Shown here piece by piece: positions 1 through 64,000 of a stretch of DNA of 64,000 bases. The stretch is from Dysosmobacter segnis (GTDB lineage Bacteria > Bacillota > Clostridia > Oscillospirales > Oscillospiraceae): contig NZ_JACOQI010000001.1 in NCBI RefSeq assembly GCF_014297285.1, forward strand, positions 62,001 to 126,000. Reading direction: 5' to 3'. A model generated the notes under the pieces. That model did no database searches. It was not told the origin of the DNA and worked only from the letters and a program-made list of their open reading frames with translations. Each line of letters begins with the position of its first letter. Within the stretch, counting starts at the first letter, position 1. The translations under genes and the position numbers were made by a program.

Positions 1-73
1 TCAGCACGGTGTACATGGCGTCCGCCACAGCCTTGGGGACCGGCGTGGTGGCGGCGTGGTCCAGATAGATCAT
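1..73 (-). CDS. Cysteine desulfurase, N-terminal fragment (NifS/IscS-like), cut by the window edge
   Basis: Only the first 24 codons are present; the gene runs off the left edge. The peptide begins MIYLDHAATTPVPKAV, which is the conserved N-terminus of class V PLP-dependent cysteine desulfurases; the DHAATTP stretch is typical of NifS/IscS. These enzymes release sulfur from L-cysteine for Fe-S cluster assembly and tRNA thiolation. A GGAGG ribosome site precedes the ATG. It is divergent from mtaB, which modifies tRNA with sulfur using Fe-S clusters. The exact subfamily cannot be judged from this fragment. Confidence 0.85.
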   Translation of the reverse strand, partial: MIYLDHAATTPVPKAVADAMYTVL

Positions 74-87
74 AAAAAATCCTCCTC

Positions 88-116
88 TTGCCCTATTCCG
101 AAAATAAACGTATAAT
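88..116 (+). promoter_or_regulatory. Candidate sigma-A promoter for mtaB
   Basis: A perfect -10 TATAAT (111-116) lies 17 bp downstream of TTGCCC (88-93), which matches the -35 consensus at only three positions. The -35 abuts the ribosome site of the divergent cysteine desulfurase gene. The predicted transcript would have a leader of about 85 nt before mtaB. Confidence 0.4.
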
Positions 117-209
117 GGGAGGGAAATCACGGGAATCCCCCCGGAAATCTCTTTCAATAGCGTAATTATTCATTATATAAGAACGATTCTGAAAACGCAA
201 GGAGAACCT

Positions 210-1511
210 ATGAAAGTTGCCATTTACACCCTTGGCTGCAAGGTGAATCAATATGAGACGCAGGCTATGGAGCAGACCCTCCGGGCAAAAGGACATCAGG
301 TGGTGGAATTTTCCGACGAGGCCGACGCCTATGTGGTGAATACCTGCTCTGTCACCGCCGTCAGCGACCAGAAGTCCCGGCAGGTGATCCACCGGGTACA
401 GAAGCAGCACCCGGCGGCGGTGGTGGCGGTGTGCGGCTGCTATCCCCAGACCCATCCGGAGGATGTGCGGAAGCTGGGGGCGGATCTCATCGCCGGTACC
501 GGCGACCGGGAGGGGTTCATTTCCCTGCTTGAGGAGGCTGCCGCCGGAAAGAAGAATCTGGAGGCCATTGACAAGTCCTTTGAGCGGCGGGTGTTTGAGG
601 TGCTGCCTGCCGGCGGCATGGAGGGCCGCACCCGCGCCATGCTGAAAATCGAGGACGGCTGCGTGAACTTCTGCACCTACTGTATCATCCCCTACGCCCG
701 GGGACCGGTGCGCTCCCTTTCGCTGGAACAGGCGGTGGAGCAGACGCGGCAGCTGGCAGCGGAGGGCTACCGGGAGATCGTGCTGACAGGCATCGAGATC
801 TCCTCCTGGGGCCATGACTTCAAAAACGGCCAAAGTCTTATCGACCTGCTGGAGGCCCTGTCCGCCGCGGCGCCGGAGGTGCGCCTGCGGCTGGGCAGTC
901 TGGAGCCCCGCACTGTGACGGAGGACTTCTGCCGCCGGGCGGCGGCGCTGCCGAACTTGTGCCCCCAGTTCCACCTGTCTATGCAGAGCGGGTGCGATGC
1001 CACCTTGAAGCGGATGAACCGGAAGTACGATACCGCCCGGTATCTGGAATCCGTGGAACTGCTGAACCGCTGGTTTGACCGCCCCGCCGTTACCACGGAC
1101 CTCATCACCGGCTTCCCGGAGGAAACAGAGGAGGAGTTCGCTCAGACCTTAGACTTCATCCGGAAGTGCCGCTTTGCCCAGATGCACATTTTCCCCTACT
1201 CCATCCGTCCCGGCACCCCAGCGGCCAAGATGGAACAGGTACCCAAGGCTGTCAAGGAGGAGCGGGCCCGCCGGGCGGCGGCGGTGGCGGAGGAAATGCA
1301 CAGGAGCTATTTGGAGGGCTGCGTGGGCCGGACGTATCCGGTGCTGTTTGAGCAGCCGAAAAACGGGAAGTTCTTCGGCCATGCCCCGAACTATATGGAA
1401 GTTTTGGTGGACGGTGCGGAATTGCATAATGCACTGCGGACCGTGCGGATCACCGATGTGGACGGCGAGGCCCTGTTGGGAGAAATCGTGGAACAGGAGG
1501 CGGAAGCATGA
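210..1511 (+). CDS. mtaB: tRNA (N6-threonylcarbamoyladenosine-37-C2)-methylthiotransferase MtaB
   Basis: A 433-residue radical-SAM methylthiotransferase that converts t6A37 to ms2t6A37 in ANN-decoding tRNAs. The N-terminal domain has the three cluster cysteines at about C10, C46 and C77. The radical-SAM motif CVNFCTYC is at 151-158. The C-terminus carries a TRAM-like RNA-binding segment. The N-terminus MKVAIYTLGCKVNQYE is diagnostic of MtaB rather than MiaB or RimO. The ATG follows AAGGAGAACCT. Its stop overlaps the yfbR start by 4 nt, so the two genes are translationally coupled. Confidence 0.95.
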   Translation: MKVAIYTLGCKVNQYETQAMEQTLRAKGHQVVEFSDEADAYVVNTCSVTAVSDQKSRQVIHRVQKQHPAAVVAVCGCYPQTHPEDVRKLGADLIAGTGDREGFISLLEEAAAGKKNLEAIDKSFERRVFEVLPAGGMEGRTRAMLKIEDGCVNFCTYCIIPYARGPVRSLSLEQAVEQTRQLAAEGYREIVLTGIEISSWGHDFKNGQSLIDLLEALSAAAPEVRLRLGSLEPRTVTEDFCRRAAALPNLCPQFHLSMQSGCDATLKRMNRKYDTARYLESVELLNRWFDRPAVTTDLITGFPEETEEEFAQTLDFIRKCRFAQMHIFPYSIRPGTPAAKMEQVPKAVKEERARRAAAVAEEMHRSYLEGCVGRTYPVLFEQPKNGKFFGHAPNYMEVLVDGAELHNALRTVRITDVDGEALLGEIVEQEAEA

Positions 1512-2089
1512 GGATCGGCAGTCACTTTTTCGCTTATCTTTCCCGGATGCGCTTCATCCAGCGCTGGGCGTTGATGCGGAACACGGCCCCGGAAAACGTG
1601 CAGGAGCACAGCCATCAGGTGGCGGTGCTGGCCCACGCTCTGGCGGTGATCCGCAATGAGAAGTTCGGCGGCCATGCGGACGCCGGAGCGGTGGCGGTGG
1701 CGGCGCTGTATCATGACGCCAGCGAGATCCTGACCGGCGATATGCCTACGCCCATCAAGTACGACAACCCCGCCATCCGCAAAGCCTACAAGGCGGTGGA
1801 AGCGGTGGCGGAGGAAAAGCTGCTGCATATGCTGCCGGAGGAATTTCAGCCGGTGTACGCCCCCATCCTCACGGTGACGGACCCGGAGACGGAGCGGCTG
1901 GTGAAGGCGGCGGACAAGCTGTCCGCCTACATCAAATGCGTGGAGGAATTGAAGGCCGGGAACAGCGAGTTTCGGGACGCCGCCGTACAGACCCGCGCGG
2001 CGCTGGAGGAATACGAGCTGCCGGAGGTGACGTATTTTCTGGAGACCTTCATGCCCAGCTTTTCTCTCACGCTGGACCAGTTGAAATAG
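1508..2089 (+). CDS. yfbR: YfbR-like HD-domain 5'-nucleotidase
   Basis: A 193-residue HD-superfamily phosphohydrolase of the YfbR group, which dephosphorylates deoxyribonucleoside 5'-monophosphates. Metal ligands are visible as H34 in the ENVQEHSHQVA segment and the HD pair H69-D70 in LYHDASEILTGD. The following MPTPIKY segment is typical of the group. The start overlaps the mtaB stop (ATGA), so the two are cotranscribed. Substrate specificity is inferred from family resemblance only. Confidence 0.88.
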   Translation: MRIGSHFFAYLSRMRFIQRWALMRNTAPENVQEHSHQVAVLAHALAVIRNEKFGGHADAGAVAVAALYHDASEILTGDMPTPIKYDNPAIRKAYKAVEAVAEEKLLHMLPEEFQPVYAPILTVTDPETERLVKAADKLSAYIKCVEELKAGNSEFRDAAVQTRAALEEYELPEVTYFLETFMPSFSLTLDQLK

Positions 2090-2128
2090 CGGGAAAGCTG
2101 GCGGAACGGCCCCGTGGAGGCGAATTCT

Positions 2129-2464
2129 GTGAAGATAACGATCGATTTCGGACATCCGTATTTTGAGGAGAACGTCTTATTGGGGCTCACACCGGATGAC
2201 CTGAATTGCTTTTACGGGGACGCAAGTGAAGTAGACCGGCTCAACCTGTTCTTCGTTTTGGAGGCGTCACTGCATAGGTTTCAAGGGAAAGAACGCATGA
2301 AAACCGCTGCCTACTGTGCGTTTTTGATGGCGTATTATCTTTTTATCGCATTGACGCCGCCCGCGTCTTTTGAGCTTGCGGAGTTCTATATCGACAGGGC
2401 GCTGGAGTGGGATGAAACCCCGGAGTATCGCCAGTGGAAAGCGATCATAGATGAGGGAAATTGA
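2129..2464 (+). CDS. Hypothetical protein, about 111 residues
   Basis: I do not recognise a family. The reading frame is open from 2114, but the GTG at 2129 is the better start because GGAGG at 2116-2120 sits 8 nt before it. The product begins MKITIDFGHPYFEENVLLGL and has a hydrophobic helical stretch around AYCAFLMAYYLFIALTP. It has no signal peptide. It follows yfbR by about 40 nt on the same strand and ends about 60 nt before a strong bidirectional terminator, so it is probably the last gene of the mtaB-yfbR operon. No function is assigned. Confidence 0.6.
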   Translation: MKITIDFGHPYFEENVLLGLTPDDLNCFYGDASEVDRLNLFFVLEASLHRFQGKERMKTAAYCAFLMAYYLFIALTPPASFELAEFYIDRALEWDETPEYRQWKAIIDEGN

Positions 2465-2526
2465 CGGAGCGAGGGCGTCCCCTCCCGCGTGGTATCCGCC
2501 TCTTGCCACAAAATCAAAAAGACCGC

Positions 2527-2563
2527 AAAAAGCCAAGCCGCGTTCCGCGGCTTGGCTTTTTTG
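2527..2563. terminator. Bidirectional intrinsic terminator
   Basis: A near-perfect stem, AAAAGCCAAGCCGCG with its complement around a TTC loop, has A-rich and T-rich flanks. It lies between the converging hypothetical gene (+) and the permease gene (-) and can serve both. Confidence 0.9.
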
Positions 2564-2585
2564 CCAGTTATATGGAACTGCTTTC

Positions 2586-3746
2586 TTATTTCTTGGGCGG
2601 TTCCCGCCACTTTTCGGCGGGGACGCGCCGCTGCTTCAGCCGGTGGACCGTGAGCTGCCGCAGCAGGGCGTACAGCACGCTGCACAGGGGAATAAACACC
2701 AGCATTCCCAGAATGCCCATGAGACTGCCGCCCACTGTCACGGCTGCCAGCACCCAGATGGAGGGCAGTCCCACGGAGGAGCCCACCACATGGGGATAGA
2801 TGAGGTTGCCCTCGATCTGCTGGAGCACCAGGAACAGGACGATGAACCACAGCGCCTGCCAGGGATCGTTCACCAGCATCAGCAGCGCACCCACGGCGCA
2901 GCCGATGAACGCCCCTACAATGGGGATCAGAGCGGTCAGTGCGATCAAAACGCCCACCAGCAGCGCATAGGGGAAATGGAGCAGGGTCATGGACACAAAA
3001 AACATGGTGCCCAGGATCACGGCCTCCAGACATTGACCGGAGAGAAAGCTGGAAAAGGTTCGCTCACTGAGCCGCAGAATATTCAGAAGCTGATCCGCGG
3101 CGGCTTCCGGCAGAAAGGCGTAGCAAAGCTGACGGCCCTGCCGGGCCAGTTTTTCCTTTTGCAGCAGGATGTACAGAGAAAAGATCAGGCCGATGAAAAA
3201 GGTGGTGACGCCGCTGACGATGCCGCTGACCAGTCCACCGCCGGAGATCAGAAGGCCCTTGCCCCAGTTCTGGACCAGCCCCACGGCTTTCTGGGAAAGA
3301 CTGGCCCAGTCGATAGACAGCCCTTCGATCTGGTTTGCCAGAAGGGGCAGGTATTCCTGAAAGCGGGCGGCGCTTTCCTGCAAGCGCTCAAAGGCTTCCG
3401 GCACCTGCGCCGCGATGGAGGCGACGGCGTCCCGCACGCCGGGGACGATCACCATGCCGGCCAGCGCCAGCACGGCGGATACTGCCGCAACGGTGAGCAG
3501 CAGCGCCAGCGGGCGGCGGAGCTTATTGGCCTTTTTGACGTGGGGAAACAGGCAGTGCTCCAGCGCCCGCATGGGGACATTGAGGATAAAGGCGATGGCG
3601 CAGCCCAGCAGCAGCGGGGCCAAAATGCCCAGCAGCCACCCGGCGGCACCTGCCACCACATCCAGATGCAGCAGCGCCGCGGCGAAGGCAATGCCGCCGC
3701 AGACAACGCCCAACAGGGCCTTTACGGTCTGCTTGTTGAATTCCAT
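2586..3746 (-). CDS. AI-2E / PerM-family transporter (first paralog)
   Basis: A 386-residue polytopic membrane protein of the PerM/AI-2E family (PF01594). It has an N-terminal hydrophobic pair, a middle amphipathic region and a C-terminal block of membrane helices. The late motif EGNLIYPHVVGSSVGLP is a family hallmark. Members have been linked to AI-2 export, Na+/H+ antiport or small-molecule efflux, so the substrate is open. The ribosome site AAAGGAACC lies inside the last codons of the upstream MATE gene. The 3-nt gap implies a two-gene operon. A second paralog is at 24255-25502. Confidence 0.88.
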   Translation of the reverse strand: MEFNKQTVKALLGVVCGGIAFAAALLHLDVVAGAAGWLLGILAPLLLGCAIAFILNVPMRALEHCLFPHVKKANKLRRPLALLLTVAAVSAVLALAGMVIVPGVRDAVASIAAQVPEAFERLQESAARFQEYLPLLANQIEGLSIDWASLSQKAVGLVQNWGKGLLISGGGLVSGIVSGVTTFFIGLIFSLYILLQKEKLARQGRQLCYAFLPEAAADQLLNILRLSERTFSSFLSGQCLEAVILGTMFFVSMTLLHFPYALLVGVLIALTALIPIVGAFIGCAVGALLMLVNDPWQALWFIVLFLVLQQIEGNLIYPHVVGSSVGLPSIWVLAAVTVGGSLMGILGMLVFIPLCSVLYALLRQLTVHRLKQRRVPAEKWREPPKK

Positions 3747-3749
3747 ATG

Positions 3750-5114
3750 TCAGGTTCCTTTCGTTGAATCAGCCACCAGCCGGGTTTCCTTCCACTTGCC
3801 GCTCCGGAAACGGATCGTAAACAGCGCACCCCGGAGACACTCGTCACAGGCCATGGCAATCCAGATGCCCACAAGACCCCAGTTCAGCGCGTGTCCCAGC
3901 AGCCAGCTTCCGCCTACGGCCACGATCCACATGCTGAAAATGCCCACGCCCACAGGGTACCAGACGTCTCCGGCGGTGGTGAGGCAGCGGGTCATGACGA
4001 TATTGATGGACCGCCCAATCTCCAGACCGAACTCTACATAAAGGATCTGCCGGCCCAGCGCGTGGATCACAGGATCATCGGTGAAGATGCTGTAAATGGG
4101 ATCGCAGAAAATGAGGATCAGCAGTGTCAGCAGCTCGGAGGCAGCCAGCGCGATGCGGATGGTGGACCAGACACGGCCGCTGACCTCGTCCAGCTTCCGG
4201 CCGCCGATCATGTAGCCCAGAATGATCTGGGTGGCCTGCCCCACGGCGATGGAGTACACATAGGCCACGTTGGCCAGCATACTGCCATAGACCTTGGCGC
4301 TGACCACCGCCGCACCCATCAGATTGATGAAACGGAGGATGAAGGTCTGGGATACGTTGTAGGACAGGGCCTCCGTGCCGGAGGGCAGGGCGATGCCCAG
4401 CAGGGCGCGGAAGGTCTTTGCGGGGAAGGGGTGCAGATATTGCAGGGAAAAACGGACGGTGCATTTGCGTTTCAGGGTGATGCAGGCCAGCGTCAGGCCC
4501 ACAGCCTTGGAGATCACGGTGGATACGGCGGCGCCAGCCACGCCCATTTGCGGGAAGCCGAAGAAGCCGTTGATCAGAATGGCGTTGCCTACCACATTCA
4601 GAAGGTTCATGGAAACGGAGAGCACCACCACCTCTTTCAGCAGGGTGTAGCTCCGCAGAACGGCGCAGAGCTGGATATACAGCCCCTGAAGCAGTACCGT
4701 ACCGCCTACGATGCGGGTGTAAAGGCAGGCACCGTCAAAGGCGTCCTCCGGCGTCCGCAGGAGCTGAAAGACCAATTCCGGCTCTAAAAGCAAAAACAGG
4801 CCCACCAGAAAGCTGAATACGGCGCTGACCGTAACGGCCACGGTGACGATCTCGCTGCATTCCCCACCGACCCGGCCTGCGCCGATGTGCTGGGTCAGGA
4901 GAATGGTGGCGGCGGTGCTCATGGTGGTGAGCACGATGATGACCACGTTCATCACCTGATTGCCGTTGCCGATGGCGGCCACGGCGGCGGAGCCGAAGTG
5001 GGAGATCATGAATTGGTCCATATTGCCCACCAGAAGCTGCAAGAGAAGCTCTGCGAAGATGGGCAGCGAGAGGTGAAAGACCCGTCGGGTTTGAGGTGAA
5101 AACTGCAATGTCAT
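3750..5114 (-). CDS. MATE-family efflux transporter
   Basis: A 454-residue, roughly 12-helix protein of the multidrug and toxin extrusion family. It shows the repeated two-lobed MATE pattern; the early segment LPIFAELLLQLLVGNMDQFMIS contains the conserved MVD/D-like region near the first helix. I chose the ATG at 5114 because AAGGAGC is correctly spaced before it. The frame stays open upstream to 5195, but without a ribosome site. It is first in an operon with the AI-2E-type permease. The exported substrate is unknown. Confidence 0.9.
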   Translation of the reverse strand: MTLQFSPQTRRVFHLSLPIFAELLLQLLVGNMDQFMISHFGSAAVAAIGNGNQVMNVVIIVLTTMSTAATILLTQHIGAGRVGGECSEIVTVAVTVSAVFSFLVGLFLLLEPELVFQLLRTPEDAFDGACLYTRIVGGTVLLQGLYIQLCAVLRSYTLLKEVVVLSVSMNLLNVVGNAILINGFFGFPQMGVAGAAVSTVISKAVGLTLACITLKRKCTVRFSLQYLHPFPAKTFRALLGIALPSGTEALSYNVSQTFILRFINLMGAAVVSAKVYGSMLANVAYVYSIAVGQATQIILGYMIGGRKLDEVSGRVWSTIRIALAASELLTLLILIFCDPIYSIFTDDPVIHALGRQILYVEFGLEIGRSINIVMTRCLTTAGDVWYPVGVGIFSMWIVAVGGSWLLGHALNWGLVGIWIAMACDECLRGALFTIRFRSGKWKETRLVADSTKGT

Positions 5115-5257
5115 ATAAATAGCTCCTTGCTTGAGAAGTAATCGTTTAATATCGGAGCAAGTATATGCGTACAACGGTTTGGTTGCAAGCGGCAAAGCGC
5201 CGAAAGAAGTGTGAAATTCCGGGCTTCTTTCAGCATTTTCCCTATTTTTGGCGCAAA

Positions 5258-5737
5258 TCAGTCCTCGCGGTACCGGTCTGCCTGATGACAGTATTCCCGG
5301 GCGGATTCCCGGTTGCTCTCGATCTCGGCCTCCGTCAGGGGACGGACCACCTTGGCGGGGCTGCCCAGGATCATGGAGCCGGCGGGAGCGTCCATTTTGC
5401 CGGTGACCAGCGCTCCGGCGCCTACGATGCAGTTATCGCCGATCTTTGCACCGTTGAGAACGGTGGCGCCCATGCCGATGAGCACGTTGTTGCCCACGGT
5501 GCAGCCGTGGACAGTGGCCCCGTGGCCGATGGTGCAGCCGGAACCGACCGTGGTCTCCTCGTGCAGCACTGCGCAGTCCTGAACGTTGGTGTTGTCGCCC
5601 ACTTTGATGGCACCGTCATCTCCGCGGAGGACGGCATTGTACCACACGTTGACATTCTTTCCCAGGGTCACGTCTCCCACGATGGCGGCACCGGGACAGA
5701 CAAAAACGGATTCGTCAAATTTCGGTTTTGTGATCAT
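5258..5737 (-). CDS. Gamma-class carbonic anhydrase-like hexapeptide-repeat protein
   Basis: A 159-residue left-handed beta-helix protein of the gamma-carbonic anhydrase/PaaY/YrdA family. Candidate zinc-ligand histidines are H59, H72 and H77, with the last two spaced as in Cam. Hexapeptide repeats run from about residue 15 to 125, followed by a C-terminal helix. It could hydrate CO2 or act as a hexapeptide acyltransferase-like protein; many YrdA-type members have no proven activity. It is about 30 nt downstream of the aminopeptidase gene, probably cotranscribed. Confidence 0.85.
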   Translation of the reverse strand: MITKPKFDESVFVCPGAAIVGDVTLGKNVNVWYNAVLRGDDGAIKVGDNTNVQDCAVLHEETTVGSGCTIGHGATVHGCTVGNNVLIGMGATVLNGAKIGDNCIVGAGALVTGKMDAPAGSMILGSPAKVVRPLTEAEIESNRESAREYCHQADRYRED

Positions 5738-5769
5738 ATAATTCTCTCTTTCTTGTTAGGTCTGCTGCA

Positions 5770-6999
5770 TCAGATGGCAAAGTTTCCGTTGATAAAGACG
5801 GGGATCTCCCGGCCGTCATGGGTGGTGCCCACGATGGAGAGGTCGGCGGTGCCAACCATGAAGTCCACATGGGTCAGCGAATAGTTCAGGCCGTGGGCCT
5901 GCACCTCCTCCCGGGTCATGGACTCGCCGCCTTCAATGCACTCGGGATATGCCTCGCCGAAGGCCAGATGGCAGGAAGCGTTTTCGTCAAACAGGGTGTT
6001 GTAGAACAGGATCTTCTGATTGGAAATGGGGCTGTCATAGGGGACCAGGGCCACTTCTCCGAAGTAGCTGGCGCCTTCGTCCACACTGATGGCGGCTTTC
6101 AGGAATTCCTCACCCTTTTCGGCGTGGGCTTCCACGATCTTGCCGTCCCGGATGATGAAGTAGAACTTGTCGATGATGTTGCCGCTGTCCACCAGAGGCA
6201 TGGCGGAATAGACCACGCCGTTGATGCCGGTTTTCAGAGGGGCGGTGAAAATCTCCTCCGTGGGCATGTTGGCCACGAACTCCACCCCGTTTTTCATCAC
6301 GGAGTTGCCGGCGGCCCAGAGATGGTCCTCCGGCAGCTGGATGGTGAGGTCAGTGCCCAGAGAATTGGTGTAGTGCAGGTATTTGAAGTGGTACTCGTTC
6401 AGCAGCTTTTTCCGGCGGCCCAGGGTGTCCAGATGCTGGCGCCATGCGGAAACGGCGGTGCCGTCTCCCTGAATGCGGACGGAGCGGAGAATGGCATCCC
6501 ACAGCTTTTCCATGGCCTGATCCTCCGGCAGCTCCGGAAACACGGTGGCGGCCCAGGAGGGGATGGGCACCGAGGCAATGCACCAGGGGAAGCCGTTGCT
6601 CATCTGGAGCCGGTCAAAGGTCTTGCGGAGCACGGAACCGGATTTCTGAGACCGGACCAGCCGGTCGGGGTCCACGCCCTTCAGCGTTTCCGGATCGCTG
6701 GCGGCAATGGCCAGATAGGCGGCTCCCATTTCCGCATAGCAGGTGAAAAACTTTTCGCGCCACTCCGGTGTGTCATCGAAAACGGAGGCGTCCGCCCGGA
6801 GGAACTTCTGCCGACTAAGATAGTCGTCGCTCCAGTTCATGATGACCTCCCGGCAGCCTGCGTCATAGGCCGCGTCAGCACACAGCCGGGCGAAGGAGGC
6901 GCACTCCACCGGCGATGAAATGATGAGAGTCTGGCCCTTTTGAACATTCAGGCCTACTTCAATCAGTAATTTTGCATATTCCTGCAGTTTTGTATCCAT
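5770..6999 (-). CDS. M29-family aminopeptidase (AmpS/PepS/AmpT type)
   Basis: A 409-residue metallopeptidase of MEROPS family M29, thermophilic-aminopeptidase type, acting on N-terminal residues of small peptides in the cytoplasm with a two-metal site. Visible conserved blocks are ELVANMPTEEIFTAP-like at mid-protein, EVALVPYDSPIS, CHLAFGEAYP and the C-terminal LTHVDFMVGT that carries the late His and Asp ligands. The ATG at 6999 is chosen because AAGGAAG precedes it; the open frame to 7116 is upstream noise. It probably forms a transcription unit with the carbonic anhydrase-like gene. Confidence 0.92.
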   Translation of the reverse strand: MDTKLQEYAKLLIEVGLNVQKGQTLIISSPVECASFARLCADAAYDAGCREVIMNWSDDYLSRQKFLRADASVFDDTPEWREKFFTCYAEMGAAYLAIAASDPETLKGVDPDRLVRSQKSGSVLRKTFDRLQMSNGFPWCIASVPIPSWAATVFPELPEDQAMEKLWDAILRSVRIQGDGTAVSAWRQHLDTLGRRKKLLNEYHFKYLHYTNSLGTDLTIQLPEDHLWAAGNSVMKNGVEFVANMPTEEIFTAPLKTGINGVVYSAMPLVDSGNIIDKFYFIIRDGKIVEAHAEKGEEFLKAAISVDEGASYFGEVALVPYDSPISNQKILFYNTLFDENASCHLAFGEAYPECIEGGESMTREEVQAHGLNYSLTHVDFMVGTADLSIVGTTHDGREIPVFINGNFAI

Positions 7000-7051
7000 A
7001 AAACAGCTTCCTTTCCCGCAGCGAGGCCGCGGCTGAGATTTGACAGACGAT

Positions 7052-7924
7052 TTATGTCTTGGGTATGTTGACGCCCTGCTCCAGACGGTCCTTCCGCATA
7101 CTGATGAGCACACCATTCATCTCCGCACCCAGAATCAATGTGAATGCCGAGAGGTTCAGCCAGATCAGCACCACAATGACGGCGCCGATGGAGCCATAGA
7201 GCACAGAGTAGTGGGAGAAGTGGTTGGCGTAGTAGGAATAGAGCCAGCTGAACGCCATCCACGCTGCCAGAGAGAACAGAACGCCGGGACAGATATTTTT
7301 CAGGGGTTGGATGGTATCCTGGGCCAGGGCGTAGAGCAGGAACAGTGCCAGAAAGCTGACGGCCCCGGCTACGGGGAACCGCAGCGTTACCCACAGCTTC
7401 GCCAGGAATTCCGGCAGGTGAAAATGCTCCACGGTGTACCACAGCGCCCGCTCTCCGAAGGTCATCAGAGACAAGGTCAGGGCGATGGTGACAATGAGGG
7501 TCACGGTATAGAGCAGCACCTTGATCCATTGGGTGATAAAGCCCTTGGGCGGGCCTAAATGGTAGGCTATCCGCACGGCGGCCATCAGAGAGTTGGTGGC
7601 CCGCATGGGGAAGTAGATGGAAAAGACCAGACCGAATACCATGAGTTGGGGGCTGGGATTGTCGGTGACGTAAGTGAAGTACATCCGGAGCAGGTCCACC
7701 ACTTCCTCCGGCAGAAAATCCGAGAGGACGGTCATCATGCCGGTGATGTTCAGATTCAGCAGACCCAGCAGGGCACTGATGAAAATGAGGAAGGGAAAGA
7801 TCATGAACAGCAGGTAAAAGGCCAGCGCCGCACTCTGCGTGGCCACGTTATGCCGCCCGCAGCGATGGACCATCAGTACACAGAAGCGGAGAAATCGGTT
7901 TTTCGGCAGGGTGTTGTCCCACAT
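7052..7924 (-). CDS. YihY/BrkB-family inner membrane protein
   Basis: A 290-residue protein with six predicted membrane helices, of the YihY/virulence factor BrkB family (PF03631). The conserved N-terminal pattern ALAFYLLFMIFPFLIF follows a short cytoplasmic stretch. The helix near the C-terminus contains the LYGSIGAVIVVLIWLNLS block typical of the family. Function is unproven; older RNase BN annotations of this family are wrong. The start at 7924 is supported by GGAGGGAG. It lies 25 nt downstream of the ArsC-like gene. Confidence 0.9.
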   Translation of the reverse strand: MWDNTLPKNRFLRFCVLMVHRCGRHNVATQSAALAFYLLFMIFPFLIFISALLGLLNLNITGMMTVLSDFLPEEVVDLLRMYFTYVTDNPSPQLMVFGLVFSIYFPMRATNSLMAAVRIAYHLGPPKGFITQWIKVLLYTVTLIVTIALTLSLMTFGERALWYTVEHFHLPEFLAKLWVTLRFPVAGAVSFLALFLLYALAQDTIQPLKNICPGVLFSLAAWMAFSWLYSYYANHFSHYSVLYGSIGAVIVVLIWLNLSAFTLILGAEMNGVLISMRKDRLEQGVNIPKT

Positions 7925-7949
7925 AGCAGTGTCTCCCTCCGGGAAGATT

Positions 7950-8285
7950 TTACTCCCATTTGGCCCAGACGTCCGGGCAGTAGCCCACAGTGGCCTCCTT
8001 GCCATTGCGGACAATGGGGGTGTTGAACAGCTCCGGATATTCCAGCAGCTTTTCCTCTTGGGCGTCCGGGGTGATATAGGCCATGTAAAGCTCCTCGTAC
8101 GCCCGGCATTTTGTATTCACCAGCGCCTTAAAGCCAACTTTTTGCTTGACGGATTGGTACTCCCGGGGAGATAATCCCTTTGAGGGAACGTCGATATACT
8201 GATATTTGATGCGGCGCTCCTTGAACCAGCGCTCCGCCTTCTTCGAGTCAAAGGATTTGGAGGAGCCGAAGATCTGAATGTTCAT
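7950..8285 (-). CDS. ArsC/Spx-like thioredoxin-fold protein lacking the usual active-site cysteine
   Basis: A 111-residue protein of the arsenate reductase/Spx/YffB family (PF03960). The N-terminal segment MNIQIFGSSKSFDSKKAERW aligns with the family active-site loop, where the catalytic Cys is normally followed by helix residues. Here that position is Ser11. The rest matches family spacing (RRIKYQYIDVPSKGLSPRE, TPIVRNGKEATVGY). The reductase activity is therefore doubtful; it may bind partners such as RNA polymerase or be a redox-dead paralog. It is divergent from the sirtuin gene with only 39 nt between starts. Confidence 0.82.
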   Translation of the reverse strand: MNIQIFGSSKSFDSKKAERWFKERRIKYQYIDVPSKGLSPREYQSVKQKVGFKALVNTKCRAYEELYMAYITPDAQEEKLLEYPELFNTPIVRNGKEATVGYCPDVWAKWE

Positions 8286-8324
8286 AGATAACTTCCTTAT
8301 TATACAGACTGGAGGGGTATTTTT

Positions 8325-9041
8325 ATGACGGATGCGGTCAGAACATTAAAGGAATGGACCGACGCGGCCCGGAAAATCGTCTTTTTCGGCGGGGCGGGGG
8401 TGTCCACGGAGTCCGGGATCCCGGATTTCCGCAGCACCGGCGGCTTATACCATCAGGAGTGGAAATACCCTCCGGAGACTATTTTAAGCCATACGTTTTA
8501 TAAAAGCAATCCCGAAGAATTTTTCCGCTTTTACCGGGCGAAGATGCTCTGCCCCGGCGCAAAGCCCAACGCCGCCCACAAAAAGCTGGCGGAATGGGAG
8601 CGGGAGGGGAAGCTGCTGGCAGTGGTGACCCAGAACATCGACGGACTTCATCAGGCCGCTGGCAGCAAACAGGTCTATGAGCTGCACGGCAGCGTACACA
8701 GGAATTACTGCGAAAAATGTGGAAAATTCTACGATCTGGATCACATCCTCCACACCACAGGAGTTCCCCGGTGCGATTGCGGCGGCGTCATCAAGCCGGA
8801 CGTGGTGCTCTATGAGGAGGCCCTGAATGACCGGATCATCGACGGCGCGGTGAACGCTATCGCGCAGGCGGATCTGCTGATCGTGGGCGGCACCTCCCTG
8901 AATGTGTGGCCTGCGGCGGGACTTATCAACTATTTCCGTGGGGACCGGCTGGCCCTCATCAACAAATCCCCGGTGGCCCGGGATCTGGCGGCTGGGCTGG
9001 TCATTACGGACCCCATCGGCGAGGTTTTGTCCCAGCTTTGA
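8325..9041 (+). CDS. cobB: NAD-dependent protein deacylase, sirtuin (CobB/Sir2)
   Basis: A 238-residue class U/III bacterial sirtuin that removes acyl groups from lysines using NAD+. Visible signatures are GGAGVSTESGIPDFRS (residues 22-37, NAD binding), TQNIDGLH (102-109), the catalytic His121 in LHGS, the zinc cysteines C129, C132, C150 and C152, and GTSLNVWPAAGL near the C-terminus. The ribosome site GGAGGGG precedes the ATG. It is monocistronic and followed by a strong terminator. Confidence 0.95.
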   Translation: MTDAVRTLKEWTDAARKIVFFGGAGVSTESGIPDFRSTGGLYHQEWKYPPETILSHTFYKSNPEEFFRFYRAKMLCPGAKPNAAHKKLAEWEREGKLLAVVTQNIDGLHQAAGSKQVYELHGSVHRNYCEKCGKFYDLDHILHTTGVPRCDCGGVIKPDVVLYEEALNDRIIDGAVNAIAQADLLIVGGTSLNVWPAAGLINYFRGDRLALINKSPVARDLAAGLVITDPIGEVLSQL

Positions 9042-9049
9042 GGCCCTGT

Positions 9050-9086
9050 TTTTCCGGGCGGTTTTGCCGCCCGGAAAATTTTTTTA
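9050..9086 (+). terminator. Intrinsic terminator of the sirtuin gene
   Basis: The stem TTTCCGGGCGG pairs with CCGCCCGGAAA around a TTTTG loop and is followed by a run of T. Confidence 0.92.
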
Positions 9087-9105
9087 GAAAAACCGCAAAT
9101 TCTGG

Positions 9106-9134
9106 TTGACATTATGGATACGAATGGATATAAT
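9106..9134 (+). promoter_or_regulatory. Consensus sigma-A promoter of the tRNA-Leu cluster
   Basis: TTGACA (9106-9111), 17-bp spacer, TATAAT (9129-9134): a perfect vegetative promoter. Predicted transcription start is about 9141, some 27 nt before the first tRNA. Confidence 0.92.
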
Positions 9135-9167
9135 AATCAAGCAGTCTTTTTTAGGCGGTATTTGTTT

Positions 9168-9253
9168 GCGGCTGTGCTGGAACTGGTAGACAGGCCAGCT
9201 TGAGGTGCTGGTGTCGATTCGACGTGTGGGTTCAAGTCCCGTCAGCCGCACCA
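9168..9253 (+). tRNA. tRNA-Leu, anticodon GAG, CCA encoded
   Basis: The acceptor stem GCGGCTG pairs with CAGCCGC. The anticodon stem CCAGC/GCTGG encloses the loop TTGAGGT, giving anticodon GAG. There is a long variable arm typical of leucine tRNAs, and GGTTCAAGTCC as the T arm. The 3' CCA is encoded. Confidence 0.95.
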
Positions 9254-9281
9254 GTTTTCTCTCCGGAAAGATTGCTTATGC

Positions 9282-9369
9282 GCGCGAGTGGTGGAATTGG
9301 CAGACTCGCTAGATTCAGGTTCTAGTGTCCGTTACGGACGTGCGGGTTCAAGTCCCGCCTCGCGCACCA
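9282..9369 (+). tRNA. tRNA-Leu, anticodon CAG, CCA encoded (copy 1)
   Basis: The acceptor stem GCGCGAG pairs with CTCGCGC. The anticodon stem CTAGA/TCTAG encloses TTCAGGT, giving anticodon CAG. It has a long variable arm and encoded CCA. This tRNA reads CUG, the dominant leucine codon in the neighbouring genes. Confidence 0.95.
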
Positions 9370-9430
9370 GAAAGCCCCATCGGAGTTTCTTCCGATGGGC
9401 ACCCTTCGGGGATTAACTTCATATTGATAC

Positions 9431-9518
9431 GCGCGAGTGGTGGAATTGGCAGACTCGCTAGATTCAGGTTCTAGTGTCCGTTACGGACGTGCGGGTTCAA
9501 GTCCCGCCTCGCGCACCA
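9431..9518 (+). tRNA. tRNA-Leu, anticodon CAG, CCA encoded (copy 2, identical to copy 1)
   Basis: Identical over all 88 nt to the tRNA at 9282-9369, separated from it by a 61-nt spacer that contains a hairpin (CCCATCGGA with its complement). This is a local duplication of the tRNA-Leu(CAG) gene. Confidence 0.95.
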
Positions 9519-9522
9519 AACA

Positions 9523-9551
9523 AGAGCATCACTGTAAAGTGATGCTCTTTT
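9523..9551 (+). terminator. Terminator of the tRNA cluster
   Basis: AGAGCATCACT pairs with AGTGATGCTCT around GTAA, followed by TTTTGTT. It ends the tRNA transcript just before the uvrC ribosome site. Confidence 0.85.
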
Positions 9552-9579
9552 GTTCTTAGGCCGGATAGGAGGCGAAATC

Positions 9580-11412
9580 ATGACAAAGGACGAGCTGCGG
9601 GAAAAGGCCAACGATCTGCCCTTACAGCCCGGCGTCTATCTGATGATGGACAAGACCGGGAAGGTCATCTATGTGGGCAAGGCGAAAAAACTGAAAAACC
9701 GGGTGAGCCAGTATTTTCAGGACAGCGCGGCCCACAGTGTCAAGACCCGGCAGATGGTCAGTCAGGTAGATCATTTCGACACGATCTTCGTCACCAGTGA
9801 ATTTGAGGCGCTGGTGCTGGAAAACTCCCTCATCAAGCGGCATATGCCCCGGTACAACATCCTGCTGAAGGATGACAAGGGCTATCCGCTGGTGCGCCTC
9901 AGCCGGGGGCGGTATCCGAAATTCACTCTGGTGAATCGACCCGCCAATGACGGCGCGAAGTACTTCGGTCCCTTTGGCGGGCGGTACGAGACCCGTCAGG
10001 CAGTGGATGCGGTATGTCAGGCTTTGCGCCTGCCCACCTGCCGCCGACAGTTTCCGCGGGACATCGGCGCGGAGCGGCCCTGCCTGAATTTCCACATGGG
10101 CCGGTGCGACGGGTTCTGCCGCCCGGAGATGCCGGAGGCGGAATATGACCGCCGGATGGAGCAGGCGGCCCAGCTGTTGGAGGGACGCTCCAAGCAGCTC
10201 CTCCGGGACATGACCGCCGAGATGGAAGCGGAGGCGGAGGCCCTGCGGTTTGAGCAGGCGGCCCAACTGCGGGACCGTATCCAAGCCATCAGCGCCCTGA
10301 GCAAAAAGCAGACCGTCATCGCGGGACTGTGCGCCGATACGGACGTGTGGGGCGTGTTCCGGGGGGCGGGCAAGAGCGGCTATGCCGTTCTTCACATGGA
10401 AAACGGCGATCTGGTGGGCCGGGAGACGGAACTGCTGACCGCGCCTATGGAGGAATCGGCGGCGGAGCTGCTGGCGGCGGTCACGGCCCAGTATTATCTG
10501 CCGCGGGCCATTCTGCCCCATGAGATCTTGCTCTGCGTGGACACGGGGGACTGCGAGGAACTGTCCGAGGCCCTGACCCAGCGGGCGGGGCATAAGGTCT
10601 GGGTCCATGTGCCCCAGCGGGGAGAGAAGTCCACACTGGCGGATATGGCGGTCCGCAACGCACAGGAGGAGGTCCGGCGGGCCACCACCGCCGAGGAAAA
10701 AACGGCGTATACGCTGGAAGCCCTGCAAAAAATGCTGAACCTGCCCCAGCCGCCCAGACGGATGGAGTCTTTCGATATTTCCAACACCGGCGCCAGCGAC
10801 ATTGTGGCGTCCATGGTGGTCTATCAGGGGGCGAAGCCTTTGAAATCCGCCTATCGCCGGTTTCAGATCAAGGAGCTGACTGGCGGCCATCCCGATGATT
10901 ACGGCTCCATGCGGGAGGTCCTGCGGCGGCGGCTGCAAAGGGCGGCGGACGGGGACGAAAAGTTCCTGCCCTTGCCGGATGTGTTTTTGATCGACGGCGG
11001 CGTGACCCATGCCGACGCCGTCCGGGAGGTGGCGGAGCAATTCGGCTGCACGGTGCCCATCTTCGGCATGGTGAAGGATGACCGCCACCGCACCCGGGCG
11101 CTGGTCACCCCGGAGGGCCGGGAGATCGGCATTGTGAACGATCAAGCGGTGTTTTCACTCATCGGCCAGATCCAGGAGGAGACCCACCGTTTCGCCATCA
11201 CCTATCACCACCAGCACCATACCAAGAGCGCCATGCGCTCCGCACTGGACGGCGTTCCCGGTCTGGGACCCAAGCGGCAGGCGGAGCTGCGGAAGCATTT
11301 CGGCACGGTGAAGGCCATCCGGGAGGCGGACGAGACGGCACTGGCGGCGGTGCTGCCGCAAAATGTGGCCCATACCCTTTGGATCAGACTCCATGAAAAG
11401 GAATCCACTTAA
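9580..11412 (+). CDS. uvrC: Excinuclease ABC subunit C (UvrC)
   Basis: A 610-residue subunit of the UvrABC nucleotide-excision repair nuclease that makes both incisions around a DNA lesion. Domains in order: N-terminal GIY-YIG nuclease (PGVYLM...VIYVGKA), a cysteine-containing region (C around 155-185), the UVR UvrB-binding motif (about 195-230), the RNase H-like C-terminal nuclease (ESFDISNTGASD; LIDGGVTHA) and terminal helix-hairpin-helix (LDGVPGLGPKRQAEL). I place the start at 9580, after AGGAGG, not at the upstream in-frame codon at 9550, which lies in the tRNA terminator. Confidence 0.96.
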   Translation: MTKDELREKANDLPLQPGVYLMMDKTGKVIYVGKAKKLKNRVSQYFQDSAAHSVKTRQMVSQVDHFDTIFVTSEFEALVLENSLIKRHMPRYNILLKDDKGYPLVRLSRGRYPKFTLVNRPANDGAKYFGPFGGRYETRQAVDAVCQALRLPTCRRQFPRDIGAERPCLNFHMGRCDGFCRPEMPEAEYDRRMEQAAQLLEGRSKQLLRDMTAEMEAEAEALRFEQAAQLRDRIQAISALSKKQTVIAGLCADTDVWGVFRGAGKSGYAVLHMENGDLVGRETELLTAPMEESAAELLAAVTAQYYLPRAILPHEILLCVDTGDCEELSEALTQRAGHKVWVHVPQRGEKSTLADMAVRNAQEEVRRATTAEEKTAYTLEALQKMLNLPQPPRRMESFDISNTGASDIVASMVVYQGAKPLKSAYRRFQIKELTGGHPDDYGSMREVLRRRLQRAADGDEKFLPLPDVFLIDGGVTHADAVREVAEQFGCTVPIFGMVKDDRHRTRALVTPEGREIGIVNDQAVFSLIGQIQEETHRFAITYHHQHHTKSAMRSALDGVPGLGPKRQAELRKHFGTVKAIREADETALAAVLPQNVAHTLWIRLHEKEST

Positions 11413-11452
11413 AAAAACGTCCTGCTGCCCCACGGGGCAGCGGGGCGTTTCC
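11411..11452 (+). terminator. Probable terminator of uvrC
   Basis: The inner stem GCTGCCCC/GGGGCAGC, extended imperfectly by AACG...CGTT, lies directly after the uvrC stop. A T-rich tract follows but is short. Confidence 0.5.
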
Positions 11453-11513
11453 GCCATCGGGCGTATCCACCCCGCCTGTCGCCTGTTTTCGCAAGATTTC
11501 AGTAGAAATACCA

Positions 11514-11542
11514 TTGTGTATTTGCCGGTAAACTGATATAAT
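11514..11542 (+). promoter_or_regulatory. Candidate promoter of gdpP
   Basis: TTGTGT (11514-11519), 17-bp spacer, TATAAT (11537-11542), about 75 nt before the gdpP start. The -10 is perfect; the -35 is partial. Confidence 0.5.
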
Positions 11543-11617
11543 AAAAAAACCTATCGGATGAATTTCATGATTTCTGAGGGACAGGCCAGCCTGCCCCATC
11601 GGAGAATGAGGTAAGGA

Positions 11618-13612
11618 ATGAGCAATAAGAAACTCTCCCGCCTGTTGGAGCCGAATTTAAAATTTTATTTCGCCGTTATGTTGCTGTTCGCCGTGGCGGC
11701 CATCCCTGTCAACTGGCAGCTGGCCTTGGCTGAGGGAACTCTGACCGTTCTGCTGTACTTCTATTTCCGGCAGAGCAATCAGAAGCGGCGGCAGGGCGTT
11801 TTGCAGTACATCGACTCTGTCACCGGCAGTGTGGACACCGCCAGCAAGTCCACCCTCATCAACTCCCCTCTGCCCACGCTGGTGTTCCGGCCGGATACGG
11901 GGGAGATCATCTGGAGCAACGAGAGCTTTTTGCAGCTGGCCGGCGTCCGGGAGCATCTCTTTGAGATGCGGCTTTCCGAGGCTGTACCGGATTTTCAGGT
12001 CCAGTGGCTGCTGAGCGGAAAACAGGAAAGCCCGGAGCGGGTGGAGCTGAACAATCACCGTTTCCGGGTCTACGGCAGCCTGGTGCGCTCCCGGAACCGC
12101 ACCGGCGTGCAGAGCCTGGTGGCCACCACCTACTGGGTGGAGACTACGGAGGCCGATCATCTGAGAGAGGTCTACGAGGCCAGCCGCCCGGTGGCGGCGA
12201 TCCTGATGCTGGACAACTACGAGGACCTGATGAAGGCCTGCGAGGATACCCAGCGCAGCGCGGTTCTGGCGCAGATCGACGAAAAATTGCAGACCTGGGC
12301 CAACGCAGGCCAGGGCATCCTGCTGAAAACGGACCGGAACCATTACCTGTTCCTGTTTGAAGAACAGTATTTTCAGCATTTTGTAGACGAAAAGTTCTCC
12401 ATTCTGGACACTGTCCGGGCGATCCGCGTGGCGGAGAATATCCACCCAACCTTGTCCATCGGCATCGGCAAGGATTCTCCCAGTATCCCGGAGCTGTACA
12501 AAAACGCCAAGCTCTCGCTGGAAATGGCACTGAGCCGGGGCGGCGATCAGGCGGTGGTGCGGAATCAGGTGGACTTCGCCTTCTACGGCGGCCGCACCAA
12601 GGCCACGGAGAAGCGGACCAAAGTGAAATCCCGCGTGATGGCCAACGCCTTCCGGGAGCTGATCGCAGACGCGGGAGAGGTCTACATCATGGGCCACTCC
12701 TTTGCGGATATGGACGCCGTGGGCGCTGCCGCGGGTATCTGTTGCGCCGCCCGGAAGCGTGGAAAGCAGGCACGGATCGTCATTGACCGGGAGCACACTG
12801 CGGCCGAGACCCTGATCGCCCGGCTGGATGCGCTGCCGGAGTACAGCGGCGTGTTCCTTACCCCTGCTGAGGCATTTTTGCAGATGCGGGCCGACACGCT
12901 TCTGGTAGTGGTGGATACCAACCGTCCGGACATGGTGGAAAATCCCCAGCTTTTGGAATCCTGCAACCGGGTGGCGGTCATTGATCATCACCGCCGGGCA
13001 GCGACTTATATCGAAAATGCTGCCTTCAACTTCCACGAGCCTTACGCCTCGTCCGCCAGCGAACTGGTGACGGAGCTGCTGCAATATCTGGTGGAGCCCA
13101 CCGATCTTCTGCGGGAGGAAGCGGGGGCGCTGCTGGCGGGTATCGTGCTGGATACCAAGCATTTCACTCAGCGGACCGGCGGCCGCACCTTTGAGGCGGC
13201 GGCCTTCCTGCGGCGTTCCGGTGCGGATACGGCTGAGGTCCAGCGGCTGTTCCAAGGCGATTTGAAGGATATGGTCACGAAATATGACATCATCCGCCGC
13301 GCGGAGATGTACCGGAGCAACATCGCGGTCTCCGTGGTGGAGGAGCCGGGCGTGGACCGCGTTGCAGCGGCCCAGGCGGCGGACGATCTGCTGACCCTGA
13401 AGGGTGTTCAGGCTTCCTTCGTGGTCTACGCCGCCGAGGGAGCGGTGCTGATGTCAGCCCGTTCTTTGGGCGAGATCAATGTGCAGGTGATCCTGGAGGC
13501 CCTGGGCGGCGGCGGCAACTCTACCACCGCAGGCGCACGGATCGAGGACACGGACCCGGAGAGCGTCCGTCAGCAGTTGATTGGGGTCTTGGACGCATAC
13601 TTTGAAAAGTGA
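11618..13612 (+). CDS. gdpP: Cyclic-di-AMP phosphodiesterase GdpP (DHH/DHHA1)
   Basis: A 664-residue membrane-bound enzyme that hydrolyses c-di-AMP to pApA and so affects osmotic and cell-wall homeostasis. Order: two membrane helices (about 15-55), PAS domain (about 80-150), degenerate GGDEF domain (about 170-310), DHH domain (HSFADMDAVGAA; VVVDTNRPDMV; VIDHH), and DHHA1 domain ending in GGGGNSTTAGA. The length equals the GdpP family norm. It is followed immediately by a small membrane-protein gene, rplI and later dnaB, a common Firmicutes order. Confidence 0.95.
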   Translation: MSNKKLSRLLEPNLKFYFAVMLLFAVAAIPVNWQLALAEGTLTVLLYFYFRQSNQKRRQGVLQYIDSVTGSVDTASKSTLINSPLPTLVFRPDTGEIIWSNESFLQLAGVREHLFEMRLSEAVPDFQVQWLLSGKQESPERVELNNHRFRVYGSLVRSRNRTGVQSLVATTYWVETTEADHLREVYEASRPVAAILMLDNYEDLMKACEDTQRSAVLAQIDEKLQTWANAGQGILLKTDRNHYLFLFEEQYFQHFVDEKFSILDTVRAIRVAENIHPTLSIGIGKDSPSIPELYKNAKLSLEMALSRGGDQAVVRNQVDFAFYGGRTKATEKRTKVKSRVMANAFRELIADAGEVYIMGHSFADMDAVGAAAGICCAARKRGKQARIVIDREHTAAETLIARLDALPEYSGVFLTPAEAFLQMRADTLLVVVDTNRPDMVENPQLLESCNRVAVIDHHRRAATYIENAAFNFHEPYASSASELVTELLQYLVEPTDLLREEAGALLAGIVLDTKHFTQRTGGRTFEAAAFLRRSGADTAEVQRLFQGDLKDMVTKYDIIRRAEMYRSNIAVSVVEEPGVDRVAAAQAADDLLTLKGVQASFVVYAAEGAVLMSARSLGEINVQVILEALGGGGNSTTAGARIEDTDPESVRQQLIGVLDAYFEK

Positions 13613-13620
13613 GGCAGCCT

Positions 13621-13872
13621 ATGAAGGCGTTTTTGAAGGCGTATGCGGTCTGCCTGATCCTGATGGAGGTATTTATCTTCTTTGGTGGGTGGATGCTGTT
13701 TGATCTCAGAGGTACCGGCATCTATCGGGCAGGCGCTGTGATTGCGCTGATTCTGGCGGTCGCTGTCTGCGCGTGGAGCAGTACGGCGCAAAAGGTCGAA
13801 GCGCTGGAAGCAGAGCTTCAGGAATTGAAAAAGCAAATTCATTCAGAACATTCGGAAAGTGAGGATATATAA
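13621..13872 (+). CDS. Small membrane protein with C-terminal coiled coil (83 residues)
   Basis: I do not recognise a named family. It has two hydrophobic helices (about residues 5-28 and 38-58) and then a charged helical tail ([16 protein letters not shown]) likely to be a coiled coil. The ATG at 13621 starts 8 nt after the gdpP stop, with a weak GAGG upstream. Its last codons contain the GAGG preceding rplI. Placed between gdpP and rplI in a tight operon, it may be a membrane partner of GdpP, but that is inference. Confidence 0.65.
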
Positions 13873-13873
13873 C

Positions 13874-14323
13874 ATGAAAGTGATTTTACAGCAGGACGTG
13901 AAGGGTCAGGGCAAGAAGGGCGAGATGATCGAGGTTTCCGAGGGCTACGGCCGGAACTTCCTTCTGCCCAGAAAGCTGGCGGTGCCTGCCACGGCGGACG
14001 CCATCAACACCATGAACCTGAAAGAGAAGGCCCGCAAGGCCGAGGAAGCCCGGCTGAAGGCTGAGGCGCAGGAGATCGCCGGGAAGCTCCAGAACTGTCC
14101 CGTGAAGCTCAGCGCCAAGGCCGGCAACGGCGGCAAGCTGTTCGGCGCCGTGACCAACAAGGAGATCTCCGAGGGCCTGAAGGCCCAGTACGGCGTGGAT
14201 ATTCCCAAGCAGAAGATCGTGCTGGATGAGCCGATCAAGGCCTACGGCAGCTATCAGGTGAAGGCCAAGCTGGGCTTTGAGGTCAGCGGTACCGTGTACG
14301 TCACCGTCTGCGAGGAGAAGTAA
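13874..14323 (+). CDS. rplI: Large-subunit ribosomal protein bL9
   Basis: A 149-residue bL9. The N-domain begins [18 protein letters not shown] and contains [13 protein letters not shown], then a long connecting helix and the C-domain ([11 protein letters not shown]). It binds 23S rRNA domain V near L1. The start at 13874 overlaps the end of the preceding gene region by 2 nt of spacing, so it is coupled to it. Typical family length. Confidence 0.97.
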
Positions 14324-14659
14324 GACTAATTCAAGGGGGATCAGGATACACCGTCGCGGCAATACGATTTGCAGTCTCTATGATAAGACTGCAAATCGTG
14401 CCGCATCCTCGAAACAGCCTTGCTTATTCCGCCACTGGCGGCGCTGCGGCGGTTTCCCCTTGAGTAAACCCTGCACCAGTGAGATCCGCTCACTGGTGAA
14501 CGCTGCCCAAGGCAGCTGAGTCAATGTGTTTTTGCCAGGTACAGAAGGTGAATTGCCCCGCAGGGGCAAGAGAGGCTCCCCTGGGGGACGCCCTGACAAA
14601 AATGATTGTATGTCTGAATGTCTAACTTGCGCTTCCGGAGAAGCGGGAAGGAGAGTTCC
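14324..14659. other. Structured 336-bp intergenic region between rplI and dnaB
   Basis: No gene is seen. It contains several hairpins: ACGATTTGCAGTCT with its exact complement (14364-14377 and 14386-14399), CACCAGTGAG/CTCACTGGTG (about 14472-14496), GCTGCC/GGCAGC, TTGCCCC/GGGGCAA, and a GGAG ribosome site for dnaB at the end. The first hairpin lacks a T run, so a simple terminator does not explain it. It could be a palindromic repeat element or an mRNA-processing region. Confidence 0.5.
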
Positions 14660-16009
14660 ATGGCTAACGAAGATCTTCTGCTGCGGCAGATGCCCCATTC
14701 GTTGGAAGGCGAGCAGGCCGTTTTAGGTTCCATGCTCATCGACGAGGGCTGCGTCAAGGACGTGATGGATAAGCTGGTGCCCTCGGACTTCTACCTGCGG
14801 CAGAACCGGGAGATTTTTGAGACCATCTACACCATGTTCACCTACGCCCGGCCTATTGACGGCATCACCGTCTGCGAGGAGATGCAAAAGGCCGGGACTT
14901 ATGACGAAAATACCACCCGCTCCTATCTGGCGCAGCTGATGGAGATCACCCCCACCAGCGCCAACGTGATGGAGTATGTGGCCATCGTTCGGGATAAGGC
15001 GTTGCTGCGGGGCGTTGCTCAGGCGGCGGGGGAGATCACAGTGCTGGTGCAGGAGGGCATCGGAGAAGCCGCTGCCATTCTGGAAGCTGCCGAGCAGAAG
15101 ATCTACGCCGTCCGCCGCGGCCAGAGTGCGCAGGATATGGTGCCTCTGCGGATAGTGCTGCCGGATGTGCTGGACCGGCTCAACGAGATGAGCGAGAGCG
15201 AAAGCCGACTTCCGGGCCTGTCCACCGGCTTGTCCGCTGTGGACCGGAAGATCAGCGGCCTGAATAAATCGGACCTGATCCTGCTGGCGGCCCGTCCCGG
15301 TATGGGCAAAACCTCCTTTGCGCTGAACGTGGCGCTGAATGTGGCGAAGTCTGAGAAAAAGACCGTAGCCATGTTTTCGCTGGAAATGTCCCGGGAGCAG
15401 CTGGCGACCCGGCTTCTCAGCTCCGAAGCCTGTGTGGAGAACACCCGGCTTGTTACCGGCTCTCTGCGGGAGACGGACTGGGAGAAGATCGCCGCCGCTG
15501 CCGGCGTATTGAATAGAGTGGATATCCGTATTGACGATAACCCCATGCTGAGCGTGGCGGATATGAACGCCAAATGCCGCCGGATCGACAGTCTGGGTCT
15601 AGTAGTCATCGACTATTTACAGTTGATGACCTCCGCATCCGGTGGACGAAGCGGCGAGAATCGTCAGCAGGTGGTCAGCGAAATGTCCCGTATGCTGAAG
15701 GTCATGGCCAAGGAACTGAATGTGCCGGTGATCTGTCTGAGCCAGTTGTCCCGTGCTAACGAGAAGCGGGACGATAAACGGCCCATGCTGTCGGACCTCC
15801 GTGAATCCGGCGCCATCGAGCAGGATGCCGACATTGTAATGTTCCTGTACCGTGACGATTACTATAACGAGGATTCCGAAAAGCGGAATATTGCCGAGTG
15901 TATCGTAGCGAAAAACCGTCACGGCGAGACCGGCAAGGTGGAACTGCGGTGGATGCCGGAGTACACCACCTTTGCCACGCTGGAAAACCGCTATGATGAG
16001 GATGACTGA
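14660..16009 (+). CDS. dnaB: Replicative DNA helicase DnaB
   Basis: A 449-residue hexameric helicase of the replication fork. The N-terminal DnaB domain (about 10-110) begins PHSLEGEQAVLGSML. The RecA-like domain has Walker A ARPGMGKTS at 211-219, Walker B LVVIDYLQLM, and the DnaB arginine-finger region near SDLRESGAIEQDADIV. The start at 14660 follows AAGGAGA; the frame is open from 14618 without support. The 3' end overlaps the tilS 5' end. Confidence 0.97.
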   Translation: MANEDLLLRQMPHSLEGEQAVLGSMLIDEGCVKDVMDKLVPSDFYLRQNREIFETIYTMFTYARPIDGITVCEEMQKAGTYDENTTRSYLAQLMEITPTSANVMEYVAIVRDKALLRGVAQAAGEITVLVQEGIGEAAAILEAAEQKIYAVRRGQSAQDMVPLRIVLPDVLDRLNEMSESESRLPGLSTGLSAVDRKISGLNKSDLILLAARPGMGKTSFALNVALNVAKSEKKTVAMFSLEMSREQLATRLLSSEACVENTRLVTGSLRETDWEKIAAAAGVLNRVDIRIDDNPMLSVADMNAKCRRIDSLGLVVIDYLQLMTSASGGRSGENRQQVVSEMSRMLKVMAKELNVPVICLSQLSRANEKRDDKRPMLSDLRESGAIEQDADIVMFLYRDDYYNEDSEKRNIAECIVAKNRHGETGKVELRWMPEYTTFATLENRYDEDD

Positions 16010-17300
16010 TCCTCTGACGGCGGTGGAGCTGCCGGAGGGCGGCGCACTGTGCGCCGTGTCTGGCGGACTGGACTCCATGTGCCTGCTGGAAATGACGGTC
16101 CGGCAGGGGCAGAAGCAGGGACGGCGGGTAGCCGCCGCCCATTTCAATCACCAGCTCCGGGGGGCGGAGGCGGACCGGGACGAGGCCTTCGTCCGGGACT
16201 GGTGCGCCGCCCGTGAAATTCCTTTTTTCGCGGGCCGGGGCGATGTCCGGGCCTTTGCGGAGGAAACCGGGCGCACCGTTGAGGAAGCCGCCCGACAATT
16301 GCGCTATGAATTTTTGGAGGAGACCTGGCGGCGGGAGGGCTTTGGCTGCATTCTGACCGCCCACCACGCGGATGACAGCGCAGAGACCATGCTGTTAAAT
16401 CTGCTGCGGGGCACGGGCCTGAAAGGGCTGACTGGCATTCCGGAAAAGCGGGACTGTATCCTGCGTCCGCTGCTGAGTGTGACCCGGGCGGAACTGGCGG
16501 CCTATGCCGCCGCCCGTGATGTTCCCTATGTGGAGGATTCCACCAACGCTTTGGACGATGCCGCCCGGAACATGCTGCGCCATCAGGTGCTCCCGGTTTT
16601 GAAGAAGCTGAATCCCAGAGTTGTGGAGAACATGAGCCGCACGGCATCGCTGCTAGCGGCGGATGAAGCGGCTCTGGACGCTGCGTGTCGAAAACTGCTG
16701 GCCCAATGCGCCGTGACCCCAAACGTTTCCGGAATGATCCCCCTCGCCGTGCTGCAAGACGCGCCGGAGGCCCTGCGGGGACGGCTGGTGCTGGCGGTGC
16801 TGGCGGCGGTGGCAGGCCATGAAAAGGACTTGACCGCCGCTCATATCCGGGCGGTTTTGACGTTGGACCGGGGCCAGCTTTCCATGCCCTACGGCGTCAC
16901 GGTCCTCCGGGAGCCGGCGGCGCTGCGCTTTTTCAAGGCGGCGTCTGCGCCGGCGGTGCAGGCCGTTACCGTGGGAGAGATCGTCACATTCGGTCAGTGG
17001 CAGGTTAGTCTGGCAGAGTCGGCCGGTGAGGGTGTTCTCATTTCCATCTCGGAGACCGCCGACCTGACTGTGACGGCCTGGGACTCCAAGGACCGACTGA
17101 ACGGCCGCACTGTCAAGCGCCTGTGCGGAGAACGGGGAATTTCCCCACAGGAGCGGGACCGGCTTCCGGTCCTGCGGGTGAACGGCATCGCGGTGGCGGT
17201 GCCGGGGCTGCCTATCCAGGAAAATTTCGCGCCGGACCGATATGAGCGGGCGGTGCGGGTGATATTTTTAAAAGTGACAGAGGAGAACAACAATGAATAG
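16002..17300 (+). CDS. tilS: tRNA(Ile)-lysidine synthetase TilS
   Basis: A 432-residue N-type ATP pyrophosphatase that converts C34 to lysidine in tRNA-Ile(CAU), an essential modification. The PP-loop SGGLDS is at about 20-25, followed by AAHFNHQLRG and LTAHHADDSAET. The C-terminal TilS domain (TAWDSKDRLNGRTVKRLCGERGIS) is present, split here only for discussion. The start is uncertain: ATG codons at 15993, 15996 and 16002 all lie inside the dnaB 3' end and none has a good ribosome site, so translation is probably coupled. The 3' end overlaps hpt by 8 nt. Confidence 0.93.
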   Translation: MTDPLTAVELPEGGALCAVSGGLDSMCLLEMTVRQGQKQGRRVAAAHFNHQLRGAEADRDEAFVRDWCAAREIPFFAGRGDVRAFAEETGRTVEEAARQLRYEFLEETWRREGFGCILTAHHADDSAETMLLNLLRGTGLKGLTGIPEKRDCILRPLLSVTRAELAAYAAARDVPYVEDSTNALDDAARNMLRHQVLPVLKKLNPRVVENMSRTASLLAADEAALDAACRKLLAQCAVTPNVSGMIPLAVLQDAPEALRGRLVLAVLAAVAGHEKDLTAAHIRAVLTLDRGQLSMPYGVTVLREPAALRFFKAASAPAVQAVTVGEIVTFGQWQVSLAESAGEGVLISISETADLTVTAWDSKDRLNGRTVKRLCGERGISPQERDRLPVLRVNGIAVAVPGLPIQENFAPDRYERAVRVIFLKVTEENNNE

Positions 17301-17847
17301 TGAGATGGAGAAAGACATTCTCAAGGTTCTGGTAACGGAAGAGGAGCTGAAGACCCGGATCGCGGAGCTGGGTGAAGCGCTGTACAAGCGGTATGAGGGG
17401 CATCGGCCCCTGTTTCTGGGGGTGCTGAAGGGCTCCTTCATTTTCATGGCGGACCTGATGCGGGCTTCCCAGCTGATGTGCGACGTGGAGTTCATCGCTG
17501 TCAGCTCTTACCAGAACGGCACCGTGTCCAGCGGCCGGGTGCAGATCACCCATGATCTCCAGCAGGACATCACGGGCCGGGAGATCGTCATTGTGGAGGA
17601 TATTCTGGACTCCGGCAATACCTTGGCCTTCCTGAAAAGCTATCTGATGGCAAAGGGTGCCAAGAGCATCTCTATCGTGACGCTGCTGGATAAGCCCTCC
17701 CGCCGGGAAAAGGCGGTGGAAGCGGACCTGTCAGGCTTTGTGGTGCCGGACGAATTCGTGGTGGGCTACGGCCTGGATTATGCCCAGCTTTACCGGAATC
17801 TGCCTTACATCGGTGTGCTGAAGCCCGCCGTTTACGAAAACACCTGA
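17293..17847 (+). CDS. hpt: Hypoxanthine phosphoribosyltransferase
   Basis: A 184-residue purine salvage enzyme making IMP or GMP from hypoxanthine or guanine and PRPP. The PRPP-binding signature VEDILDSGNT is at 101-110. FLGVLKGSFIFMADL, and a late VPDEFVVGYGLDY segment for base recognition, are also typical. GAGGAG lies 9 nt before the ATG, inside the tilS 3' end. The tilS-hpt-ftsH order is conserved in Firmicutes. Confidence 0.96.
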   Translation: MNSEMEKDILKVLVTEEELKTRIAELGEALYKRYEGHRPLFLGVLKGSFIFMADLMRASQLMCDVEFIAVSSYQNGTVSSGRVQITHDLQQDITGREIVIVEDILDSGNTLAFLKSYLMAKGAKSISIVTLLDKPSRREKAVEADLSGFVVPDEFVVGYGLDYAQLYRNLPYIGVLKPAVYENT

Positions 17848-17931
17848 GCATGACCGGCGATTCCCGGCAGGTGCGGGAACCGCCGCAGCCGCCTGTATGC
17901 GGCGATAATACAGAAAGGGGGGATCCCCCGT

Positions 17932-19803
17932 ATGGTAAAAAGAAGACCCGGCGTCAGCATTCTGCCGCTGATGCTGATCGTGATTTTATGTGTCAGCTGG
18001 CTGACCCAGCTCAATCAGCGGGATGAGATGACCTATGATGAGATGGTGCAGCTTTTTGAGCAGCAGAAGGTGGAAGCCTTCCGCTTTACGGATTCCAGCA
18101 CGCTGATGCTGCAGGTCAAGGGCAGCGACCAGCCGGTCCGCTGCCGGATCCATGACTATATCCTCTTTTACAGCGATCTCAACGATCTGGTAAAGGAGCA
18201 GAAAGCAGCAGGGATCATCAAATCTTACAGCTATCCCCCTCCGGAGGGGACTGACTGGCTGGGGATCATGCTCCCCTATCTGATGATGGCGCTGATGTTC
18301 GGCGGTATGTGGTACCTCATGAGCGTCCGGGCACAGGGAGGCATGGGGCCGGACCGGATGGCAAAGTTTGGCTCCGCACAGATCCGTGGTCTCAGCGAAA
18401 AGGATAAGCAGGTCACCTTTGCCGATGTGGCGGGAGCCGACGAGGAAAAGGAGGAGCTCCGGGAGATCGTGGAGTTCCTAAAAAATCCAAAGAAGTATAT
18501 CGATCTGGGCGCCCGGATCCCAAAGGGCGTGCTGCTGGTGGGCCCTCCGGGTACCGGCAAGACGCTGCTTGCCAAGGCGGTGGCCGGCGAGGCCGGCGTG
18601 GGCTTCCTGTCCATTTCCGGTTCCGACTTTGTGGAGCTGTATGTGGGCGTAGGCGCCAGCCGTGTCCGGGACCTGTTTGAGCAGGCGAAAAAGCAGTCCC
18701 CCGCCATTGTGTTCATTGACGAGATCGACGCCGTGGGCCGCCAGCGCGGCACCGGTCTGGGCGGCGGTCATGACGAACGTGAGCAGACCTTGAACCAGCT
18801 TTTGGTAGAGATGGACGGCTTTGCCGCCAACGAGGGCGTGGTGGTCCTGGCCGCCACCAACCGGGCGGACGTGCTGGACCCCGCATTGCTGCGGCCCGGC
18901 CGGTTTGACCGTCAGGTGTATGTGGGCCTGCCGGACATCAAGGGCCGGGAGGAGATCCTGAAGGTCCACGCCAAGGGGAAGCCTCTGGCAGAGGACGTGA
19001 GTCTCCGTAAGCTGGCTCAAGGCACTGCGGGCTTCACCGGCGCGGATCTGGAGAACCTCATCAACGAGGGCGCACTGCTGGCAGCCCGGAAGGATCAGCA
19101 CTTCATCACCATGCAGAATCTGAAGGATGCGGAGATCAAGGTCATCGCCGGTCCGGAGAAAAAGAGCCGGGTGATCCCCCAGCACGAGCGGGAACTGACA
19201 GCCTATCACGAGGCGGGCCATGCGGTGGTCATGCACATGCTGCCGGGACAGGACCCGGTGAGCCAGATCACCATTGTCCCCAGAGGTATGGCCGGCGGTA
19301 TGACCATTTCCCTGCCGGAGGAGGACCGCTCTTACCTTTCCAAGCACTACATGGAGGATCAGGTCGTGGGCCTGCTGGGCGGGCGTGTGGCTGAAAAGCT
19401 GTGTCTCAACGATATTTCCACCGGCGCCAGCAATGACATTCAGCGCGCCACCGCCATTGCCCGGAAGATGGTGACGGTATATGGCATGAGCGAGCGGCTG
19501 GGAACCGTGTCCTTTGACAGCGGCAATGACGAGGTGTTCATCGGCCGCACCATGGGACACAGCCGGGGCTATTCCGAGGCTGTGGCCGCCCAGATCGATC
19601 AGGAGGTCAAGGATCTGGTGGACGGCGCCTACCGCCGCTGCCAGGATATTCTGGAAGCGCAGCGAGATAAGCTGGAGCAGGTGGCCCAGTACCTGCTGGA
19701 GCACGAGACCATGGAGCGGGACGCCTTCCTGACGGTGTTCGGGGAGAAAACCCATGAACAGCCGGAGAACGTTCCGGCTGCGGACGCCGAGGATCAAGAC
19801 TAA
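17932..19803 (+). CDS. ftsH: ATP-dependent zinc metalloprotease FtsH
   Basis: A 623-residue membrane AAA+ protease for quality control of membrane and regulatory proteins. Helix 1 is at 8-25, an extracytoplasmic loop follows, and helix 2 is at about 112-130. AAA motifs: Walker A GPPGTGKT at 204-211, Walker [15 protein letters not shown] near [18 protein letters not shown]. The zinc site HEAGH is at 426-430, with the later Asp in [12 protein letters not shown]. The start at 17932 follows AAAGGGGG. The preceding 84-nt gap contains no gene. Confidence 0.97.
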
Positions 19804-19807
19804 AGTA

Positions 19808-20061
19808 CACGCCGGGGGAGCTATGCTCCCCTGGCGTTCAGCGTGGCGAAAATATTTTCGCCACGCTGCTCTTATTTTCAGAACTTTGTTAAAGTTCTGA
19901 AAATATTTGATTTCAATGGTGCGGGACACCCTTTACCCGCAAGGGGTATGCAGCATCCGTAAAGCGGCAGAGCCGCTAACGGCTGCCCTACCTTACCGTC
20001 ACGGAGGATCTACCACTTTATCGATAGTTTCACACGCCGGAGGAGCATAGCTCCCCCGGCG
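19808..20061. repeat. Palindromic intergenic repeat, copy A
   Basis: The 345-bp gap between ftsH and lspA holds no gene but a compound repeat. The interior (19838-20032) contains a 30-bp perfect palindrome (19839-19868), the hairpin TTTTCAGAACTTT-GTT-complement (19875-19903), GATTTCAATGG, and GCGGCAGAGCCGCTAACGGC. The two ends carry hairpins (19808-19837 and 20033-20061) that are inverted near-copies of each other. The interior matches copy B at 21565-21785 in inverted orientation over its whole length, with some indels. The left hairpin may also terminate ftsH. Confidence 0.85.
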
Positions 20062-20148
20062 TTGCATTTTAGGTGGACTTCGTGTATACTGGTAGCAATT
20101 TCTGAAACCGAGACGGGCTTGGAAAAGCCTTTGCAAAAAGGAGCGTTT

Positions 20149-20652
20149 ATGTACTATGTGATTTTCGGCCTGCTGGGGGCGGCGCTGCTGGGCGCCGATC
20201 AGTGGGTCAAGGCCTGGGTCGTGGGCCATTTGCAGATGGGGGAGACCACTTCTTTGTTTTCGGGATTTCTGGAACTGATGCGGGTCCACAACTACGGCGC
20301 GGCGTGGTCCAGCTTTGCCGGGCAGAAGTGGCTGCTGCTGGGTGTCACCGGCGTCATTTTGGCGGCGGTACTGTGGGTGCTGGCCCGAAGGATCGTCCGG
20401 CACCCGCTGGGGATCTGCGCCTGCTGCCTGATCCTCTCCGGCGGCATCGGCAATATCATCGACCGATTCCGGCTGGGCTATGTGGTGGATATGCTCCACT
20501 TCCAATTCTGGCCCAGCTATCCCACGTTCAACGTGGCGGATGTGTGCATCGTGTCCGGGGCCATTCTGGGCGCGATCTACTATGTATTGATCTACGAAAA
20601 GCATGACAGGAGGAAAACGGATGGAGCCTCTGATCCTGCAAACGGCCAGTGA
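20149..20652 (+). CDS. lspA: Lipoprotein signal peptidase (signal peptidase II)
   Basis: A 167-residue, four-helix membrane aspartyl protease that cleaves prolipoproteins after lipid attachment to Cys. The catalytic aspartates lie in GGIGNIIDRFRLGYVVD and FNVADVCI, the two LspA signatures. Start 20149 follows AAAAGGAG; the upstream open frame lies in the repeat. The 3' end overlaps the pseudouridine synthase gene by 32 nt, a standard lspA-rluD pairing. Confidence 0.95.
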   Translation: MYYVIFGLLGAALLGADQWVKAWVVGHLQMGETTSLFSGFLELMRVHNYGAAWSSFAGQKWLLLGVTGVILAAVLWVLARRIVRHPLGICACCLILSGGIGNIIDRFRLGYVVDMLHFQFWPSYPTFNVADVCIVSGAILGAIYYVLIYEKHDRRKTDGASDPANGQ

Positions 20653-21535
20653 GGATGCCGGGAAGCGGCTGGACGCATGGCTGGCAGAGCAAACGGAGCT
20701 GACCCGCTCCGCCGTTCAAAAACTGATGGAGGAGGGCCGGGTGACGGCGGCGGGAAAACCCCTCGCTAAAAACACCCGGCTGACCGACGGGGAAACGGTG
20801 TCTGTGAAACTGCCGGAGCCGGAGGCGGCGGACATCGTGCCTCAGAATATCCCGCTGGACGTGGTGTACGAGGACGAGGACGTCATCGTGGTGAACAAAC
20901 CGAAGGGCCTGGTAGTCCACCCCGCACCGGGGCACCCGGACGGTACGCTGGTGAACGCCCTGCTGTACCACTGCGGGGACAGTCTTTCCGGGATCAATGG
21001 GGAACTGCGGCCCGGCATCGTCCACCGCATCGATCGGGACACCTCCGGTCTCATCATCGCCGCAAAAAACGACTTCGCCCATGTGAAACTGGCGGAGCAG
21101 CTTCAGGATCACACACTGGCCCGGACCTACCGCTGCATCGTCACCGGCAATCTTCGGGAGGATACCGGGACGGTGAACGCTCCCATCGGCCGCTGTCCCG
21201 CAGACCGGAAGAAAATGGCTGTGGTGGCCGGCGGACGGAACGCCGTGACCCATTGGACGGTGCTGGAGCGCTATCCCGGTGTGAATTATGTAGAGTGCCG
21301 TCTGGAAACGGGCCGCACCCACCAGATCCGGGTGCACATGGCCTACATCGGCCATCCGATTTTGGGAGATACCGTATACGGCAACAAAAAACCGGTCCCC
21401 GGTTTGCAGGGACAGTGCCTTCACGCTGTAGGGCTGAAATTTATCCATCCCCGCACGGGAGAATTGGTGGAGCTGACCTGCGGTCTGCCGGAGGAATTTG
21501 AAAAGCAGCTGAAAAAATACCGGAATATGGCATAA
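20621..21535 (+). CDS. Pseudouridine synthase, RluA/RluD family
   Basis: A 304-residue enzyme with an N-terminal S4 domain (about 10-70) and an RluA-type catalytic domain. The catalytic Asp is in HRIDRDTSGLIIAAK, followed by RTYRCIV and the RTHQIRVHMAYIGHPILGD motif. It isomerises uridines in 23S rRNA; the exact site is not determinable. The start at 20621 is preceded by AGGAGG and lies inside lspA. Called YlyB in Bacillus. Confidence 0.93.
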   Translation: MEPLILQTASEDAGKRLDAWLAEQTELTRSAVQKLMEEGRVTAAGKPLAKNTRLTDGETVSVKLPEPEAADIVPQNIPLDVVYEDEDVIVVNKPKGLVVHPAPGHPDGTLVNALLYHCGDSLSGINGELRPGIVHRIDRDTSGLIIAAKNDFAHVKLAEQLQDHTLARTYRCIVTGNLREDTGTVNAPIGRCPADRKKMAVVAGGRNAVTHWTVLERYPGVNYVECRLETGRTHQIRVHMAYIGHPILGDTVYGNKKPVPGLQGQCLHAVGLKFIHPRTGELVELTCGLPEEFEKQLKKYRNMA

Positions 21536-21539
21536 GCAA

Positions 21540-21810
21540 GGGGCCTCGCTGAAAGCGAGGCCCCTGAGACTGTCGATAAAGCGGTTAATTCTCCGCGACG
21601 GTAAGGTAGGGCAGCCGTTAGCGGCTCTGCCGCTTTACGGATGCTGCATACCCCTTGCGGGTAAAGGGTGTGCGCGGGAAACCCAAGAAGGGTGTCCTGC
21701 GCCATTGAAATCCTAAGTTTTCAGAACTTTTATAAAGTTCTAAAAACTGGCTCAGCGGGGAGAAAAGACTTTTTCGACACGCTGAGGGGCCTCGCTTTCA
21801 GCGAGGCCCC
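21540..21810. repeat. Palindromic intergenic repeat, copy B (inverted relative to copy A)
   Basis: Fills the 313-bp gap between the converging rluD-type and carD genes. The end hairpins at 21540-21564 and 21786-21810 are exact reverse complements of each other over 25 bp (GGGGCCTCGCT...). The right one is followed by TCTTTTG and looks like the ancestral terminator. The interior (21565-21785) read on the minus strand matches copy A: TCAGCGTG.CGAAAA, the TTTTCAGAACTTT-type hairpin, GATTTCAATGGCGC, and ACCCGCAAGGGGTATGCAGC. Confidence 0.88.
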
Positions 21811-21848
21811 TCTTTTGTTCCGTATGGTTTTTCGTGTTGTTTCGCAGA

Positions 21849-22367
21849 TCAGGAATGGACGGCGGCGATCCGGTCTGCGATATAGGGCTGGACCGCCTCG
21901 TAGGGAATTTCCAGCGCGGCGGCCAGCTCGCCGAACAGAAGCTGCTCTGCCTGCTTGAGATAGCGCTCGTCCACCATGCCGAGGCGGCGGTTCTGGGATT
22001 CTGCCTGACGGCGCTTGGCGTGAATGGACATGGCGAGCTCCACCAGACTGCGGCAGTTATGCTGCCGGAGACTGGCCTGATACTGCTGAGTCAGCGCCTG
22101 AGTGGTGGAAGCCCGACAGGCAGCGGGATGCAGAGTGGGAATTTCACCGATAAGATCTTCCGCCTCCTGCCGGGAGATAATGGGTCGCATGGACACCTTG
22201 TCATTGTCTACCGGGGTATAGATCAAACCGCCCTGATAGATGGGTTTAAGCTGATAGTAAAGCCGCTCTTGACGGGTGCTGCCCACCCGCTCCTGCCGCC
22301 GGTCAATGGAAAGCACCCGACAGACGCCGGTGATGCCATAGACCAGCAGATCTCCTGCCTGAAACAC
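21849..22367 (-). CDS. CarD-family transcriptional regulator
   Basis: A 172-residue protein with an N-terminal CarD/TRCF RNA-polymerase interaction domain (FQAGDLLVYGITGVCRV, then LYYQLKPIYQGGLIYTPVDN) and a C-terminal helical DNA-binding region. It binds the RNA polymerase beta subunit and stabilises open promoter complexes. The start codon is GTG at 22367, preceded by AAAGGAGG. Upstream is an AT-rich stretch and no gene until the Nudix gene on the same strand. Confidence 0.9.
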   Translation of the reverse strand: MFQAGDLLVYGITGVCRVLSIDRRQERVGSTRQERLYYQLKPIYQGGLIYTPVDNDKVSMRPIISRQEAEDLIGEIPTLHPAACRASTTQALTQQYQASLRQHNCRSLVELAMSIHAKRRQAESQNRRLGMVDERYLKQAEQLLFGELAAALEIPYEAVQPYIADRIAAVHS

Positions 22368-22545
22368 GGGAAGTGCCTCCTTTCCAAAAATTGCAAAGAT
22401 TTCAGATTCATAACCATTCTAACATTATTTTGGCAGAAATGTCAGGGAATATACGAAAAAAGTAAAAAATCTCTGTTTTTCTGAAAAGAAGGCGCTCTTT
22501 TTTGTGGAAAATATAGGGATTTAGCGCATGATATACACATGGACA

Positions 22546-22588
22546 GGGAAAAAGCGCCCGAAAGTGAGAACTTTCAGACGCTTTTTTT
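22546..22588. terminator. Bidirectional terminator downstream of the Nudix gene
   Basis: AAAAGCG...GAAAGT pairs with ACTTTC...CGCTTTTTT around a GAGA loop. A and T tracts on the two sides allow function in either direction. Confidence 0.8.
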
Positions 22589-23198
22589 ACAAATGGGAAA
22601 CCAAATCACGCACGATCCGGGCGGTCATGCCCCAGATGGCGTGGCCTCCGTAGAGCCACACCGGGACCTCTACCTTGCCGCAGTTCCAAGGGTAATCCCG
22701 GGGAATCCCAACCGCTTCATAGGGGAAAGACTCCGGGACACGGGGGATCAGATCATAGGCACATGGCTGGGGCAGGGTGGTCCTGAAAAATTCCACCGGT
22801 ACAGTGAACACCTCCGCTACCTCAGCGGGGGCGGGACGCAGGGCTGCGAGACCGGCAGGGGATACCAGCCCCGGCAGCGGCCGCAGAAGAAAGCCCCGCT
22901 GATTGCAGATAAAGTCCCCTTGGCCCAGAAGCCGAATCTCGGCGCGGGGGATAGACAATTCCTCCTCCGTCTCCCGGAGGGCGCAGTCTGCCGGGGTCTC
23001 TCCCGGCTCCATCTGCCCGCCGGGAAAGCAGGTCTCGCCGCTTTGACTGACCCCGGCAGACCGGACCTCAAACAGCAGGTGCAGTCCATTCGGACGCTCT
23101 ACCAGAGGACACAAAACAGCATATTCGTGCCGGGCTTCCAGCAGCGTGGGAACATGATCGTCGTAAAACCGGCGCAGATTTGTCAGTTCTTCTCTCAT
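22587..23198 (-). CDS. Nudix hydrolase, CoA-pyrophosphatase-like (NudL group)
   Basis: A 203-residue protein with a Nudix box at FPGGQMEPGETPADCALRETEEEL, preceded by EVRSAGVSQSGETC, which resembles the UPF0035 extension of CoA pyrophosphatases. The box has the expected G(x5)E(x7)REUxEE pattern. It may cleave CoA or acyl-CoA to 4'-phosphopantetheine and 3',5'-ADP, or act on another nucleoside diphosphate. The start overlaps the stop of the lipid kinase gene by 4 nt, so they are cotranscribed. Confidence 0.87.
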   Translation of the reverse strand: MREELTNLRRFYDDHVPTLLEARHEYAVLCPLVERPNGLHLLFEVRSAGVSQSGETCFPGGQMEPGETPADCALRETEEELSIPRAEIRLLGQGDFICNQRGFLLRPLPGLVSPAGLAALRPAPAEVAEVFTVPVEFFRTTLPQPCAYDLIPRVPESFPYEAVGIPRDYPWNCGKVEVPVWLYGGHAIWGMTARIVRDLVSHL

Positions 23199-24085
23199 AG
23201 CAGCATCGTCAAAGCCCGCTGGCAGTTGGTGATGTCCACCGTCGGCTGGCTGGGTTCGTACTCTCCGTCCAGGGACCAGGGCAGATCCTCGTCCGTTTCC
23301 ACATGAAGGGCCGACACATGGCGGAAAATGAGACCGCCGCTGTTATACTGCTGATTCAGCAAGGCCCAGATCAGATTTTGCAGCTCCGATGCATTTTGGG
23401 GGTGGGGCACCAGCAGCAGCTCAAAGAGGCCGTCATCCAGAATGACCTCCTCCCGCTCCAGCTTCATCATACCGGCGATGGAGGTGGAGTTGGCAACGGC
23501 GCCGAACAGGTATTCACCGTCCAGCGTCTCCCCATCAGCGGTGATGCGGACCTTATAGGGGCGCAGCGTATCCAGATCCCGGAGGCTTTCCAGCAGATAG
23601 CCGAAGTGGCCCAGAGCATTTTTCACATCCTGAGAGGCGGTGTAGGATGTCCGGGTGAAGGCTCCGAAGGAGGCTACATATACGAAAATACGCTCACCGA
23701 AGCGGCCAATGTCAAGTTGACGGCGCTGCCCCCGGACGATGGCCTCCGCCGCCTGAACGGGATCTGAGGGGATCTCCAGGCTGGCGGCAAAATCATTGGT
23801 GCTCCCCTGAGGCAGATAACCCACCGCCGGGGGAGTTTTAAGCGTTTGGATGCCGGAGATGACCTCGTTGAGGGTGCCGTCGCCGCCCACGGCCACCACA
23901 GTGTCATAATCTCCGCCCTCTTGGGCGGCAATGCGGGCTGCGTCCCCGGCGGCGGTGGTGCGGCGGATACGGAGCAGATATCCGGCATCGCACAGGGCGG
24001 CAGCCGCATCATATAACGGCCCCCGGGGCTTGCTGCGTCCCGCCCGGGGATTGACGATCATCAGGAGCTTCTTTTGGGGTTCCAT
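23195..24085 (-). CDS. YegS/DagK-family lipid kinase
   Basis: A 296-residue diacylglycerol or related lipid kinase (PF00781). The nucleotide-binding signature GGDGT is at 67-71 in VVAVGGDGTLNEVISG, preceded by IVNPRAGRSKPRG near the N-terminus. It phosphorylates diacylglycerol or a lipid alcohol at the membrane, recycling it to phospholipid synthesis. GGAGG at 24094-24098 sits 7 nt before the ATG at 24085; an in-frame ATG at 24091 is too close. It is followed by the Nudix gene with a 4-nt overlap. Confidence 0.9.
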   Translation of the reverse strand: MEPQKKLLMIVNPRAGRSKPRGPLYDAAAALCDAGYLLRIRRTTAAGDAARIAAQEGGDYDTVVAVGGDGTLNEVISGIQTLKTPPAVGYLPQGSTNDFAASLEIPSDPVQAAEAIVRGQRRQLDIGRFGERIFVYVASFGAFTRTSYTASQDVKNALGHFGYLLESLRDLDTLRPYKVRITADGETLDGEYLFGAVANSTSIAGMMKLEREEVILDDGLFELLLVPHPQNASELQNLIWALLNQQYNSGGLIFRHVSALHVETDEDLPWSLDGEYEPSQPTVDITNCQRALTMLL

Positions 24086-24132
24086 GTCCATGCCTCCGAA
24101 AATGATTATAAATGTTAACAGACGGTTAAAGT

Positions 24133-24184
24133 AGTATAGCATGGGGAATTGAGGATTGCAATTCCCCCGGGCGACGTGTAGAAT
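24133..24184. promoter_or_regulatory. Divergent promoters sharing one palindromic -35 box
   Basis: TTGCAA at 24156-24161 is its own reverse complement. Reading plus, TAGAAT (24179-24184) lies 17 bp downstream and points to the AI-2E-type gene. Reading minus, TATACT (24133-24138) lies 17 bp away and points to the lipid kinase gene. The two promoters must compete for polymerase on one -35. Confidence 0.65.
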
Positions 24185-24254
24185 AAAGTTTATATAAAGG
24201 TTTCGGGAGAAGTCTGCCGCAGGCGGGCGGACCCTGTCGGCAGGAGGCGGTTGG

Positions 24255-25502
24255 ATGAAGAAAAAAGACAGCGCGGTGCGGTGGGGACTTGCCCTCTTTT
24301 TGACCGTGGGCGCGATCCTGCTTTTTTACGATACCCTGTTTGGCCGCCGGGTACTGCCATCCTTCGGCGGTCAACTGCTGAAAGCACTGCAGCCGGTTCT
24401 GATCGGCGCGGTACTGGCGTACCTGCTGGCGCCGGTCATCGACTTTATTGAAAACCTGTTTTTTCCGGAACAGATGAAAAAGGCCCACGCAGAGGGGCGC
24501 ATGACCTCCCGAAGCGCCCGGGCCGTCAGTCTGGTGGTGACCTGGGCCATCATCGGCCTGCTCTGCTATCTGCTGGGCCATGTGCTGATCCCGCAGCTGT
24601 ACCGGAGCGTGGTGCAGTTGATTTCCAGCGTGGAAGGCTACTACAACACCATCAGCGGCTGGGTGGAGCATCTGCTGGAGAGCAACCCCACCGTGGAGGT
24701 TTGGGTAGCCGACCAGATGGATAAGTTCTACGAGTCCGCAACGGAGTGGCTGAAAAATCAGGTCTTTACCCGGACGCAGATGCTGATGATCGCCGTCTCC
24801 GGCGGTGTGCTCAGTACGCTGGTGTTCTTGAAGAACCTGCTGGTGGGCATGATCGTCTCTGTGTACTTCATGGCTACCAAGGAGCGCTGTGCCGCCCATG
24901 CCCGGAAGCTGGCTTACAGCCTGTTTTCCGAGGAAGCGGTCTACTGGGTCTTTCGGGGCAGCGCCAAGGTCGACCGCATTTTCTCCGGCTTTGTCCGGGG
25001 CAAGCTGCTGGATTCCCTCATCATTGGTGTGCTGTGCTTCATCGGCTGCTCACTGCTGGATATGCCGTATACGCCGCTGGTGTCCGTTTTTGTGGGCGTC
25101 ACCAATGTCATTCCTTTCTTCGGCCCCTTCCTGGGGGCGATCCCCAGCTTCTTCCTGATTTTGTTGGTCGATCCCATTCAGTCTTTGTATTTCCTGCTGT
25201 TCGTGCTGGCTCTCCAGCAGCTGGACGGCAACGTGATCGGCCCCAAGATCCTGGGAGAGAGCACGGGCCTTTCCAGCCTGTGGGTCATCATTGCCATCCT
25301 GGTGGGCGGCAGCTTTTTCGGTGTGGCGGGTATGTTTTTCGGCGTGCCGGTATGCGCCTGCCTGTACAGTCTGGTGGCGTTTCTGGTGGACCGACGTCTG
25401 GCGGAAAAGGATCTCCCCGTGGAAACGGAGCATTACACCGCTCCGCTGCCAGAGCAGGAAACCGAGCCTGAAAAACCGGAGAAAACGTCGGAAAACTTGT
25501 AA
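24255..25502 (+). CDS. AI-2E / PerM-family transporter (second paralog)
   Basis: A 415-residue polytopic membrane protein with the same architecture as the paralog at 2586-3746: N-terminal helices, a large middle segment with amphipathic helices (about 120-190), then five or so helices. The family signature QLDGNVIGPKILGESTGLSSLW appears late. It has a charged, proline-rich C-terminal tail (EQETEPEKPEKTSENL) absent from the other copy. AGGAGG precedes the ATG. The substrate is unknown. Confidence 0.88.
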   Translation: MKKKDSAVRWGLALFLTVGAILLFYDTLFGRRVLPSFGGQLLKALQPVLIGAVLAYLLAPVIDFIENLFFPEQMKKAHAEGRMTSRSARAVSLVVTWAIIGLLCYLLGHVLIPQLYRSVVQLISSVEGYYNTISGWVEHLLESNPTVEVWVADQMDKFYESATEWLKNQVFTRTQMLMIAVSGGVLSTLVFLKNLLVGMIVSVYFMATKERCAAHARKLAYSLFSEEAVYWVFRGSAKVDRIFSGFVRGKLLDSLIIGVLCFIGCSLLDMPYTPLVSVFVGVTNVIPFFGPFLGAIPSFFLILLVDPIQSLYFLLFVLALQQLDGNVIGPKILGESTGLSSLWVIIAILVGGSFFGVAGMFFGVPVCACLYSLVAFLVDRRLAEKDLPVETEHYTAPLPEQETEPEKPEKTSENL

Positions 25503-25509
25503 AAAAGGC

Positions 25510-25538
25510 TTGCAATCAGCCGCAGTATCCTGTACAAT
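25510..25538 (+). promoter_or_regulatory. Candidate promoter of the peptide ABC importer operon
   Basis: TTGCAA (25510-25515), 17-bp spacer, TACAAT (25533-25538). The leader of about 185 nt contains a hairpin (ACATATCGTT...AACGATGTGT type) and a short stem CAGTACCCGTAAGGGACTG, so leader control is possible. No known riboswitch class is recognised. Confidence 0.55.
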
Positions 25539-25729
25539 ACAGCCTTGCGGACATATCGTTAGAAAAATAACAAACGATGTGTCCCAGGGCTGTTTTTGCG
25601 GATTGGCCACCGCATATTCCCTCATGGATTTTCAGTACCCGTAAGGGACTGGGAATTTGCGGAACGGAGAAAACCGCTCCGCGAATACACTGACTCCCCG
25701 GAGCAGTGATATAAAAAGGAGAATTGCAT

Positions 25730-27301
25730 ATGAAGAAGAGAATCCTGACGCTTTTGGCGGCGGTCTGCCTCCTGAGCGCCGTACTCAGCGGATGCGGAGG
25801 CGGCAGCCAGAACGGGACGACCGGAACTACGGACCAGAGCACCGCGAACACCCAGACGGAAGGCCCCGCGGCCCGCGCTGCGGCCGGCGAACTGAACGTG
25901 GGCATCGCCCAGGACCTGGACAGCAGTCTTGACCCTCACAAAACCGTGAAGGCAGGAACTCGTGAGGTCATGTTCAACGTATTTGAAGGACTTTTGAAGC
26001 CCGACGCCAGCGGCAACCTGAATCCCGCTGTGGCAGAGAGCTATACCGTTTCCGAAGACCATCTGCTGTATACCTTTAAGCTCCGCGCCGGTGTGAAGTT
26101 CCACAACGGTCAGGAAGTGACGCCGGAGGACGTGATTTGGTCCTACCAGCGCTGCGGCGATGCCAATGCCCCGGCAGACATCATCCAGGTGGCGGCTTTT
26201 GCCAACGTGGAGATGTATCAGGAGGGGGATGACACCGTCTGCTTCCAGCTTCAGGAACCCAATAATGAGTTTGCTTCTTACCTGACCACCGCTGTGCTGC
26301 CCAAGGACTACACGGAGCAGGATACCGCCCCCGTGGGCACCGGCCCGTTCAAGTTCGTTTCCCGGACGGCTCAGGAGTCCGTGGTGCTGGAGCGGTTTGA
26401 TGATTACTGGGGCGAAAAGCCCGACCTGACCAAGGTCACCTATAAGATCATTGAGAATGCCGACAGCATCCTTCTCAGCCTCCAGAGCGGCGCTGTGGAT
26501 GTATTTGCCCATCTGACCACCAACCAGATCCAGCAGCTTGGCGACGGCTTCCATGTGGAGGAAGGCACCATGAATCTGGTGCAGGCCCTGTACCTCAACA
26601 ACGCCGAGAAGCCCTTTGACGATGTGCGGGTGCGGCAGGCTCTCTGCTACGCCATTGACCGTCAGCAGATCCTGGATCTGGCCTTCGACGGTTACGGCAC
26701 CCTGCTGGGCTCCAGCATGTACCCCGCTTTCAGCAAGTATTTTGATGATGAGCTGACCAACTACTATACTTACAACACCGAAAAGGCCAAGGAACTGCTG
26801 ACGGAGGCCGGTTATCCCAACGGCTTCGATATGACCATCACCGTCCCCAGCAACTACCAGTCTCACATGGATACCGCACAGGTCATCGTGGAGCAGCTGA
26901 AGGCTGTGGGCATCAATGCCGCCATTCAGCCCGTCACTTGGGAGAGCTGGGTGCAGGACACCTATTCCAACCGGCAGTTCCAGTCCACTGTGGTGGGCGT
27001 GGACGCTTCCAACATGACCGCACGGGCCATGCTGGAGCGGTTCGTCTCTACCGCCAGCCGCGACTTTATCAACTACAACAACGCGGACTATGACGCTCTG
27101 TTCGCCCAGGCTCAGGCCTGCTATGACGATGGGGAGCAGACCGCCCTTTACAGAGCAATGGAAAAGAACCTGGCGGAAAACGCTGCCAACGTCTATATTC
27201 AGGACATGGCAGACTTCGTGGCAGTGCGGGATGGTCTTGAGGGCCCCTCCTTCTACCCCATCTATGTTCTGGATCTTTCCACTATCCACTATACGAAATA
27301 A
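25730..27301 (+). CDS. Peptide/nickel-type ABC transporter substrate-binding lipoprotein
   Basis: A 523-residue family-5 extracellular solute-binding protein (SBP_bac_5). It starts with a lipoprotein signal peptide ending in the lipobox LSGC (Cys at about 22), then a low-complexity Gly/Thr/Gln linker. The mature part has the hallmark LDPHKTVKAGTREVMFNVFEGLL and later VRQALCYAIDRQQILD. It delivers oligopeptides or a related ligand to the permeases encoded next. Start 25730 follows AAAAGGAG. First gene of a five-gene operon. Confidence 0.93.
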   Translation: MKKRILTLLAAVCLLSAVLSGCGGGSQNGTTGTTDQSTANTQTEGPAARAAAGELNVGIAQDLDSSLDPHKTVKAGTREVMFNVFEGLLKPDASGNLNPAVAESYTVSEDHLLYTFKLRAGVKFHNGQEVTPEDVIWSYQRCGDANAPADIIQVAAFANVEMYQEGDDTVCFQLQEPNNEFASYLTTAVLPKDYTEQDTAPVGTGPFKFVSRTAQESVVLERFDDYWGEKPDLTKVTYKIIENADSILLSLQSGAVDVFAHLTTNQIQQLGDGFHVEEGTMNLVQALYLNNAEKPFDDVRVRQALCYAIDRQQILDLAFDGYGTLLGSSMYPAFSKYFDDELTNYYTYNTEKAKELLTEAGYPNGFDMTITVPSNYQSHMDTAQVIVEQLKAVGINAAIQPVTWESWVQDTYSNRQFQSTVVGVDASNMTARAMLERFVSTASRDFINYNNADYDALFAQAQACYDDGEQTALYRAMEKNLAENAANVYIQDMADFVAVRDGLEGPSFYPIYVLDLSTIHYTK

Positions 27302-27354
27302 GTGATGAACAGCGGACGTTTTGACGCCGCTGACCCGGAAGGGAGATGACAGTC

Positions 27355-28293
27355 ATGCGATACACGGCGCGGAAAATTCTGACGCTGCTTGTCACCATGC
27401 TCGTCGTCTCCCTTCTGACGTTCGCGGCTTTTGATATGATCTCCGGAGACCCCGCCGCCACCCTGCTGGGGACGCAGGCCACGCCGGAAAAGGTGGAGGC
27501 CCTCCGGACGGAAATGGGATTGAACCGCCCCATGCTGGTGCGGTACGGGGAATGGCTGGCCGGTTTCTTCACCGGAAATCTGGGCGTTTCCTTCCAGTAC
27601 CGCCAGCCGGTGCAGGCGCTGTTAGGCCCGAAAATGCTGGTGACGCTGTGCTTGAGCCTGGTGAGCTTTGTGCTGATCGTTGTGGTATCGCTGCCCTTGG
27701 GATTGTTGTCTGCCAACGGAAAGCTGGACGGGCTCCACACGTTCCTGAATCAGTTCTGTATGGCAGTACCGCCGTTCTTTACCGGTATCCTCATTTCCTG
27801 GTGCTTCGGCATCTGCCTTCGGGCCTTTGTCCCCGGTGACTTTCCAGGACTGGACCGGAACCTTGGCAAGTCTCTGGTGTACTTATTCTTTGCCGCCGTG
27901 TCCATCGCCATCCCCCGGGTGGCGATGACGGTGCGGATGCTGCGCAGCACGGTCATCAGCGAGATGAACAAGCCCTATGTCCGCACGGCCATTGCCCGTG
28001 GCAATGACCGGCGGCAGGTGCTGTGGGGCCATGTGCTGAAAAACTCTCTGGTGCCCACCGTCACATTCCTGGGGCAGACCATGGCGGAGATCGTAGCGGG
28101 CAGCATCGTGGTGGAGCAGGTGTTCTCTGTTCCGGGCCTGGGGCGGATGCTGGTGGCCTCCATTTCCAGTCAGGACTACCCTGTGGTGGAGGCCATCGTG
28201 GTGATCCTGGCCTTCTGGGTGGTGCTTTCCGGCACTCTGGCGGATCTGGTCAATCGCTGCATCGACCCCCGGATGGGAGGGATCGGCAAATGA
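27355..28293 (+). CDS. Peptide ABC transporter permease, DppB/OppB type
   Basis: A 312-residue permease with six helices and the N-terminal B-type hallmark (short tail, helix, large loop FDMISGDPAATLLG). The EAA loop lies in MNKPYVRTAIARGNDRRQVLWGHVLKNSLVP. It pairs with the DppC-type permease. GGGAG is 9 nt before the ATG at 27355; the ATG at 27346 sits too close to it. It overlaps the next gene by 4 nt (ATGA). Confidence 0.93.
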   Translation: MRYTARKILTLLVTMLVVSLLTFAAFDMISGDPAATLLGTQATPEKVEALRTEMGLNRPMLVRYGEWLAGFFTGNLGVSFQYRQPVQALLGPKMLVTLCLSLVSFVLIVVVSLPLGLLSANGKLDGLHTFLNQFCMAVPPFFTGILISWCFGICLRAFVPGDFPGLDRNLGKSLVYLFFAAVSIAIPRVAMTVRMLRSTVISEMNKPYVRTAIARGNDRRQVLWGHVLKNSLVPTVTFLGQTMAEIVAGSIVVEQVFSVPGLGRMLVASISSQDYPVVEAIVVILAFWVVLSGTLADLVNRCIDPRMGGIGK

Positions 28294-29099
28294 AAAAGAG
28301 AAATCCTTACCTGACAGTGGGACTGGTGATGACCGGCATCCTGACGGCTCTGATCGTTCTCGGCTTTTTCTGGACGCCCTATGACCCCAACGCCATGGCA
28401 GCGGGGCCGAAGCTGACGGGGCCGTCTCTGGCTCACCTGATGGGAACGGACAGCTTTGGCCGGGATATTTTCAGCCGGGTGCTGAAGGGCGCCGGGACCA
28501 CCTACGGAATCGCGCTGTGTACTGTGGCCGTGGGCGCGGTGTGCGGCACGGTGCTGGGCGCCGTTACCGGCTATTTCGGCGGCATCGTGGACGATGTGCT
28601 GATGCGCCTTGGCGATGTGCTGACGGCATTTCCCAGTATTCTGCTGGCACTGGTGGTCATCAGTCTGCTGGGCCCCGGCAAGACCGGGAACGTCATCCTC
28701 GCTCTGGGGCTGGTGTTCATTCCCAGCTTTGCTCGGATGGCCCGTGGTACCTACGCCGGACTGCGGGAGGTCAACTATGTAAAAAGCGCCCGACTCATGG
28801 GGGCATCCAGCAGCCGCATCCTGTGGCGGCATATCCTGCCTAATACTTGGAGCGTGCTGCTGCCGGCGCTGACCATCGGCTTCAACAACGCTGTGCTGGC
28901 GGAGGCATCCATGAGCTATCTCTGCATCGGCGTAACGCCGCCGGACGCCTCTCTTGGCTATATGCTCTCGGAAAGCCAGGGCATGTTTATGAGCGCACCC
29001 TGGTACGCGCTGGGAACGGGCCTGACCCTTGTGTGGATGGTATTCGGCGTGGGATTGATCGGCGAAGGACTGCAGCGCCGGGGCGGAGGTGAGGTCTGA
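28290..29099 (+). CDS. Peptide ABC transporter permease, DppC/OppC type
   Basis: A 269-residue second permease subunit. It has the family HLMGTDSFGRDIFSRVLKGA segment and the EAA loop in LREVNYVKSARLMGASSSRILWRHILPN. The true start is ATG 28290, with GGGAGG upstream, inside the end of the DppB-type gene. Its stop shares bases with the next start (TGATG), indicating translational coupling through the operon. Confidence 0.93.
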   Translation: MKKRNPYLTVGLVMTGILTALIVLGFFWTPYDPNAMAAGPKLTGPSLAHLMGTDSFGRDIFSRVLKGAGTTYGIALCTVAVGAVCGTVLGAVTGYFGGIVDDVLMRLGDVLTAFPSILLALVVISLLGPGKTGNVILALGLVFIPSFARMARGTYAGLREVNYVKSARLMGASSSRILWRHILPNTWSVLLPALTIGFNNAVLAEASMSYLCIGVTPPDASLGYMLSESQGMFMSAPWYALGTGLTLVWMVFGVGLIGEGLQRRGGGEV

Positions 29100-29890
29100 T
29101 GCTGGAAATTCAGGATCTGCATGTGAAATTTCATAACCGGGACCGGGAAGCGGTCAGCGGTGTGAGCCTGACCATTCAGGACGGCGAAATCTTGGGTCTG
29201 GTGGGTGAATCCGGCTCCGGAAAATCCGTCACCGCCATGAGCGTGGCGGGTCTGCTGCCCCGGAAGCAGTGCGACTATACCGGCCGCATCCTGCTGGACG
29301 GGCAGGAACTGCTCCACGCGGACCGGTCCGTTTTGCGGGAGATTCAGGGAGCGGAGATCGGCGTGGTGTTTCAGGAGCCTCAAAGCTGCATGGACCCCCT
29401 GATGAAAATTGGCTCTCAGGTGGAGGAGACCCTGCGGATCCATACCCAAATGCCGAAAGAGGAACGCCACCAGCGGGCGCTGGCGGCAATGGCGGCGGCG
29501 GAGCTGCCGGACCCGGAGGGGATCTGCGACAAATATCCCCATGAGCTTTCCGGCGGTATGCTCCAGCGGGCTATGATCGCGGCGGCTATCGTGAACCGGC
29601 CCAAGCTGCTGCTGCTGGACGAGCCTACCACGGCGCTGGATGTGACCATTCAAGCCCAAATTCTGGAAATGCTGAAAAAGCTGAACCGGGAGAGCGGCGT
29701 GTCCATGCTGTTTATCTCCCATAACCTGAATGTGGTACGGAAGCTGTGCCGCCGGGTGGCGGTGATGCAGCGGGGCGTTCTGGTGGAGGAGGGAGATACC
29801 GATCAGGTATTCTACCATCCTCAGCACCCCTACACCCAAAAGCTGATCGACGCCATCCCCACCCGGAACCGAAAGGAGGAGCGGCCATGA
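29099..29890 (+). CDS. Peptide ABC transporter ATP-binding protein, DppD/OppD type
   Basis: A 263-residue ABC ATPase. Walker A GESGSGKS (about 41-48), Q-loop near [12 protein letters not shown], signature [12 protein letters not shown], Walker [14 protein letters not shown], and H-loop FISHNLNVV are all present. The protein lacks the C-terminal Fe-S cysteines of some OppD proteins and is short for the type (often 320 or more residues). It powers import together with the following ATPase. Confidence 0.92.
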
Positions 29891-30621
29891 CGGACGAATT
29901 GGTACTCTCCCTTCAACATGTTACCGCCGGGTATCGGGAAGGCGGCGTGCTGGGCCGTAAGTACTTTCACGAGGTGCTCCACGATGTTTCCTTCGATGTG
30001 CACCGGGGTGAAATTTTAGGATTAGTAGGCGAGTCCGGCACCGGAAAATCCACGCTGGCCAAGACCATCTTGGGCATGGTGCGGCCGGAGGCCGGACAGG
30101 TCATCCATTATACGAAACGGCCTCAGATGATCTTTCAGGACCCGTACAGCTCTCTGAACCCGGCGTATCCGGTGGAGTGGCTGTTAGAGGAGCCGCTGCG
30201 GATCTACGGAAAGTATGACGGCCCGGAGCGGAAGCGCCGAGTCCGGGAGATGCTGGAACGGGTGGAGCTGCCGGAGGAAGTGCTGAAGGCGAAGCCATCG
30301 GAGCTTTCCGGCGGACAGCGGCAGCGGGTGTCCATCGCCGTGGCCCTGATCCAGCGGCCCCGCTTCCTCATTGCTGACGAGCCGGTCAGTGCACTGGACG
30401 TGACCATTCAGGCCCAGATTTTGAAGCTGCTGCGGGAACTGCGGGATGAACTGGACCTCAGCTACCTATTCATCTCCCACGATCTGAACGTGGTCTACCA
30501 GCTTTGCGATTCTGCTCTGGTGATGAAGCAGGGGCGCATTGTGGAACAGGGGACGGTGGACGAGCTGTTTGACCATCCCAAGGACCCGTACACAAAGCAG
30601 CTGTTGGCGGCGGCGGAATAA
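29887..30621 (+). CDS. Peptide ABC transporter ATP-binding protein, DppF/OppF type
   Basis: A 244-residue ABC ATPase with Walker [11 protein letters not shown]-loop [11 protein letters not shown], signature [12 protein letters not shown], Walker [13 protein letters not shown] and H-loop FISHDLNVV. The start ATG 29887 overlaps the previous stop by 4 nt, with AAGGAGGAG upstream. It ends the operon. Like its partner it is shorter than typical, ending soon after [11 protein letters not shown]. Confidence 0.92.
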
Positions 30622-30649
30622 CCGCATAGCCGAACAACTGGATATAAGG

Positions 30650-30673
30650 ACAGCAGGCGGTTCCGCCTGCTGT
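30650..30673 (+). terminator. Hairpin after the ABC importer operon
   Basis: ACAGCAGGCGG pairs with CCGCCTGCTGT, followed only by TTTCC. A weak terminator or processing site; it precedes the DUF3810-like gene. Confidence 0.45.
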
Positions 30674-30715
30674 TTCCAAATCCTGAGCTTGAAAAATGAC
30701 AGATGAGGCATTGCT

Positions 30716-31810
30716 ATGAGCTTCTGGAAAAAATATCGAAAACTGCATATCGGGCTGGCTGTCGATCTGGCGGTGTTGGGCCTGTATCTGGCTCTGCGGC
30801 AGAACCGGCAGCTGATGAACAGCTTTGCGGATCACGTCACCACACCGCTGAAGGCGGCGTTGGGGCGGCTGTGCGCGCTTACCAGCCTGTCCATCATGGA
30901 AATCCTGTATGCTCTGGCGGCAGTGGGGGCTGTGGCATATACCGTCTGGTCAGTGATCGCCGTGGTGAAGGCCAGGGGTCACCGGGGACGGCGGGTATAC
31001 AGCGCCCTTTTGGGAGCGGCGGACGGTATTTTGACAGTTTACGTCCTGTTCTGCCTCATGTGGGGCGTGAACTACTGGACAGACAGCTTTCAGGATCGCT
31101 CCGGCATCACAGCTCAGCCGGTGGCTGCGGAAGATCTGAAAAACGTGACCGCCTATTTCGCAGAGCGGCTGTCCGAAACGGCGAACACGGTGCCACGGGA
31201 CGAAAACGGCGTGTACGCGGTGTCGAAAGAGCAAATCCTTTCAGAGAGCCGGTCGGTCTACGGCGGTGTGACGGAACTGTTTCCCTTTCTCAAATTTCCG
31301 GATACCGGGGTCAAGGCGGTACGCTGCTCCCGGTTTATGAGCGTCATGGGCTTTACCGGAGTGTATTTCGCCTGTGTGGGGGAGTCCAACGTGAATGTGG
31401 ACAGCCCCGCCTGCCTGCTGCCCTCCACCATTGCCCACGAACTGGCCCACCAGCGGGGCGTCGCGTGGGAGCAGGAGTGTAACTTCTTGGGCGTGTTGGC
31501 CTCTGTCACCAGCGGGATGCCGGACTACATATATTCCGGCTGGCTGCTGGGATTCATCCACCTTGGCAACGCCTTGTACGAAACAGACCCGGAGGCTTAC
31601 TGGGCCATTCGGGGCACCCTTCCGGCAGCGGTGGAGGCAGACCTCCGGGACAACAGCGTCTATTGGGATCAGTTCCGGGACAACGTGGTGGAAAAGGTAT
31701 CCGACACAGTGTATGACGCCGCGCTGAAATCCTACGGTGACGCCAACGGCATGAAGTCTTACAGCATGGTGGTGGAGCTGCTGGTGGCGTATTATAAGAA
31801 TCTGGTATAA
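30716..31810 (+). CDS. DUF3810-like membrane protein with a zinc-peptidase-type motif
   Basis: A 364-residue protein with three N-terminal membrane helices (about 12-30, 57-82, 96-118) and an extracytoplasmic domain. It resembles DUF3810 family proteins. It contains TIAHELAHQRG (around residue 240), an HExxH-like metal-binding motif in which the second Glu position reads L: the pattern is H-E-L-A-H, so both His and the Glu are kept. This suggests a membrane-anchored metallopeptidase. No substrate is known. The start has a weak TGAGG; it follows the ABC operon by about 95 nt. Confidence 0.8.
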   Translation: MSFWKKYRKLHIGLAVDLAVLGLYLALRQNRQLMNSFADHVTTPLKAALGRLCALTSLSIMEILYALAAVGAVAYTVWSVIAVVKARGHRGRRVYSALLGAADGILTVYVLFCLMWGVNYWTDSFQDRSGITAQPVAAEDLKNVTAYFAERLSETANTVPRDENGVYAVSKEQILSESRSVYGGVTELFPFLKFPDTGVKAVRCSRFMSVMGFTGVYFACVGESNVNVDSPACLLPSTIAHELAHQRGVAWEQECNFLGVLASVTSGMPDYIYSGWLLGFIHLGNALYETDPEAYWAIRGTLPAAVEADLRDNSVYWDQFRDNVVEKVSDTVYDAALKSYGDANGMKSYSMVVELLVAYYKNLV

Positions 31811-32080
31811 AACTTCATGCATGAGCGGCGCACTACGAAAACGCGCAAATGCCAGTGCATGAAGTTTTCGCGCAGCATTTCCGGTTGCCCCGTAGGGGCG
31901 AGGAAATGGCGCATTTCTTAATTTTGCTATGCTTTTGCATAGCAAAACTTCATGCATGAGCGGCGCACTACGAAAACGCGCAAATGCCAGTGCATGAAGT
32001 TTTCGCGCATCATTTCCGGTTGCCCCGCAGGGGCGAGGAAATGGCATATTTCTTATGTTGCCATGCTTTTGTATAACAAA
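31811..32080. repeat. Two tandem copies of a 135-bp palindrome-rich repeat
   Basis: Copy 1 is 31811-31945 and copy 2 is 31946-32080, differing at roughly ten positions. Each unit starts AACTTCATGCATGAGCGGCG and contains the inverted pair AACTTCATGCA/TGCATGAAGTT, a hairpin CATTTCC...GCCCC-G.A-GGGGC...GGAAATG, and a hairpin TTTGCTATGC/GCATAGCAAA, which is degraded in copy 2. This gap of about 300 bp after the DUF3810-like gene holds no coding sequence. Confidence 0.92.
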
Positions 32081-32114
32081 AAGGACTTCCGCATTGCTGC
32101 GGAAGTCCTTTTTT
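32078..32114. terminator. Bidirectional terminator
   Basis: AAAAAGGACTTCCGC pairs with GCGGAAGTCCTTTTT around ATTGCT. It lies between the tandem repeat and the 3' end of the SLH-transglutaminase gene, and serves the latter. Confidence 0.92.
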
Positions 32115-32117
32115 GAA

Positions 32118-33590
32118 TCATTGGGGCAGTTCGTTTTCCTTGGGCCAGGGGTGCAGCGAATAAGACTGCTCCGGGGTCATGGCAAAATACTGCTTTGTGC
32201 CGGTGTTCCCCTGATCCCCCCAGGTGGCGTCGATGTGGACGGTCTCGCCGTCCAGTGTGGCCACGGTCCAGATGTGGGTGGCGTTGGGGAGAGCGTAGCA
32301 GTCGATGCCCTCCAGCTTCAAAAGCAGATTGTAAGCGCCGGTATACCCGTCGCAGACGGCCTTGCCGTTATGAAACAGGCTGTAGGGCAGGTGGCTGACG
32401 GAGGTGTTGTCCCCGGCGTCATCGTAGGTGCAGTTGGCGGCGATCCACTGGTAATAGGCCCAGGCGATCTCCCGCTGGGTGGAGGCGGGGGTAATGGTCC
32501 CCTGCTGCCACAGCGCGTCATGGACGGCAATGGCGGCAGACAGCGTTTCCGACCGGTATTCCTCGGTACGGTCGCCGGCGATGGAGCTGAATTTCAGGAT
32601 CATGGTCCCGGCGGCGTTATAGGAGCAGGAGGCGTTGTTATAGCCTTGCTCGCAGTGCCGCTTGACCGCCAGCAGGGCATTGTTCAGAGCCTCCTGAGCA
32701 CTGGAAACGGTAAAGTCCTGATCGTATTTCAGGGACAGGGTGTTTTCCCCCTGAGAGAGCATATAGCGGACGGCCTGGTCATAGTCCGCCGCAGTCTCTG
32801 GGGCGGCGATGTAGGTTCCCGCCGTGACCAGATCCTCGTAGGCGGCCCCCTCGGCGCTGTAAAGCTCCGGCAGGTGCCAGTCCGGCGTCAGTCGAAGGGA
32901 GGGATCCACCATCCGGGTCAGCATGGCTGCGGCGGCCCCTCTGGTGATGGGAGAATCCGGCAGAAAGGAGCCGGTCTCGTCGCTGCCCACGCTGATCCCG
33001 CAGCGATAGAGCTTGAGAATGTCATTATAATAGGGAGTGTATTCCGTCACGTCGGTGATCCGGCGGCGGCTGGCGTAGGCCTGAGTGATGAGGGAATCGT
33101 TGACCGGGGGCAGTACTGTTTCCGGCAGGAGATTTGCCAGCACATGGGCCATCTGGGCTCGGGTAGCCACATTGGCGAGCTGCTCGTCCAGAGCCTTGTC
33201 TAAAACACCCTCCGCCTGTAAGTACCAGAGGTAGGGAGCATAGACCCGCTGGGCGTCCTTCAGACCGATGGCGGCGGCAGTGAAGGCGGCGGGGCCGGCC
33301 TCTGGGTCTCCGGTGCGATACAGGCTGCGGATGCGCCCGGCGAAGATCACCGCCTGTCCCACGGTCATAGGCGCCGTCAGGCCGTAAGTGCCGTCGGCCT
33401 GGCCGACAGACAGACCGTATTCATACAGGGCGGCTACATTTTCATAAAAGGTATGGCCTTCCGGCAGATCAGAGAACTGACCGGCATAGGTTTTGCCGCG
33501 GACAAAGTTGTCCGCGCTGTTCTCCTTGGCCAGAGCGGGAACGCTCATCAGAGACAGTGCCAGCAGCAGGGACAGCGCTTGCTTTTTCAT
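32118..33590 (-). CDS. S-layer-homology and transglutaminase-like secreted protein
   Basis: A 490-residue secreted protein. It has a Sec signal peptide (MKKQALSLLLALSLMSVPALA), then three degenerate SLH repeats (about 35-235; FSDLPEGHTFYENVAALYEYGLSVG is the first) for binding cell-wall polymer, then a linker and a C-terminal transglutaminase-like domain. The predicted Cys-His-Asp triad is seen in KAVCDGYTGAYN, NATHIWTVATL and VHIDATWGD. It may cross-link or hydrolyse cell-surface proteins. Ribosome site AAAGGAG. It lies about 20 nt downstream of the LCP gene, so the two cell-envelope genes are likely cotranscribed. Confidence 0.88.
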   Translation of the reverse strand: MKKQALSLLLALSLMSVPALAKENSADNFVRGKTYAGQFSDLPEGHTFYENVAALYEYGLSVGQADGTYGLTAPMTVGQAVIFAGRIRSLYRTGDPEAGPAAFTAAAIGLKDAQRVYAPYLWYLQAEGVLDKALDEQLANVATRAQMAHVLANLLPETVLPPVNDSLITQAYASRRRITDVTEYTPYYNDILKLYRCGISVGSDETGSFLPDSPITRGAAAAMLTRMVDPSLRLTPDWHLPELYSAEGAAYEDLVTAGTYIAAPETAADYDQAVRYMLSQGENTLSLKYDQDFTVSSAQEALNNALLAVKRHCEQGYNNASCSYNAAGTMILKFSSIAGDRTEEYRSETLSAAIAVHDALWQQGTITPASTQREIAWAYYQWIAANCTYDDAGDNTSVSHLPYSLFHNGKAVCDGYTGAYNLLLKLEGIDCYALPNATHIWTVATLDGETVHIDATWGDQGNTGTKQYFAMTPEQSYSLHPWPKENELPQ

Positions 33591-33613
33591 GGAGTGTCAC
33601 TCCTTTCCGGAGG

Positions 33614-34618
33614 TCAGGACGGAAGATGCAGGTCCTCCGCCGTCCGATCCTCCACATAGGGGTTGAGATAGGTATTCACCAGAGTCAGAGTTTCGTCCGG
33701 GATCAGATAGATATACGGAGATCTCCACTCGTTAGGCAGGGTGGAGAAGTCGATCTTGTCCACGCCCATTTTCAAAACCTCTGTGCCCAGCCAGGCCAGA
33801 TTGCCCACGGACAGGTCGGTGTCTACATACTGATTGAAAATTTTGGCGTAATCGTCGATTTTCGTCAGGATATTGCTGGCGGTGAGCATTTTCTTCGCCA
33901 CGGCCTTCAAAAACTTCTGCTGGGTCTGCATCCGGCCCAGATCCTCGCTGCCGTAGCCGGTGCCATCGTTGTTGTGGCGGAAGCGGACTACCCGCATGGC
34001 GTCGGCGCCGTTGAGATATTGAACGCCCTTTTTGAAATGGATACTGAGGTTCTGAATGGGATCGTCATAGTCCATGTTGATGGGTACATCAAAATTCACG
34101 CCGCCAATGGCGTCCACCAGCGCTTCAAAGCCGGTGAGGTCCACGGAAACGGTGTAGTCCACCGGGATGCCCAGCTGATCGGACACCACCTCCGCCAGCT
34201 TGGTCATGCCGCCCTTGCCGAAGGCGGCGTTGATCTTGTGGGATTTTCCATCCCATACGGCCTTGGAGTCACGGGGGATGCTGACGCCATAGACATAGCC
34301 GTTCACCGTGTCCACGGCTACTAAAATATTAGTGTCGCTGTTGCCGTTGCCATCGTCAGAGCCGGAGACCAGAATGGTGTAAAAGCCGCCCTTGCGCTCC
34401 AGATGGGACCGCAGGGCCTCCTGAGCCGCCTGCTCCTCCTCGGATAGCTGGGGATCCCCTGCGGAGGCAGACTGGGACGGCAGCTCATCCACCTTTTGTT
34501 CCGGGGCTTTCAGGAAAAATGCCTTCACCGCCACGCAGGCAGTGAGCAGGATCAGGACGATGGACAGGAAAATTTGCAGGGTAGTGAGGTGCTTTTTGTG
34601 GCGGACTGCTCTGGACAT
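33614..34618 (-). CDS. LytR-CpsA-Psr (LCP) family cell-wall transferase
   Basis: A 334-residue membrane-anchored enzyme that ligates undecaprenyl-linked glycopolymers to peptidoglycan. It has a short cytoplasmic tail, one membrane helix (about 15-37) and an extracytoplasmic LCP domain. Conserved blocks include ILVSGSDDGNGNSDTNILVAVD, VSIPRDSKAVWDG, KINAAFGKGG, GGVNFDVP and VVRFRHNNDG.GYGSEDLGRMQTQQKF. The start at 34618 is preceded by AAAGGAG with an 11-nt gap. An upstream open frame to 34702 has no ribosome site. Confidence 0.92.
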   Translation of the reverse strand: MSRAVRHKKHLTTLQIFLSIVLILLTACVAVKAFFLKAPEQKVDELPSQSASAGDPQLSEEEQAAQEALRSHLERKGGFYTILVSGSDDGNGNSDTNILVAVDTVNGYVYGVSIPRDSKAVWDGKSHKINAAFGKGGMTKLAEVVSDQLGIPVDYTVSVDLTGFEALVDAIGGVNFDVPINMDYDDPIQNLSIHFKKGVQYLNGADAMRVVRFRHNNDGTGYGSEDLGRMQTQQKFLKAVAKKMLTASNILTKIDDYAKIFNQYVDTDLSVGNLAWLGTEVLKMGVDKIDFSTLPNEWRSPYIYLIPDETLTLVNTYLNPYVEDRTAEDLHLPS

Positions 34619-34795
34619 GTGAACGGACGCTCCTTTAACGCGCGGCGAAGGCCGCTTCTCTTTTTCGACAGATTTACATAATATTCTATAAGGATACGGC
34701 ACAAATTACAAGGGGTTCCGGGAAATTTCCAGTTTATTCACAAACGGCCTGTCCGAAAAACGCTGGCCTACGGAAATCGGCGTTTCTTAAAGGAG

Positions 34796-34822
34796 GCGGG
34801 GGACCCTCCGAAGGTCCCCCGC
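34796..34822 (-). terminator. Probable terminator of the spoIIID-3'/85-codon gene unit
   Basis: GCGGGGGACC pairs with GGTCCCCCGC around CTCCGAA, just after the 85-codon gene stop on the minus strand. It has only a weak T tract. Confidence 0.55.
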
Positions 34823-34828
34823 AGCCTG

Positions 34829-35086
34829 CTATTCGCTTCCGGCGCTGTTCGCCAGCCTTTTCAGCAGGCACCGGATCTCGTCCAGCTGCCGGGTCTGCTG
34901 GGAAAGGGCGCAACTGATATAATGAAGCTCTGCTGCCAGTCCCTCCGGCGCGGGATGGACCGCTACCGGGTGGGGCCATCGGCGCATGACGGGCTGAACT
35001 GCCGGAGCGGCGGGCAGTTCCGGGACAGCGTTTGACTTTTGGGGGCCGCTTTGGCGGCGGCAGCCGCCGGGATCACGTACAGCCAT
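34829..35086 (-). CDS. Small hypothetical protein downstream of spoIIID (85 residues)
   Basis: A proline- and alanine-rich N-terminal half (QKSNAVPELPAAPAV) is followed by a helical C-terminal half (SCALSQQTRQLDEIRCLLKRLA) likely to form a coiled coil. I recognise no family. AAGGAGG sits 6-7 nt before the ATG at 35086, and the start is 14 nt after the spoIIID stop, so it should be cotranscribed with spoIIID when that gene is intact. In the present arrangement it would be reached only from within the element or by read-through. Confidence 0.6.
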   Translation of the reverse strand: MAVRDPGGCRRQSGPQKSNAVPELPAAPAVQPVMRRWPHPVAVHPAPEGLAAELHYISCALSQQTRQLDEIRCLLKRLANSAGSE

Positions 35087-35100
35087 GGGACTTCCTCCTT

Positions 35101-35245
35101 CTATGTACCCTTGTATTTTTTTCGGGTGGCGATGCCGCCCCGGATGTGCCGCTGGGCCTTGTTCACGTCCAGCACCTCCTTGACCTGCAAGTACAGCGCC
35201 CGGTTAAAAAGGGGCAGCCGTTCTGAAATGTCCTTGTGTACCGTG
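35101..35245 (-). pseudogene. spoIIID: spoIIID, 3' part (C-terminal half), separated by the inserted element
   Basis: Read on the minus strand from the ACCGTG core, this stretch encodes VHKDISERLPLFN, then the segment VKEVLDVNKAQRHIRGGIATRKKYKGT and a TAG stop at 35101-35103. This is the C-terminal half of SpoIIID; the RHxRGGxATxxKYK motif is diagnostic. It has no start codon or ribosome site of its own. The 5' part lies 5.4 kb away at 40705-40814. Joining at the core yields 82 codons in frame plus stop. I call it interrupted and restorable, not decayed: no stop or frameshift is seen in either part. Confidence 0.93.
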
Positions 35246-36850
35246 TTCCACATTGGTGTCGGTTTCTACGGTCTCCGTCAGACGAACGGGAACGGTGAAA
35301 ACCTCGTCGTACTCGCCGCCGATTTTGAAGTAGACATAGATTTCTTCTTTGCTCTTGACAACGATTTTGTCAATGATTTTCTTGAGGTCTGCGTTTGTCA
35401 GATTTTCCGTAAGGGTGAAAGCGGAAAAATCGGACACGAACGCAGACAGCCTCTTTTTGACCTGCTTCATGACCTCCAGAGATTTGTCCGCTTCATTCAG
35501 CTTGAAGCGAAGTTTTTCAACGCGGGCGTTCAAAGGGAGCATATCCTGTTCGGCCTCGTCCAGCGTGATGATACCGCGGCGAGCCATTTCCTTAATGCGT
35601 CCGCGTTCCTTTTCCAGCCCGTCAATCTGTTCTTTGAGTTCGTCCACGGTAAGCCCCAGCGTAGAGCCGAGATATTCTTGAATGATAGCATTACACTTCT
35701 GCTCCGCCATGGCACAAAACTTCTGCTTGTCCCGCACCATAGAGCCAAGCAGTTGGCGAATGGAGTTCAACAGCCAGTCCTCGTCAATGCGGATGTGCTC
35801 GCTTTCGCAGCGGTCAGAGCCATAGACGGAACGGTGTGAGCATACCCACCACGCACGAACGGGCGTATTCTCCGAGTATTTCCGCTGAACGCGGCGATAG
35901 GAGAAGCCGCAGGAGCCGCACTTGATAAGGTTGGAAAAGATGTGCTTTTCACTTTTTGTTCCAAGGGTGGGATAGCGTGCGGCGTTTTCCTTTCTCAACC
36001 GCTGAGCCTTTTCAAATTGTTCGTCGCTGATGATACGGAACTCCGGTCGCTCAACAACAATCCAGTCCTCTTCACTATGCTTGTCCCGCTGATTTGTCAG
36101 CGGGCCTTTCGTGGTCTGTCTGCCGTTGACAACTTTCCCGATGTAGATTTGATTGGTAAGGATTTTTCCGACGGTCGCATTCGACCAAGCGTCCTTTTTG
36201 TTCTTTTTCGTCTTGACGCCGTTCTCGTGGAGATACTTGGCGATACGGGCTTGTCCCCAGCCGTCCTCCGTATAGCGATTAAAGATAAAGCGGACGGTTT
36301 CGGCTTCTTCCGGATTCGGCTCCATCGTCCATTTGTCGATACGGTCATAGCCGAATACGAAATTAGGGACAATGCCTTTCTGCTTGCTCAAGTTCTTGGC
36401 AAACTTGATACGGGTGGACATCTTCTCGCTTTCGCTCTCCGCCAGCGTTGCGAACAGGTTCAAAATAACGGGGTCAACATTCGTTCCGCCCAAATCGACA
36501 TAGTAGATGTTAATGCCGAGTTCGTAAAGTTCCGACATGACATTGACGAAGTTTTTGACATTACGGAACAGGCGGCTGACATCTTTGACATAAACGCGGT
36601 CGAACTTGTGGGCTCTCGCGTCCCGCAGCATTTCGTTCAATGCCTTTCTGTTCTCCATTTTCGTAGCCGACTTTCCGTCGTCGCAGTAAATGCGGGTGAG
36701 CGTGTCGCCCCGCTGCTCAATAAAGGTCTCAAAAAATGACCGCTGGTTGATGAGGGAACTTTTCTGTTCCTCCTTGTCCGTCGATACGCGAATATACGCC
36801 ACCGCCCGCATTTTCTGGGGATTTGCATAGGCCAAGTTGCTGTTCATCAT
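35204..36850 (-). CDS. Large serine recombinase (site-specific integrase/excisionase)
   Basis: A 548-residue large serine recombinase. The N-terminal resolvase domain has the catalytic Ser in AVAYIRVSTDKEEQ and the conserved DRVYVKDVSRLFRN. The recombinase domain follows (about 170-290), then a zinc ribbon (IKCGSCGFSYRR...WWVCSH...RCES) and a long coiled-coil segment (about 400-480). The start at 36850 has AAAGGAC upstream. The last 11 codons and the stop lie beyond the attachment core, in spoIIID DNA, so the tail changes on excision. It lies at the junction, same strand as spoIIID, as spoIVCA does in skin. Confidence 0.95.
   Translation of the reverse strand: MMNSNLAYANPQKMRAVAYIRVSTDKEEQKSSLINQRSFFETFIEQRGDTLTRIYCDDGKSATKMENRKALNEMLRDARAHKFDRVYVKDVSRLFRNVKNFVNVMSELYELGINIYYVDLGGTNVDPVILNLFATLAESESEKMSTRIKFAKNLSKQKGIVPNFVFGYDRIDKWTMEPNPEEAETVRFIFNRYTEDGWGQARIAKYLHENGVKTKKNKKDAWSNATVGKILTNQIYIGKVVNGRQTTKGPLTNQRDKHSEEDWIVVERPEFRIISDEQFEKAQRLRKENAARYPTLGTKSEKHIFSNLIKCGSCGFSYRRVQRKYSENTPVRAWWVCSHRSVYGSDRCESEHIRIDEDWLLNSIRQLLGSMVRDKQKFCAMAEQKCNAIIQEYLGSTLGLTVDELKEQIDGLEKERGRIKEMARRGIITLDEAEQDMLPLNARVEKLRFKLNEADKSLEVMKQVKKRLSAFVSDFSAFTLTENLTNADLKKIIDKIVVKSKEEIYVYFKIGGEYDEVFTVPVRLTETVETDTNVEHGTQGHFRTAAPF
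35240..35245 (-). other. Left attachment core (attL/attR side next to recombinase)
   Basis: ACCGTG on the plus strand (CACGGT on the gene strand). Outside lies the spoIIID 3' part; inside lies the recombinase 3' coding sequence. Confidence 0.8.
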
Positions 36851-36890
36851 TAGGGAATCGTCCTTTCTATATTTTAATTGTTTTATATCT

Positions 36891-36923
36891 CTGAAAAGAG
36901 CCACCCCCGAAACCGAGGGTGGC
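36891..36923 (-). terminator. Hairpin between the 44-codon gene and the recombinase gene
   Basis: GCCACCC...GGGTGGC is followed on the minus strand by TCTTTTC. It looks like an intrinsic terminator or attenuator placed just before the recombinase, so it could limit recombinase expression. Confidence 0.65.
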
Positions 36924-36956
36924 GTCAAGAATTATAGTAAGTTTTCGGCATCTCTA

Positions 36957-37091
36957 TCAGCCTGCTCTTTTCATCTCGTTAATAATTTGCTCGGAAATCG
37001 TCCTTGCCGCGACATCCGCGAGCATGGCAGTAATGCCCATTTCCAATTCCTGACCTTCCTCTTTCGTAAAAGAACGGGCAGGTAAAGCCAT
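36957..37091 (-). CDS. Small acidic/basic mixed helical protein, 44 residues, upstream of the recombinase
   Basis: Encodes MALPARSFTKEEGQELEMG and continues to end QIINEMKRAG. AAAGGAGG lies upstream but 14 nt from the ATG, a long spacing. I do not recognise the family. It lies about 100 nt before the recombinase on the same strand, separated by a hairpin. Small genes adjacent to serine recombinases often encode recombination directionality factors; this is the nearest candidate here, on position alone. Confidence 0.55.
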   Translation of the reverse strand: MALPARSFTKEEGQELEMGITAMLADVAARTISEQIINEMKRAG

Positions 37092-38444
37092 AATTAAGTA
37101 AGTTTCCTCCTTTCCTTATCGGTATTCTATTGTTATGATGGCTTGTCCCATATTATGTTCGGGAGTGGTGTTTTTTTCGGAGACATCTTTATTATAACGC
37201 AAAAAGTTTTCGGAAATGGACAATATGGAGTGTTTCTATAATTTTTGACGCTTTGTTGTGTTTTGACGATATATTTTCGTTAGACTTTCCCCTTGATTTT
37301 TTTGATTTTTTGCGACAAGATTTCTGCTCCCCGCCCGTGCGGAACAGATTTTGAAAAACAATATTCTAAAAGCCCTCCGGTTTTGTTGATTTTCGCCTTG
37401 TTCTGCTAAATATTACTGGTTTTGTGCGGAAAATATTCAAAAAATACTATGAGCATTAGATTTTCAAAATATTAAAAATCTAACAGACAAAAAAGACGCT
37501 TGGCGGTCATTCCGTCAAGCGTCTTTCTTCTTCACCAGTTTGCTTTCTTTCGCCTTTTGTCATTCGGGCGGCCATAGTACATTCCTGCCTTGGTTATTTG
37601 TGTAGCGAAAATCTCTCCGCTCGGAGAGTGAGCGGCTCAACGCCGTTCCTACTATAATAGTATGCGGTGCTTCGGCAAATATAACTCTTTTTCGCGGGAA
37701 TCAAACATTTTTATTTCCTTTATGCTTTTGGAGAGAGAAAAGAGTATAGTATTTCTTATATTTTTTAATTTTTAACCCCTTACCTGAAATTGAAAGGCTT
37801 TTCGTCTATCATCGGGGAGGTGGGGGGGTAGGTCAAGACCCGTGCCACAACCGGCAGGCCATTTCAAAATCGGGGGAATGAATCTGTTCCCTCGATTTTG
37901 GCCGTTCAATTTCATTCCCCCCTGTGCTTATTAAAAATAAAAAAAGCACAGGGGAATGAAAGAACATCAAAATGTTCATCAGGTTATCAACCAAGCTCCG
38001 ACGGTCTTAGGTCTGCCATTATACCGTAAGGCTACCACGCCTACTCACTCGCCCCCCACAAACAGGACGGTCTCGCTCGCCGCTCGATGACTGCGGCAGC
38101 CTCTCTCGTGGGATTCACGGCTCGCACCTTTCACGCCCCGAAAGCAAGGGGCGGTACTCAGATTTTGAGCAAGAAAAGGACGCCACCCTTTCACGGCCGC
38201 GTAAAGGGTGGTTAGCCCTCCAGTTATTTTTGCGTGAGACTTTCAACACGGGCGACGCTTCCATTCTTTCGTGCGGGCGTAGCCAGCCCTGTTTTCAATT
38301 TTGCTTTCCTTATACAATAAGCAGGGTTGCCCGAAATATTCCGTTTTAGTGTTTGACAATGAAAATATCTTGCTATTGTGCTGACTTTCCATTAAAATAA
38401 TAATATCATTGGGCTAACAAATCAGGATTTATGGAGGAAATAAT
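37092..38444. other. Long noncoding, structured, partly AT-rich stretch inside the element
   Basis: No convincing gene over 1.35 kb. It contains a terminator-like hairpin AAAGACGCTTG...CAAGCGTCTTT (37492-37526), CAAAATCG...CGATTTTG (about 37866-37900), a stem TTCATTCCCC..TGTGCTT with complement (about 37911-37961), CCACCCTTT...AAAGGGTGG (38183-38213), and a G-rich tract GGGGAGGTGGGGGGGTAGG (about 37815-37833). The GC-rich part 37800-38300 differs in composition from the AT-rich flanks. It may hold a noncoding RNA or an origin-of-transfer relic. TTGACA at 38353-38358 with a weak TATTGT may drive the next gene. Confidence 0.5.
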
Positions 38445-38939
38445 ATGGGTCTATTTGGAAGTATTTTAAAAGGCTTGTTTTCTTCAGGCGACAACGATAC
38501 CATTTGGCATTGTGATGGTTGTAATGCTATTTTAAATGAACAAGATGGATTTAACACAGATAGTGGGACTTGGATATGTGCAGAATGTGGTTTTGTAAAT
38601 GATGTAACCCCGGATAATATTTATGAAAGTGAAGAAGATTATCAGGAGTCTATGGGGATTCCGAGATGTCCAAATTGTGGAGGTATGGTGCAGGGTGATG
38701 CACCAGATGCAACTTATTGGTTTAACTGCAAATCGTGCGGCGAACGCTTTTACCTTGAAGATGGTGAATTGATTAGTCCATTTGATAGCAGCAGACAGAA
38801 TAGCAGTCGTATATGCTCAAATTGTGGACAATCTTTAAGTGGAGGAGAATATACCGCTCCGTGGGAAAACGGAAATAACTCTGAAGGGTATGTTATATGC
38901 CCGCATTGTGGGTATACCAATTTTGAGTGGGATGATTGA
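38445..38939 (+). CDS. Triple zinc-ribbon cargo protein (164 residues)
   Basis: Three paired CxxC zinc ribbons are visible: CDGC...CAEC, CPNC...CKSC and CSNC...CPHC. The N-terminus MGLFGSILKGLFSSGDND could be an amphipathic or membrane-associating helix. The function is unknown; zinc ribbons of this kind occur in many bacterial accessory proteins. Codon use is strongly AT-biased, unlike the GC-rich host genes, indicating foreign origin. GGAGG lies 9 nt before the ATG. It is the only gene of the element on the plus strand and ends just before a strong bidirectional terminator. Confidence 0.85.
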   Translation: MGLFGSILKGLFSSGDNDTIWHCDGCNAILNEQDGFNTDSGTWICAECGFVNDVTPDNIYESEEDYQESMGIPRCPNCGGMVQGDAPDATYWFNCKSCGERFYLEDGELISPFDSSRQNSSRICSNCGQSLSGGEYTAPWENGNNSEGYVICPHCGYTNFEWDD

Positions 38940-38970
38940 TAAGACGGGTTCTGGTTTGTACGGTAAGCAA

Positions 38971-39004
38971 AGGAGAGCCGAGCGGTCAGCCGCTCGGCTC
39001 TCCT
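38971..39004. terminator. Bidirectional terminator between converging cargo genes
   Basis: AGGAGAGCCGAGCGG pairs with CCGCTCGGCTCTCCT around TCAG. It lies between the zinc-ribbon gene (+) and the 233-residue gene (-). Confidence 0.88.
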
Positions 39005-39706
39005 TTACACGATAAGCCCCGCCACCTCTGGACAGGTCAGCGTGATAAAGTCCAGCCGCTCCATTATCCACCAATACCGCCCGTCTATGCGGCGGAGAAT
39101 AGCGGCCTTCGCTCTCTCGCTGGCGACACACACCGTCAAGCGTGGTTCTATCTCGTCGATGTCCTCGAACTCGCTTTCGCTGTCAAAGAAGCCCTTTATG
39201 CGTTTGGCTATGGTTGCGGGGTTTGTGGACTGCGGAAAATAGGCCATGAGCCGAACGCCGTGCTTGCCGTCGTCCTTGGGGACGATACCCTCTGAATAAA
39301 AGCCCTGTGCGTGTAGGAGGGTGAGGTAGCCGCTCCAGTCGGCTTTTCGGTGCTGGCTCATTGTCCCCGCTTTCAGCCCGTCCAGCACAAGACCACAGTG
39401 TAGGGGGACGGTCGGGAACTTCGCCAGCCAATATTCCGTCAGCAGAGCGGACTTCTTGAGGTTGTAGCCCGTCAAGGTGAAGCTCCTATTGGGGTTGCCT
39501 ATCCATTTGTAAAAGGCATGACGGACAATGAGAAAACGCAAGCCCTCCACCTCGTACCGTTTCAGGAAATTCTTTTTGGCAAGTTCGTCTATATCGTCAT
39601 GGGAAACATCACTGAAGGCAAGGAGCTGCCGCTCCAAGCAAGCCCCGCCGAAAGCGTCATAGACAACTTCTAAGATTTGTACCTCTTTGGGTGTCAGTTC
39701 ATTCAT
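39005..39706 (-). CDS. Integrative-element protein of unknown function (233 residues)
   Basis: The N-terminal region MNELTPKEVQILEVVYDAFGG followed by DDIDELAKKNFLKRY looks like a winged-helix fold. The rest contains no motif I recognise, apart from a late ERAKAAILRRIDGRYWWIMERLDF segment. Such proteins accompany replication-relaxation-type genes in Clostridia integrative elements. It lies 10 nt downstream of the 182-residue gene and should be cotranscribed. A role in element maintenance, transcription control or anti-host functions is possible; none can be assigned. Confidence 0.6.
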   Translation of the reverse strand: MNELTPKEVQILEVVYDAFGGACLERQLLAFSDVSHDDIDELAKKNFLKRYEVEGLRFLIVRHAFYKWIGNPNRSFTLTGYNLKKSALLTEYWLAKFPTVPLHCGLVLDGLKAGTMSQHRKADWSGYLTLLHAQGFYSEGIVPKDDGKHGVRLMAYFPQSTNPATIAKRIKGFFDSESEFEDIDEIEPRLTVCVASERAKAAILRRIDGRYWWIMERLDFITLTCPEVAGLIV

Positions 39707-39716
39707 ACGCTCCCCC

Positions 39717-40265
39717 TCATGCTCTCACAAAATGAATACTCGCCCCTATGGCTTGGGCGGTGGCTTCTTTCAGTTCCAGTTTTTCCTGCGTGTAGTTGCT
39801 GGTCGTGATTTCGACAGCTACCAGTTCGCCTGATGTGCTGGTATAGACCATATCAGGCACGGAGTGCCGCTGACCGTCTCCGTGGCCGCTCCCGTGTAGC
39901 GACTCGCGGTATATGTCCCGTGTCTCTGTCTCCGAGTTGGCGGTCATGCGTTCAGTGGGCGACAGGCCGACGTACTGGCGGAAAAGCGTGGTGTCATGCT
40001 TCACGGCGTTGGGCTGCTTCGGGTAGAATGTCCGCCCCTGTAGTGTGTCTATCTTCCGAATAAGGTTTTTCCCTTTACCCGTGTAGGTCAGCACAGACTG
40101 CCCACGGCAATCTACACGCTGTTCCAGATAGCCCCGCTTCAAAAATGTTTCAACACGGTTGCAGCTGATGATTTTCTCCATATCTGCCCGCATGGCATAG
40201 CCGCAGACCCGCAGTCCGTTTAATGCTTGAATGTCTCGGAAGTTCAAACGGTTGATATTACGCAT
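39717..40265 (-). CDS. Replication-relaxation-like protein with a possible nuclease-fold C-terminus (182 residues)
   Basis: The N-terminal half (RDIQALNGLRVCGYAMRADM, VETFLKRGYLEQR, GQSVLTYTGKGKNLI) reads as a winged helix, as in replication-relaxation family proteins of plasmids and integrative elements. The C-terminal part has SVPDMVYTSTSGELVAVEITTSNYT, which resembles a PD-(D/E)xK core but with Thr where Lys is usual. The start at 40265 has AAAGGAGG at correct spacing; the frame to 40490 upstream is hairpin DNA. It is the first gene of a two-gene unit with the 233-residue protein. The family assignment is tentative. Confidence 0.6.
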   Translation of the reverse strand: MRNINRLNFRDIQALNGLRVCGYAMRADMEKIISCNRVETFLKRGYLEQRVDCRGQSVLTYTGKGKNLIRKIDTLQGRTFYPKQPNAVKHDTTLFRQYVGLSPTERMTANSETETRDIYRESLHGSGHGDGQRHSVPDMVYTSTSGELVAVEITTSNYTQEKLELKEATAQAIGASIHFVRA

Positions 40266-40287
40266 AAGCAGAAACCTCCTTTTTTGA

Positions 40288-40577
40288 CATACTACGGCGA
40301 TTGAACGCCGTAGTATGCGAAAAAGAGGTTTGACACAGCCCCGCAGGGCTGTGAAGCCTGCTCCCGTCCCTCGTCCCCCGTCTTTCGTCCCCTCGTCCCA
40401 CCGCCCGACCAGAGCAAAGCCGCAAAAAAACAATGTCCGCCCATACTCCGCAAGAGTGTGGGCGGCATTGTGGTCTGCCACGCTCCACAAGCGTCGGCAG
40501 ATTTTTTCGGCGGTGTCCTGCTATTTTGTGATAGCGGCAAAATAGCGGGACTTGCGGCGGGAGGGACGGTGCTATTT
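40288..40577. repeat. Cluster of consecutive hairpins upstream of the cargo operon
   Basis: No gene is seen in 40266-40577. At least five hairpins occur in about 250 bp: CATACTACGGCG/CGCCGTAGTATG (40288-40317, perfect), CACAGCCC/GGGCTGTG (40334-40353), CCGCCCATACTC/GAGTGTGGGCGG (about 40439-40467), CTGCC.CGCT/AGCG.CGGCAG, and CTATTTTG/CAAAATAG. The first lies just before the ribosome site of the 182-residue gene. Confidence 0.75.
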
Positions 40578-40814
40578 TCACTTTCGTTCTTTTTTCCCCT
40601 TGTAAAAAGGCGGTACGCTCATTGAAAGCATACCGCCTTTTGTCCTATCACGCCGAGAAATCGAACACCATATTGAACCGACACTTAAAGTATCTACGGT
40701 ATGGACCGTGGATTTGCTGATGCCGAATTTGGCAGCGGCGGCGCGGACCGTGGTCCGGTTCTCTATGATGTAAAGAGCAAGGCGCTCCGCCCGCTCCTCC
40801 ATATTTCCCTTCAA
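40578..40814 (-). CDS. spoIIID: spoIIID, 5' part (N-terminal half) running into element sequence
   Basis: Positions 40705-40814 are native spoIIID and encode MKGN, then MEERAERLALYIIENRTT, and end in KFGISKSTVH. SpoIIID is the small mother-cell DNA-binding regulator that adjusts the sigma-E regulon and is needed for sigK transcription. The helix-turn-helix is cut at the KSTVH recognition helix. Beyond the core the frame reads about 40 foreign residues to a stop at 40578, giving a non-functional protein. I prefer the TTG start at 40814: GGGGAG is 8 nt upstream and it gives the Bacillus N-terminal length. ATG 40802 is the alternative. Confidence 0.9.
   Translation of the reverse strand: MKGNMEERAERLALYIIENRTTVRAAAAKFGISKSTVHTVDTLSVGSIWCSISRRDRTKGGMLSMSVPPFYKGKKERK
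40605..40641. terminator. Hairpin near the right end of the element
   Basis: AAAAGGCGGTA pairs with TACCGCCTTTT. It can stop transcription that enters the element from the spoIIID promoter, or leave it rightward. Confidence 0.75.
40705..40710 (-). other. Right attachment core
   Basis: The second ACCGTG copy, within the codons for S-T-V of the SpoIIID helix-turn-helix. Inside the element it is preceded by GTATCTACGGTATGG on the plus strand. Confidence 0.8.
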
Positions 40815-40844
40815 AGCACAACACTCCCCGCCTTTTGTTGCTTT

Positions 40845-40873
40845 ATCCTATGCGGTCCAAAACAGGCTTATGC
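40845..40873 (-). promoter_or_regulatory. Possible sigma-E-type promoter of spoIIID
   Basis: On the minus strand GCATAAG (40867-40873) lies 14 bp before CATAGGAT (40845-40852). This resembles sigma-E promoters (GCATATT-like -35, CATACAAT-like -10, 13-15 bp apart), with some mismatches. spoIIID is sigma-E dependent in Bacillus and Clostridium. Predicted start is about 25 nt before the TTG. Confidence 0.35.
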
Positions 40874-40972
40874 AAGGGGAAATATGGCCGCTCCCCATGA
40901 AAAAATATTGGAGAATCAAAAAAACCGTGATAGAATAACCATAACGATCTTATTGCAAAAGGAGTGTTGGCC

Positions 40973-41494
40973 ATGAATGAAGCATTAAAGATTCTGAAAG
41001 AGCGCCGCAGCATCCGTGCATTCCGCCCGGAGCCGCTGAAAAAGGAGGATCTGGACGCCATTGTGGAGGCTGGCCTTTACGCGCCCTCTGCCAAGAATCT
41101 CCAGAGCACCAAGCTGGTGGTGGTACGGGACGCCGCCGTGCTTGCCAGACTGGAACGGCTGAACAGCCGGATTTTAGGCACACCGGAGGGGACACCCTTT
41201 TATGGTGCGCCGGAGGCCATTGTGGTGCTGTCCGACAGCGAGTATCCCAACTGGCTTCAGGACGGCTCTCTGGTAATGGGCAACCTGATGAACGCTGCTG
41301 CCGCATTGGGCATCGGCTCCTGCTGGATCAACCGGGCCATGGAGACCTTTGAATTGCCGGAGGGCAAGGCTTTGCTGGCGGAGTGGGGTCTGGGCGAAAA
41401 CTGGAAGGGCGTCGGCAACTGCATTTTAGGCTATACGGATCAGGCTGTCCTGGGGGACAAGGCCCGGAAAGAGGACCGCGTTCTGTATGTGTGA
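40973..41494 (+). CDS. Nitroreductase-family flavoprotein
   Basis: A 173-residue FMN-dependent oxidoreductase. The N-terminal ILKERRSIRAFRPEPLKKEDL and EAGLYAPSAKNLQ motifs are typical, with IGSCWINRA in the middle. It could reduce nitro-aromatics, quinones or flavin-related substrates; no specific substrate can be read. Start 40973 follows AAAAGGAG at 8 nt. It is divergent from spoIIID and 12 nt upstream of mtnA, so it heads the salvage operon. Confidence 0.88.
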   Translation: MNEALKILKERRSIRAFRPEPLKKEDLDAIVEAGLYAPSAKNLQSTKLVVVRDAAVLARLERLNSRILGTPEGTPFYGAPEAIVVLSDSEYPNWLQDGSLVMGNLMNAAAALGIGSCWINRAMETFELPEGKALLAEWGLGENWKGVGNCILGYTDQAVLGDKARKEDRVLYV

Positions 41495-41506
41495 GGAGGG
41501 CAGACT

Positions 41507-42586
41507 ATGAATGAAGCGATCCGGCAGGTGACCCACGTTCAGAACATCCGCTATGACAAGGCCACGGAGCGGCTGTACATCATCGACCAGACGCTGCTGC
41601 CCAACGAGGAAAAAGAGATCGAGCTGCGCACCGTGGAGGAGATGATCGAGGCCATCAAAATGCTCCGCATCCGGGGCGCGCCGGCCATCGGCATCTGCGC
41701 GGGCTACTGCATGTACGCGCTGGCCCGGGACATTGACGCCAAGGACAACGAGGCCTTTTACCGGAAATTGCAGATCGACGGCGAACTGCTGGGGGCGGCC
41801 CGGCCCACGGCGGTGAACCTCCGCTGGGCGGTGGGGGAGATGCTGGATGCCGCCAAGGCCCACTTGAAGGATGACCGGGCGGAATTGCTGGAGGCCCTGT
41901 ACCGCAAGGCGGTGGACATCCACGAGGACGACATCGCCAAATGCACCGCCATCTCCGAATACGGTCTGAGCCTGCTGAAGGACGGCGACGGCGTTCTGAC
42001 CCACTGCAATGCCGGTCCGCTGGCCACCTCCCGGTACGGCACCGGACAGGGCCCCTTCCTGCTGGCGGCGGAGCGGGGCATCCACATCCGCGTGTTTGCC
42101 GACGAGACCCGCCCCCTTCTGCAAGGGGCGCGGCTTACCAGCTATGAGCTGCAGCGGGCGGGGGTAGACGTGACCCTCATCTGCGACAACATGGCGTCCA
42201 TGGTGATGAAAAACGGCTGGGTGCAGGCCTGCTTCGTGGGCTGTGACCGCATCGCCGCCAACGGCGACTTCGCCAACAAGATCGGCACCAGCGGCGTGGC
42301 CATCCTAGCCAAGCACTACGGTATCCCGGTGTATACGCTGGGGCCCACCTCTACCATCGACATGAACTGTCCCGACGGGGCGCACATCCCCATCGAGCTG
42401 CGGGACGGCGACGAGATCAAGAATCTCTGGTACGAAAAGCCCATGGCCCTGCCGGAGGTGAAGTGCTTCAACCCGTCCTTCGATGTGACGGACCATGAGC
42501 TGCTCACCGGCATCGTGACGGAGAAGGGCATCTGCTACCCGCCCTTTACCGAGAGCCTTGCGGCGCTGTTCAAGGACAAAAAATAA
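41507..42586 (+). CDS. mtnA: S-methyl-5-thioribose-1-phosphate isomerase
   Basis: A 359-residue enzyme converting 5-methylthioribose-1-phosphate to methylthioribulose-1-phosphate in methionine salvage. It shows RIRGAPAIGICAG, the catalytic Cys in LTHCNAGPLAT, and the catalytic Asp in VGCDRIAANGD, plus KIGTSGVAILAKHYGIP. GAGG precedes the ATG. It lies between the nitroreductase and purine nucleoside phosphorylase genes with 12-nt gaps. No other mtn genes are in the window. Confidence 0.95.
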   Translation: MNEAIRQVTHVQNIRYDKATERLYIIDQTLLPNEEKEIELRTVEEMIEAIKMLRIRGAPAIGICAGYCMYALARDIDAKDNEAFYRKLQIDGELLGAARPTAVNLRWAVGEMLDAAKAHLKDDRAELLEALYRKAVDIHEDDIAKCTAISEYGLSLLKDGDGVLTHCNAGPLATSRYGTGQGPFLLAAERGIHIRVFADETRPLLQGARLTSYELQRAGVDVTLICDNMASMVMKNGWVQACFVGCDRIAANGDFANKIGTSGVAILAKHYGIPVYTLGPTSTIDMNCPDGAHIPIELRDGDEIKNLWYEKPMALPEVKCFNPSFDVTDHELLTGIVTEKGICYPPFTESLAALFKDKK

Positions 42587-42598
42587 GGAGGATCTGAT

Positions 42599-43330
42599 AT
42601 GGCTATTTTAGAATCTCCCTCTGCCTGCATCGCAGCGGAGGAGGGCGTCATCGCCAAGGCGATACTGATGCCCGGCGACCCTCTGCGGGCGAAATTCGTA
42701 GCGGAGCACTATCTGGAAAACCCGGTGTGCTTCAATACCGTGCGGAATATGCTGGGCTATACCGGCATCTATAAGGGTCGGAAGCTGTCCGTCATGGGTC
42801 ACGGCATGGGCGTTCCCTCTGCGGGACTGTACGCCCACGAGCTGTATAACTTCTACGGCGTGGACACCATCATCCGCATCGGCTCCGCCGGAGGCATCGG
42901 AGAGGATGTGAAGGTGCGGGACGTGGTGCTGGCTATGGGCGCCTCCACCAATTCCCACTTTGCCGACCAGTACCGGTTCCCCGGCCAGCTTTGCGCCACG
43001 GCGGACTACGGCCTTTTGAAGGACGCTGCCGCAGCAGCGGAACGGCTGGGCATCCGGGCGGACGTGGGACAGGTGTTCACCTCCGACCAGTTCTATAATG
43101 ACAATCCGGAGGCCAACGCCACCTACCGGAAGTTCGGTATTCTGGCGGTGGAGATGGAGACCGCCGGTATTTACTGGACGGCTCAGCGCTTCGGCAAGCG
43201 GGCGCTGTCTATCCTTACCATTTCTGACCATATTTTTACCGGCGAAGCCCTGAGCGCTCAGGAGCGGCAGGACTCCTTCCATGAGATGATGGAGATCGCC
43301 CTGGAGACCGCGTGGAACGCGGCGGAATAA
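42599..43330 (+). CDS. deoD: Purine nucleoside phosphorylase (DeoD type)
   Basis: A 243-residue hexameric phosphorylase that cleaves purine nucleosides with phosphate. The N-terminal AKAILMPGDPLRAKFVAEHYL and IRIGSAGGIGEDVKVRD motifs are DeoD hallmarks. The catalytic-region Asp is in TISDHIFTGE, and the ribose site EMETAGIYW is present. AAGGAGG at proper spacing. Adjacent to mtnA, it may supply ribose-1-phosphates, possibly including methylthioribose-1-phosphate, from nucleosides. Confidence 0.95.
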   Translation: MAILESPSACIAAEEGVIAKAILMPGDPLRAKFVAEHYLENPVCFNTVRNMLGYTGIYKGRKLSVMGHGMGVPSAGLYAHELYNFYGVDTIIRIGSAGGIGEDVKVRDVVLAMGASTNSHFADQYRFPGQLCATADYGLLKDAAAAAERLGIRADVGQVFTSDQFYNDNPEANATYRKFGILAVEMETAGIYWTAQRFGKRALSILTISDHIFTGEALSAQERQDSFHEMMEIALETAWNAAE

Positions 43331-43348
43331 GAGAGAAAGGCATCATAC

Positions 43349-43999
43349 ATGTATCGCACAGTGATTTTTGATCTGGACGGCACGCTGCTGGATACCATCG
43401 GGGATCTGGCGGCCGCCGCCAACGCAGTCTGCCGGGAAAACGGCTGGCCGGAGTACACCGTACAGGCCGTCGAGGGCATGGTGGGTCACGGCATCCCCAA
43501 TCTGGTGAGCCGGTTCTCCCCGGCGGAGGCGCAGGAGCCGCAGACGCTGGAACGGACCCTTGCGCAGTTCAACCGGGTTTACGGTGCTCACAATATGGAG
43601 CTGACCGCGCCCTATGCCGGGATGCCGGAGCTGCTGAAAAAGCTGAAAGCCGCCGGAGTGCAGCTGGCGGTCTGCTCCAACAAGGCGGACGAATTCAGTC
43701 AGGTGATCGTAGCTCACTACTTCCCCGGTATTTTTGAGGTGATCCGGGGGAATCTCCCCGGCACACCGGTGAAGCCGGACCCCGGCGTGGCCCGCGGGAT
43801 TCTGGAAAAGCTGAACGCCCGACCGGAGGAGACGCTGATGGTGGGAGACAGCGATGTGGACATCCGCACCGGACACAACGCGGGCTTGAAGGCCTGCGGC
43901 GTGACGTGGGGTTTCCGCAGCCGGGAAAATCTGGTAAACGCGGGAGCGGATTTTCTGGCAGATACCCCGGCGGAACTAGAAAAACTCCTGATGAACTGA
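43349..43999 (+). CDS. HAD-family phosphatase, phosphoglycolate-phosphatase-like
   Basis: A 216-residue HAD hydrolase. Motif I FDLDGTLLDT starts at residue 6, motif II VCSNKAD, motif III KPDPGVARGILEKL, and motif IV MVGDSDVDIRTGHNAGL. A helical cap lies between motifs I and II, as in Gph/PgmB proteins. It probably dephosphorylates a small phosphorylated metabolite, such as 2-phosphoglycolate or a sugar phosphate. Last gene of the nitroreductase-mtnA-deoD operon. Confidence 0.88.
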   Translation: MYRTVIFDLDGTLLDTIGDLAAAANAVCRENGWPEYTVQAVEGMVGHGIPNLVSRFSPAEAQEPQTLERTLAQFNRVYGAHNMELTAPYAGMPELLKKLKAAGVQLAVCSNKADEFSQVIVAHYFPGIFEVIRGNLPGTPVKPDPGVARGILEKLNARPEETLMVGDSDVDIRTGHNAGLKACGVTWGFRSRENLVNAGADFLADTPAELEKLLMN

Positions 44000-44038
44000 A
44001 AATCGAGGTGGTCCCGCAAGGGGCCGCCTCAATTTTTT
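44000..44038 (+). terminator. Terminator of the salvage operon
   Basis: AAATCGAGG.GG.CCC pairs with GGG.CC.CCTCAATTT around GCAA and is followed by T6. The remaining gap 44039-44314 holds a small hairpin (TGCACTCAAAAGTGCA), an AT-rich stretch and the nhaC promoter; no gene. Confidence 0.85.
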
Positions 44039-44179
44039 GCTGTCTGAAAAAGTTGCCAGGGGAGGGCTGAATGCACTCAAAAGTGCATAAAATGAAGCAG
44101 CGGAACGATAGAAAAACGGTTAACGGAAAAAGTTTTAATTGCTATCAGGAAAGCGATAACCAATTATAGAAAAAAAGCA

Positions 44180-44209
44180 TTAACAATCCGTTCACAATTA
44201 TGGTATACT
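44180..44209 (+). promoter_or_regulatory. Promoter of nhaC
   Basis: TTAACA (44180-44185), 18-bp spacer, TATACT (44204-44209). Upstream at 44142-44159 is the imperfect inverted pair TATC-N8-GATA, a possible regulator site. Confidence 0.6.
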
Positions 44210-44314
44210 TGACGATAGAGGAGAGAGGCAACCCCACTTTAATTGTGTAAAAACACAATAAGCAGTCCCAAGAACCTATCAACAAGCTTTGGAAGAAAAA
44301 AGGAGGAACCCTAT

Positions 44315-45748
44315 ATGGGCAATACCCTGAACAACAAGAAAGCGAATGGTCTCGCACTGCTCCCGTTCCTGGTATTCATCGTTGTCTACATGGGCGCCGG
44401 TCTGGTTTACCAGTCCAAGGGCGTCGACATGGCATTCTATCAGTTCCCCTCTGTTACCGCGATGTTCCTGGCCGTTCTGGTGGCCTTCATTATGTTCAAG
44501 GGCAGCATCAACGAAAAGTTTGATACCTTCGCCAAGGGCGCTGCCAACGTGGACGTTCTGACCATGCTGATCATCTACATCCTGGCCGGCGCGTTCGCCA
44601 CCGTGGCCGCTGAGATGGGCGGCCGCGACGCTACCGTCAACCTGGGCCTGAGCCTGGTTCCCGTCCAGTTCCTGGCCGCTGGCCTGTTCGTCATCGCTGC
44701 TTTCATGGGCACCGCTACCGGTACTTCCATGGGCACCATCTCCGCCATCACTCCCATCGCTGTCGGCGTTGCGGAAAAGGGTGGCCTGAACATGATGGTT
44801 GTTCTGGGCGCAGTTATCGGCGGCGCTATGTTCGGTGATAACCTGTCCATGATCTCCGATACCACCATCGCCGCTACCCGCAGCCAGCACTGCGAGATGC
44901 GTGATAAGTTCCGCGTGAACTTCCTCACCGCTCTGCCTGCCGCTCTGGTCACCATCGTGGTGCTGCTGATCGTGGGCCGTCCCGAGACCGTTACCGAGAT
45001 CGGCGACCTGTCCTACAGCTTCATCAAGGTTATTCCCTATCTGCTGGTTCTGATCCTGGCTCTGGTCGGCATGAACGTGTTCCTGGTGCTGACCATCGGC
45101 ATCTTCGCTGCCGGTATCGTGGGCATCGCCACCGGCGCTATCGATCTGGCCGGTTTCGCTCAGGCTGTTTACAACGGCTTCTGCGGCATGAACGAGGTCT
45201 TCTTCCTGACCCTGCTGTGCGGCGGTATGTCTGAGCTGATCGCCAAGAACGGCGGTATCGAGTGGATCATCCAGAAGTTGGGCAAGGTCATGAAGGGCAA
45301 CAAGTCCGCTCAGGTGGGCATTGCCGCTATGGTCTCTCTCTGCGACTGCGCTACCGCTAACAACACCGTGGCTATCATCGTGGCTGGCGACATGGCCCGT
45401 GAGGTCTCTCACGAGTACAAGGTTGACCCCCGCCGCACCGCTTCTCTGCTGGATATGTTCTCCTGCGTGTTCCAGGGCATCATCCCCTACGGCGCGCAGC
45501 TCCTGGTAGCTTCCTCCCTGTGCAACGCTACCGTTACCAACGGCACCACCATCAGCGCCGCCAACATCCTTGGCTCTCTGTGGTATTGCTGGTTCCTGGC
45601 TGCTTTCGGCATCCTGTCCATCTTCATCCCCTTCGCCGATGGTATCTGCCGCAAGGATCCCTGGAACTGGGAGTATGACTGCGCTGAGTCCAACGTGGCC
45701 GCTAAGAAGGCCCTGTTGGAGAAGGAAGCCGCTGAGGCACAGCAGTAA
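44315..45748 (+). CDS. nhaC: NhaC-family Na+/H+ antiporter
   Basis: A 477-residue polytopic antiporter of the NhaC/IT-superfamily with about 11-12 helices. The segment FMGTATGTSMGTISAITPIAVG and the motif GGAMFGDNLSMISDTTIAATRSQ are diagnostic. It exchanges Na+ for H+; some relatives move amino acids or organic acids. Start 44315 follows AAAGGAGG; the open frame upstream is leader. Codon use is extremely biased to CTG, GTT, GCT and GCC, as in highly expressed genes, unlike most neighbours. It may serve the sodium cycle needed in amino-acid fermentation. Confidence 0.9.
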   Translation: MGNTLNNKKANGLALLPFLVFIVVYMGAGLVYQSKGVDMAFYQFPSVTAMFLAVLVAFIMFKGSINEKFDTFAKGAANVDVLTMLIIYILAGAFATVAAEMGGRDATVNLGLSLVPVQFLAAGLFVIAAFMGTATGTSMGTISAITPIAVGVAEKGGLNMMVVLGAVIGGAMFGDNLSMISDTTIAATRSQHCEMRDKFRVNFLTALPAALVTIVVLLIVGRPETVTEIGDLSYSFIKVIPYLLVLILALVGMNVFLVLTIGIFAAGIVGIATGAIDLAGFAQAVYNGFCGMNEVFFLTLLCGGMSELIAKNGGIEWIIQKLGKVMKGNKSAQVGIAAMVSLCDCATANNTVAIIVAGDMAREVSHEYKVDPRRTASLLDMFSCVFQGIIPYGAQLLVASSLCNATVTNGTTISAANILGSLWYCWFLAAFGILSIFIPFADGICRKDPWNWEYDCAESNVAAKKALLEKEAAEAQQ

Positions 45749-45787
45749 TCAAACATTGGATCTCTCCTACTCTCGCACTCTCCTAAC

Positions 45788-45818
45788 GGAAAACGCCGGC
45801 CATTGGCCGGCGTTTTCC
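45788..45818 (+). terminator. Terminator of nhaC
   Basis: GGAAAACGCCGGCC pairs with GGCCGGCGTTTTCC around ATT. Confidence 0.9.
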
Positions 45819-45870
45819 TGTTGCCTGCAAGGTTCTGTGTTTCAGGCGAAAAGAACCTGCGCAAAAAATA

Positions 45871-45892
45871 AACCGGACGAAATCGTCCGGTT
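45871..45892 (-). terminator. Terminator of the LysR gene
   Basis: AACCGGACGA pairs with TCGTCCGGTT; on the minus strand a T6 run follows. Confidence 0.85.
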
Positions 45893-45909
45893 CATTTATT
45901 TATATGTGC

Positions 45910-46869
45910 TTATTTGCCGACGATCTGACGATGCAGGGAAGAGGTATATGCAATGGAACGCTGAATAGACTGTTCCAGAAGGCGGACAAATCCCTCGGCG
46001 TGAGAGGAGAGCTTGGCGTTCTGCGGATAGATCCAGCCCAGTCGTACCGGATCCTTGTCTGCCAGAGGGATGGTGACCACATTGGCGGGGGAGAGATGCT
46101 CTGCAAGGAGGCCGCTGCCGGTGCTGTAAGCGTCCGTATTGGCCAGAACATTCATGGCGGTGGAGCGGTTGTTGACAATGATGGCCTTGGAGGGCTTACG
46201 CATGGATACCATGGGAAGCTCTTCAGAAAAGTCCACGGCTACGCCCTGAGCCTGTTCAAAGGAACTGTAAGGATAGCCCTCCAGATCTGCCTCCGACACG
46301 TGTTCCAGTTGGGTGAGGGGATGTCCTTTCCGGACGTATACACAGGGGGGCACCGCCGCCAGCTCGTGGAAGGTCAGCTCCCGGGCGTCCAGCAGACGGC
46401 AGACGATCTTTTCCGTTAATTTGGTCAGGAAGATGACGCCGATGTCCGCCCGGTGGTCATACACATCGTCGATCACGCCGTCCATGCTGGTCTCTTTCAA
46501 TGTATATTGATAGCGGTTTTCCTGATTTTGCTGGAGCATTTCCAGGAAAGCGTCCTCAGTAAAGGGATACCGCTGGGTGGAAACGCTGAAATGCACCGGC
46601 GCGATGGTGCTGCGGGATTCGCCGTACAGGCTCTCGATCCGCTGCTTCTGCTCCAGCAGCGAGACTGCATAGCCCAGAAACTCCTTGCCCTCCGGCGTGA
46701 ACTCCACGCCCCGGTTGCTGCGGACGAAGAATTTGATACCCAATTCCTCCTCCAGTTCCCGCACGGCGGTGGAAATACCGGATTGGGACAGGAACAGCTT
46801 GTGGGCGGCCTTGTTGATGGAACCGCATTTGGAGATTTCTACCACATACGTCAGCTGCTGAAAGGTCAT
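45910..46869 (-). CDS. LysR-family transcriptional regulator
   Basis: A 319-residue LTTR. The N-terminal winged helix-turn-helix (FQQLTYVVEISKCGSINKAAHKLFLSQSGISTAVRELEEELG) is followed by the linker helix and a periplasmic-binding-like effector domain. It lies divergent from the methionine gamma-lyase gene, the usual LTTR position, and so probably controls it, and perhaps itself, with an amino-acid ligand. GGAG sits upstream of the ATG at 46869. Its own promoter is at 46984-47012. Confidence 0.92.
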   Translation of the reverse strand: MTFQQLTYVVEISKCGSINKAAHKLFLSQSGISTAVRELEEELGIKFFVRSNRGVEFTPEGKEFLGYAVSLLEQKQRIESLYGESRSTIAPVHFSVSTQRYPFTEDAFLEMLQQNQENRYQYTLKETSMDGVIDDVYDHRADIGVIFLTKLTEKIVCRLLDARELTFHELAAVPPCVYVRKGHPLTQLEHVSEADLEGYPYSSFEQAQGVAVDFSEELPMVSMRKPSKAIIVNNRSTAMNVLANTDAYSTGSGLLAEHLSPANVVTIPLADKDPVRLGWIYPQNAKLSSHAEGFVRLLEQSIQRSIAYTSSLHRQIVGK

Positions 46870-46983
46870 TGGATCGTCTCCTTTTTACAAAATTCATAAA
46901 ATTTTTCACAGGATGCCGCAGGGGAACACAAGTCCGTCCGCCGGGCTCCCATGGATATAGTTACGCATCATTTGTTGAACCAC

Positions 46984-47012
46984 ATTATACGGAGCCTATC
47001 ACGAAAAGTCAA
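46984..47012 (-). promoter_or_regulatory. Promoter of the LysR gene
   Basis: On the minus strand TTGACT (47007-47012), 17-bp spacer, TATAAT (46984-46989). The spacer contains CGTGATAG, a sequence that also sits just upstream of the divergent -10 at 47083. Confidence 0.75.
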
Positions 47013-47062
47013 TCCATTATTAAAATAACTGTGAATGAATTGCGAAAAAGAGATACTAACAC

Positions 47063-47088
47063 CTTTTCGCGGAACGTGATAGTATAAT
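47063..47088 (+). promoter_or_regulatory. Promoter and candidate LysR site of the methionine gamma-lyase gene
   Basis: TATAAT (47083-47088) has no good -35, so activation is expected. Directly upstream is CTTTTCG...CGTGATAG, an inverted counterpart of CTATCACGAAAAG at 46997-47009. The intergenic region 46870-47293 (424 bp) holds no gene. Its leader contains TGTTTACA/TGTAAACA and GCCGGT/ACCGGC stems, but no riboswitch I recognise. Confidence 0.5.
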
Positions 47089-47293
47089 AGGTGAAATCCA
47101 ATAAAAGTATCCGATGAGACTTTCCGGTTTACGGCAAATGTTTACATAAATTTTGCGTGTAAACACCTCTCTACTCGACTCGCTCTCTCCTTTTGCCAGA
47201 AACGTGGAAAGTTCTTACAGATAACTGAAAAACGATAACAACAAAATTTGCCGGTCTCACCGGCCCCGGAACAAGGAAAGGAAGGCATTTATT

Positions 47294-48487
47294 ATGGATT
47301 GCAAGAACATGGGCTTCGCTACTCGTCAGATTCACGCTGGTAAGCATGACAACGGTGTCGGCGCACTGTGCACCCCGATTTATCAGACCTCTACCTTCGA
47401 GTTTGATACCGTGCAGCAGGGCGGCGCCCGCTTCGCTGGTCAGGAAGAGGGCTACATCTACTCCCGTCTGGGCAACCCCTCTCTGACTCAGGTCGAGGAG
47501 AAGCTGGCTGCTCTGGAAGGCGGCGAGGCTGCTCTGGCTACCGCTTCCGGCATGGGCGCTATCTCCTCCGCTCTGTGGAGTTCTGTTGAGGCCGGTGACG
47601 AGATCGTTGCCAGCGATACCCTGTACGGCTGCACCTTCGCTCTGCTGAACCACGGCATGAGCAAGTTCGGCGTGGGCGTGAAGTTTGTTGACTTCGCCGA
47701 TCTCGCTGCCGTGAAAGCCGCTCTGACCGAGAAGACCAAGGTTGTCTATCTGGAGACCCCCTGCAACCCCACTCTGAAGGTGGTTGACATCGCTGAGGTC
47801 GCCAAAATCGCTCACGAGTACAACAAGAACATCCGCGTCATCGTGGATAACACCTTCTGCTCTCCTTACATCCAGCAGCCCCTGAGCCTGGGTGCTGACG
47901 TGGTTGTCCACAGCGCTACCAAGTACATCAACGGCCACGGCGACGTGATTGCGGGCTTCGTGATTTCTGACGCTGAGTTCATCGGCAAGTGCCGTATGTT
48001 CGGCCTGAAGGATATGACCGGCGCCGTTATGAGCCCGTTCAACGCCTTCCTGATCGCCCGCGGCCTCAAGACGCTGGACATCCGTATGGAGCGCCACAGC
48101 GCCAACGCCATGAAGGTTGCCGAGTTCCTGCACGATCATCCCGCCATCGACAAGGTCTATTATCCCGGTCTGGAGGACTTCGAGGGCCACGAGATCGCCA
48201 AGAAGCAGATGAAGCTGTACGGTGGCATGATGTCCATTGAGCTGAAGGCCGACCGCGATGCCGTTGCCAACGCTCTGAACAAGCTGCAGTTGTGCACCAT
48301 CGCCGTGTCTCTGGGCGATGCCGAGACGCTGGTCGAGCACGCCGCTTCCATGACTCACTCCACTTACACTCCCGAGGAGCTGAAGGCTTCCGGCATTTCC
48401 GAGGGTCTGGTCCGTATCTCCGTCGGTCTGGAAGATCCCGATGACATCATCGCTGATCTGAAGGCTGTCCTGGACACCTTGGTGTAA
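47294..48487 (+). CDS. megL: Methionine gamma-lyase
   Basis: A 397-residue PLP enzyme of the Cys/Met metabolism family that splits L-methionine to methanethiol, 2-oxobutyrate and ammonia. The PLP lysine is K209 in HSATKYINGHGD. YSRLGNPS (56-63) binds the cofactor of the neighbouring subunit. Y111 and C113 in LYGCTFALLNHG match the Tyr and the Cys special to methionine gamma-lyases, separating it from cystathionine enzymes. AAAGGAAGG precedes the ATG. Codon use is optimised for high expression. RidA, encoded next, removes the enamine produced. Confidence 0.92.
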   Translation: MDCKNMGFATRQIHAGKHDNGVGALCTPIYQTSTFEFDTVQQGGARFAGQEEGYIYSRLGNPSLTQVEEKLAALEGGEAALATASGMGAISSALWSSVEAGDEIVASDTLYGCTFALLNHGMSKFGVGVKFVDFADLAAVKAALTEKTKVVYLETPCNPTLKVVDIAEVAKIAHEYNKNIRVIVDNTFCSPYIQQPLSLGADVVVHSATKYINGHGDVIAGFVISDAEFIGKCRMFGLKDMTGAVMSPFNAFLIARGLKTLDIRMERHSANAMKVAEFLHDHPAIDKVYYPGLEDFEGHEIAKKQMKLYGGMMSIELKADRDAVANALNKLQLCTIAVSLGDAETLVEHAASMTHSTYTPEELKASGISEGLVRISVGLEDPDDIIADLKAVLDTLV

Positions 48488-48502
48488 TTTACACAAAAAA
48501 AT

Positions 48503-48545
48503 TGACCCGCCGCTCCTCTTGAAGGAGGGGCGGCGGGGTTTTTGA
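48503..48545 (+). terminator. Terminator of megL
   Basis: A GC-rich stem CCCGCCGC.../...GCGGCGGG with the loop TTGAAG is followed by T5. Confidence 0.88.
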
Positions 48546-48560
48546 CCGGATCGGCAAGGG

Positions 48561-48608
48561 TTGACAGAAGCCGGATCCGTGTTTATACTTGAATCGTGGA
48601 CGATTCAA
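48561..48608 (+). promoter_or_regulatory. ridA promoter with palindromic operator at the transcription start
   Basis: TTGACA (48561-48566), 17-bp spacer, TATACT (48584-48589): near consensus. TTGAATCGT-GG-ACGATTCAA (48589-48608) is a perfect 9-bp inverted repeat spanning the predicted start site, as expected for a repressor operator. Confidence 0.78.
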
Positions 48609-48674
48609 GGAATTCTGTCTACGGCATGATTTGGAAAATCAGCACGAAACGATTTGGAAAGGAAGTACATCATT

Positions 48675-49049
48675 ATGAATTACACCAACACTCCCGATGC
48701 CCCCGCCGCAATCGGCCCCTATTCTCAGGCTATCTCCGCCAACGGCTTCCTGTTTGCTTCCGGCCAGGTCCCCCTGATGCCCGGTACCGGTGAGATCGTC
48801 GGCACCACCATCGAGGAGCAGGCTGAGCGCGCCTGCCAGAGCATCAAGGCCATTCTGGCTGCTAACGGCCTGGGCTTCGAGGACGTCATCAAGACCACCT
48901 GCTTCCTGGCTAACATGGAAGACTTCGCTGCTTTCAACGGCGTGTACGGCAAGTATTTCACCGGCAAGCCCGCTCGTTCCTGCGTGGCCGTGAAGGAGCT
49001 GCCCAAGAAGCTGCTGTGCGAGATTGAGATCATCGCTGTCTGCAAGTAA
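48675..49049 (+). CDS. ridA: RidA-family enamine/imine deaminase
   Basis: A 124-residue trimeric RidA (YjgF/YER057c/UK114). It hydrolyses reactive 2-aminoacrylate or 2-aminocrotonate to keto acids and ammonia. The family fingerprint PAAIGPYSQAI, FLFASGQVPLMPGTG, the active-site Arg in PARSCVAVKELP and the terminal CEIEIIAV with its Glu are all seen. The start at 48675 has AAAGGAAG upstream; the in-frame ATG at 48654 has none. Placed after methionine gamma-lyase, it fits clean-up of the 2-aminocrotonate intermediate. Confidence 0.95.
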   Translation: MNYTNTPDAPAAIGPYSQAISANGFLFASGQVPLMPGTGEIVGTTIEEQAERACQSIKAILAANGLGFEDVIKTTCFLANMEDFAAFNGVYGKYFTGKPARSCVAVKELPKKLLCEIEIIAVCK

Positions 49050-49104
49050 GACATTTCTGACAACCAAAGAGCACCAAAAAGCAAAGCGTTTGTTTTGAAA
49101 TGGA

Positions 49105-49147
49105 CAGGCCGCTTTTCCGCTGAACGGCGGAAAAGCGGCCTGCAGTT
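49105..49147 (+). terminator. Terminator of ridA
   Basis: CAGGCCGCTTTTCCGC pairs with GCGGAAAAGCGGCCTG, followed by CAGTTTTTG. Confidence 0.88.
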
Positions 49148-49307
49148 TTTGAAAATAGTTTAATAGAGGAGAGAGTCCTGGCTGCCGGGAAGAAAAGGTA
49201 TGTGTGCGGAAAACCCAGGGGACGCGCCATTGAAATCAAACATTTTCAGGACTTTTGTGAAGCTCTGAAAACAGAAGACAGAGTGTGTCGAAAAAAATTC
49301 AACACGA
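49148..49307. repeat. Diverged palindromic intergenic repeat, copy C
   Basis: The 358-bp gap between ridA and the AEC carrier holds no gene. On the minus strand it contains TTTTTTTCGACACAC, the hairpin TTTTCAGAGCTT...AAGTCCTGAAAA, GTTTGATTTCAATGGCGC and GGGTTTTCCGCACAC, matching one half of copies A and B. The other half is replaced. Its flanking terminators (49105-49142 and 49308-49339) differ from each other, unlike copies A and B. Confidence 0.7.
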
Positions 49308-49339
49308 AAAAAGAGACGCCCGACCGGGCGTCTCTTTTT
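49308..49339. terminator. Bidirectional terminator before the AEC carrier gene
   Basis: AAAAAGAGACGCCC pairs with GGGCGTCTCTTTTT around a short loop. Serves the minus-strand AEC-hydrogenase unit. Confidence 0.9.
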
Positions 49340-49407
49340 GTGCATATAGGGGGATTATGTGAAAAACGGGGATAGCCGAATAAAACCAGTCGCTATTTTC
49401 TGCGCGG

Positions 49408-50331
49408 TCACATCTGGAACAGGGTGATCATCAGCGGCATCGTGATGATGCAGAGCAGCATGGTCACCGTGTTGATCAGACTGGCATAGAGGGCATCCCG
49501 ACCGAACATCTGACTGAACTGGGTCACAATGTTGGCGGAGGGCGCGATCACAGAGAGCAGACTGATGATGATCAGCGTTTCTCCGTGAGGGGCCAGCGCG
49601 GCCAGACCGCTGTATTTGGCAACGCAGACCAAAATAACCGGCAGTACGATCAGTCGCAGCAGCACAGGCTTCCAGAGCTGGCGATAGGAGCGCAGATGCT
49701 GCATATCCATATCCGCCATCAGCATACCGATGATCAGCATGGCAACCGGGCCCATGGTATTTCCGGCCATGGCGAATGCCGACCGAATGACTGCGGGCAG
49801 CTGGATCTGAAATGCAAACAGAAACAGACCTATGGCAATCGCCAGAATGTTCACATTGCATACCAGATCCCGCAGGGAGATCTCTTTTTTGCCGCTGATG
49901 AGGATCCGGGCATGGGTCCATACCAGAATGGTCTGCACGATAGAGTAGCAGGTCACATACATGACCCAATCTTCACCAAAAATTCCGATGACAAGCGGAA
50001 CCACCATGTTGGTGCAGTTCGAGTACATGACAGAGGCTGTTTCCACTGTATTTAGGCAAAACAGCTTTGCCGACAGTCTTCCCAGCACGAGACTCAGCAC
50101 GTTCATCATCAGTGCAGATAGAAGCGAAAGCTCCATCATGCGTACGGTATCCGTTGTGCGCTCGATCTGAAAAGCGTTCAGGATCACGCAGGGGATGATG
50201 ACATACAGCAACAGCATGGACAGTACACGACTGTCCTCTGATTTCAAGATACCGGCCTTTACAATGGCCCAACCCAGAAAGATAATGATAAACAACTGGG
50301 CGATCTGCTGCAGCAGGATCAGACTCAGCAT
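49408..50331 (-). CDS. AEC-family transporter (auxin efflux carrier-like)
   Basis: A 307-residue protein with about ten membrane helices, of the AEC family (PF03547). The N-terminal helices and the mid-protein SNCTNMVVPLVIGIFGEDWVMY, and late SVIAPSANIVTQFSQMFGRDA, are typical. Bacterial members export organic or amino acids such as malate or malonate. It overlaps the 3' end of the hydrogenase gene by 7 nt, so translation is coupled. The substrate is unknown. Confidence 0.9.
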   Translation of the reverse strand: MLSLILLQQIAQLFIIIFLGWAIVKAGILKSEDSRVLSMLLLYVIIPCVILNAFQIERTTDTVRMMELSLLSALMMNVLSLVLGRLSAKLFCLNTVETASVMYSNCTNMVVPLVIGIFGEDWVMYVTCYSIVQTILVWTHARILISGKKEISLRDLVCNVNILAIAIGLFLFAFQIQLPAVIRSAFAMAGNTMGPVAMLIIGMLMADMDMQHLRSYRQLWKPVLLRLIVLPVILVCVAKYSGLAALAPHGETLIIISLLSVIAPSANIVTQFSQMFGRDALYASLINTVTMLLCIITMPLMITLFQM

Positions 50332-51848
50332 TTCTCCTCTACGTCTTTCAGACGGCCCAGATAGGGACTTTCCGTAGTGCTCATGCTGGAAGCGGCATTT
50401 TTAAAGCGCTCCACGCTGGCGGTGGATTCCTTGACGGGACGGAGGGTGCCGGCGCCGGCCACGCAGCCGCCGGGACAGCCCATGCCCTCCAGCAGATAGC
50501 CGTTGCGCTTGCCGGCCTTAGCCATGGCCAGCATCTTGCGGCATTCCTTCAGACCATCGCCGTACTCAATGAGGATCTCACGATCCGGGTCAATGTGCTT
50601 GATGGCTTCCACCACAGCGGCAGCCACGCCACCGCCCACGGCGAAGCCGCGGCCAAAGCCGCTGCCCTCGTCCATGCCGTCAGCAGGATCTGCCTCAAGG
50701 GTCTTGAAGTCGATCTCCTTGGCGTCAAACATACCCAGAAGCTCCTCGAAGGTCAGCACAAAATCCACGTCGGAACGGACGGACTTCCGGTTGGCCTCCA
50801 GCTTCTTGGCGGCGCAGGGCCCGATAAAGACGATACGGGCGTTGGGATGGTCCTTCTTGACCATCCGGGCGGTGATAACCATGGGGGTCAGGGCCATGGA
50901 GATGTTGTCCTTGAACTGGGGGAAGAGCTTCTTGGCCATCATGGACCAGGCGGGGCAGCAGCTGGTGCCCATCCAGTCAATCTTTTCCGGCACCTCCCGC
51001 AAAAAGTCGTTGGCCTCCTCCACGGTGCACAGGTCAGCGCCGATGGCTACTTCCACCACGTCGGCAAAGCCCAGGGTCCGCATGGCGGTTTTCAGCTTGG
51101 CGGGAGTAGCGTCGGGGCCGTACTGTCCCACAAATGCGGGAGCCACGCAGGCGATGACCTCTTCACCACGCTTGATGGCCTGGATCAGCTGGAAGATCTG
51201 GCTCTTGTCGGCGATGGCGGCGAAGGGGCAGTTCACCAGGCACATACCGCAGGAGACGCACTTATCATAATTGATCTTAGCCCGGCCCAGCTCATCGGAC
51301 TCGATGGCGTCCATGCCGCAGGCGGCAGCACAGGGGCGCTCCACCTTGGAGATCGCCCGGTAGGGGCACTGGTTAAAGCACTTGCCGCACTTGATACACT
51401 TGCTCTGATCAATGTGGCAGCGCTTGTTTTCATCCAGATAGATGGCGTCCTTGGGGCAGACGTTCATGCAGGGGTGGGAAATGCAGCCCTGGCAGCTGTC
51501 GGTGATGCGGACCTGCTTGGGAGGGCAGGCGTTGCAGGCATAGGGGATGATATTGACCAGGGGCTCGTTGAAATATTTCTGATCCGTGGCGGCATCCTGG
51601 ATATTGGCGCTGATGGGGGCAGAGGGGCCGTTGGGGTCCAGATCCATGCCCAGAGCCAGCTTGAGCCGGGCGGAAACAATGGCCCGCTCCAGGAACACGT
51701 CATGGCGATGGTGGGCAACCTCTCCGGGAACGATCTTGTAGGGGATCATGTCCACCTGCTTGTAATCGTCGCTCTCATAGGCCAGTCGGGCCACTTCTGT
51801 GAATACGCTGCGGCGGATATCGTCTACCGCGCTGTGTACACCTCTCAT
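50325..51848 (-). CDS. [FeFe] hydrogenase, ferredoxin-type Fe-S clusters plus H-cluster domain
   Basis: A 507-residue iron-only hydrogenase or hydrogenase-like sensor. N-terminal Fe-S binding region: CNAC (105-108), SCQGCISHPCMNVCP (119-132), then CIKCGKCFNQCP and CVSCGMCLVNCP (4Fe-4S ferredoxin motifs). H-cluster motifs: TSCCPAW (295-301), IGPCAAKK (342-349) and EGMGCPGGCVAGAG near the C-terminus. This matches monomeric group B-type enzymes, which oxidise or produce H2 with ferredoxin. Ribosome site GGAGGAAAG. Promoter at 51934-51962. The active-site accessory maturases are not in the window. Confidence 0.92.
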   Translation of the reverse strand: MRGVHSAVDDIRRSVFTEVARLAYESDDYKQVDMIPYKIVPGEVAHHRHDVFLERAIVSARLKLALGMDLDPNGPSAPISANIQDAATDQKYFNEPLVNIIPYACNACPPKQVRITDSCQGCISHPCMNVCPKDAIYLDENKRCHIDQSKCIKCGKCFNQCPYRAISKVERPCAAACGMDAIESDELGRAKINYDKCVSCGMCLVNCPFAAIADKSQIFQLIQAIKRGEEVIACVAPAFVGQYGPDATPAKLKTAMRTLGFADVVEVAIGADLCTVEEANDFLREVPEKIDWMGTSCCPAWSMMAKKLFPQFKDNISMALTPMVITARMVKKDHPNARIVFIGPCAAKKLEANRKSVRSDVDFVLTFEELLGMFDAKEIDFKTLEADPADGMDEGSGFGRGFAVGGGVAAAVVEAIKHIDPDREILIEYGDGLKECRKMLAMAKAGKRNGYLLEGMGCPGGCVAGAGTLRPVKESTASVERFKNAASSMSTTESPYLGRLKDVEEKC

Positions 51849-51933
51849 GTCTTTCCTCCTGTGTCCGGCAGCAGTCGCATTCTACTCCGGCATCGTTAGT
51901 GTCATCTGTTTATGAGCAGATGCAGTCAAGCAT

Positions 51934-51962
51934 ATTATAAGCAAACGTTTTTTCCTTTTCAA
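51934..51962 (-). promoter_or_regulatory. Promoter of the hydrogenase-AEC operon
   Basis: On the minus strand TTGAAA (51957-51962), 17-bp spacer, TATAAT (51934-51939). The leader has a stem CATCTG/CAGATG (51904-51923). The rest of the 305-bp gap 51849-52153 is AT-rich with no gene. Confidence 0.72.
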
Positions 51963-52098
51963 CTGCCCTTTTTCACAGCTTTTTTGTAATTTTTTTCCGA
52001 TTTTGCACACACTTCTCAATTTCTGCCGTCGTGCTCCTTGAGAAATCCTGAAAATCCGGCAGCTTTTTAAAGTTTTCCTCGCTTATTGTGTCCGGCTG

Positions 52099-52107
52099 TG
52101 CTATAAT
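52099..52107 (+). promoter_or_regulatory. Extended -10 promoter of the phosphoesterase-mnmG operon
   Basis: TGCTATAAT forms an extended -10 with no -35 match. It lies about 45 nt before the ATG at 52154, which has GAGGAGG upstream. Confidence 0.5.
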
Positions 52108-52153
52108 ATATGGCCGTAATTCCAATGCTTTACATTTTTGAGGAGGTCCGTTC

Positions 52154-53032
52154 ATGGCAAATCGCCGCTGTCCCCGTTCCCAGCTCCACGCAGTCATGCG
52201 GTGGGGGCTGCTGGCCCTGTTGGTCCTGTTTGTATATTGGGACAATACGGCGCTGCGGACTGATTCCCTGACCTATACCTCCACTGCACTGCCGGCGGAA
52301 TTTGACGGGCTGCGGATCGTGCAGCTCAGCGACTTGCACAACCGGGAATTCGGAAAGAACAATCAGCGGCTGTATGCGGCCGTGAAACAGGCAGTACCGG
52401 ACCTGATCTTCCTTACCGGCGATCTGGTGGACGAGTACGCCGAGGCCCCGATACCGTATGCAAAGGCGGTAGGGAAGGCCCTCAGCGCCATTGCCCCCAC
52501 CTACTATGTGACCGGCAACCACGAATGGGCGCACGGCAACGCCGCCGTGGAGGAACTGAAAACAGCCCTGCGGGAGTCCGGCGTTACGGTGCTCTCCAAC
52601 CAGTTCGTTCCTCTGGAGCGAAACGGGCAGACGATCTTCATCGCCGGGATCGACGATCCCAACGGCTACGCAGACCAGACTACTCCGGAGGAGCTGGCGG
52701 CGAAGCTGTATGCCCAGCAGGAGGCCCCCTTCTGGCTGCTGCTGGCCCACCGCAACACGCTTTTCAACGGCCGGTACTGCCGTCTGGGAGCGGACCTGAC
52801 CTTCTGCGGCCATGCCCACGGCGGCATCTGGCGTCTGCCCTTCACCGACGGGCTGGTAGATACCAACCTGAACCTGCTGCCGTCCTTCACCAGCGGTTTT
52901 TATCACTGCAACGATGTGGACTGCGAGGGGGCGGAGGTGTTTGTATCCCGAGGGTTGGGCAACTCTCCCAAGTGGGCCTTCCGTCTGTTCAACCGGCCGC
53001 AGGTGGCGGTCATCACCCTGAAAAAAGGATAG
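52154..53032 (+). CDS. Membrane-anchored metallophosphoesterase (YkuE-like)
   Basis: A 292-residue calcineurin-like phosphoesterase with an N-terminal membrane anchor (about 15-30). Metal-binding motifs: LSDLHN (D and H of motif I), GDLVD, GNHE, the His of LAHRN, and GHAHGG. YkuE-type proteins hydrolyse phosphodiester or UDP-sugar-type bonds at the membrane; the substrate here is unknown. It is 6 nt upstream of mnmG. Confidence 0.88.
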   Translation: MANRRCPRSQLHAVMRWGLLALLVLFVYWDNTALRTDSLTYTSTALPAEFDGLRIVQLSDLHNREFGKNNQRLYAAVKQAVPDLIFLTGDLVDEYAEAPIPYAKAVGKALSAIAPTYYVTGNHEWAHGNAAVEELKTALRESGVTVLSNQFVPLERNGQTIFIAGIDDPNGYADQTTPEELAAKLYAQQEAPFWLLLAHRNTLFNGRYCRLGADLTFCGHAHGGIWRLPFTDGLVDTNLNLLPSFTSGFYHCNDVDCEGAEVFVSRGLGNSPKWAFRLFNRPQVAVITLKKG

Positions 53033-53038
53033 AAATGT

Positions 53039-54910
53039 ATGGAAACCTTTTCTGCCGGACAATTTGATATTGCCGTCATCGGCGCCGGACACGCCGGCAT
53101 CGAGGCGGCCCTGGCCGCCGCCCGCCTGGGGCTGGAGACCATCGTCTTTACCATCAACCTGGACGCCGTGGGCAACATGCCCTGCAACCCCGCCATCGGC
53201 GGCACCGGCAAGGGCCACCTGGTCCGGGAGCTGGACGCCCTGGGGGGCGAAATGGCCAAAGCCGCCGACGAATGCTGCATCCAGTACCGGCTGCTGAACC
53301 TCCGGAAAGGCCCTGCCGTCTGGTCCCTCCGGGCCCAGGCGGACCGCCGGAAGTACCAGGAGCGGATGAAGCGCACCCTGGAACGCCAGGCCCACCTGAC
53401 AGTGCGTCAGGGCCAGGTGGTGGAGGTTAGGACGGACCGCGGTGCCGTCAGCCAGGTGGTCCTTGCCACCGGCGCGGTGTACGATGTGAAGGCCGCCGTT
53501 CTGGCCACCGGCACCTATCTCAAGGGCCGCACCATCATCGGCACCTGTGTGGAGGATTCCGGCCCTGACGGGATGCACGCCGCCGGTCCGCTGACGGACT
53601 CTCTGCTGAAGCTGGACCTGCCCCTGCGGCGGTTCAAGACCGGTACGCCCCCCCGGGTCAACGCCCGGACGGTGGACTTTGACGAGATGGAGGTCCAGCC
53701 GGGGGACGAGATTCCGGTGCCCTTCTCCTATTCCACGGAGAACCCGCCCTATAACCAGGCGGTATGCTGGCTCACCTGGACCACCGAGGAGACCAAGCGC
53801 ATCGTACAGGAGAATCTGGACCGGGCACCCATGTACTCCGGTTTGATCGAGGGCATCGGGCCTCGGTATTGCCCCAGCTTTGAAACAAAGATCGTCCGGT
53901 TCCCGGACAAGCTCCGCCACCAGCTGTTCGTGGAGCCCATGGGTCTGAACACGGAGGAGCTGTATATTCAGGGCTTTTCCTCCTCCTTGCCGGAGGAGGT
54001 GCAGATCAAAATGCTCCATAGCGTACCCGGCCTGCGCCGCGCGGTCATGACCCGCCCGGCCTACGCCATCGAATATGACTGCATCGACCCGCTGGCCCTG
54101 CTGCCCACGCTGGAAACAAAGCAGGTGTCCGGCCTGTACGGCGCGGGGCAGTTCAACGGCTCCTCTGGGTATGAAGAAGCCGCCGTTCAGGGCTTTGTGG
54201 CCGGTGTCAACGCCGCGAGAAAGCTGAAAGGGGAAAGCCCCTTTATCCTCTCCCGGGCGGAGAGCTACATCGGCACCCTCATCGACGATCTGGTGACGAA
54301 GGGCACCAACGAGCCCTACCGCATCATGACCTCCCGCAGCGAGTACCGGCTGGTGCTGCGGCAGGACAACGCCGATCAGCGGCTGACCCGGCGAGGCTAT
54401 GAGATCGGTCTCGTGCCGAAGGAGCGGCTCCGGGCGGTGGAGGAAAAGTACGATGCCATCCAGCGGGAGATCAACCGGCTGGAGCACACCGGCGTGGCTC
54501 CCTCCCCGGCACTGACGGCCTTTCTGACGGAGCACGGCACTGCCGATGCCCCGGATGGCTGTTCTCTGTTGGCGCTGCTGAAGCGGCCTCAGCTCCACTA
54601 TGATGAGCTGGTGCCCTTTGACCCCAACCGTCCGGCGCTGACGGCGGACATTGCCGAGGAAATTGAGATCTCTGTGAAATATGAGGGCTACATCAAGCGC
54701 CAGTTGCAGCAGGTGGCGGAGTTCAAGCGGGTGGAGGGTCACAAGCTACCCCCGGACCTGGATTACAACGCGATTCAGGGTCTGCGGCTGGAGGCGAGAG
54801 AGAAGCTCTCCGCCGTGCGGCCGATGGATCTGGGACAGGCGTCCCGAATCTCCGGCGTCAGCCCCGCCGATTTGACGGCGCTGATGATCTGGCTGGAAAA
54901 TAAACGCTGA
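53039..54910 (+). CDS. mnmG: tRNA uridine-5-carboxymethylaminomethyl modification enzyme MnmG (GidA)
   Basis: A 623-residue FAD protein that with MnmE makes cmnm5U34 in tRNAs. The FAD-binding motif [17 protein letters not shown] starts at residue 15. Later motifs [15 protein letters not shown] and [21 protein letters not shown] are diagnostic. The C-terminal MnmE/tRNA-binding helices end at the usual length. The ribosome site (AAAGGAT) is modest and lies in the preceding gene end. It is followed after 13 nt by murT. Confidence 0.96.
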
Positions 54911-54923
54911 AAGAAGGATATTC

Positions 54924-56252
54924 ATGCGAAAGTTTTTAGCAATCGTGGTCTGCAAGCTGGGCCGATTTGTAGGCAAGCTGGTGGGCAAGGGCAGCTCTAT
55001 GCCCGGCAAGTTCGCCCTGAAGATCTGCCCGGACATTTTGAGACGGGTACAGCTGCCGCCCCACATCATCGCCGTCACCGGCTCCAACGGCAAGACCTCC
55101 ACGGTGGAGATGATCGCCACGGTGCTGCGGGGGCAGGGGAAGAATGTCATTTACAACGCCGAAGGCTCCAATCAGGTAGAGGGCGTCACCACATTGATCC
55201 TGACCCACGCCACCCTGGGGGGGAAGGTCAACGCAGACGTACTGCTGCTGGAAAGCGACGAGCGGTATGCCGCCCACAGCTTCAAGTATTTCCACCCCAC
55301 GGAGTTCGTCATCACCAACCTGTACCGGGACCAGCTGACCCGGAACGGCCATCCGGAAAGCGTGTTTGATGCCATTCTCCCCGCCATCCACCCCGATACG
55401 GAGCTGATTTTGAACGGCGACGATCCCCTGTCCAGCTGTTTTGCCATCGGCCACGAAAAGGTGAAGTGGTTTGGCCTGAACCATTGCGCCACGGATACGG
55501 AGACCTCCACCGGGGTCTATCATGACGGGGCCTACTGCCCAGTGTGCCACGCGCCCATGGAATATGAGTACGTCCACTACAACCACATCGGCGCGTACCG
55601 CTGTACCAGCTGCGGCCACGCCCGGCCCGACCCGGACTACGCCGCCACGGAGCTGGACCTGCAAAACGGCAAACTGATCCTGGACGGGCAGTTCACCGTG
55701 GCATTGGCCTTCCGCAGCATTTACAATGTGTATAACATTCTGGCGGCCTATGCCGCCTGCCGGGAATGCGGCGTGGAGGGAGCCGCCATTGCGGACACCC
55801 TCAGCAGCTACATTCTGAAAAACGGACGGATGCAGACCTTCACCCTTGGTCAGCACCACGGCATCCTGCTGACCAGCAAGCACGAAAATTCCATCGCCTA
55901 TGACACGAACCTCCGCTATATCGCTTCCACCAACGAGGATTGCACGGTGCTCATCATCGTGGACGCTGTGTCCCGGAAGTATTTCACCAGCGAGACAAGC
56001 TGGCTGTGGGACATCGACTTTGACCAGCTGAATGTCCCCCATGTGAAGCGGGTCATCCTCTCCGGTATGTACCGGAACGATCTGGCGGAACGGTTCCGGT
56101 TCACCGGCGTTCAGAACTGGGAAGTCATTCCCGGCATTCCGGACGCGGCAGCAGCGATCCGGGACAGCGGCAGCGAGGCGTTGTATGTAGTCACCTGCTT
56201 CTCTGACCGGGACAAGCTGCTGAATTTGCCGGATGTGAAAAAGGAGGGCTGA
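54924..56252 (+). CDS. murT: Lipid II isoglutaminyl synthase, MurT subunit
   Basis: A 442-residue Mur-ligase-like protein that activates the alpha-carboxylate of D-Glu in lipid II for amidation. The ATP motif VTGSNGKTST is present (about 50-59), and a four-cysteine zinc ribbon interrupts the middle (CPVCHAPM...CTSCGHA, about 205-230). DUF1727 forms the C-terminal domain. GatD is the expected glutaminase partner and is encoded 3 nt downstream. AAGGATA precedes the ATG. Confidence 0.93.
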   Translation: MRKFLAIVVCKLGRFVGKLVGKGSSMPGKFALKICPDILRRVQLPPHIIAVTGSNGKTSTVEMIATVLRGQGKNVIYNAEGSNQVEGVTTLILTHATLGGKVNADVLLLESDERYAAHSFKYFHPTEFVITNLYRDQLTRNGHPESVFDAILPAIHPDTELILNGDDPLSSCFAIGHEKVKWFGLNHCATDTETSTGVYHDGAYCPVCHAPMEYEYVHYNHIGAYRCTSCGHARPDPDYAATELDLQNGKLILDGQFTVALAFRSIYNVYNILAAYAACRECGVEGAAIADTLSSYILKNGRMQTFTLGQHHGILLTSKHENSIAYDTNLRYIASTNEDCTVLIIVDAVSRKYFTSETSWLWDIDFDQLNVPHVKRVILSGMYRNDLAERFRFTGVQNWEVIPGIPDAAAAIRDSGSEALYVVTCFSDRDKLLNLPDVKKEG

Positions 56253-56255
56253 GCC

Positions 56256-56984
56256 ATGGAATTGAAGATTCTGCATTTCTATCCGGATCTCATGAGCTTG
56301 TATGGCAGCTATGCCAACGTGTCCATTCTGAAGCGGACGTTGGAGGAAATGGGCAATACCGTCACTGTGGAGCGGGTGGAGCTTGGCGGAGACGCCGATC
56401 TGACCCATGCGGACTTTGTTTACATGGGCGCAGGTACAGAGCGGGCGCAGAAGGCGGCTCTCCTGTATTTTTCCAAGCTGGGAGATGCTGTAAAAGCGGC
56501 GGCGGACGCAGGCGTGACCATGCTGTTCGCCGGGAACTCCATGGAGCTGCTGGGCAAGACCATCACCGATGACGCCGGAAAGGTGTACGAAGGACTGGGA
56601 CTGGCGGACTTCACTGCCGTCCAGAACAAAAAGCGGTTCGTGGAGGACGTTTACGGCCACACGGACCTCTATGAGGACGCAGTGGTGGGCTTCGTCAACC
56701 GCTGTTCGGTCATTACCGGCGTGGAGACGCCGCTGCTGGCTTCCATGGACATGGGCCACGGCAACGAGGGACCCTGCGGCCCGGAGGGATATCACAAGGG
56801 CAGCGTATTCGCCAGTCAGCTCACCGGCCCCATTCTGGTAAAGAACCCGGCGCTGCTGAAGGTCATGGTCCAGGCCATTTACCGTCACCGGGGAGAGACC
56901 TGCCCGGAGATCCCGGTGGATCAATACATGGCCGAGGGCTGGGCCATCACAGCGGAGCAGTTGAAGGCCCGCTGCACGAAATAA
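56256..56984 (+). CDS. gatD: GatD-like class I glutamine-amidotransferase domain protein lacking catalytic Cys and His
   Basis: A 242-residue partner of MurT. Fold motifs match GatD: HFYPDLMSLYGSYANV, GAGTERAQ, EGLGLADF, and GPILVKNPAL. At the nucleophile position, normally ICGGYQ-like, it reads LFAGNS (90-95), and the general-base His of the LHGPILPKN block is Thr190. The Arg of the family NRLT segment may be kept (KKRF, 125-128). It therefore should not hydrolyse glutamine. GAGGG precedes the ATG. It could be a structural subunit or use another amide donor. Confidence 0.85.
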   Translation: MELKILHFYPDLMSLYGSYANVSILKRTLEEMGNTVTVERVELGGDADLTHADFVYMGAGTERAQKAALLYFSKLGDAVKAAADAGVTMLFAGNSMELLGKTITDDAGKVYEGLGLADFTAVQNKKRFVEDVYGHTDLYEDAVVGFVNRCSVITGVETPLLASMDMGHGNEGPCGPEGYHKGSVFASQLTGPILVKNPALLKVMVQAIYRHRGETCPEIPVDQYMAEGWAITAEQLKARCTK

Positions 56985-56988
56985 AAGA

Positions 56989-57017
56989 AAAAAGCACGGC
57001 GGAAGCCGTGCTTTTTT
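56989..57017. terminator. Bidirectional terminator between gatD and the phosphoglycerate dehydrogenase gene
   Basis: AAAAGCACGGC pairs with GCCGTGCTTTT around GGAA, with A and T tracts. Confidence 0.92.
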
Positions 57018-57035
57018 GTATCTTGACCGTTCAAT

Positions 57036-58205
57036 TTACCATTCCAAGGACCGGACCCGGATCACGTTGGCTGTGCGGCGCACATCCTCGATCACGTTGT
57101 CACCCACCTTGCTGCCAAGGTCCACCATGGTATAGGCGTAATCCCCACGGGACTTGTTGCTCAGATTTTCCACGTTGACGCCGTCCCGGCCAAACAGACT
57201 GGTGATGTTTGCCAGCATGCCGGGGACGTTCTTGTGCAGGACGCACAGCCGCTGGACACCGCTGCGGTCCATGGTCATCTCCGGTAGATTCACGCTGGAG
57301 CGGATGTTGCCGCTTTCCAGATAGTCCCGCAGTGTATCTACTGCCATGGCGGCGCAATTCTGCTCGCTTTCCGGGGTGGAGGCCCCCAGATGGGGCATGG
57401 CGATGACGTGGGGAGCCGTCAGGAGACGGTTGTTGGGGAAGTCGGTGATGTAGGCGGCCACCATACCGGTGTCCAGCGCCGTCAGCATGGCTTCATCGTC
57501 TACGATCTCGCCCCGGGCCAGATTGATGACCCGCACGCCCCGCTTCATGGCGGCGATGGCGTCAGCGTCGATCATGTGGGCGGTCTTTTCTGTATAGTGG
57601 ATGTGCATGGTGATGTAATCCGACCGCTTATAAAGATCGTTGATATCCTTTACCACATGAACGTGGCGGTCCAACCGCAAAGCGGTATCCACGGACAAAA
57701 ACGGATCGTAGCCGTACACATCCATGCCCAGAGAGATGGCGGTGTTGGCCACGATGGAGCCGATGGCTCCCAGACCGATAATGCCCAAAGTCTTTTTATA
57801 AAGCTCCGGGCCGATGAAGGCAGACTTGCCCTTTTCCACCACGGTGGAGACATCCACCCCGGAGGCTGCCTGTTCCCGGACCCAGCGGATGGCACCGGGA
57901 ATATCCCGGGAGCCCATCAGCATGGCGCAGATCACCAGTTCCTTCACGGCGTTGGCGTTGGCGCCGGGGGTGGAAAACACCGGGATACCCGCCGCTGCGC
58001 AGCGGTCCAGAGGAATGTTGTTGACCCCTACGCCCGCACGGGCAATGGCCAGCAGACTGGGGTTGAATTCCAAGTCCAGCAGCTTGGCGGAGCGGACTAA
58101 AATTCCCTGAGGGTCCTGTACCGCATCCCCGACCTCGTACAGCTCGGAGGGGAACCGGTTCAGACCTACGGGGGAAATTTTGTTCATGGTTTGAATACGA
58201 TACAT
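57036..58205 (-). CDS. serA: 3-phosphoglycerate dehydrogenase-like D-2-hydroxyacid dehydrogenase with ACT domain
   Basis: A 389-residue NAD-dependent dehydrogenase, first enzyme of serine synthesis. It has a substrate domain, a Rossmann motif GIIGLGAIGSIVAN, the catalytic Arg/Glu/His triad (IARAGVGVNNI; NLARGEIVDDEAM; MPHLGAST) and a C-terminal ACT domain (VLHKNVPGMLANITSLFGRDGVNVENL) for serine feedback. The start at 58205 has AAGGAGG. The open frame upstream to 58469 includes MKFTST at 58295, which overlaps the -10, so it is not translated. The substrate assignment is by family. Confidence 0.88.
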   Translation of the reverse strand: MYRIQTMNKISPVGLNRFPSELYEVGDAVQDPQGILVRSAKLLDLEFNPSLLAIARAGVGVNNIPLDRCAAAGIPVFSTPGANANAVKELVICAMLMGSRDIPGAIRWVREQAASGVDVSTVVEKGKSAFIGPELYKKTLGIIGLGAIGSIVANTAISLGMDVYGYDPFLSVDTALRLDRHVHVVKDINDLYKRSDYITMHIHYTEKTAHMIDADAIAAMKRGVRVINLARGEIVDDEAMLTALDTGMVAAYITDFPNNRLLTAPHVIAMPHLGASTPESEQNCAAMAVDTLRDYLESGNIRSSVNLPEMTMDRSGVQRLCVLHKNVPGMLANITSLFGRDGVNVENLSNKSRGDYAYTMVDLGSKVGDNVIEDVRRTANVIRVRSLEW

Positions 58206-58292
58206 GGGGATATCCTCCTTGGCGGCTCCAGTGAGCCGCAATACTCCCGGCGGAACGTGCGGCGCTGGCGTCGCTTCCGTCGAGGTAAATTT

Positions 58293-58320
58293 CATTATAC
58301 GGTCCTTTCTTTCGGAATCA
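58293..58320 (-). promoter_or_regulatory. Promoter of the phosphoglycerate dehydrogenase gene
   Basis: On the minus strand TTGATT (58315-58320), 16-bp spacer, TATAAT (58293-58298). Its position shows that the in-frame ATG at 58295 cannot be a start. Confidence 0.6.
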
Positions 58321-58446
58321 ATGTCCGAAAACGAAAAAAAGTTTTGCTTTTTGTGGAATTCTTTGTTCAAAAAAGCGTCAGTCCTTCTATGACGCACAGA
58401 TACAAGAAAAACCTCACGTTTTTGGCGGAAAATGTGAAATTTCCCA

Positions 58447-58475
58447 TTGAAATTAGGGAAACTGTGCATTATAAT
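58447..58475 (+). promoter_or_regulatory. Promoter of typA
   Basis: TTGAAA (58447-58452), 17-bp spacer, TATAAT (58470-58475). The transcript would have a leader of about 120 nt. Confidence 0.75.
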
Positions 58476-58502
58476 ATGTGACTGTATGTGAAATCTGTAA
58501 GG

Positions 58503-58577
58503 CCATCAGTTGACAAGAATCGACAGACGTTCTTCTCTGATTCGGAGGGCTGTCTGCCGACTGTTGTCAATTGATGG
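58503..58577 (+). promoter_or_regulatory. Large stem-loop in the typA leader
   Basis: CCATCAGTTGACAA (58503-58516) pairs with TTGTCAATTGATGG (58564-58577) with one G-T pair, extended by TCG/CGA and CAGAC/GTCTG with small bulges. It ends about 10 nt before the ribosome site GAAGGGA, so it can influence translation or transcript stability. Confidence 0.8.
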
Positions 58578-58604
58578 TAAAAAACAAGAAGGGATGTTCC
58601 AGAT

Positions 58605-60428
58605 ATGCAGAACGAACATTTGAGAAACGTAGCCATCATCGCCCACGTTGACCACGGCAAGACCACCCTGGTGGACGAGATGCTGAAGCAGGGCGGCGCT
58701 TACCGGGAAAATCAGGAGGTCGTGGACCGTGTCATGGACTCCGGCGACTTGGAGCGTGAGCGCGGCATTACGATTCTGGCCAAGAACACCGCCGTCCGCT
58801 ATAAGGACGTGAAGATCAACGTGGTGGACACCCCGGGCCACGCCGACTTCGGCGGCGAGGTGGAGCGTATTTTGAAGATGGTCAACGGCGTTATCCTGCT
58901 GGTAGACGCCGCTGAAGGCCCCATGCCCCAGACCCGTTTTGTGCTCTCCAAGGCTCTGGAGCTGGGCCATCGGGTCATCGTGGTGGTCAACAAGATCGAC
59001 CGCCCCGATCAGCGCATCCACGAGGTCATCGATGAGGTGCTGGAGCTGCTGATGGACCTGAACGCCACCCCCGAGCAGCTGGATTCCCCCATGCTGTTCT
59101 GCTCCGGCCGTCAGGGTACCGCTTCCTACTCTCCCGACGTGGTGGGCACCGACCTCACCCCGCTGTTTGAGACTATTCTGGAGTATATCCCCGCTCCCGA
59201 GGCGGATGTGGACCAGCCCTTCCAGATGCTGGTCAGCTCCATCGACTACAATGAGTTCGTGGGCCGTATCGCCGTGGGCCGCATTGAGCGGGGTACCCTG
59301 AAGCAGAACCAGGAAATCGTGGTGTGCAACTATCACGATCCCGACGCCGCCCCCAAGAAGGCCAAGGCCGTTTCCATCTATGAGTTTGAGGGTCTGGCCC
59401 GGAAGCAGGTGACGGAGTCCACCGCCGGCAACATCATTGCCATGAGCGGTATTCCCGACATCACCATCGGCGATACCGTCTGCGCCCCCGGCGCCGTGGA
59501 GCCGCTGCCCTTCGTGAAGATCAGCGCTCCCACGCTGGAGATGACCTTCTCCGTCAACGATTCCCCCTATGCCGGCCGTGAGGGTAAGTTCGTCACCTCC
59601 CGCCAGCTCCGGGATCGGCTGTACCGTGAGACCCTGAAGGACGTTTCCCTGAAGGTCTCCGATACCGACCGGGACAGCGCCTTCAACGTGGCGGGCCGCG
59701 GCGAAATGTCCCTGTCTATCCTCATTGAGACCATGCGCCGGGAAGGCTATGAGTTCCAGGTCTCTCCCCCCCGTGTGCTGTACAAAGAGATCGATGGCAA
59801 GAAGTGCGAGCCCATTGAGCGTCTGGTGGTGGACGTGCCCGGCGACTGCGTGGGCAGCGTCATCGAGAAGCTGGGCCAACGCAAGGGCGATCTGGTGGAG
59901 ATGACTCCCGTGGGCGACCGCATGAAGGTGGAGTTCCTGATCCCCGCCCGCGGTCTCTTCGGCTACCGGAATGACTTCCTCACCGACACCAAGGGCGAGG
60001 GCATCATGGCTTCCGTATTTGATTCCTATGCGCCTTACAAGGGCGATATTTCCCGCCGCGGCATGGGCAGCCTGATCTCCACCGAGACCGGCGACTCCAT
60101 CACCTACGGTCTGTTCAACGCGCAGGAGCGCGGCACCCTGTTTATCGGCGCGGGTGTCCCCGTGTACGAGGGCATGATCATCGGCGTGGCCAACCGGGGC
60201 GAGGACATCGTGGTGAACGCTTGCCGTAAGAAGCAGCTGACCAACACCCGTGCTTCCGGCTCTGATGACGCCCTGCGTCTGGTGCCTCCCCGCCAGATGA
60301 GCCTGGAGCAGTGCCTGGAGTTCCTGGCAGATGACGAGCTGCTGGAGGTCACCCCCAAGAGCCTGCGGATGCGCAAGGCCATTTTGAACCACGAGCAGCG
60401 CATGAAGTCCCTGAAGGGCAAGAAGTAA
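58605..60428 (+). CDS. typA: Ribosome-binding translational GTPase TypA/BipA
   Basis: A 607-residue GTPase related to EF-G that associates with ribosomes and helps assembly and growth under stress and cold. G1 AHVDHGKT (13-20), G2 region ERERGITI, G3 [10 protein letters not shown]4 NKID are present; later EF-G domain II, III and V motifs and the TypA-specific C-terminus ([29 protein letters not shown]) complete it. Typical length. GAAGGGA precedes the ATG. Codon use is biased as in highly expressed genes. Confidence 0.97.
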
Positions 60429-60438
60429 ACACACCTTA

Positions 60439-60474
60439 CAGCCCGCCGGATGACCTTCGGCGGGCTGCGTTTTG
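60439..60474 (+). terminator. Terminator of typA
   Basis: CAGCCCGCCG pairs with CGGCGGGCTG, followed by CGTTTTG. Confidence 0.8.
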
Positions 60475-60488
60475 AAAAGGAGAATTCA

Positions 60489-61112
60489 ATGAAGAAGTTA
60501 CTGACTGTATGCGTGGCGGCCGTTCTGCTTCTGAGCCTTACCGCCTGCGGCAAGACCGATACGGACACCATCACCGACAGCAAGGCCGACAAGCCTGCGG
60601 CTGAGACGGCGGGCGTGGGCACCCACCACGCGGAGATCGACATTCAGGACTACGGCACCATCACCGTGGAGCTGGACGGCGACGCCGCCCCTATCACGGT
60701 GCAGAACTTCATGGACCTGGCCAACGCTGGTTTTTATGACGGCCTTACCTTCCACCGCATCATCTCCGGTTTTATGATGCAGGGCGGCGACCCCAACGGC
60801 AACGGTACCGGCGGGTCTGAGAACACCATCAAGGGCGAGTTCTCCGCCAACGGCGTGGAAAATACGCTGTCCCACACCCGGGGCGCCATTTCCATGGCCC
60901 GGAGCCAGAACCCCGACAGCGCCAGCTCTCAGTTCTTCATCTGCCACGCAGACAGCACTTTCCTTGACGGCCAGTACGCCTGCTTCGGCTATGTGACCGA
61001 CGGCATGGACGTGGTGGACGATGTGTGCGAGGCCGCCCAGCCTACGGACGGCAACGGCACCATCCCTGCGGACCAGCAGCCGGTCATCACCGCCATCCGG
61101 GTCATAGACTGA
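60489..61112 (+). CDS. Cyclophilin-type peptidyl-prolyl isomerase, lipoprotein
   Basis: A 207-residue secreted lipoprotein. The signal peptide [17 protein letters not shown] ends in the lipobox LTAC (Cys20). The cyclophilin domain has [22 protein letters not shown] with the catalytic-region Arg, and [20 protein letters not shown] and [12 protein letters not shown]. It aids folding of exported proteins outside the membrane. Start 60489 follows AAAAGGAG. Confidence 0.93.
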
Positions 61113-61255
61113 GTTGATCGATAAAGGTCCCGCTGAAATTTTCAGCGAGATTTTTGCGGAAGGTGGGAACTTTTTCCGGCTGCCCTCCGTCTATTCAGGC
61201 AAACGGAGCATTCTTCCGGAGGCTCCGACCCTGACGAAAGAAAGGAAGATCATCT

Positions 61256-62272
61256 ATGAAATTTTCTGTGAAGCTGATCGCAGCGGCCCTGTGCGCCGCT
61301 ATGCTGTGCGTCCCCGCTCTGGCAGCCGGGACCCAGCGGAAGCTCCCGCTGCTGGCTCAGGCGGCTGGTAACGCCACCGGCGCGGGGGCCTACGTCCCGA
61401 ACCCTCAATATACCGTGATCTCGGGAACCGTTGCCCATCAGAAGGACGGCGGCTTGCTGATGAGCACGTCCACCGGAGAACCAACGGAGGACTATATCCT
61501 GTGGACGGAGGGCGTTATGATCCTGGACGCCGTCAGCGGCGAGCCGGTAGATGCAAAGTCCATCAAGGACGGCAGCACCGTCTATGCGTGGCTGGGGGCG
61601 CAGACTGCCGTGGCCATGAGCCTGCCCCCGCAGGTCACACCGGAGCTTCTTCTGGTGAATGTCCCGGCGGACTACAAGGTTCCTCAGTACGATGTGATCG
61701 TCCGGTCTGACGGCCTTACGGGTTTGGGAATTCCCAACCGGAGCGGTATGTCCGTCACCCTGTCCGACGGGACGGTGTATCAGGTGTGGCAGGACGCGCA
61801 GGTGAAACCCTATCTTACCCGCAACCGGGTGACGTATCAGGATCTGCTGCCCGGCACCCGGGTTCTGGTGTGGGCCGATGACAAGGGGCAGGCCAGCAAG
61901 ATCATTGTATTTCCTTACGAGTACAAGGGAAGCGTTTCTCTGGACGGCTACGGGCGGCTGTATGTCAACAGCGTCGTGGCGGCGGAGCCCTCAGCCCTGC
62001 GTCGGCCCTACGGGGATGAACGGCTGTATGTGCCCATCCGGGCGGTGGCGGAAGCCGCCGGGTATGACGTTTCCTGGGATAAGGAGTTTGGCGTGACGGT
62101 GAAGGACGGCGGCGAGATCGTTTTCCAGATCTGCCCGGACACAGATCTGGCCCACGGTCCCGCCACGGCTGACCGGCAGAGTCTTTCCGGCCCCTGCCTG
62201 ATCGCCAATGGCATCACCTATCTGGAGGCCGGGGACTTGGCCCATCTGCTGGGGATGTTCTACGGCGGCTGA
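61256..62272 (+). CDS. Secreted stalk-domain protein (copper amine oxidase N-terminal-like)
   Basis: A 338-residue secreted protein with signal peptide MKFSVKLIAAALCAAMLCVPALAA written with cleavage near residue 24. The middle part is beta-rich with no motif I recognise. The C-terminal part (about 250-330) has the stalk-domain pattern LYVPIRAVAEAAGYDVSWDK...VTVKDG, typical of copper amine oxidase N-terminal-like domains in Clostridia surface proteins. There is no catalytic domain. The 143-nt gap before it contains a GCTGAAATTTTCAGC hairpin. Confidence 0.8.
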   Translation: MKFSVKLIAAALCAAMLCVPALAAGTQRKLPLLAQAAGNATGAGAYVPNPQYTVISGTVAHQKDGGLLMSTSTGEPTEDYILWTEGVMILDAVSGEPVDAKSIKDGSTVYAWLGAQTAVAMSLPPQVTPELLLVNVPADYKVPQYDVIVRSDGLTGLGIPNRSGMSVTLSDGTVYQVWQDAQVKPYLTRNRVTYQDLLPGTRVLVWADDKGQASKIIVFPYEYKGSVSLDGYGRLYVNSVVAAEPSALRRPYGDERLYVPIRAVAEAAGYDVSWDKEFGVTVKDGGEIVFQICPDTDLAHGPATADRQSLSGPCLIANGITYLEAGDLAHLLGMFYGG

Positions 62273-62298
62273 CGGCGATTATTACAAACATGATATGG

Positions 62299-62338
62299 AA
62301 AAGCCCCCTGCTGAGATTTTCTCAGCAGGGGGCTTTTA
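62299..62338. terminator. Bidirectional terminator between the stalk-domain gene and birA
   Basis: AAAAGCCCCCTGCTGAGA pairs with TCTCAGCAGGGGGCTTTT around TTT. Confidence 0.95.
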
Positions 62339-62383
62339 CTGTCTGGACGGGCTGAATATGGGAAAAAATCCGCTTTAACGGGG

Positions 62384-63376
62384 TCACACATAGTCATACA
62401 GTCCCCGGACGGAGACCTCTCCGGAGGTCAGAGTCTCCGTGGAGCCGTCCTCCCAGCGGACGGTCAGACCAAAGTCATCGGAAATACCTGTGGCGGTGCC
62501 GATGCGCTCTCCTGCACCGGAGATGACCTTTATCGGATTGCCCACCGTCAGGCAGTCCCGGCGAAAGCACTCCAGATAGGCGGCGTTTTGGGCAGGGAAG
62601 TCATCATATAACGCATTCAGCGCCCGGAGCACCTGGGCGGCCAGCTCTGTTCGGTCCGGGGCCGTTCCGAGGGCCTGCGCCAGAGAAATGGCGATGGGGG
62701 CTACCTCCGGGCCGAAATCGGCTTCATCCTGACTGACGTTGATCCCCGCGCCGATGATGACGCAGGAGAATTCACCGCTTTCCACCTCCCATTCCAGCTC
62801 CGTCAGGATGCCGCAGAGCTTTTTCCGGTTCAGCACCAGATCATTGGGCCACTTGATGCCGGGGCGGACGCCGCAGGCGGCTTCCACCGCGTCGCAAAGT
62901 GCCACGGCGGTCCAGGCTGTCAGGGTGCTGATCTCAGAGAGTGGGCACTGGGGGCGGAGGGCCGCCGATAAATACAGCCCCTTCCCGGCGGGGGACACAA
63001 AGCTCCGTCCCCGGCGTCCCCGGCCGCCGGTCTGCTGGTCTGCCAGAATCACCGTTCCATCTACGGTGCCGCTGACTGCCCGCCGCTTCAATTCGTTGTT
63101 AGTGGAGTCGATGGTGTCAAAGTACAGCAGTTCCCGGCCGATCCGACGATCCCGGAACTGCTCCGACAGCTCCTCTGGCCGGAGCCGCGCTGTCACGCGG
63201 GTCAGGCGGTAGCCCCGGTTGGGGACGGATTCAATACCGTAGCCCTCTTGCCTTAACTGCTCCACAGCCTTCCACACCGCCGCCCGGCTGACACCGGCCT
63301 GTCGGCTGATAGCCTCGCCGGACAGAAATTCCTCTGTATGCTCCCGCAGGAGTTTTAAAACGATTTGCTTCGTCAT
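62384..63376 (-). CDS. birA: Bifunctional biotin-protein ligase / biotin operon repressor BirA
   Basis: A 330-residue class II BirA. The N-terminal winged helix (KLLREHTEEFLSGEAISRQAGVSRAAVWKAVEQLRQEG) binds the operator. The central ligase has the biotinoyl-AMP motif GGRGRRGRSF and IKWPNDLVLNRKKLCGILTE, then a C-terminal SH3-like domain. It attaches biotin to carboxyl carriers and represses biotin uptake genes. Start 63376 follows GGAGGG; the frame runs further upstream but without support. Divergent from bioY, with its operator between them. Confidence 0.95.
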   Translation of the reverse strand: MTKQIVLKLLREHTEEFLSGEAISRQAGVSRAAVWKAVEQLRQEGYGIESVPNRGYRLTRVTARLRPEELSEQFRDRRIGRELLYFDTIDSTNNELKRRAVSGTVDGTVILADQQTGGRGRRGRSFVSPAGKGLYLSAALRPQCPLSEISTLTAWTAVALCDAVEAACGVRPGIKWPNDLVLNRKKLCGILTELEWEVESGEFSCVIIGAGINVSQDEADFGPEVAPIAISLAQALGTAPDRTELAAQVLRALNALYDDFPAQNAAYLECFRRDCLTVGNPIKVISGAGERIGTATGISDDFGLTVRWEDGSTETLTSGEVSVRGLYDYV

Positions 63377-63395
63377 GGTACATCCCTCCAACGGT

Positions 63396-63471
63396 ACTAT
63401 ACGGCGTCCATGCCGGATTGTCAACCTGATTTTCACAAATGGTTGACAATCGGGACCGCGTCTGCTACACT
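63396..63471. promoter_or_regulatory. Divergent birA/bioY promoters on a shared BirA operator
   Basis: Operator: TTGTCAACC (63418-63426), 14 bp, GGTTGACAA (63441-63449), the BirA-box pattern. Plus strand: -35 TTGACA (63443-63448), 17 bp, -10 TACACT (63466-63471), to bioY. Minus strand: -35 TTGACA (63419-63424), 17 bp, -10 TATAGT (63396-63401), to birA. Each -35 lies in one operator arm, so biotin-loaded BirA should repress both. Confidence 0.85.
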
Positions 63472-63505
63472 TTAGGCGCATCAAACCGAAAAGGAGTTTT
63501 TCATT

Positions 63506-64000
63506 ATGAATCATCATGATATGACCCGCAATATGGTCCTCGCCGCCCTGTTTGCCGCCCTGACCGCCATCGGCGCGTTTTTGCAGATCCCCACAGGCAC
63601 CGTACCCATTACGCTGCAATTTCTGTTTACCGCATTGGCCGGTCTCCTGCTGGGGTGGAAGTGGGGAGCTGTTTCTCAACTGCTCTATGTGGGCATCGGA
63701 CTGCTGGGCCTGCCGGTCTTTACGCAAGGCGGCGGCATCGGCTATGTGCTCCAGCCCAGCTTCGGCTTTTTGCTGGGGCTGATCCCCGCCGCCGCCGTGA
63801 TCGGCGCGCTGACTGCTCGTCGCACCGGGTATCTGACCGTTCTGGCGACGGTTCTGGTGGGAGATCTGATCCTCTACGCCGTGGGCGTCCCCTATATGTA
63901 TCTCATCCTGCACGTTTATATGCAGTCTGCCAAGACCTTTCCTGCGCTGCTGGCGGCCATGCTGGTGTATGTTCCCGGCGACACGCTGAAGATCGTTGTG
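63506..64000 (+). CDS. bioY: Biotin transporter BioY, 5' part (runs off the right edge)
   Basis: At least 165 residues. It begins MNHHDMTRNMVLAALFAAL, then GAFLQIPTGTVPITLQFLFTALAG, the BioY signature for biotin binding, and GLPVFTQGGGIGYVLQPSFGFLLG. BioY is the biotin-specific S component of an ECF transporter or a stand-alone carrier. AAAAGGAG is upstream of the ATG. It is regulated by BirA through the operator at 63418-63449. Confidence 0.93.
   Translation, partial: MNHHDMTRNMVLAALFAALTAIGAFLQIPTGTVPITLQFLFTALAGLLLGWKWGAVSQLLYVGIGLLGLPVFTQGGGIGYVLQPSFGFLLGLIPAAAVIGALTARRTGYLTVLATVLVGDLILYAVGVPYMYLILHVYMQSAKTFPALLAAMLVYVPGDTLKIVV

Follow-up and report, generated by a model that had tools for sequence, protein, structure and literature searches.

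Predicted skin-like elements with a large serine recombinase at a conserved attachment site in spoIIID of Clostridia

The sigK skin element of C. difficile encodes a large serine recombinase (LSR), CD1231, described as constitutive, and a directionality factor, CD1234, described as sporulation-controlled, under sigma-E and SpoIIID (PMC5025042). In B. cereus ATCC10987 the gene gerE contains gin, a 28.6-kb element with three recombinases that has been reported in certain strains of B. cereus and B. toyonensis (PMC5595907). The yin element of C. botulinum, inserted in yabG, is described as unique to one strain, in which integrated and excised forms coexist (PMC10747680). In B. subtilis, the temperate phage SP-beta uses the sporulation gene spsM as its attB, and the gene is restored during sporulation (PMC4191935, PMC6957869). 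The fdxN element undergoes developmental excision in heterocysts (PMC6957869).

The window (that is, the whole 64,000-nucleotide stretch of Dysosmobacter segnis DNA analysed here) contains an LSR element inserted in spoIIID, not in sigK. The product of spsM functions in spore envelope maturation, and SpoIIID is a regulator placed high in the mother-cell programme. As far as the cited account of the C. difficile skin extends, the two loci share an LSR element in a mother-cell regulatory gene and precise excision (predicted, for the window) that restores the gene; the skin recombinase is constitutive, and the promoter match of the window LSR looks sigma-A-like. The loci differ in that the window target, spoIIID, acts before sigK, and in that the window element is 5.5 kb long and yielded no phage genes. 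Control of the CD1234 type would be unworkable in the window, because CD1234 needs SpoIIID, and the split gene here is spoIIID itself. By the published description of gin, both gin and the window element are non-phage elements with a serine recombinase in the gene of a very small mother-cell transcription factor; the window differs in having one LSR, another target gene and counterparts in many Clostridia. The reported yin element likewise splits a sporulation gene, a different one, and has a serine recombinase, and the contigs filed as viral that use the spoIIID site resemble SP-beta, as described, in having a sporulation gene as attB. XisF of the fdxN element is, like the window LSR, the serine recombinase of an element; the window LSR is not an XisF member, since it scores 108.3 bits with the XisF model NF041201 (NCBIfam), below the curated cut-off of 375. 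The original prediction knew of no described case in spoIIID, and spoIIID is indeed absent from the interrupted sporulation genes that we found in the literature; our literature searches found no report of a skin-like intervening element in this gene.

The split gene and its crossover point

Both halves of spoIIID lie on the minus strand, and both match the SpoIIID family PF12116 in profile searches: the 5' half, from a TTG start (40814) to the crossover CA (40702-40814), matches model positions 3-38 (E 5.6e-12), and the 3' half, with the stop codon (35101-35236), matches positions 35-80 (E 4.5e-20). With the SpoIIID model TIGR02844 the 3' half scores 68 bits, below the whole-protein cut-off of 111.5, as expected of half a protein. 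The arrangement is as originally predicted: the halves are co-oriented around a 5,465-bp insertion; the direct repeat ACCGTG, read from the sequence, lies at both junctions, in copies 5,465 bp apart (35240-35245 and 40705-40710); and the joined halves give 249 nt that encode SpoIIID in 82 codons, with neither a frameshift nor an internal stop. The rejoined gene reads LKGNMEERAERLALYIIENRTTVRAAAAKFGISKSTVHKDISERLPLFNRALYLQVKEVLDVNKAQRHIRGGIATRKKYKGT up to the stop, and joining restores the conserved SpoIIID helix exactly. Upstream of the 5' half is a sigma-E-like promoter match, GCATAAG-14-CATAGGAT (40845-40873, minus strand), whose score of 11/15 is reached by 35% of 100 shuffles and is not significant alone; the same −10 sequence occurs, with little shift in position, in most of seven intact relatives scanned.

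The ACCGTG repeat was considered as the crossover itself and rejected: the symmetry of the att arms centres instead on the adjacent CA, part of the codon for His in KSTV-H-KD. This CA (35237-35238 and 40702-40703 on the plus strand) lies next to the 6-bp repeat, not inside it, and moving the crossover to CA leaves the element at 5,465 bp and the protein unchanged (GTA or GTC, both Val). By symmetry about CA, attL (35237-35264, minus strand) comprises the crossover CA and a left arm, AACCGACAC, at 35256-35264, and attR (40676-40703, minus strand) comprises the crossover CA and a right arm, GTGTCGGTT, at 40676-40684; attL and attR are hybrid, and the attP arms are symmetric about the common crossover dinucleotide. 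The reconstructed window attP has perfect 9-bp inverted arms (AACCGACAC/GTGTCGGTT), 17 nt to each side of CA, and over all 30 positions its score of 16 equals the best score among about 2,000 shuffles. That score is below the average of 31 elements, 26 of which exceed 16/30, the window being among the five that do not. Across the 31 elements the attP arms are 0.634 complementary about CA, as compared with 0.195-0.305 at 16 shifted centres, and for 24 elements of less than 80% identity the mean attP symmetry is 19.3/30, as compared with 7.8 +/- 2.4 for shuffled sequences. A scan of IMG/VR with the window's own attP junction gave 0 matches, and a degenerate attB pattern run over loci gave one.

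Recombinase and other contents of the element

The original prediction placed a large serine recombinase at one end of the element, and this is borne out by an intact 548-aa reading frame (35204-36850, minus strand) with Resolvase, Recombinase and Zn-ribbon domains (PF00239, PF07508 and PF13408, all above cut-off; PHROG 95 integrase, E 7.5e-105), the last codons of which cross attL and overlap the spoIIID 3' half in a different reading frame. Just upstream is a 44-aa reading frame (36957-37091, minus strand), a candidate accessory or directionality protein, which has no family match in Pfam, NCBIfam or PHROGs; a small reading frame directly upstream of the LSR occurs in many, not all, of 30 listed elements. 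Before the LSR is a sigma-A-like promoter match, CTGATA-18-TATAAT (36931-36960, minus strand; 10/12, a consensus match only), and between the LSR and the 44-aa frame is a predicted terminator-like stem (36900-36923, minus strand), a kind of structure that is not enriched in the region (9, vs. 8.5 in shuffles). No sigma-E-like promoter was found upstream of the window LSR, where the best score, 10/15, is below the shuffle mean of 11.0.

The cargo of the element comprises a 164-aa zinc-ribbon reading frame (38445-38939, plus strand; PF07282 above its own cut-off, with several zinc-ribbon Pfam matches, most below cut-offs), a 233-aa frame (39005-39706, minus strand) with no Pfam, NCBIfam or PHROGs match, and a 182-aa frame (39717-40265, minus strand) with no NCBIfam or PHROGs match, a longer version of which, from 40490, has no Pfam match. 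Phage structural genes are absent from the element's reading frames as searched with Pfam and PHROGs, the window recombinase has no match as a single protein in IMG/VR, and a plasmid collection yielded two matches only, both to spoIIID itself.

Same-site elements, joined forms and hosts

LSR elements at the same spoIIID His codon occur in at least 8 of 280 SpoIIID-bearing genomes in a class sample and in at least 24 of 325 in a family sample. Of 32 confirmed cases from the two samples, 29 have the LSR directly beside the 3' half; in G138 and G645 it lies beside the 5' half, and in G061 it is about 2.4 kb off. LSR reading frames are open in 33/33 cases examined, G573 included. In one genus (that of G318), 29 of 73 SpoIIID-bearing species show split pieces only; 25 of its split species have a 3' half, and the LSR was found in 10/10 of those checked, once as a partial match. 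Carriers of site users include viral contigs and an ICE-like element. Four contigs filed as viral (L010 and L014-L016) have an unrecombined attP, 20/30 symmetric, beside a related LSR, with no match to spoIIID in 21 kb of each; L014-L016 are identical over the attP/LSR part. Four candidate split genomes were rejected: in G502 and G679 an intact gene is merely divided between contigs that overlap by 77 bp, G555 has an intact gene, and G527 has a partial, unsplit match. We conclude from these sequence comparisons that the predicted skin-like elements at spoIIID form a widespread family that shares a conserved attachment site, and that the window element is one case among many.

The original prediction called for a search for the exact spoIIID joint, and the metagenome protein P0122 has it, at protein level, followed by the flank that lies downstream of the gene in the window. 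P0128 and P0132 agree with it over the first 74 residues and have this flank too, and the tails of all three proteins reflect a short in-frame deletion that removes the stop, so that the flank is read in the same frame. An empty attB at the locus is thus represented by P0122, at protein level, and also by the intact relatives L103-L108, L110-L112 and L003. Metagenomes commonly contain the joined form and the split form alike (P0124 comprises 582 sequences, and the recombinase P0001 comprises 201). In G814, a 5' contig ends exactly at CA and a 3' contig starts with its last 77 nt and continues into an intact gene, a pair that looks like an assembly fork; a 5' contig of G499 likewise ends at CA, and the interrupted form itself was not seen in either genome. 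Such intact forms and assembly forks may represent element-free strains rather than excised cells. Contigs that break 55 nt (G838) or 77 nt (G847, G867 and G589) from CA fit an element end on more than one flank; we do not take them as proof of a circle, because in G838 the same element end is joined to two different 5' flanks. A search of 16 edge genomes with LSR model A2 gave two matches, and the one checked against the junction (G589) did not fit.

One marker of a sporulation programme, spoIVA, is present in 34 of 35 split genomes entered, in 10/10 with intact spoIIID and in 7 of 20 without SpoIIID; G744 has no spoIVA, and G002 has a fragment only. The 17 split genes with both halves contain 0 stops and have a median pairwise dN/dS of 0.087 (126/136 pairs usable), as compared with 0.106 for 28 intact genes (348/378 pairs usable); this is a weak test where insertions are recent. 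G138 and G061, split genomes of one genus, are each nearest to a different intact species, and their insertions look recent and independent by this comparison. Non-sporulating relatives with decayed halves, which would have counted against the original prediction, were sought in part and none was found.

Explanations of the interruption

The finding of LSR elements at one site, with symmetric attP and with joined and unrecombined forms, points to skin-like intervening elements in spoIIID. The LSR element interrupts the gene, and we consider it probable that its predicted excision by the recombinase at one fixed point, likely in the mother cell, gives a working SpoIIID. The window LSR would recombine attL with attR, helped by a directionality factor, and excision would be timed by the sporulation programme, as with the C. 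difficile skin. The trigger would have to be independent of SpoIIID, since SpoIIID is itself the product of the interrupted gene, and sigma-E alone would be the natural candidate. Precise removal of the element would likely be needed for spore formation. The original interpretation stands in part, as to LSR element with intact att sites, exact restoration, skin-like anatomy and undescribed gene; the single case is here extended to a widespread family. A broader proposal, which we advance tentatively and hold at somewhat less than even, is that in Clostridia spoIIID serves generally as a DNA-rearrangement gate: a whole recombinase clade, carried by phages, ICEs, mobilizable islands and housekeeping-operon islands, would be specialised for one His codon, mother cells would delete the element and so turn on the second tier of their programme while the spore keeps it, and in some genera soma-only excision would be obligatory, SpoIIID-independent and upstream of sigma-K.

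A serious rival is a reversible sporulation block without developmental timing: in this view a mobile element of an ordinary kind, be it a phage, an ICE or a mobilizable island, makes its carrier unable to sporulate and undergoes low, undirected loss or excision, and sporulating strains are those without the element. The abundance of both joined and split forms in metagenomes fits this rival, as do the use of the site by viral contigs and an ICE-like element, the sigma-A-like match before the window LSR, with none sigma-E-like, and the recent look of some insertions. We nevertheless judge it unlikely, because so many species of the G318 genus are split only, the 17 joinable genes have no stops and spoIVA is kept in nearly all hosts entered. 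In G449 and G435, moreover, F1-gamma and lumazine synthase genes were found nowhere but within the element, so its loss from a growing lineage should be costly, and in G204, G849 and G826 apparent element remnants are accompanied by a complete adjacent spoIIID.

The remaining explanations carry far less weight. Open LSR frames, undegraded halves, preserved att symmetry and the joined form at the same locus make it very improbable that the locus is a dead relic, with decaying halves and an immobile element, despite a G449 right att arm that looks degenerate. An assembly artefact or chimera might be suspected from the draft state of many relatives' genomes and from several contigs that stop at the junction; yet both halves lie on one contig and one strand in 15 family-sample genomes, the halves in G138 lie within one 4.07-Mb contig, and att symmetry recurs in many unrelated elements, so that we give this explanation almost no credence. 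Hardly any probability attaches, equally, to a second intact spoIIID elsewhere that would make the split copy irrelevant, a possibility raised with the original prediction: the relatives G001 and G002 carry only the two halves, no full-length second copy is listed for the confirmed split genomes, and extra spoIIID matches in split genomes are 5' fragments (G407 and G449) or sub-threshold (G426).

If the probable reading, excision in development, is correct, programmed rearrangement in sporulation goes beyond sigK and a few late genes and would control a regulator that acts early in the mother cell, in a considerable share of Clostridia, many of which are known from metagenomes only. It would explain genomes that look spoIIID-defective, make reads of joined spoIIID or attP a sporulation marker in metagenomes and provide a recombinase set with a common attB. 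Should the interruption be a reversible block, mobile elements would have a widespread means of turning off host dormancy. Among 18 LSR upstream regions, sigma-E-like scores are only slightly raised (11.6 vs. 10.7), and a good sigma-E-like site is present at a few, for example in G449 and G667.

The split spoIIID gene and its predicted crossover site

The original prediction held that spoIIID lies in two same-strand halves around an element carrying a large serine recombinase (LSR), and that joining the halves restores the SpoIIID frame; each of these points is borne out. The 5' piece (40814-40702, minus strand) and the 3' piece (35236-35101, minus strand) both match PF12116, and the joined frame of 249 nt encodes an 82-residue SpoIIID with motif KSTVHKDISERLP, closest among named proteins to Oscillibacter (90-91% identity), a match that points to Oscillospiraceae. 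The element, with a G+C content of 48% versus 58% for the window, carries an intact LSR of 548 aa, a 44-aa ORF directly upstream of the LSR, a zinc-ribbon ORF and two ORFs without known function; no phage structural genes were recognised in it from Pfam, NCBIfam and PHROGs matches of its ORFs.

The free-element site (attP) rebuilt from the two element ends has AACCGACAC and GTGTCGGTT as its inverted arms, both at a distance of 17 nt from the predicted crossover dinucleotide CA, which forms the first two nucleotides of the His codon in STV-H-KD. For the 31 elements with both ends available, attP complementarity centred on CA is 63.4% of positions; it falls to 19.5-30.5% when the centre is moved to any of 16 alternatives up to 4 nt away. 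Restricting the set to the 24 elements below 80% identity gives a mean of 19.3 symmetric positions in 30 (shuffled control, 7.8 +/- 2.4, maximum 16); five of the 31, including the window element with a score of 16, do not exceed the shuffle maximum. The attB codons of the uninterrupted site are unchanged across subgroups, despite attP arms that vary by subgroup (ACCGACAC in that of the window, ACCGTTC in another). The LSR C-terminus is encoded across attL, the junction with the host. In 120 listed of 1,078 homologues, sorted into classes defined after inspecting the tails, 80 tails end in T or A, as junction read-through predicts, three run in frame into the SpoIIID 3' half, nine match no read-through pattern, and the remainder continue in another frame. 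Such an in-frame fusion would mean that, while integrated, the element specifies a recombinase ending in SpoIIID sequence; proteins P0100, P0105 and P0109 and locus L158 (genome G759) have this structure. In two SpoIIID proteins (P0121, P0130), the TVHKDxSERLP segment, exactly at the att site, is duplicated in tandem and in frame, as if by aberrant recombination.

A spoIIID with the exact joint, for which a search of relatives had been proposed, was found at the protein level. Metagenome protein P0122 contains the exact join and, beyond it, residues translated from the downstream flank of spoIIID in the window; the intervening stop has been lost through a short in-frame deletion. Therefore the same locus occurs uninterrupted. 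P0128 and P0132 match P0122 over its first 74 residues and in the flank, P0123 matches over those residues and not in the flank, and P0124, which represents 582 sequences, differs by one residue. In genome G814, the 5' contig stops exactly at CA, and the 3' contig opens with the last 77 nt of the 5' contig and continues into an intact gene; in G499, the 5' contig likewise stops at CA. Contig breaks at CA are the expected assembler behaviour when joined and interrupted forms coexist, whether through element-free strains or through excision; neither G814 nor G499 showed the interrupted form. In one bin (G838), contigs C12 and C87 join two different spoIIID 5' halves to the same element end. We conclude, with good support, that the insertion is a precise, likely excisable element; its role as a developmental switch is a hypothesis.

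Spread among relatives and mobile forms

Two relatives found by a genome-collection scan, 53% and 45% identical, also interrupt spoIIID, at the residue interrupted in the window. A second intact spoIIID, raised in the original prediction as a counter-case, was not found in the genomes of these two, which have two halves only, 11 and 33 kb apart. Because candidates were chosen by weak SpoIIID scores, the split counts that follow are lower bounds. In the class sample (SpoIIID in 280/391 genomes), 8 of the 20 SpoIIID-bearing genomes examined have a split gene and an LSR either at the junction or close by. In the sample from the family of G037, the closest relative found (UvrC 55% identical), SpoIIID is present in 325/400 genomes and split with an LSR in 24 of 34 examined (LSR cut by a contig end in G556 and G742); in 15 genomes a single contig carries the two halves, equally oriented and separated by 2.5-53 kb. 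Within the genus of G318, 73/77 genomes have SpoIIID and 29 of these have split pieces only (25 with the 3' half, four with the 5' half alone), with an LSR beside the 3' half in all ten checked of the 25, one partial. The genus of G138 has 2/11 split.

In four IMG/VR contigs (L010, 62 kb; L014-L016, 50-119 kb), a relative of the LSR (35% identity) is directly followed by an unrecombined attP with 20/30 positions symmetric about CA, and the 21 kb examined of each contig has no spoIIID match; the contigs count as two cases, because L014-L016 are identical at attP. L016 contains a head maturation protease, the 65-kb element of G138 a conjugative coupling protein, and the elements of G811 and G728 mobilisation proteins. 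Together, these results indicate that phage-like, ICE-like and mobilizable elements use one site.

The reported interrupted sporulation genes are sigK, spsM, spoVFB (spoIVFB in one paper), spoVR, gerE, yabG and kamA, as far as the accessible text of the sources goes (PMC10747680, PMC5595907, PMC6957869). In keeping with the original prediction, which knew of no case, no intervening element in spoIIID was found in the accessible portions of the open-access literature; a published case may exist elsewhere. The phage-borne spoIIID genes tabulated in a review (PMC12713726) and named in a prophage paper (PMC5027557) are a different claim from element-split spoIIID. Some reported phage-borne copies could be attL halves. 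L005 (MT838016), filed as 'Bacteriophage sp.', has an LSR plus a spoIIID 3' half. In Vescimonas fastidiosa (L003:1-5357), five consecutive genes with recombinase-family annotations lie next to a barstar gene and an intact spoIIID.

Proposed excision and possible use of the split gene

Most likely, the LSR would recombine attL with attR (the two element-host junctions), aided by a putative directionality factor, for which the small ORFs upstream of LSRs, similar within subgroups, are candidates. Excision cannot need SpoIIID, because SpoIIID is the interrupted gene. In skin, the sigK intervening element of C. difficile, the recombinase is expressed constitutively, and sigma-E and SpoIIID control the factor CD1234 (PMC5025042). 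The window LSR, comparably, has a sigma-A-like promoter match, and no sigma-E-like match in the upstream scan. The spoIIID 5' half keeps a sigma-E-like match, positioned as in intact relatives and not significant alone.

Two elements contain housekeeping genes. The G449 element (L155:2212-8435) contains ATP synthase A chain, alpha, gamma, beta and epsilon genes, and the G435 element (L151:2878-6256) contains RibD, a lumazine-binding protein, DHBP synthase/GTP cyclohydrolase II and lumazine synthase. The F1-gamma and the lumazine synthase are the only ones found in their respective genomes, which may be incomplete; element loss would thus be costly in a growing lineage and not in a terminal mother cell.

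Relatives without sporulation and with decayed halves, which the original prediction had set against its reading, were not found among the split genomes checked, with one genome, G744, lacking spoIVA, the one marker used for the host sporulation programme. spoIVA is present in 34/35 genomes entered as split, including G499, where the element was not seen (36/37 before G502 and G679 were dropped for contig breaks), in 10/10 intact genomes, and in 7/20 genomes without SpoIIID; it is a fragment at a contig edge in G002 and in two pieces in G728. The G728 pieces (contig C20, 236830-237279 and 489491-489769) share a strand and are separated by 252 kb, which may point to interruption of a further sporulation gene or to a rearrangement. 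The 17 split spoIIID genes with both halves in the G318 genus have 0 stops and a median pairwise dN/dS of 0.087 (126/136 pairs usable), and 28 intact genes have 0.106 (348/378 pairs usable). These values are compatible with continued use of split spoIIID; dN/dS is not decisive, because G138 and G061, of one other genus, are each nearest a different intact species. In G204, G849 and G826, a complete spoIIID lies about 2 kb after a spoIIID 5' half, and in G204 the intervening ORF has an LSR-like stretch, as judged by eye. The three loci (L282, L283 and L100) look like what is left of an element, a duplicate 5' half having made the gene whole again.
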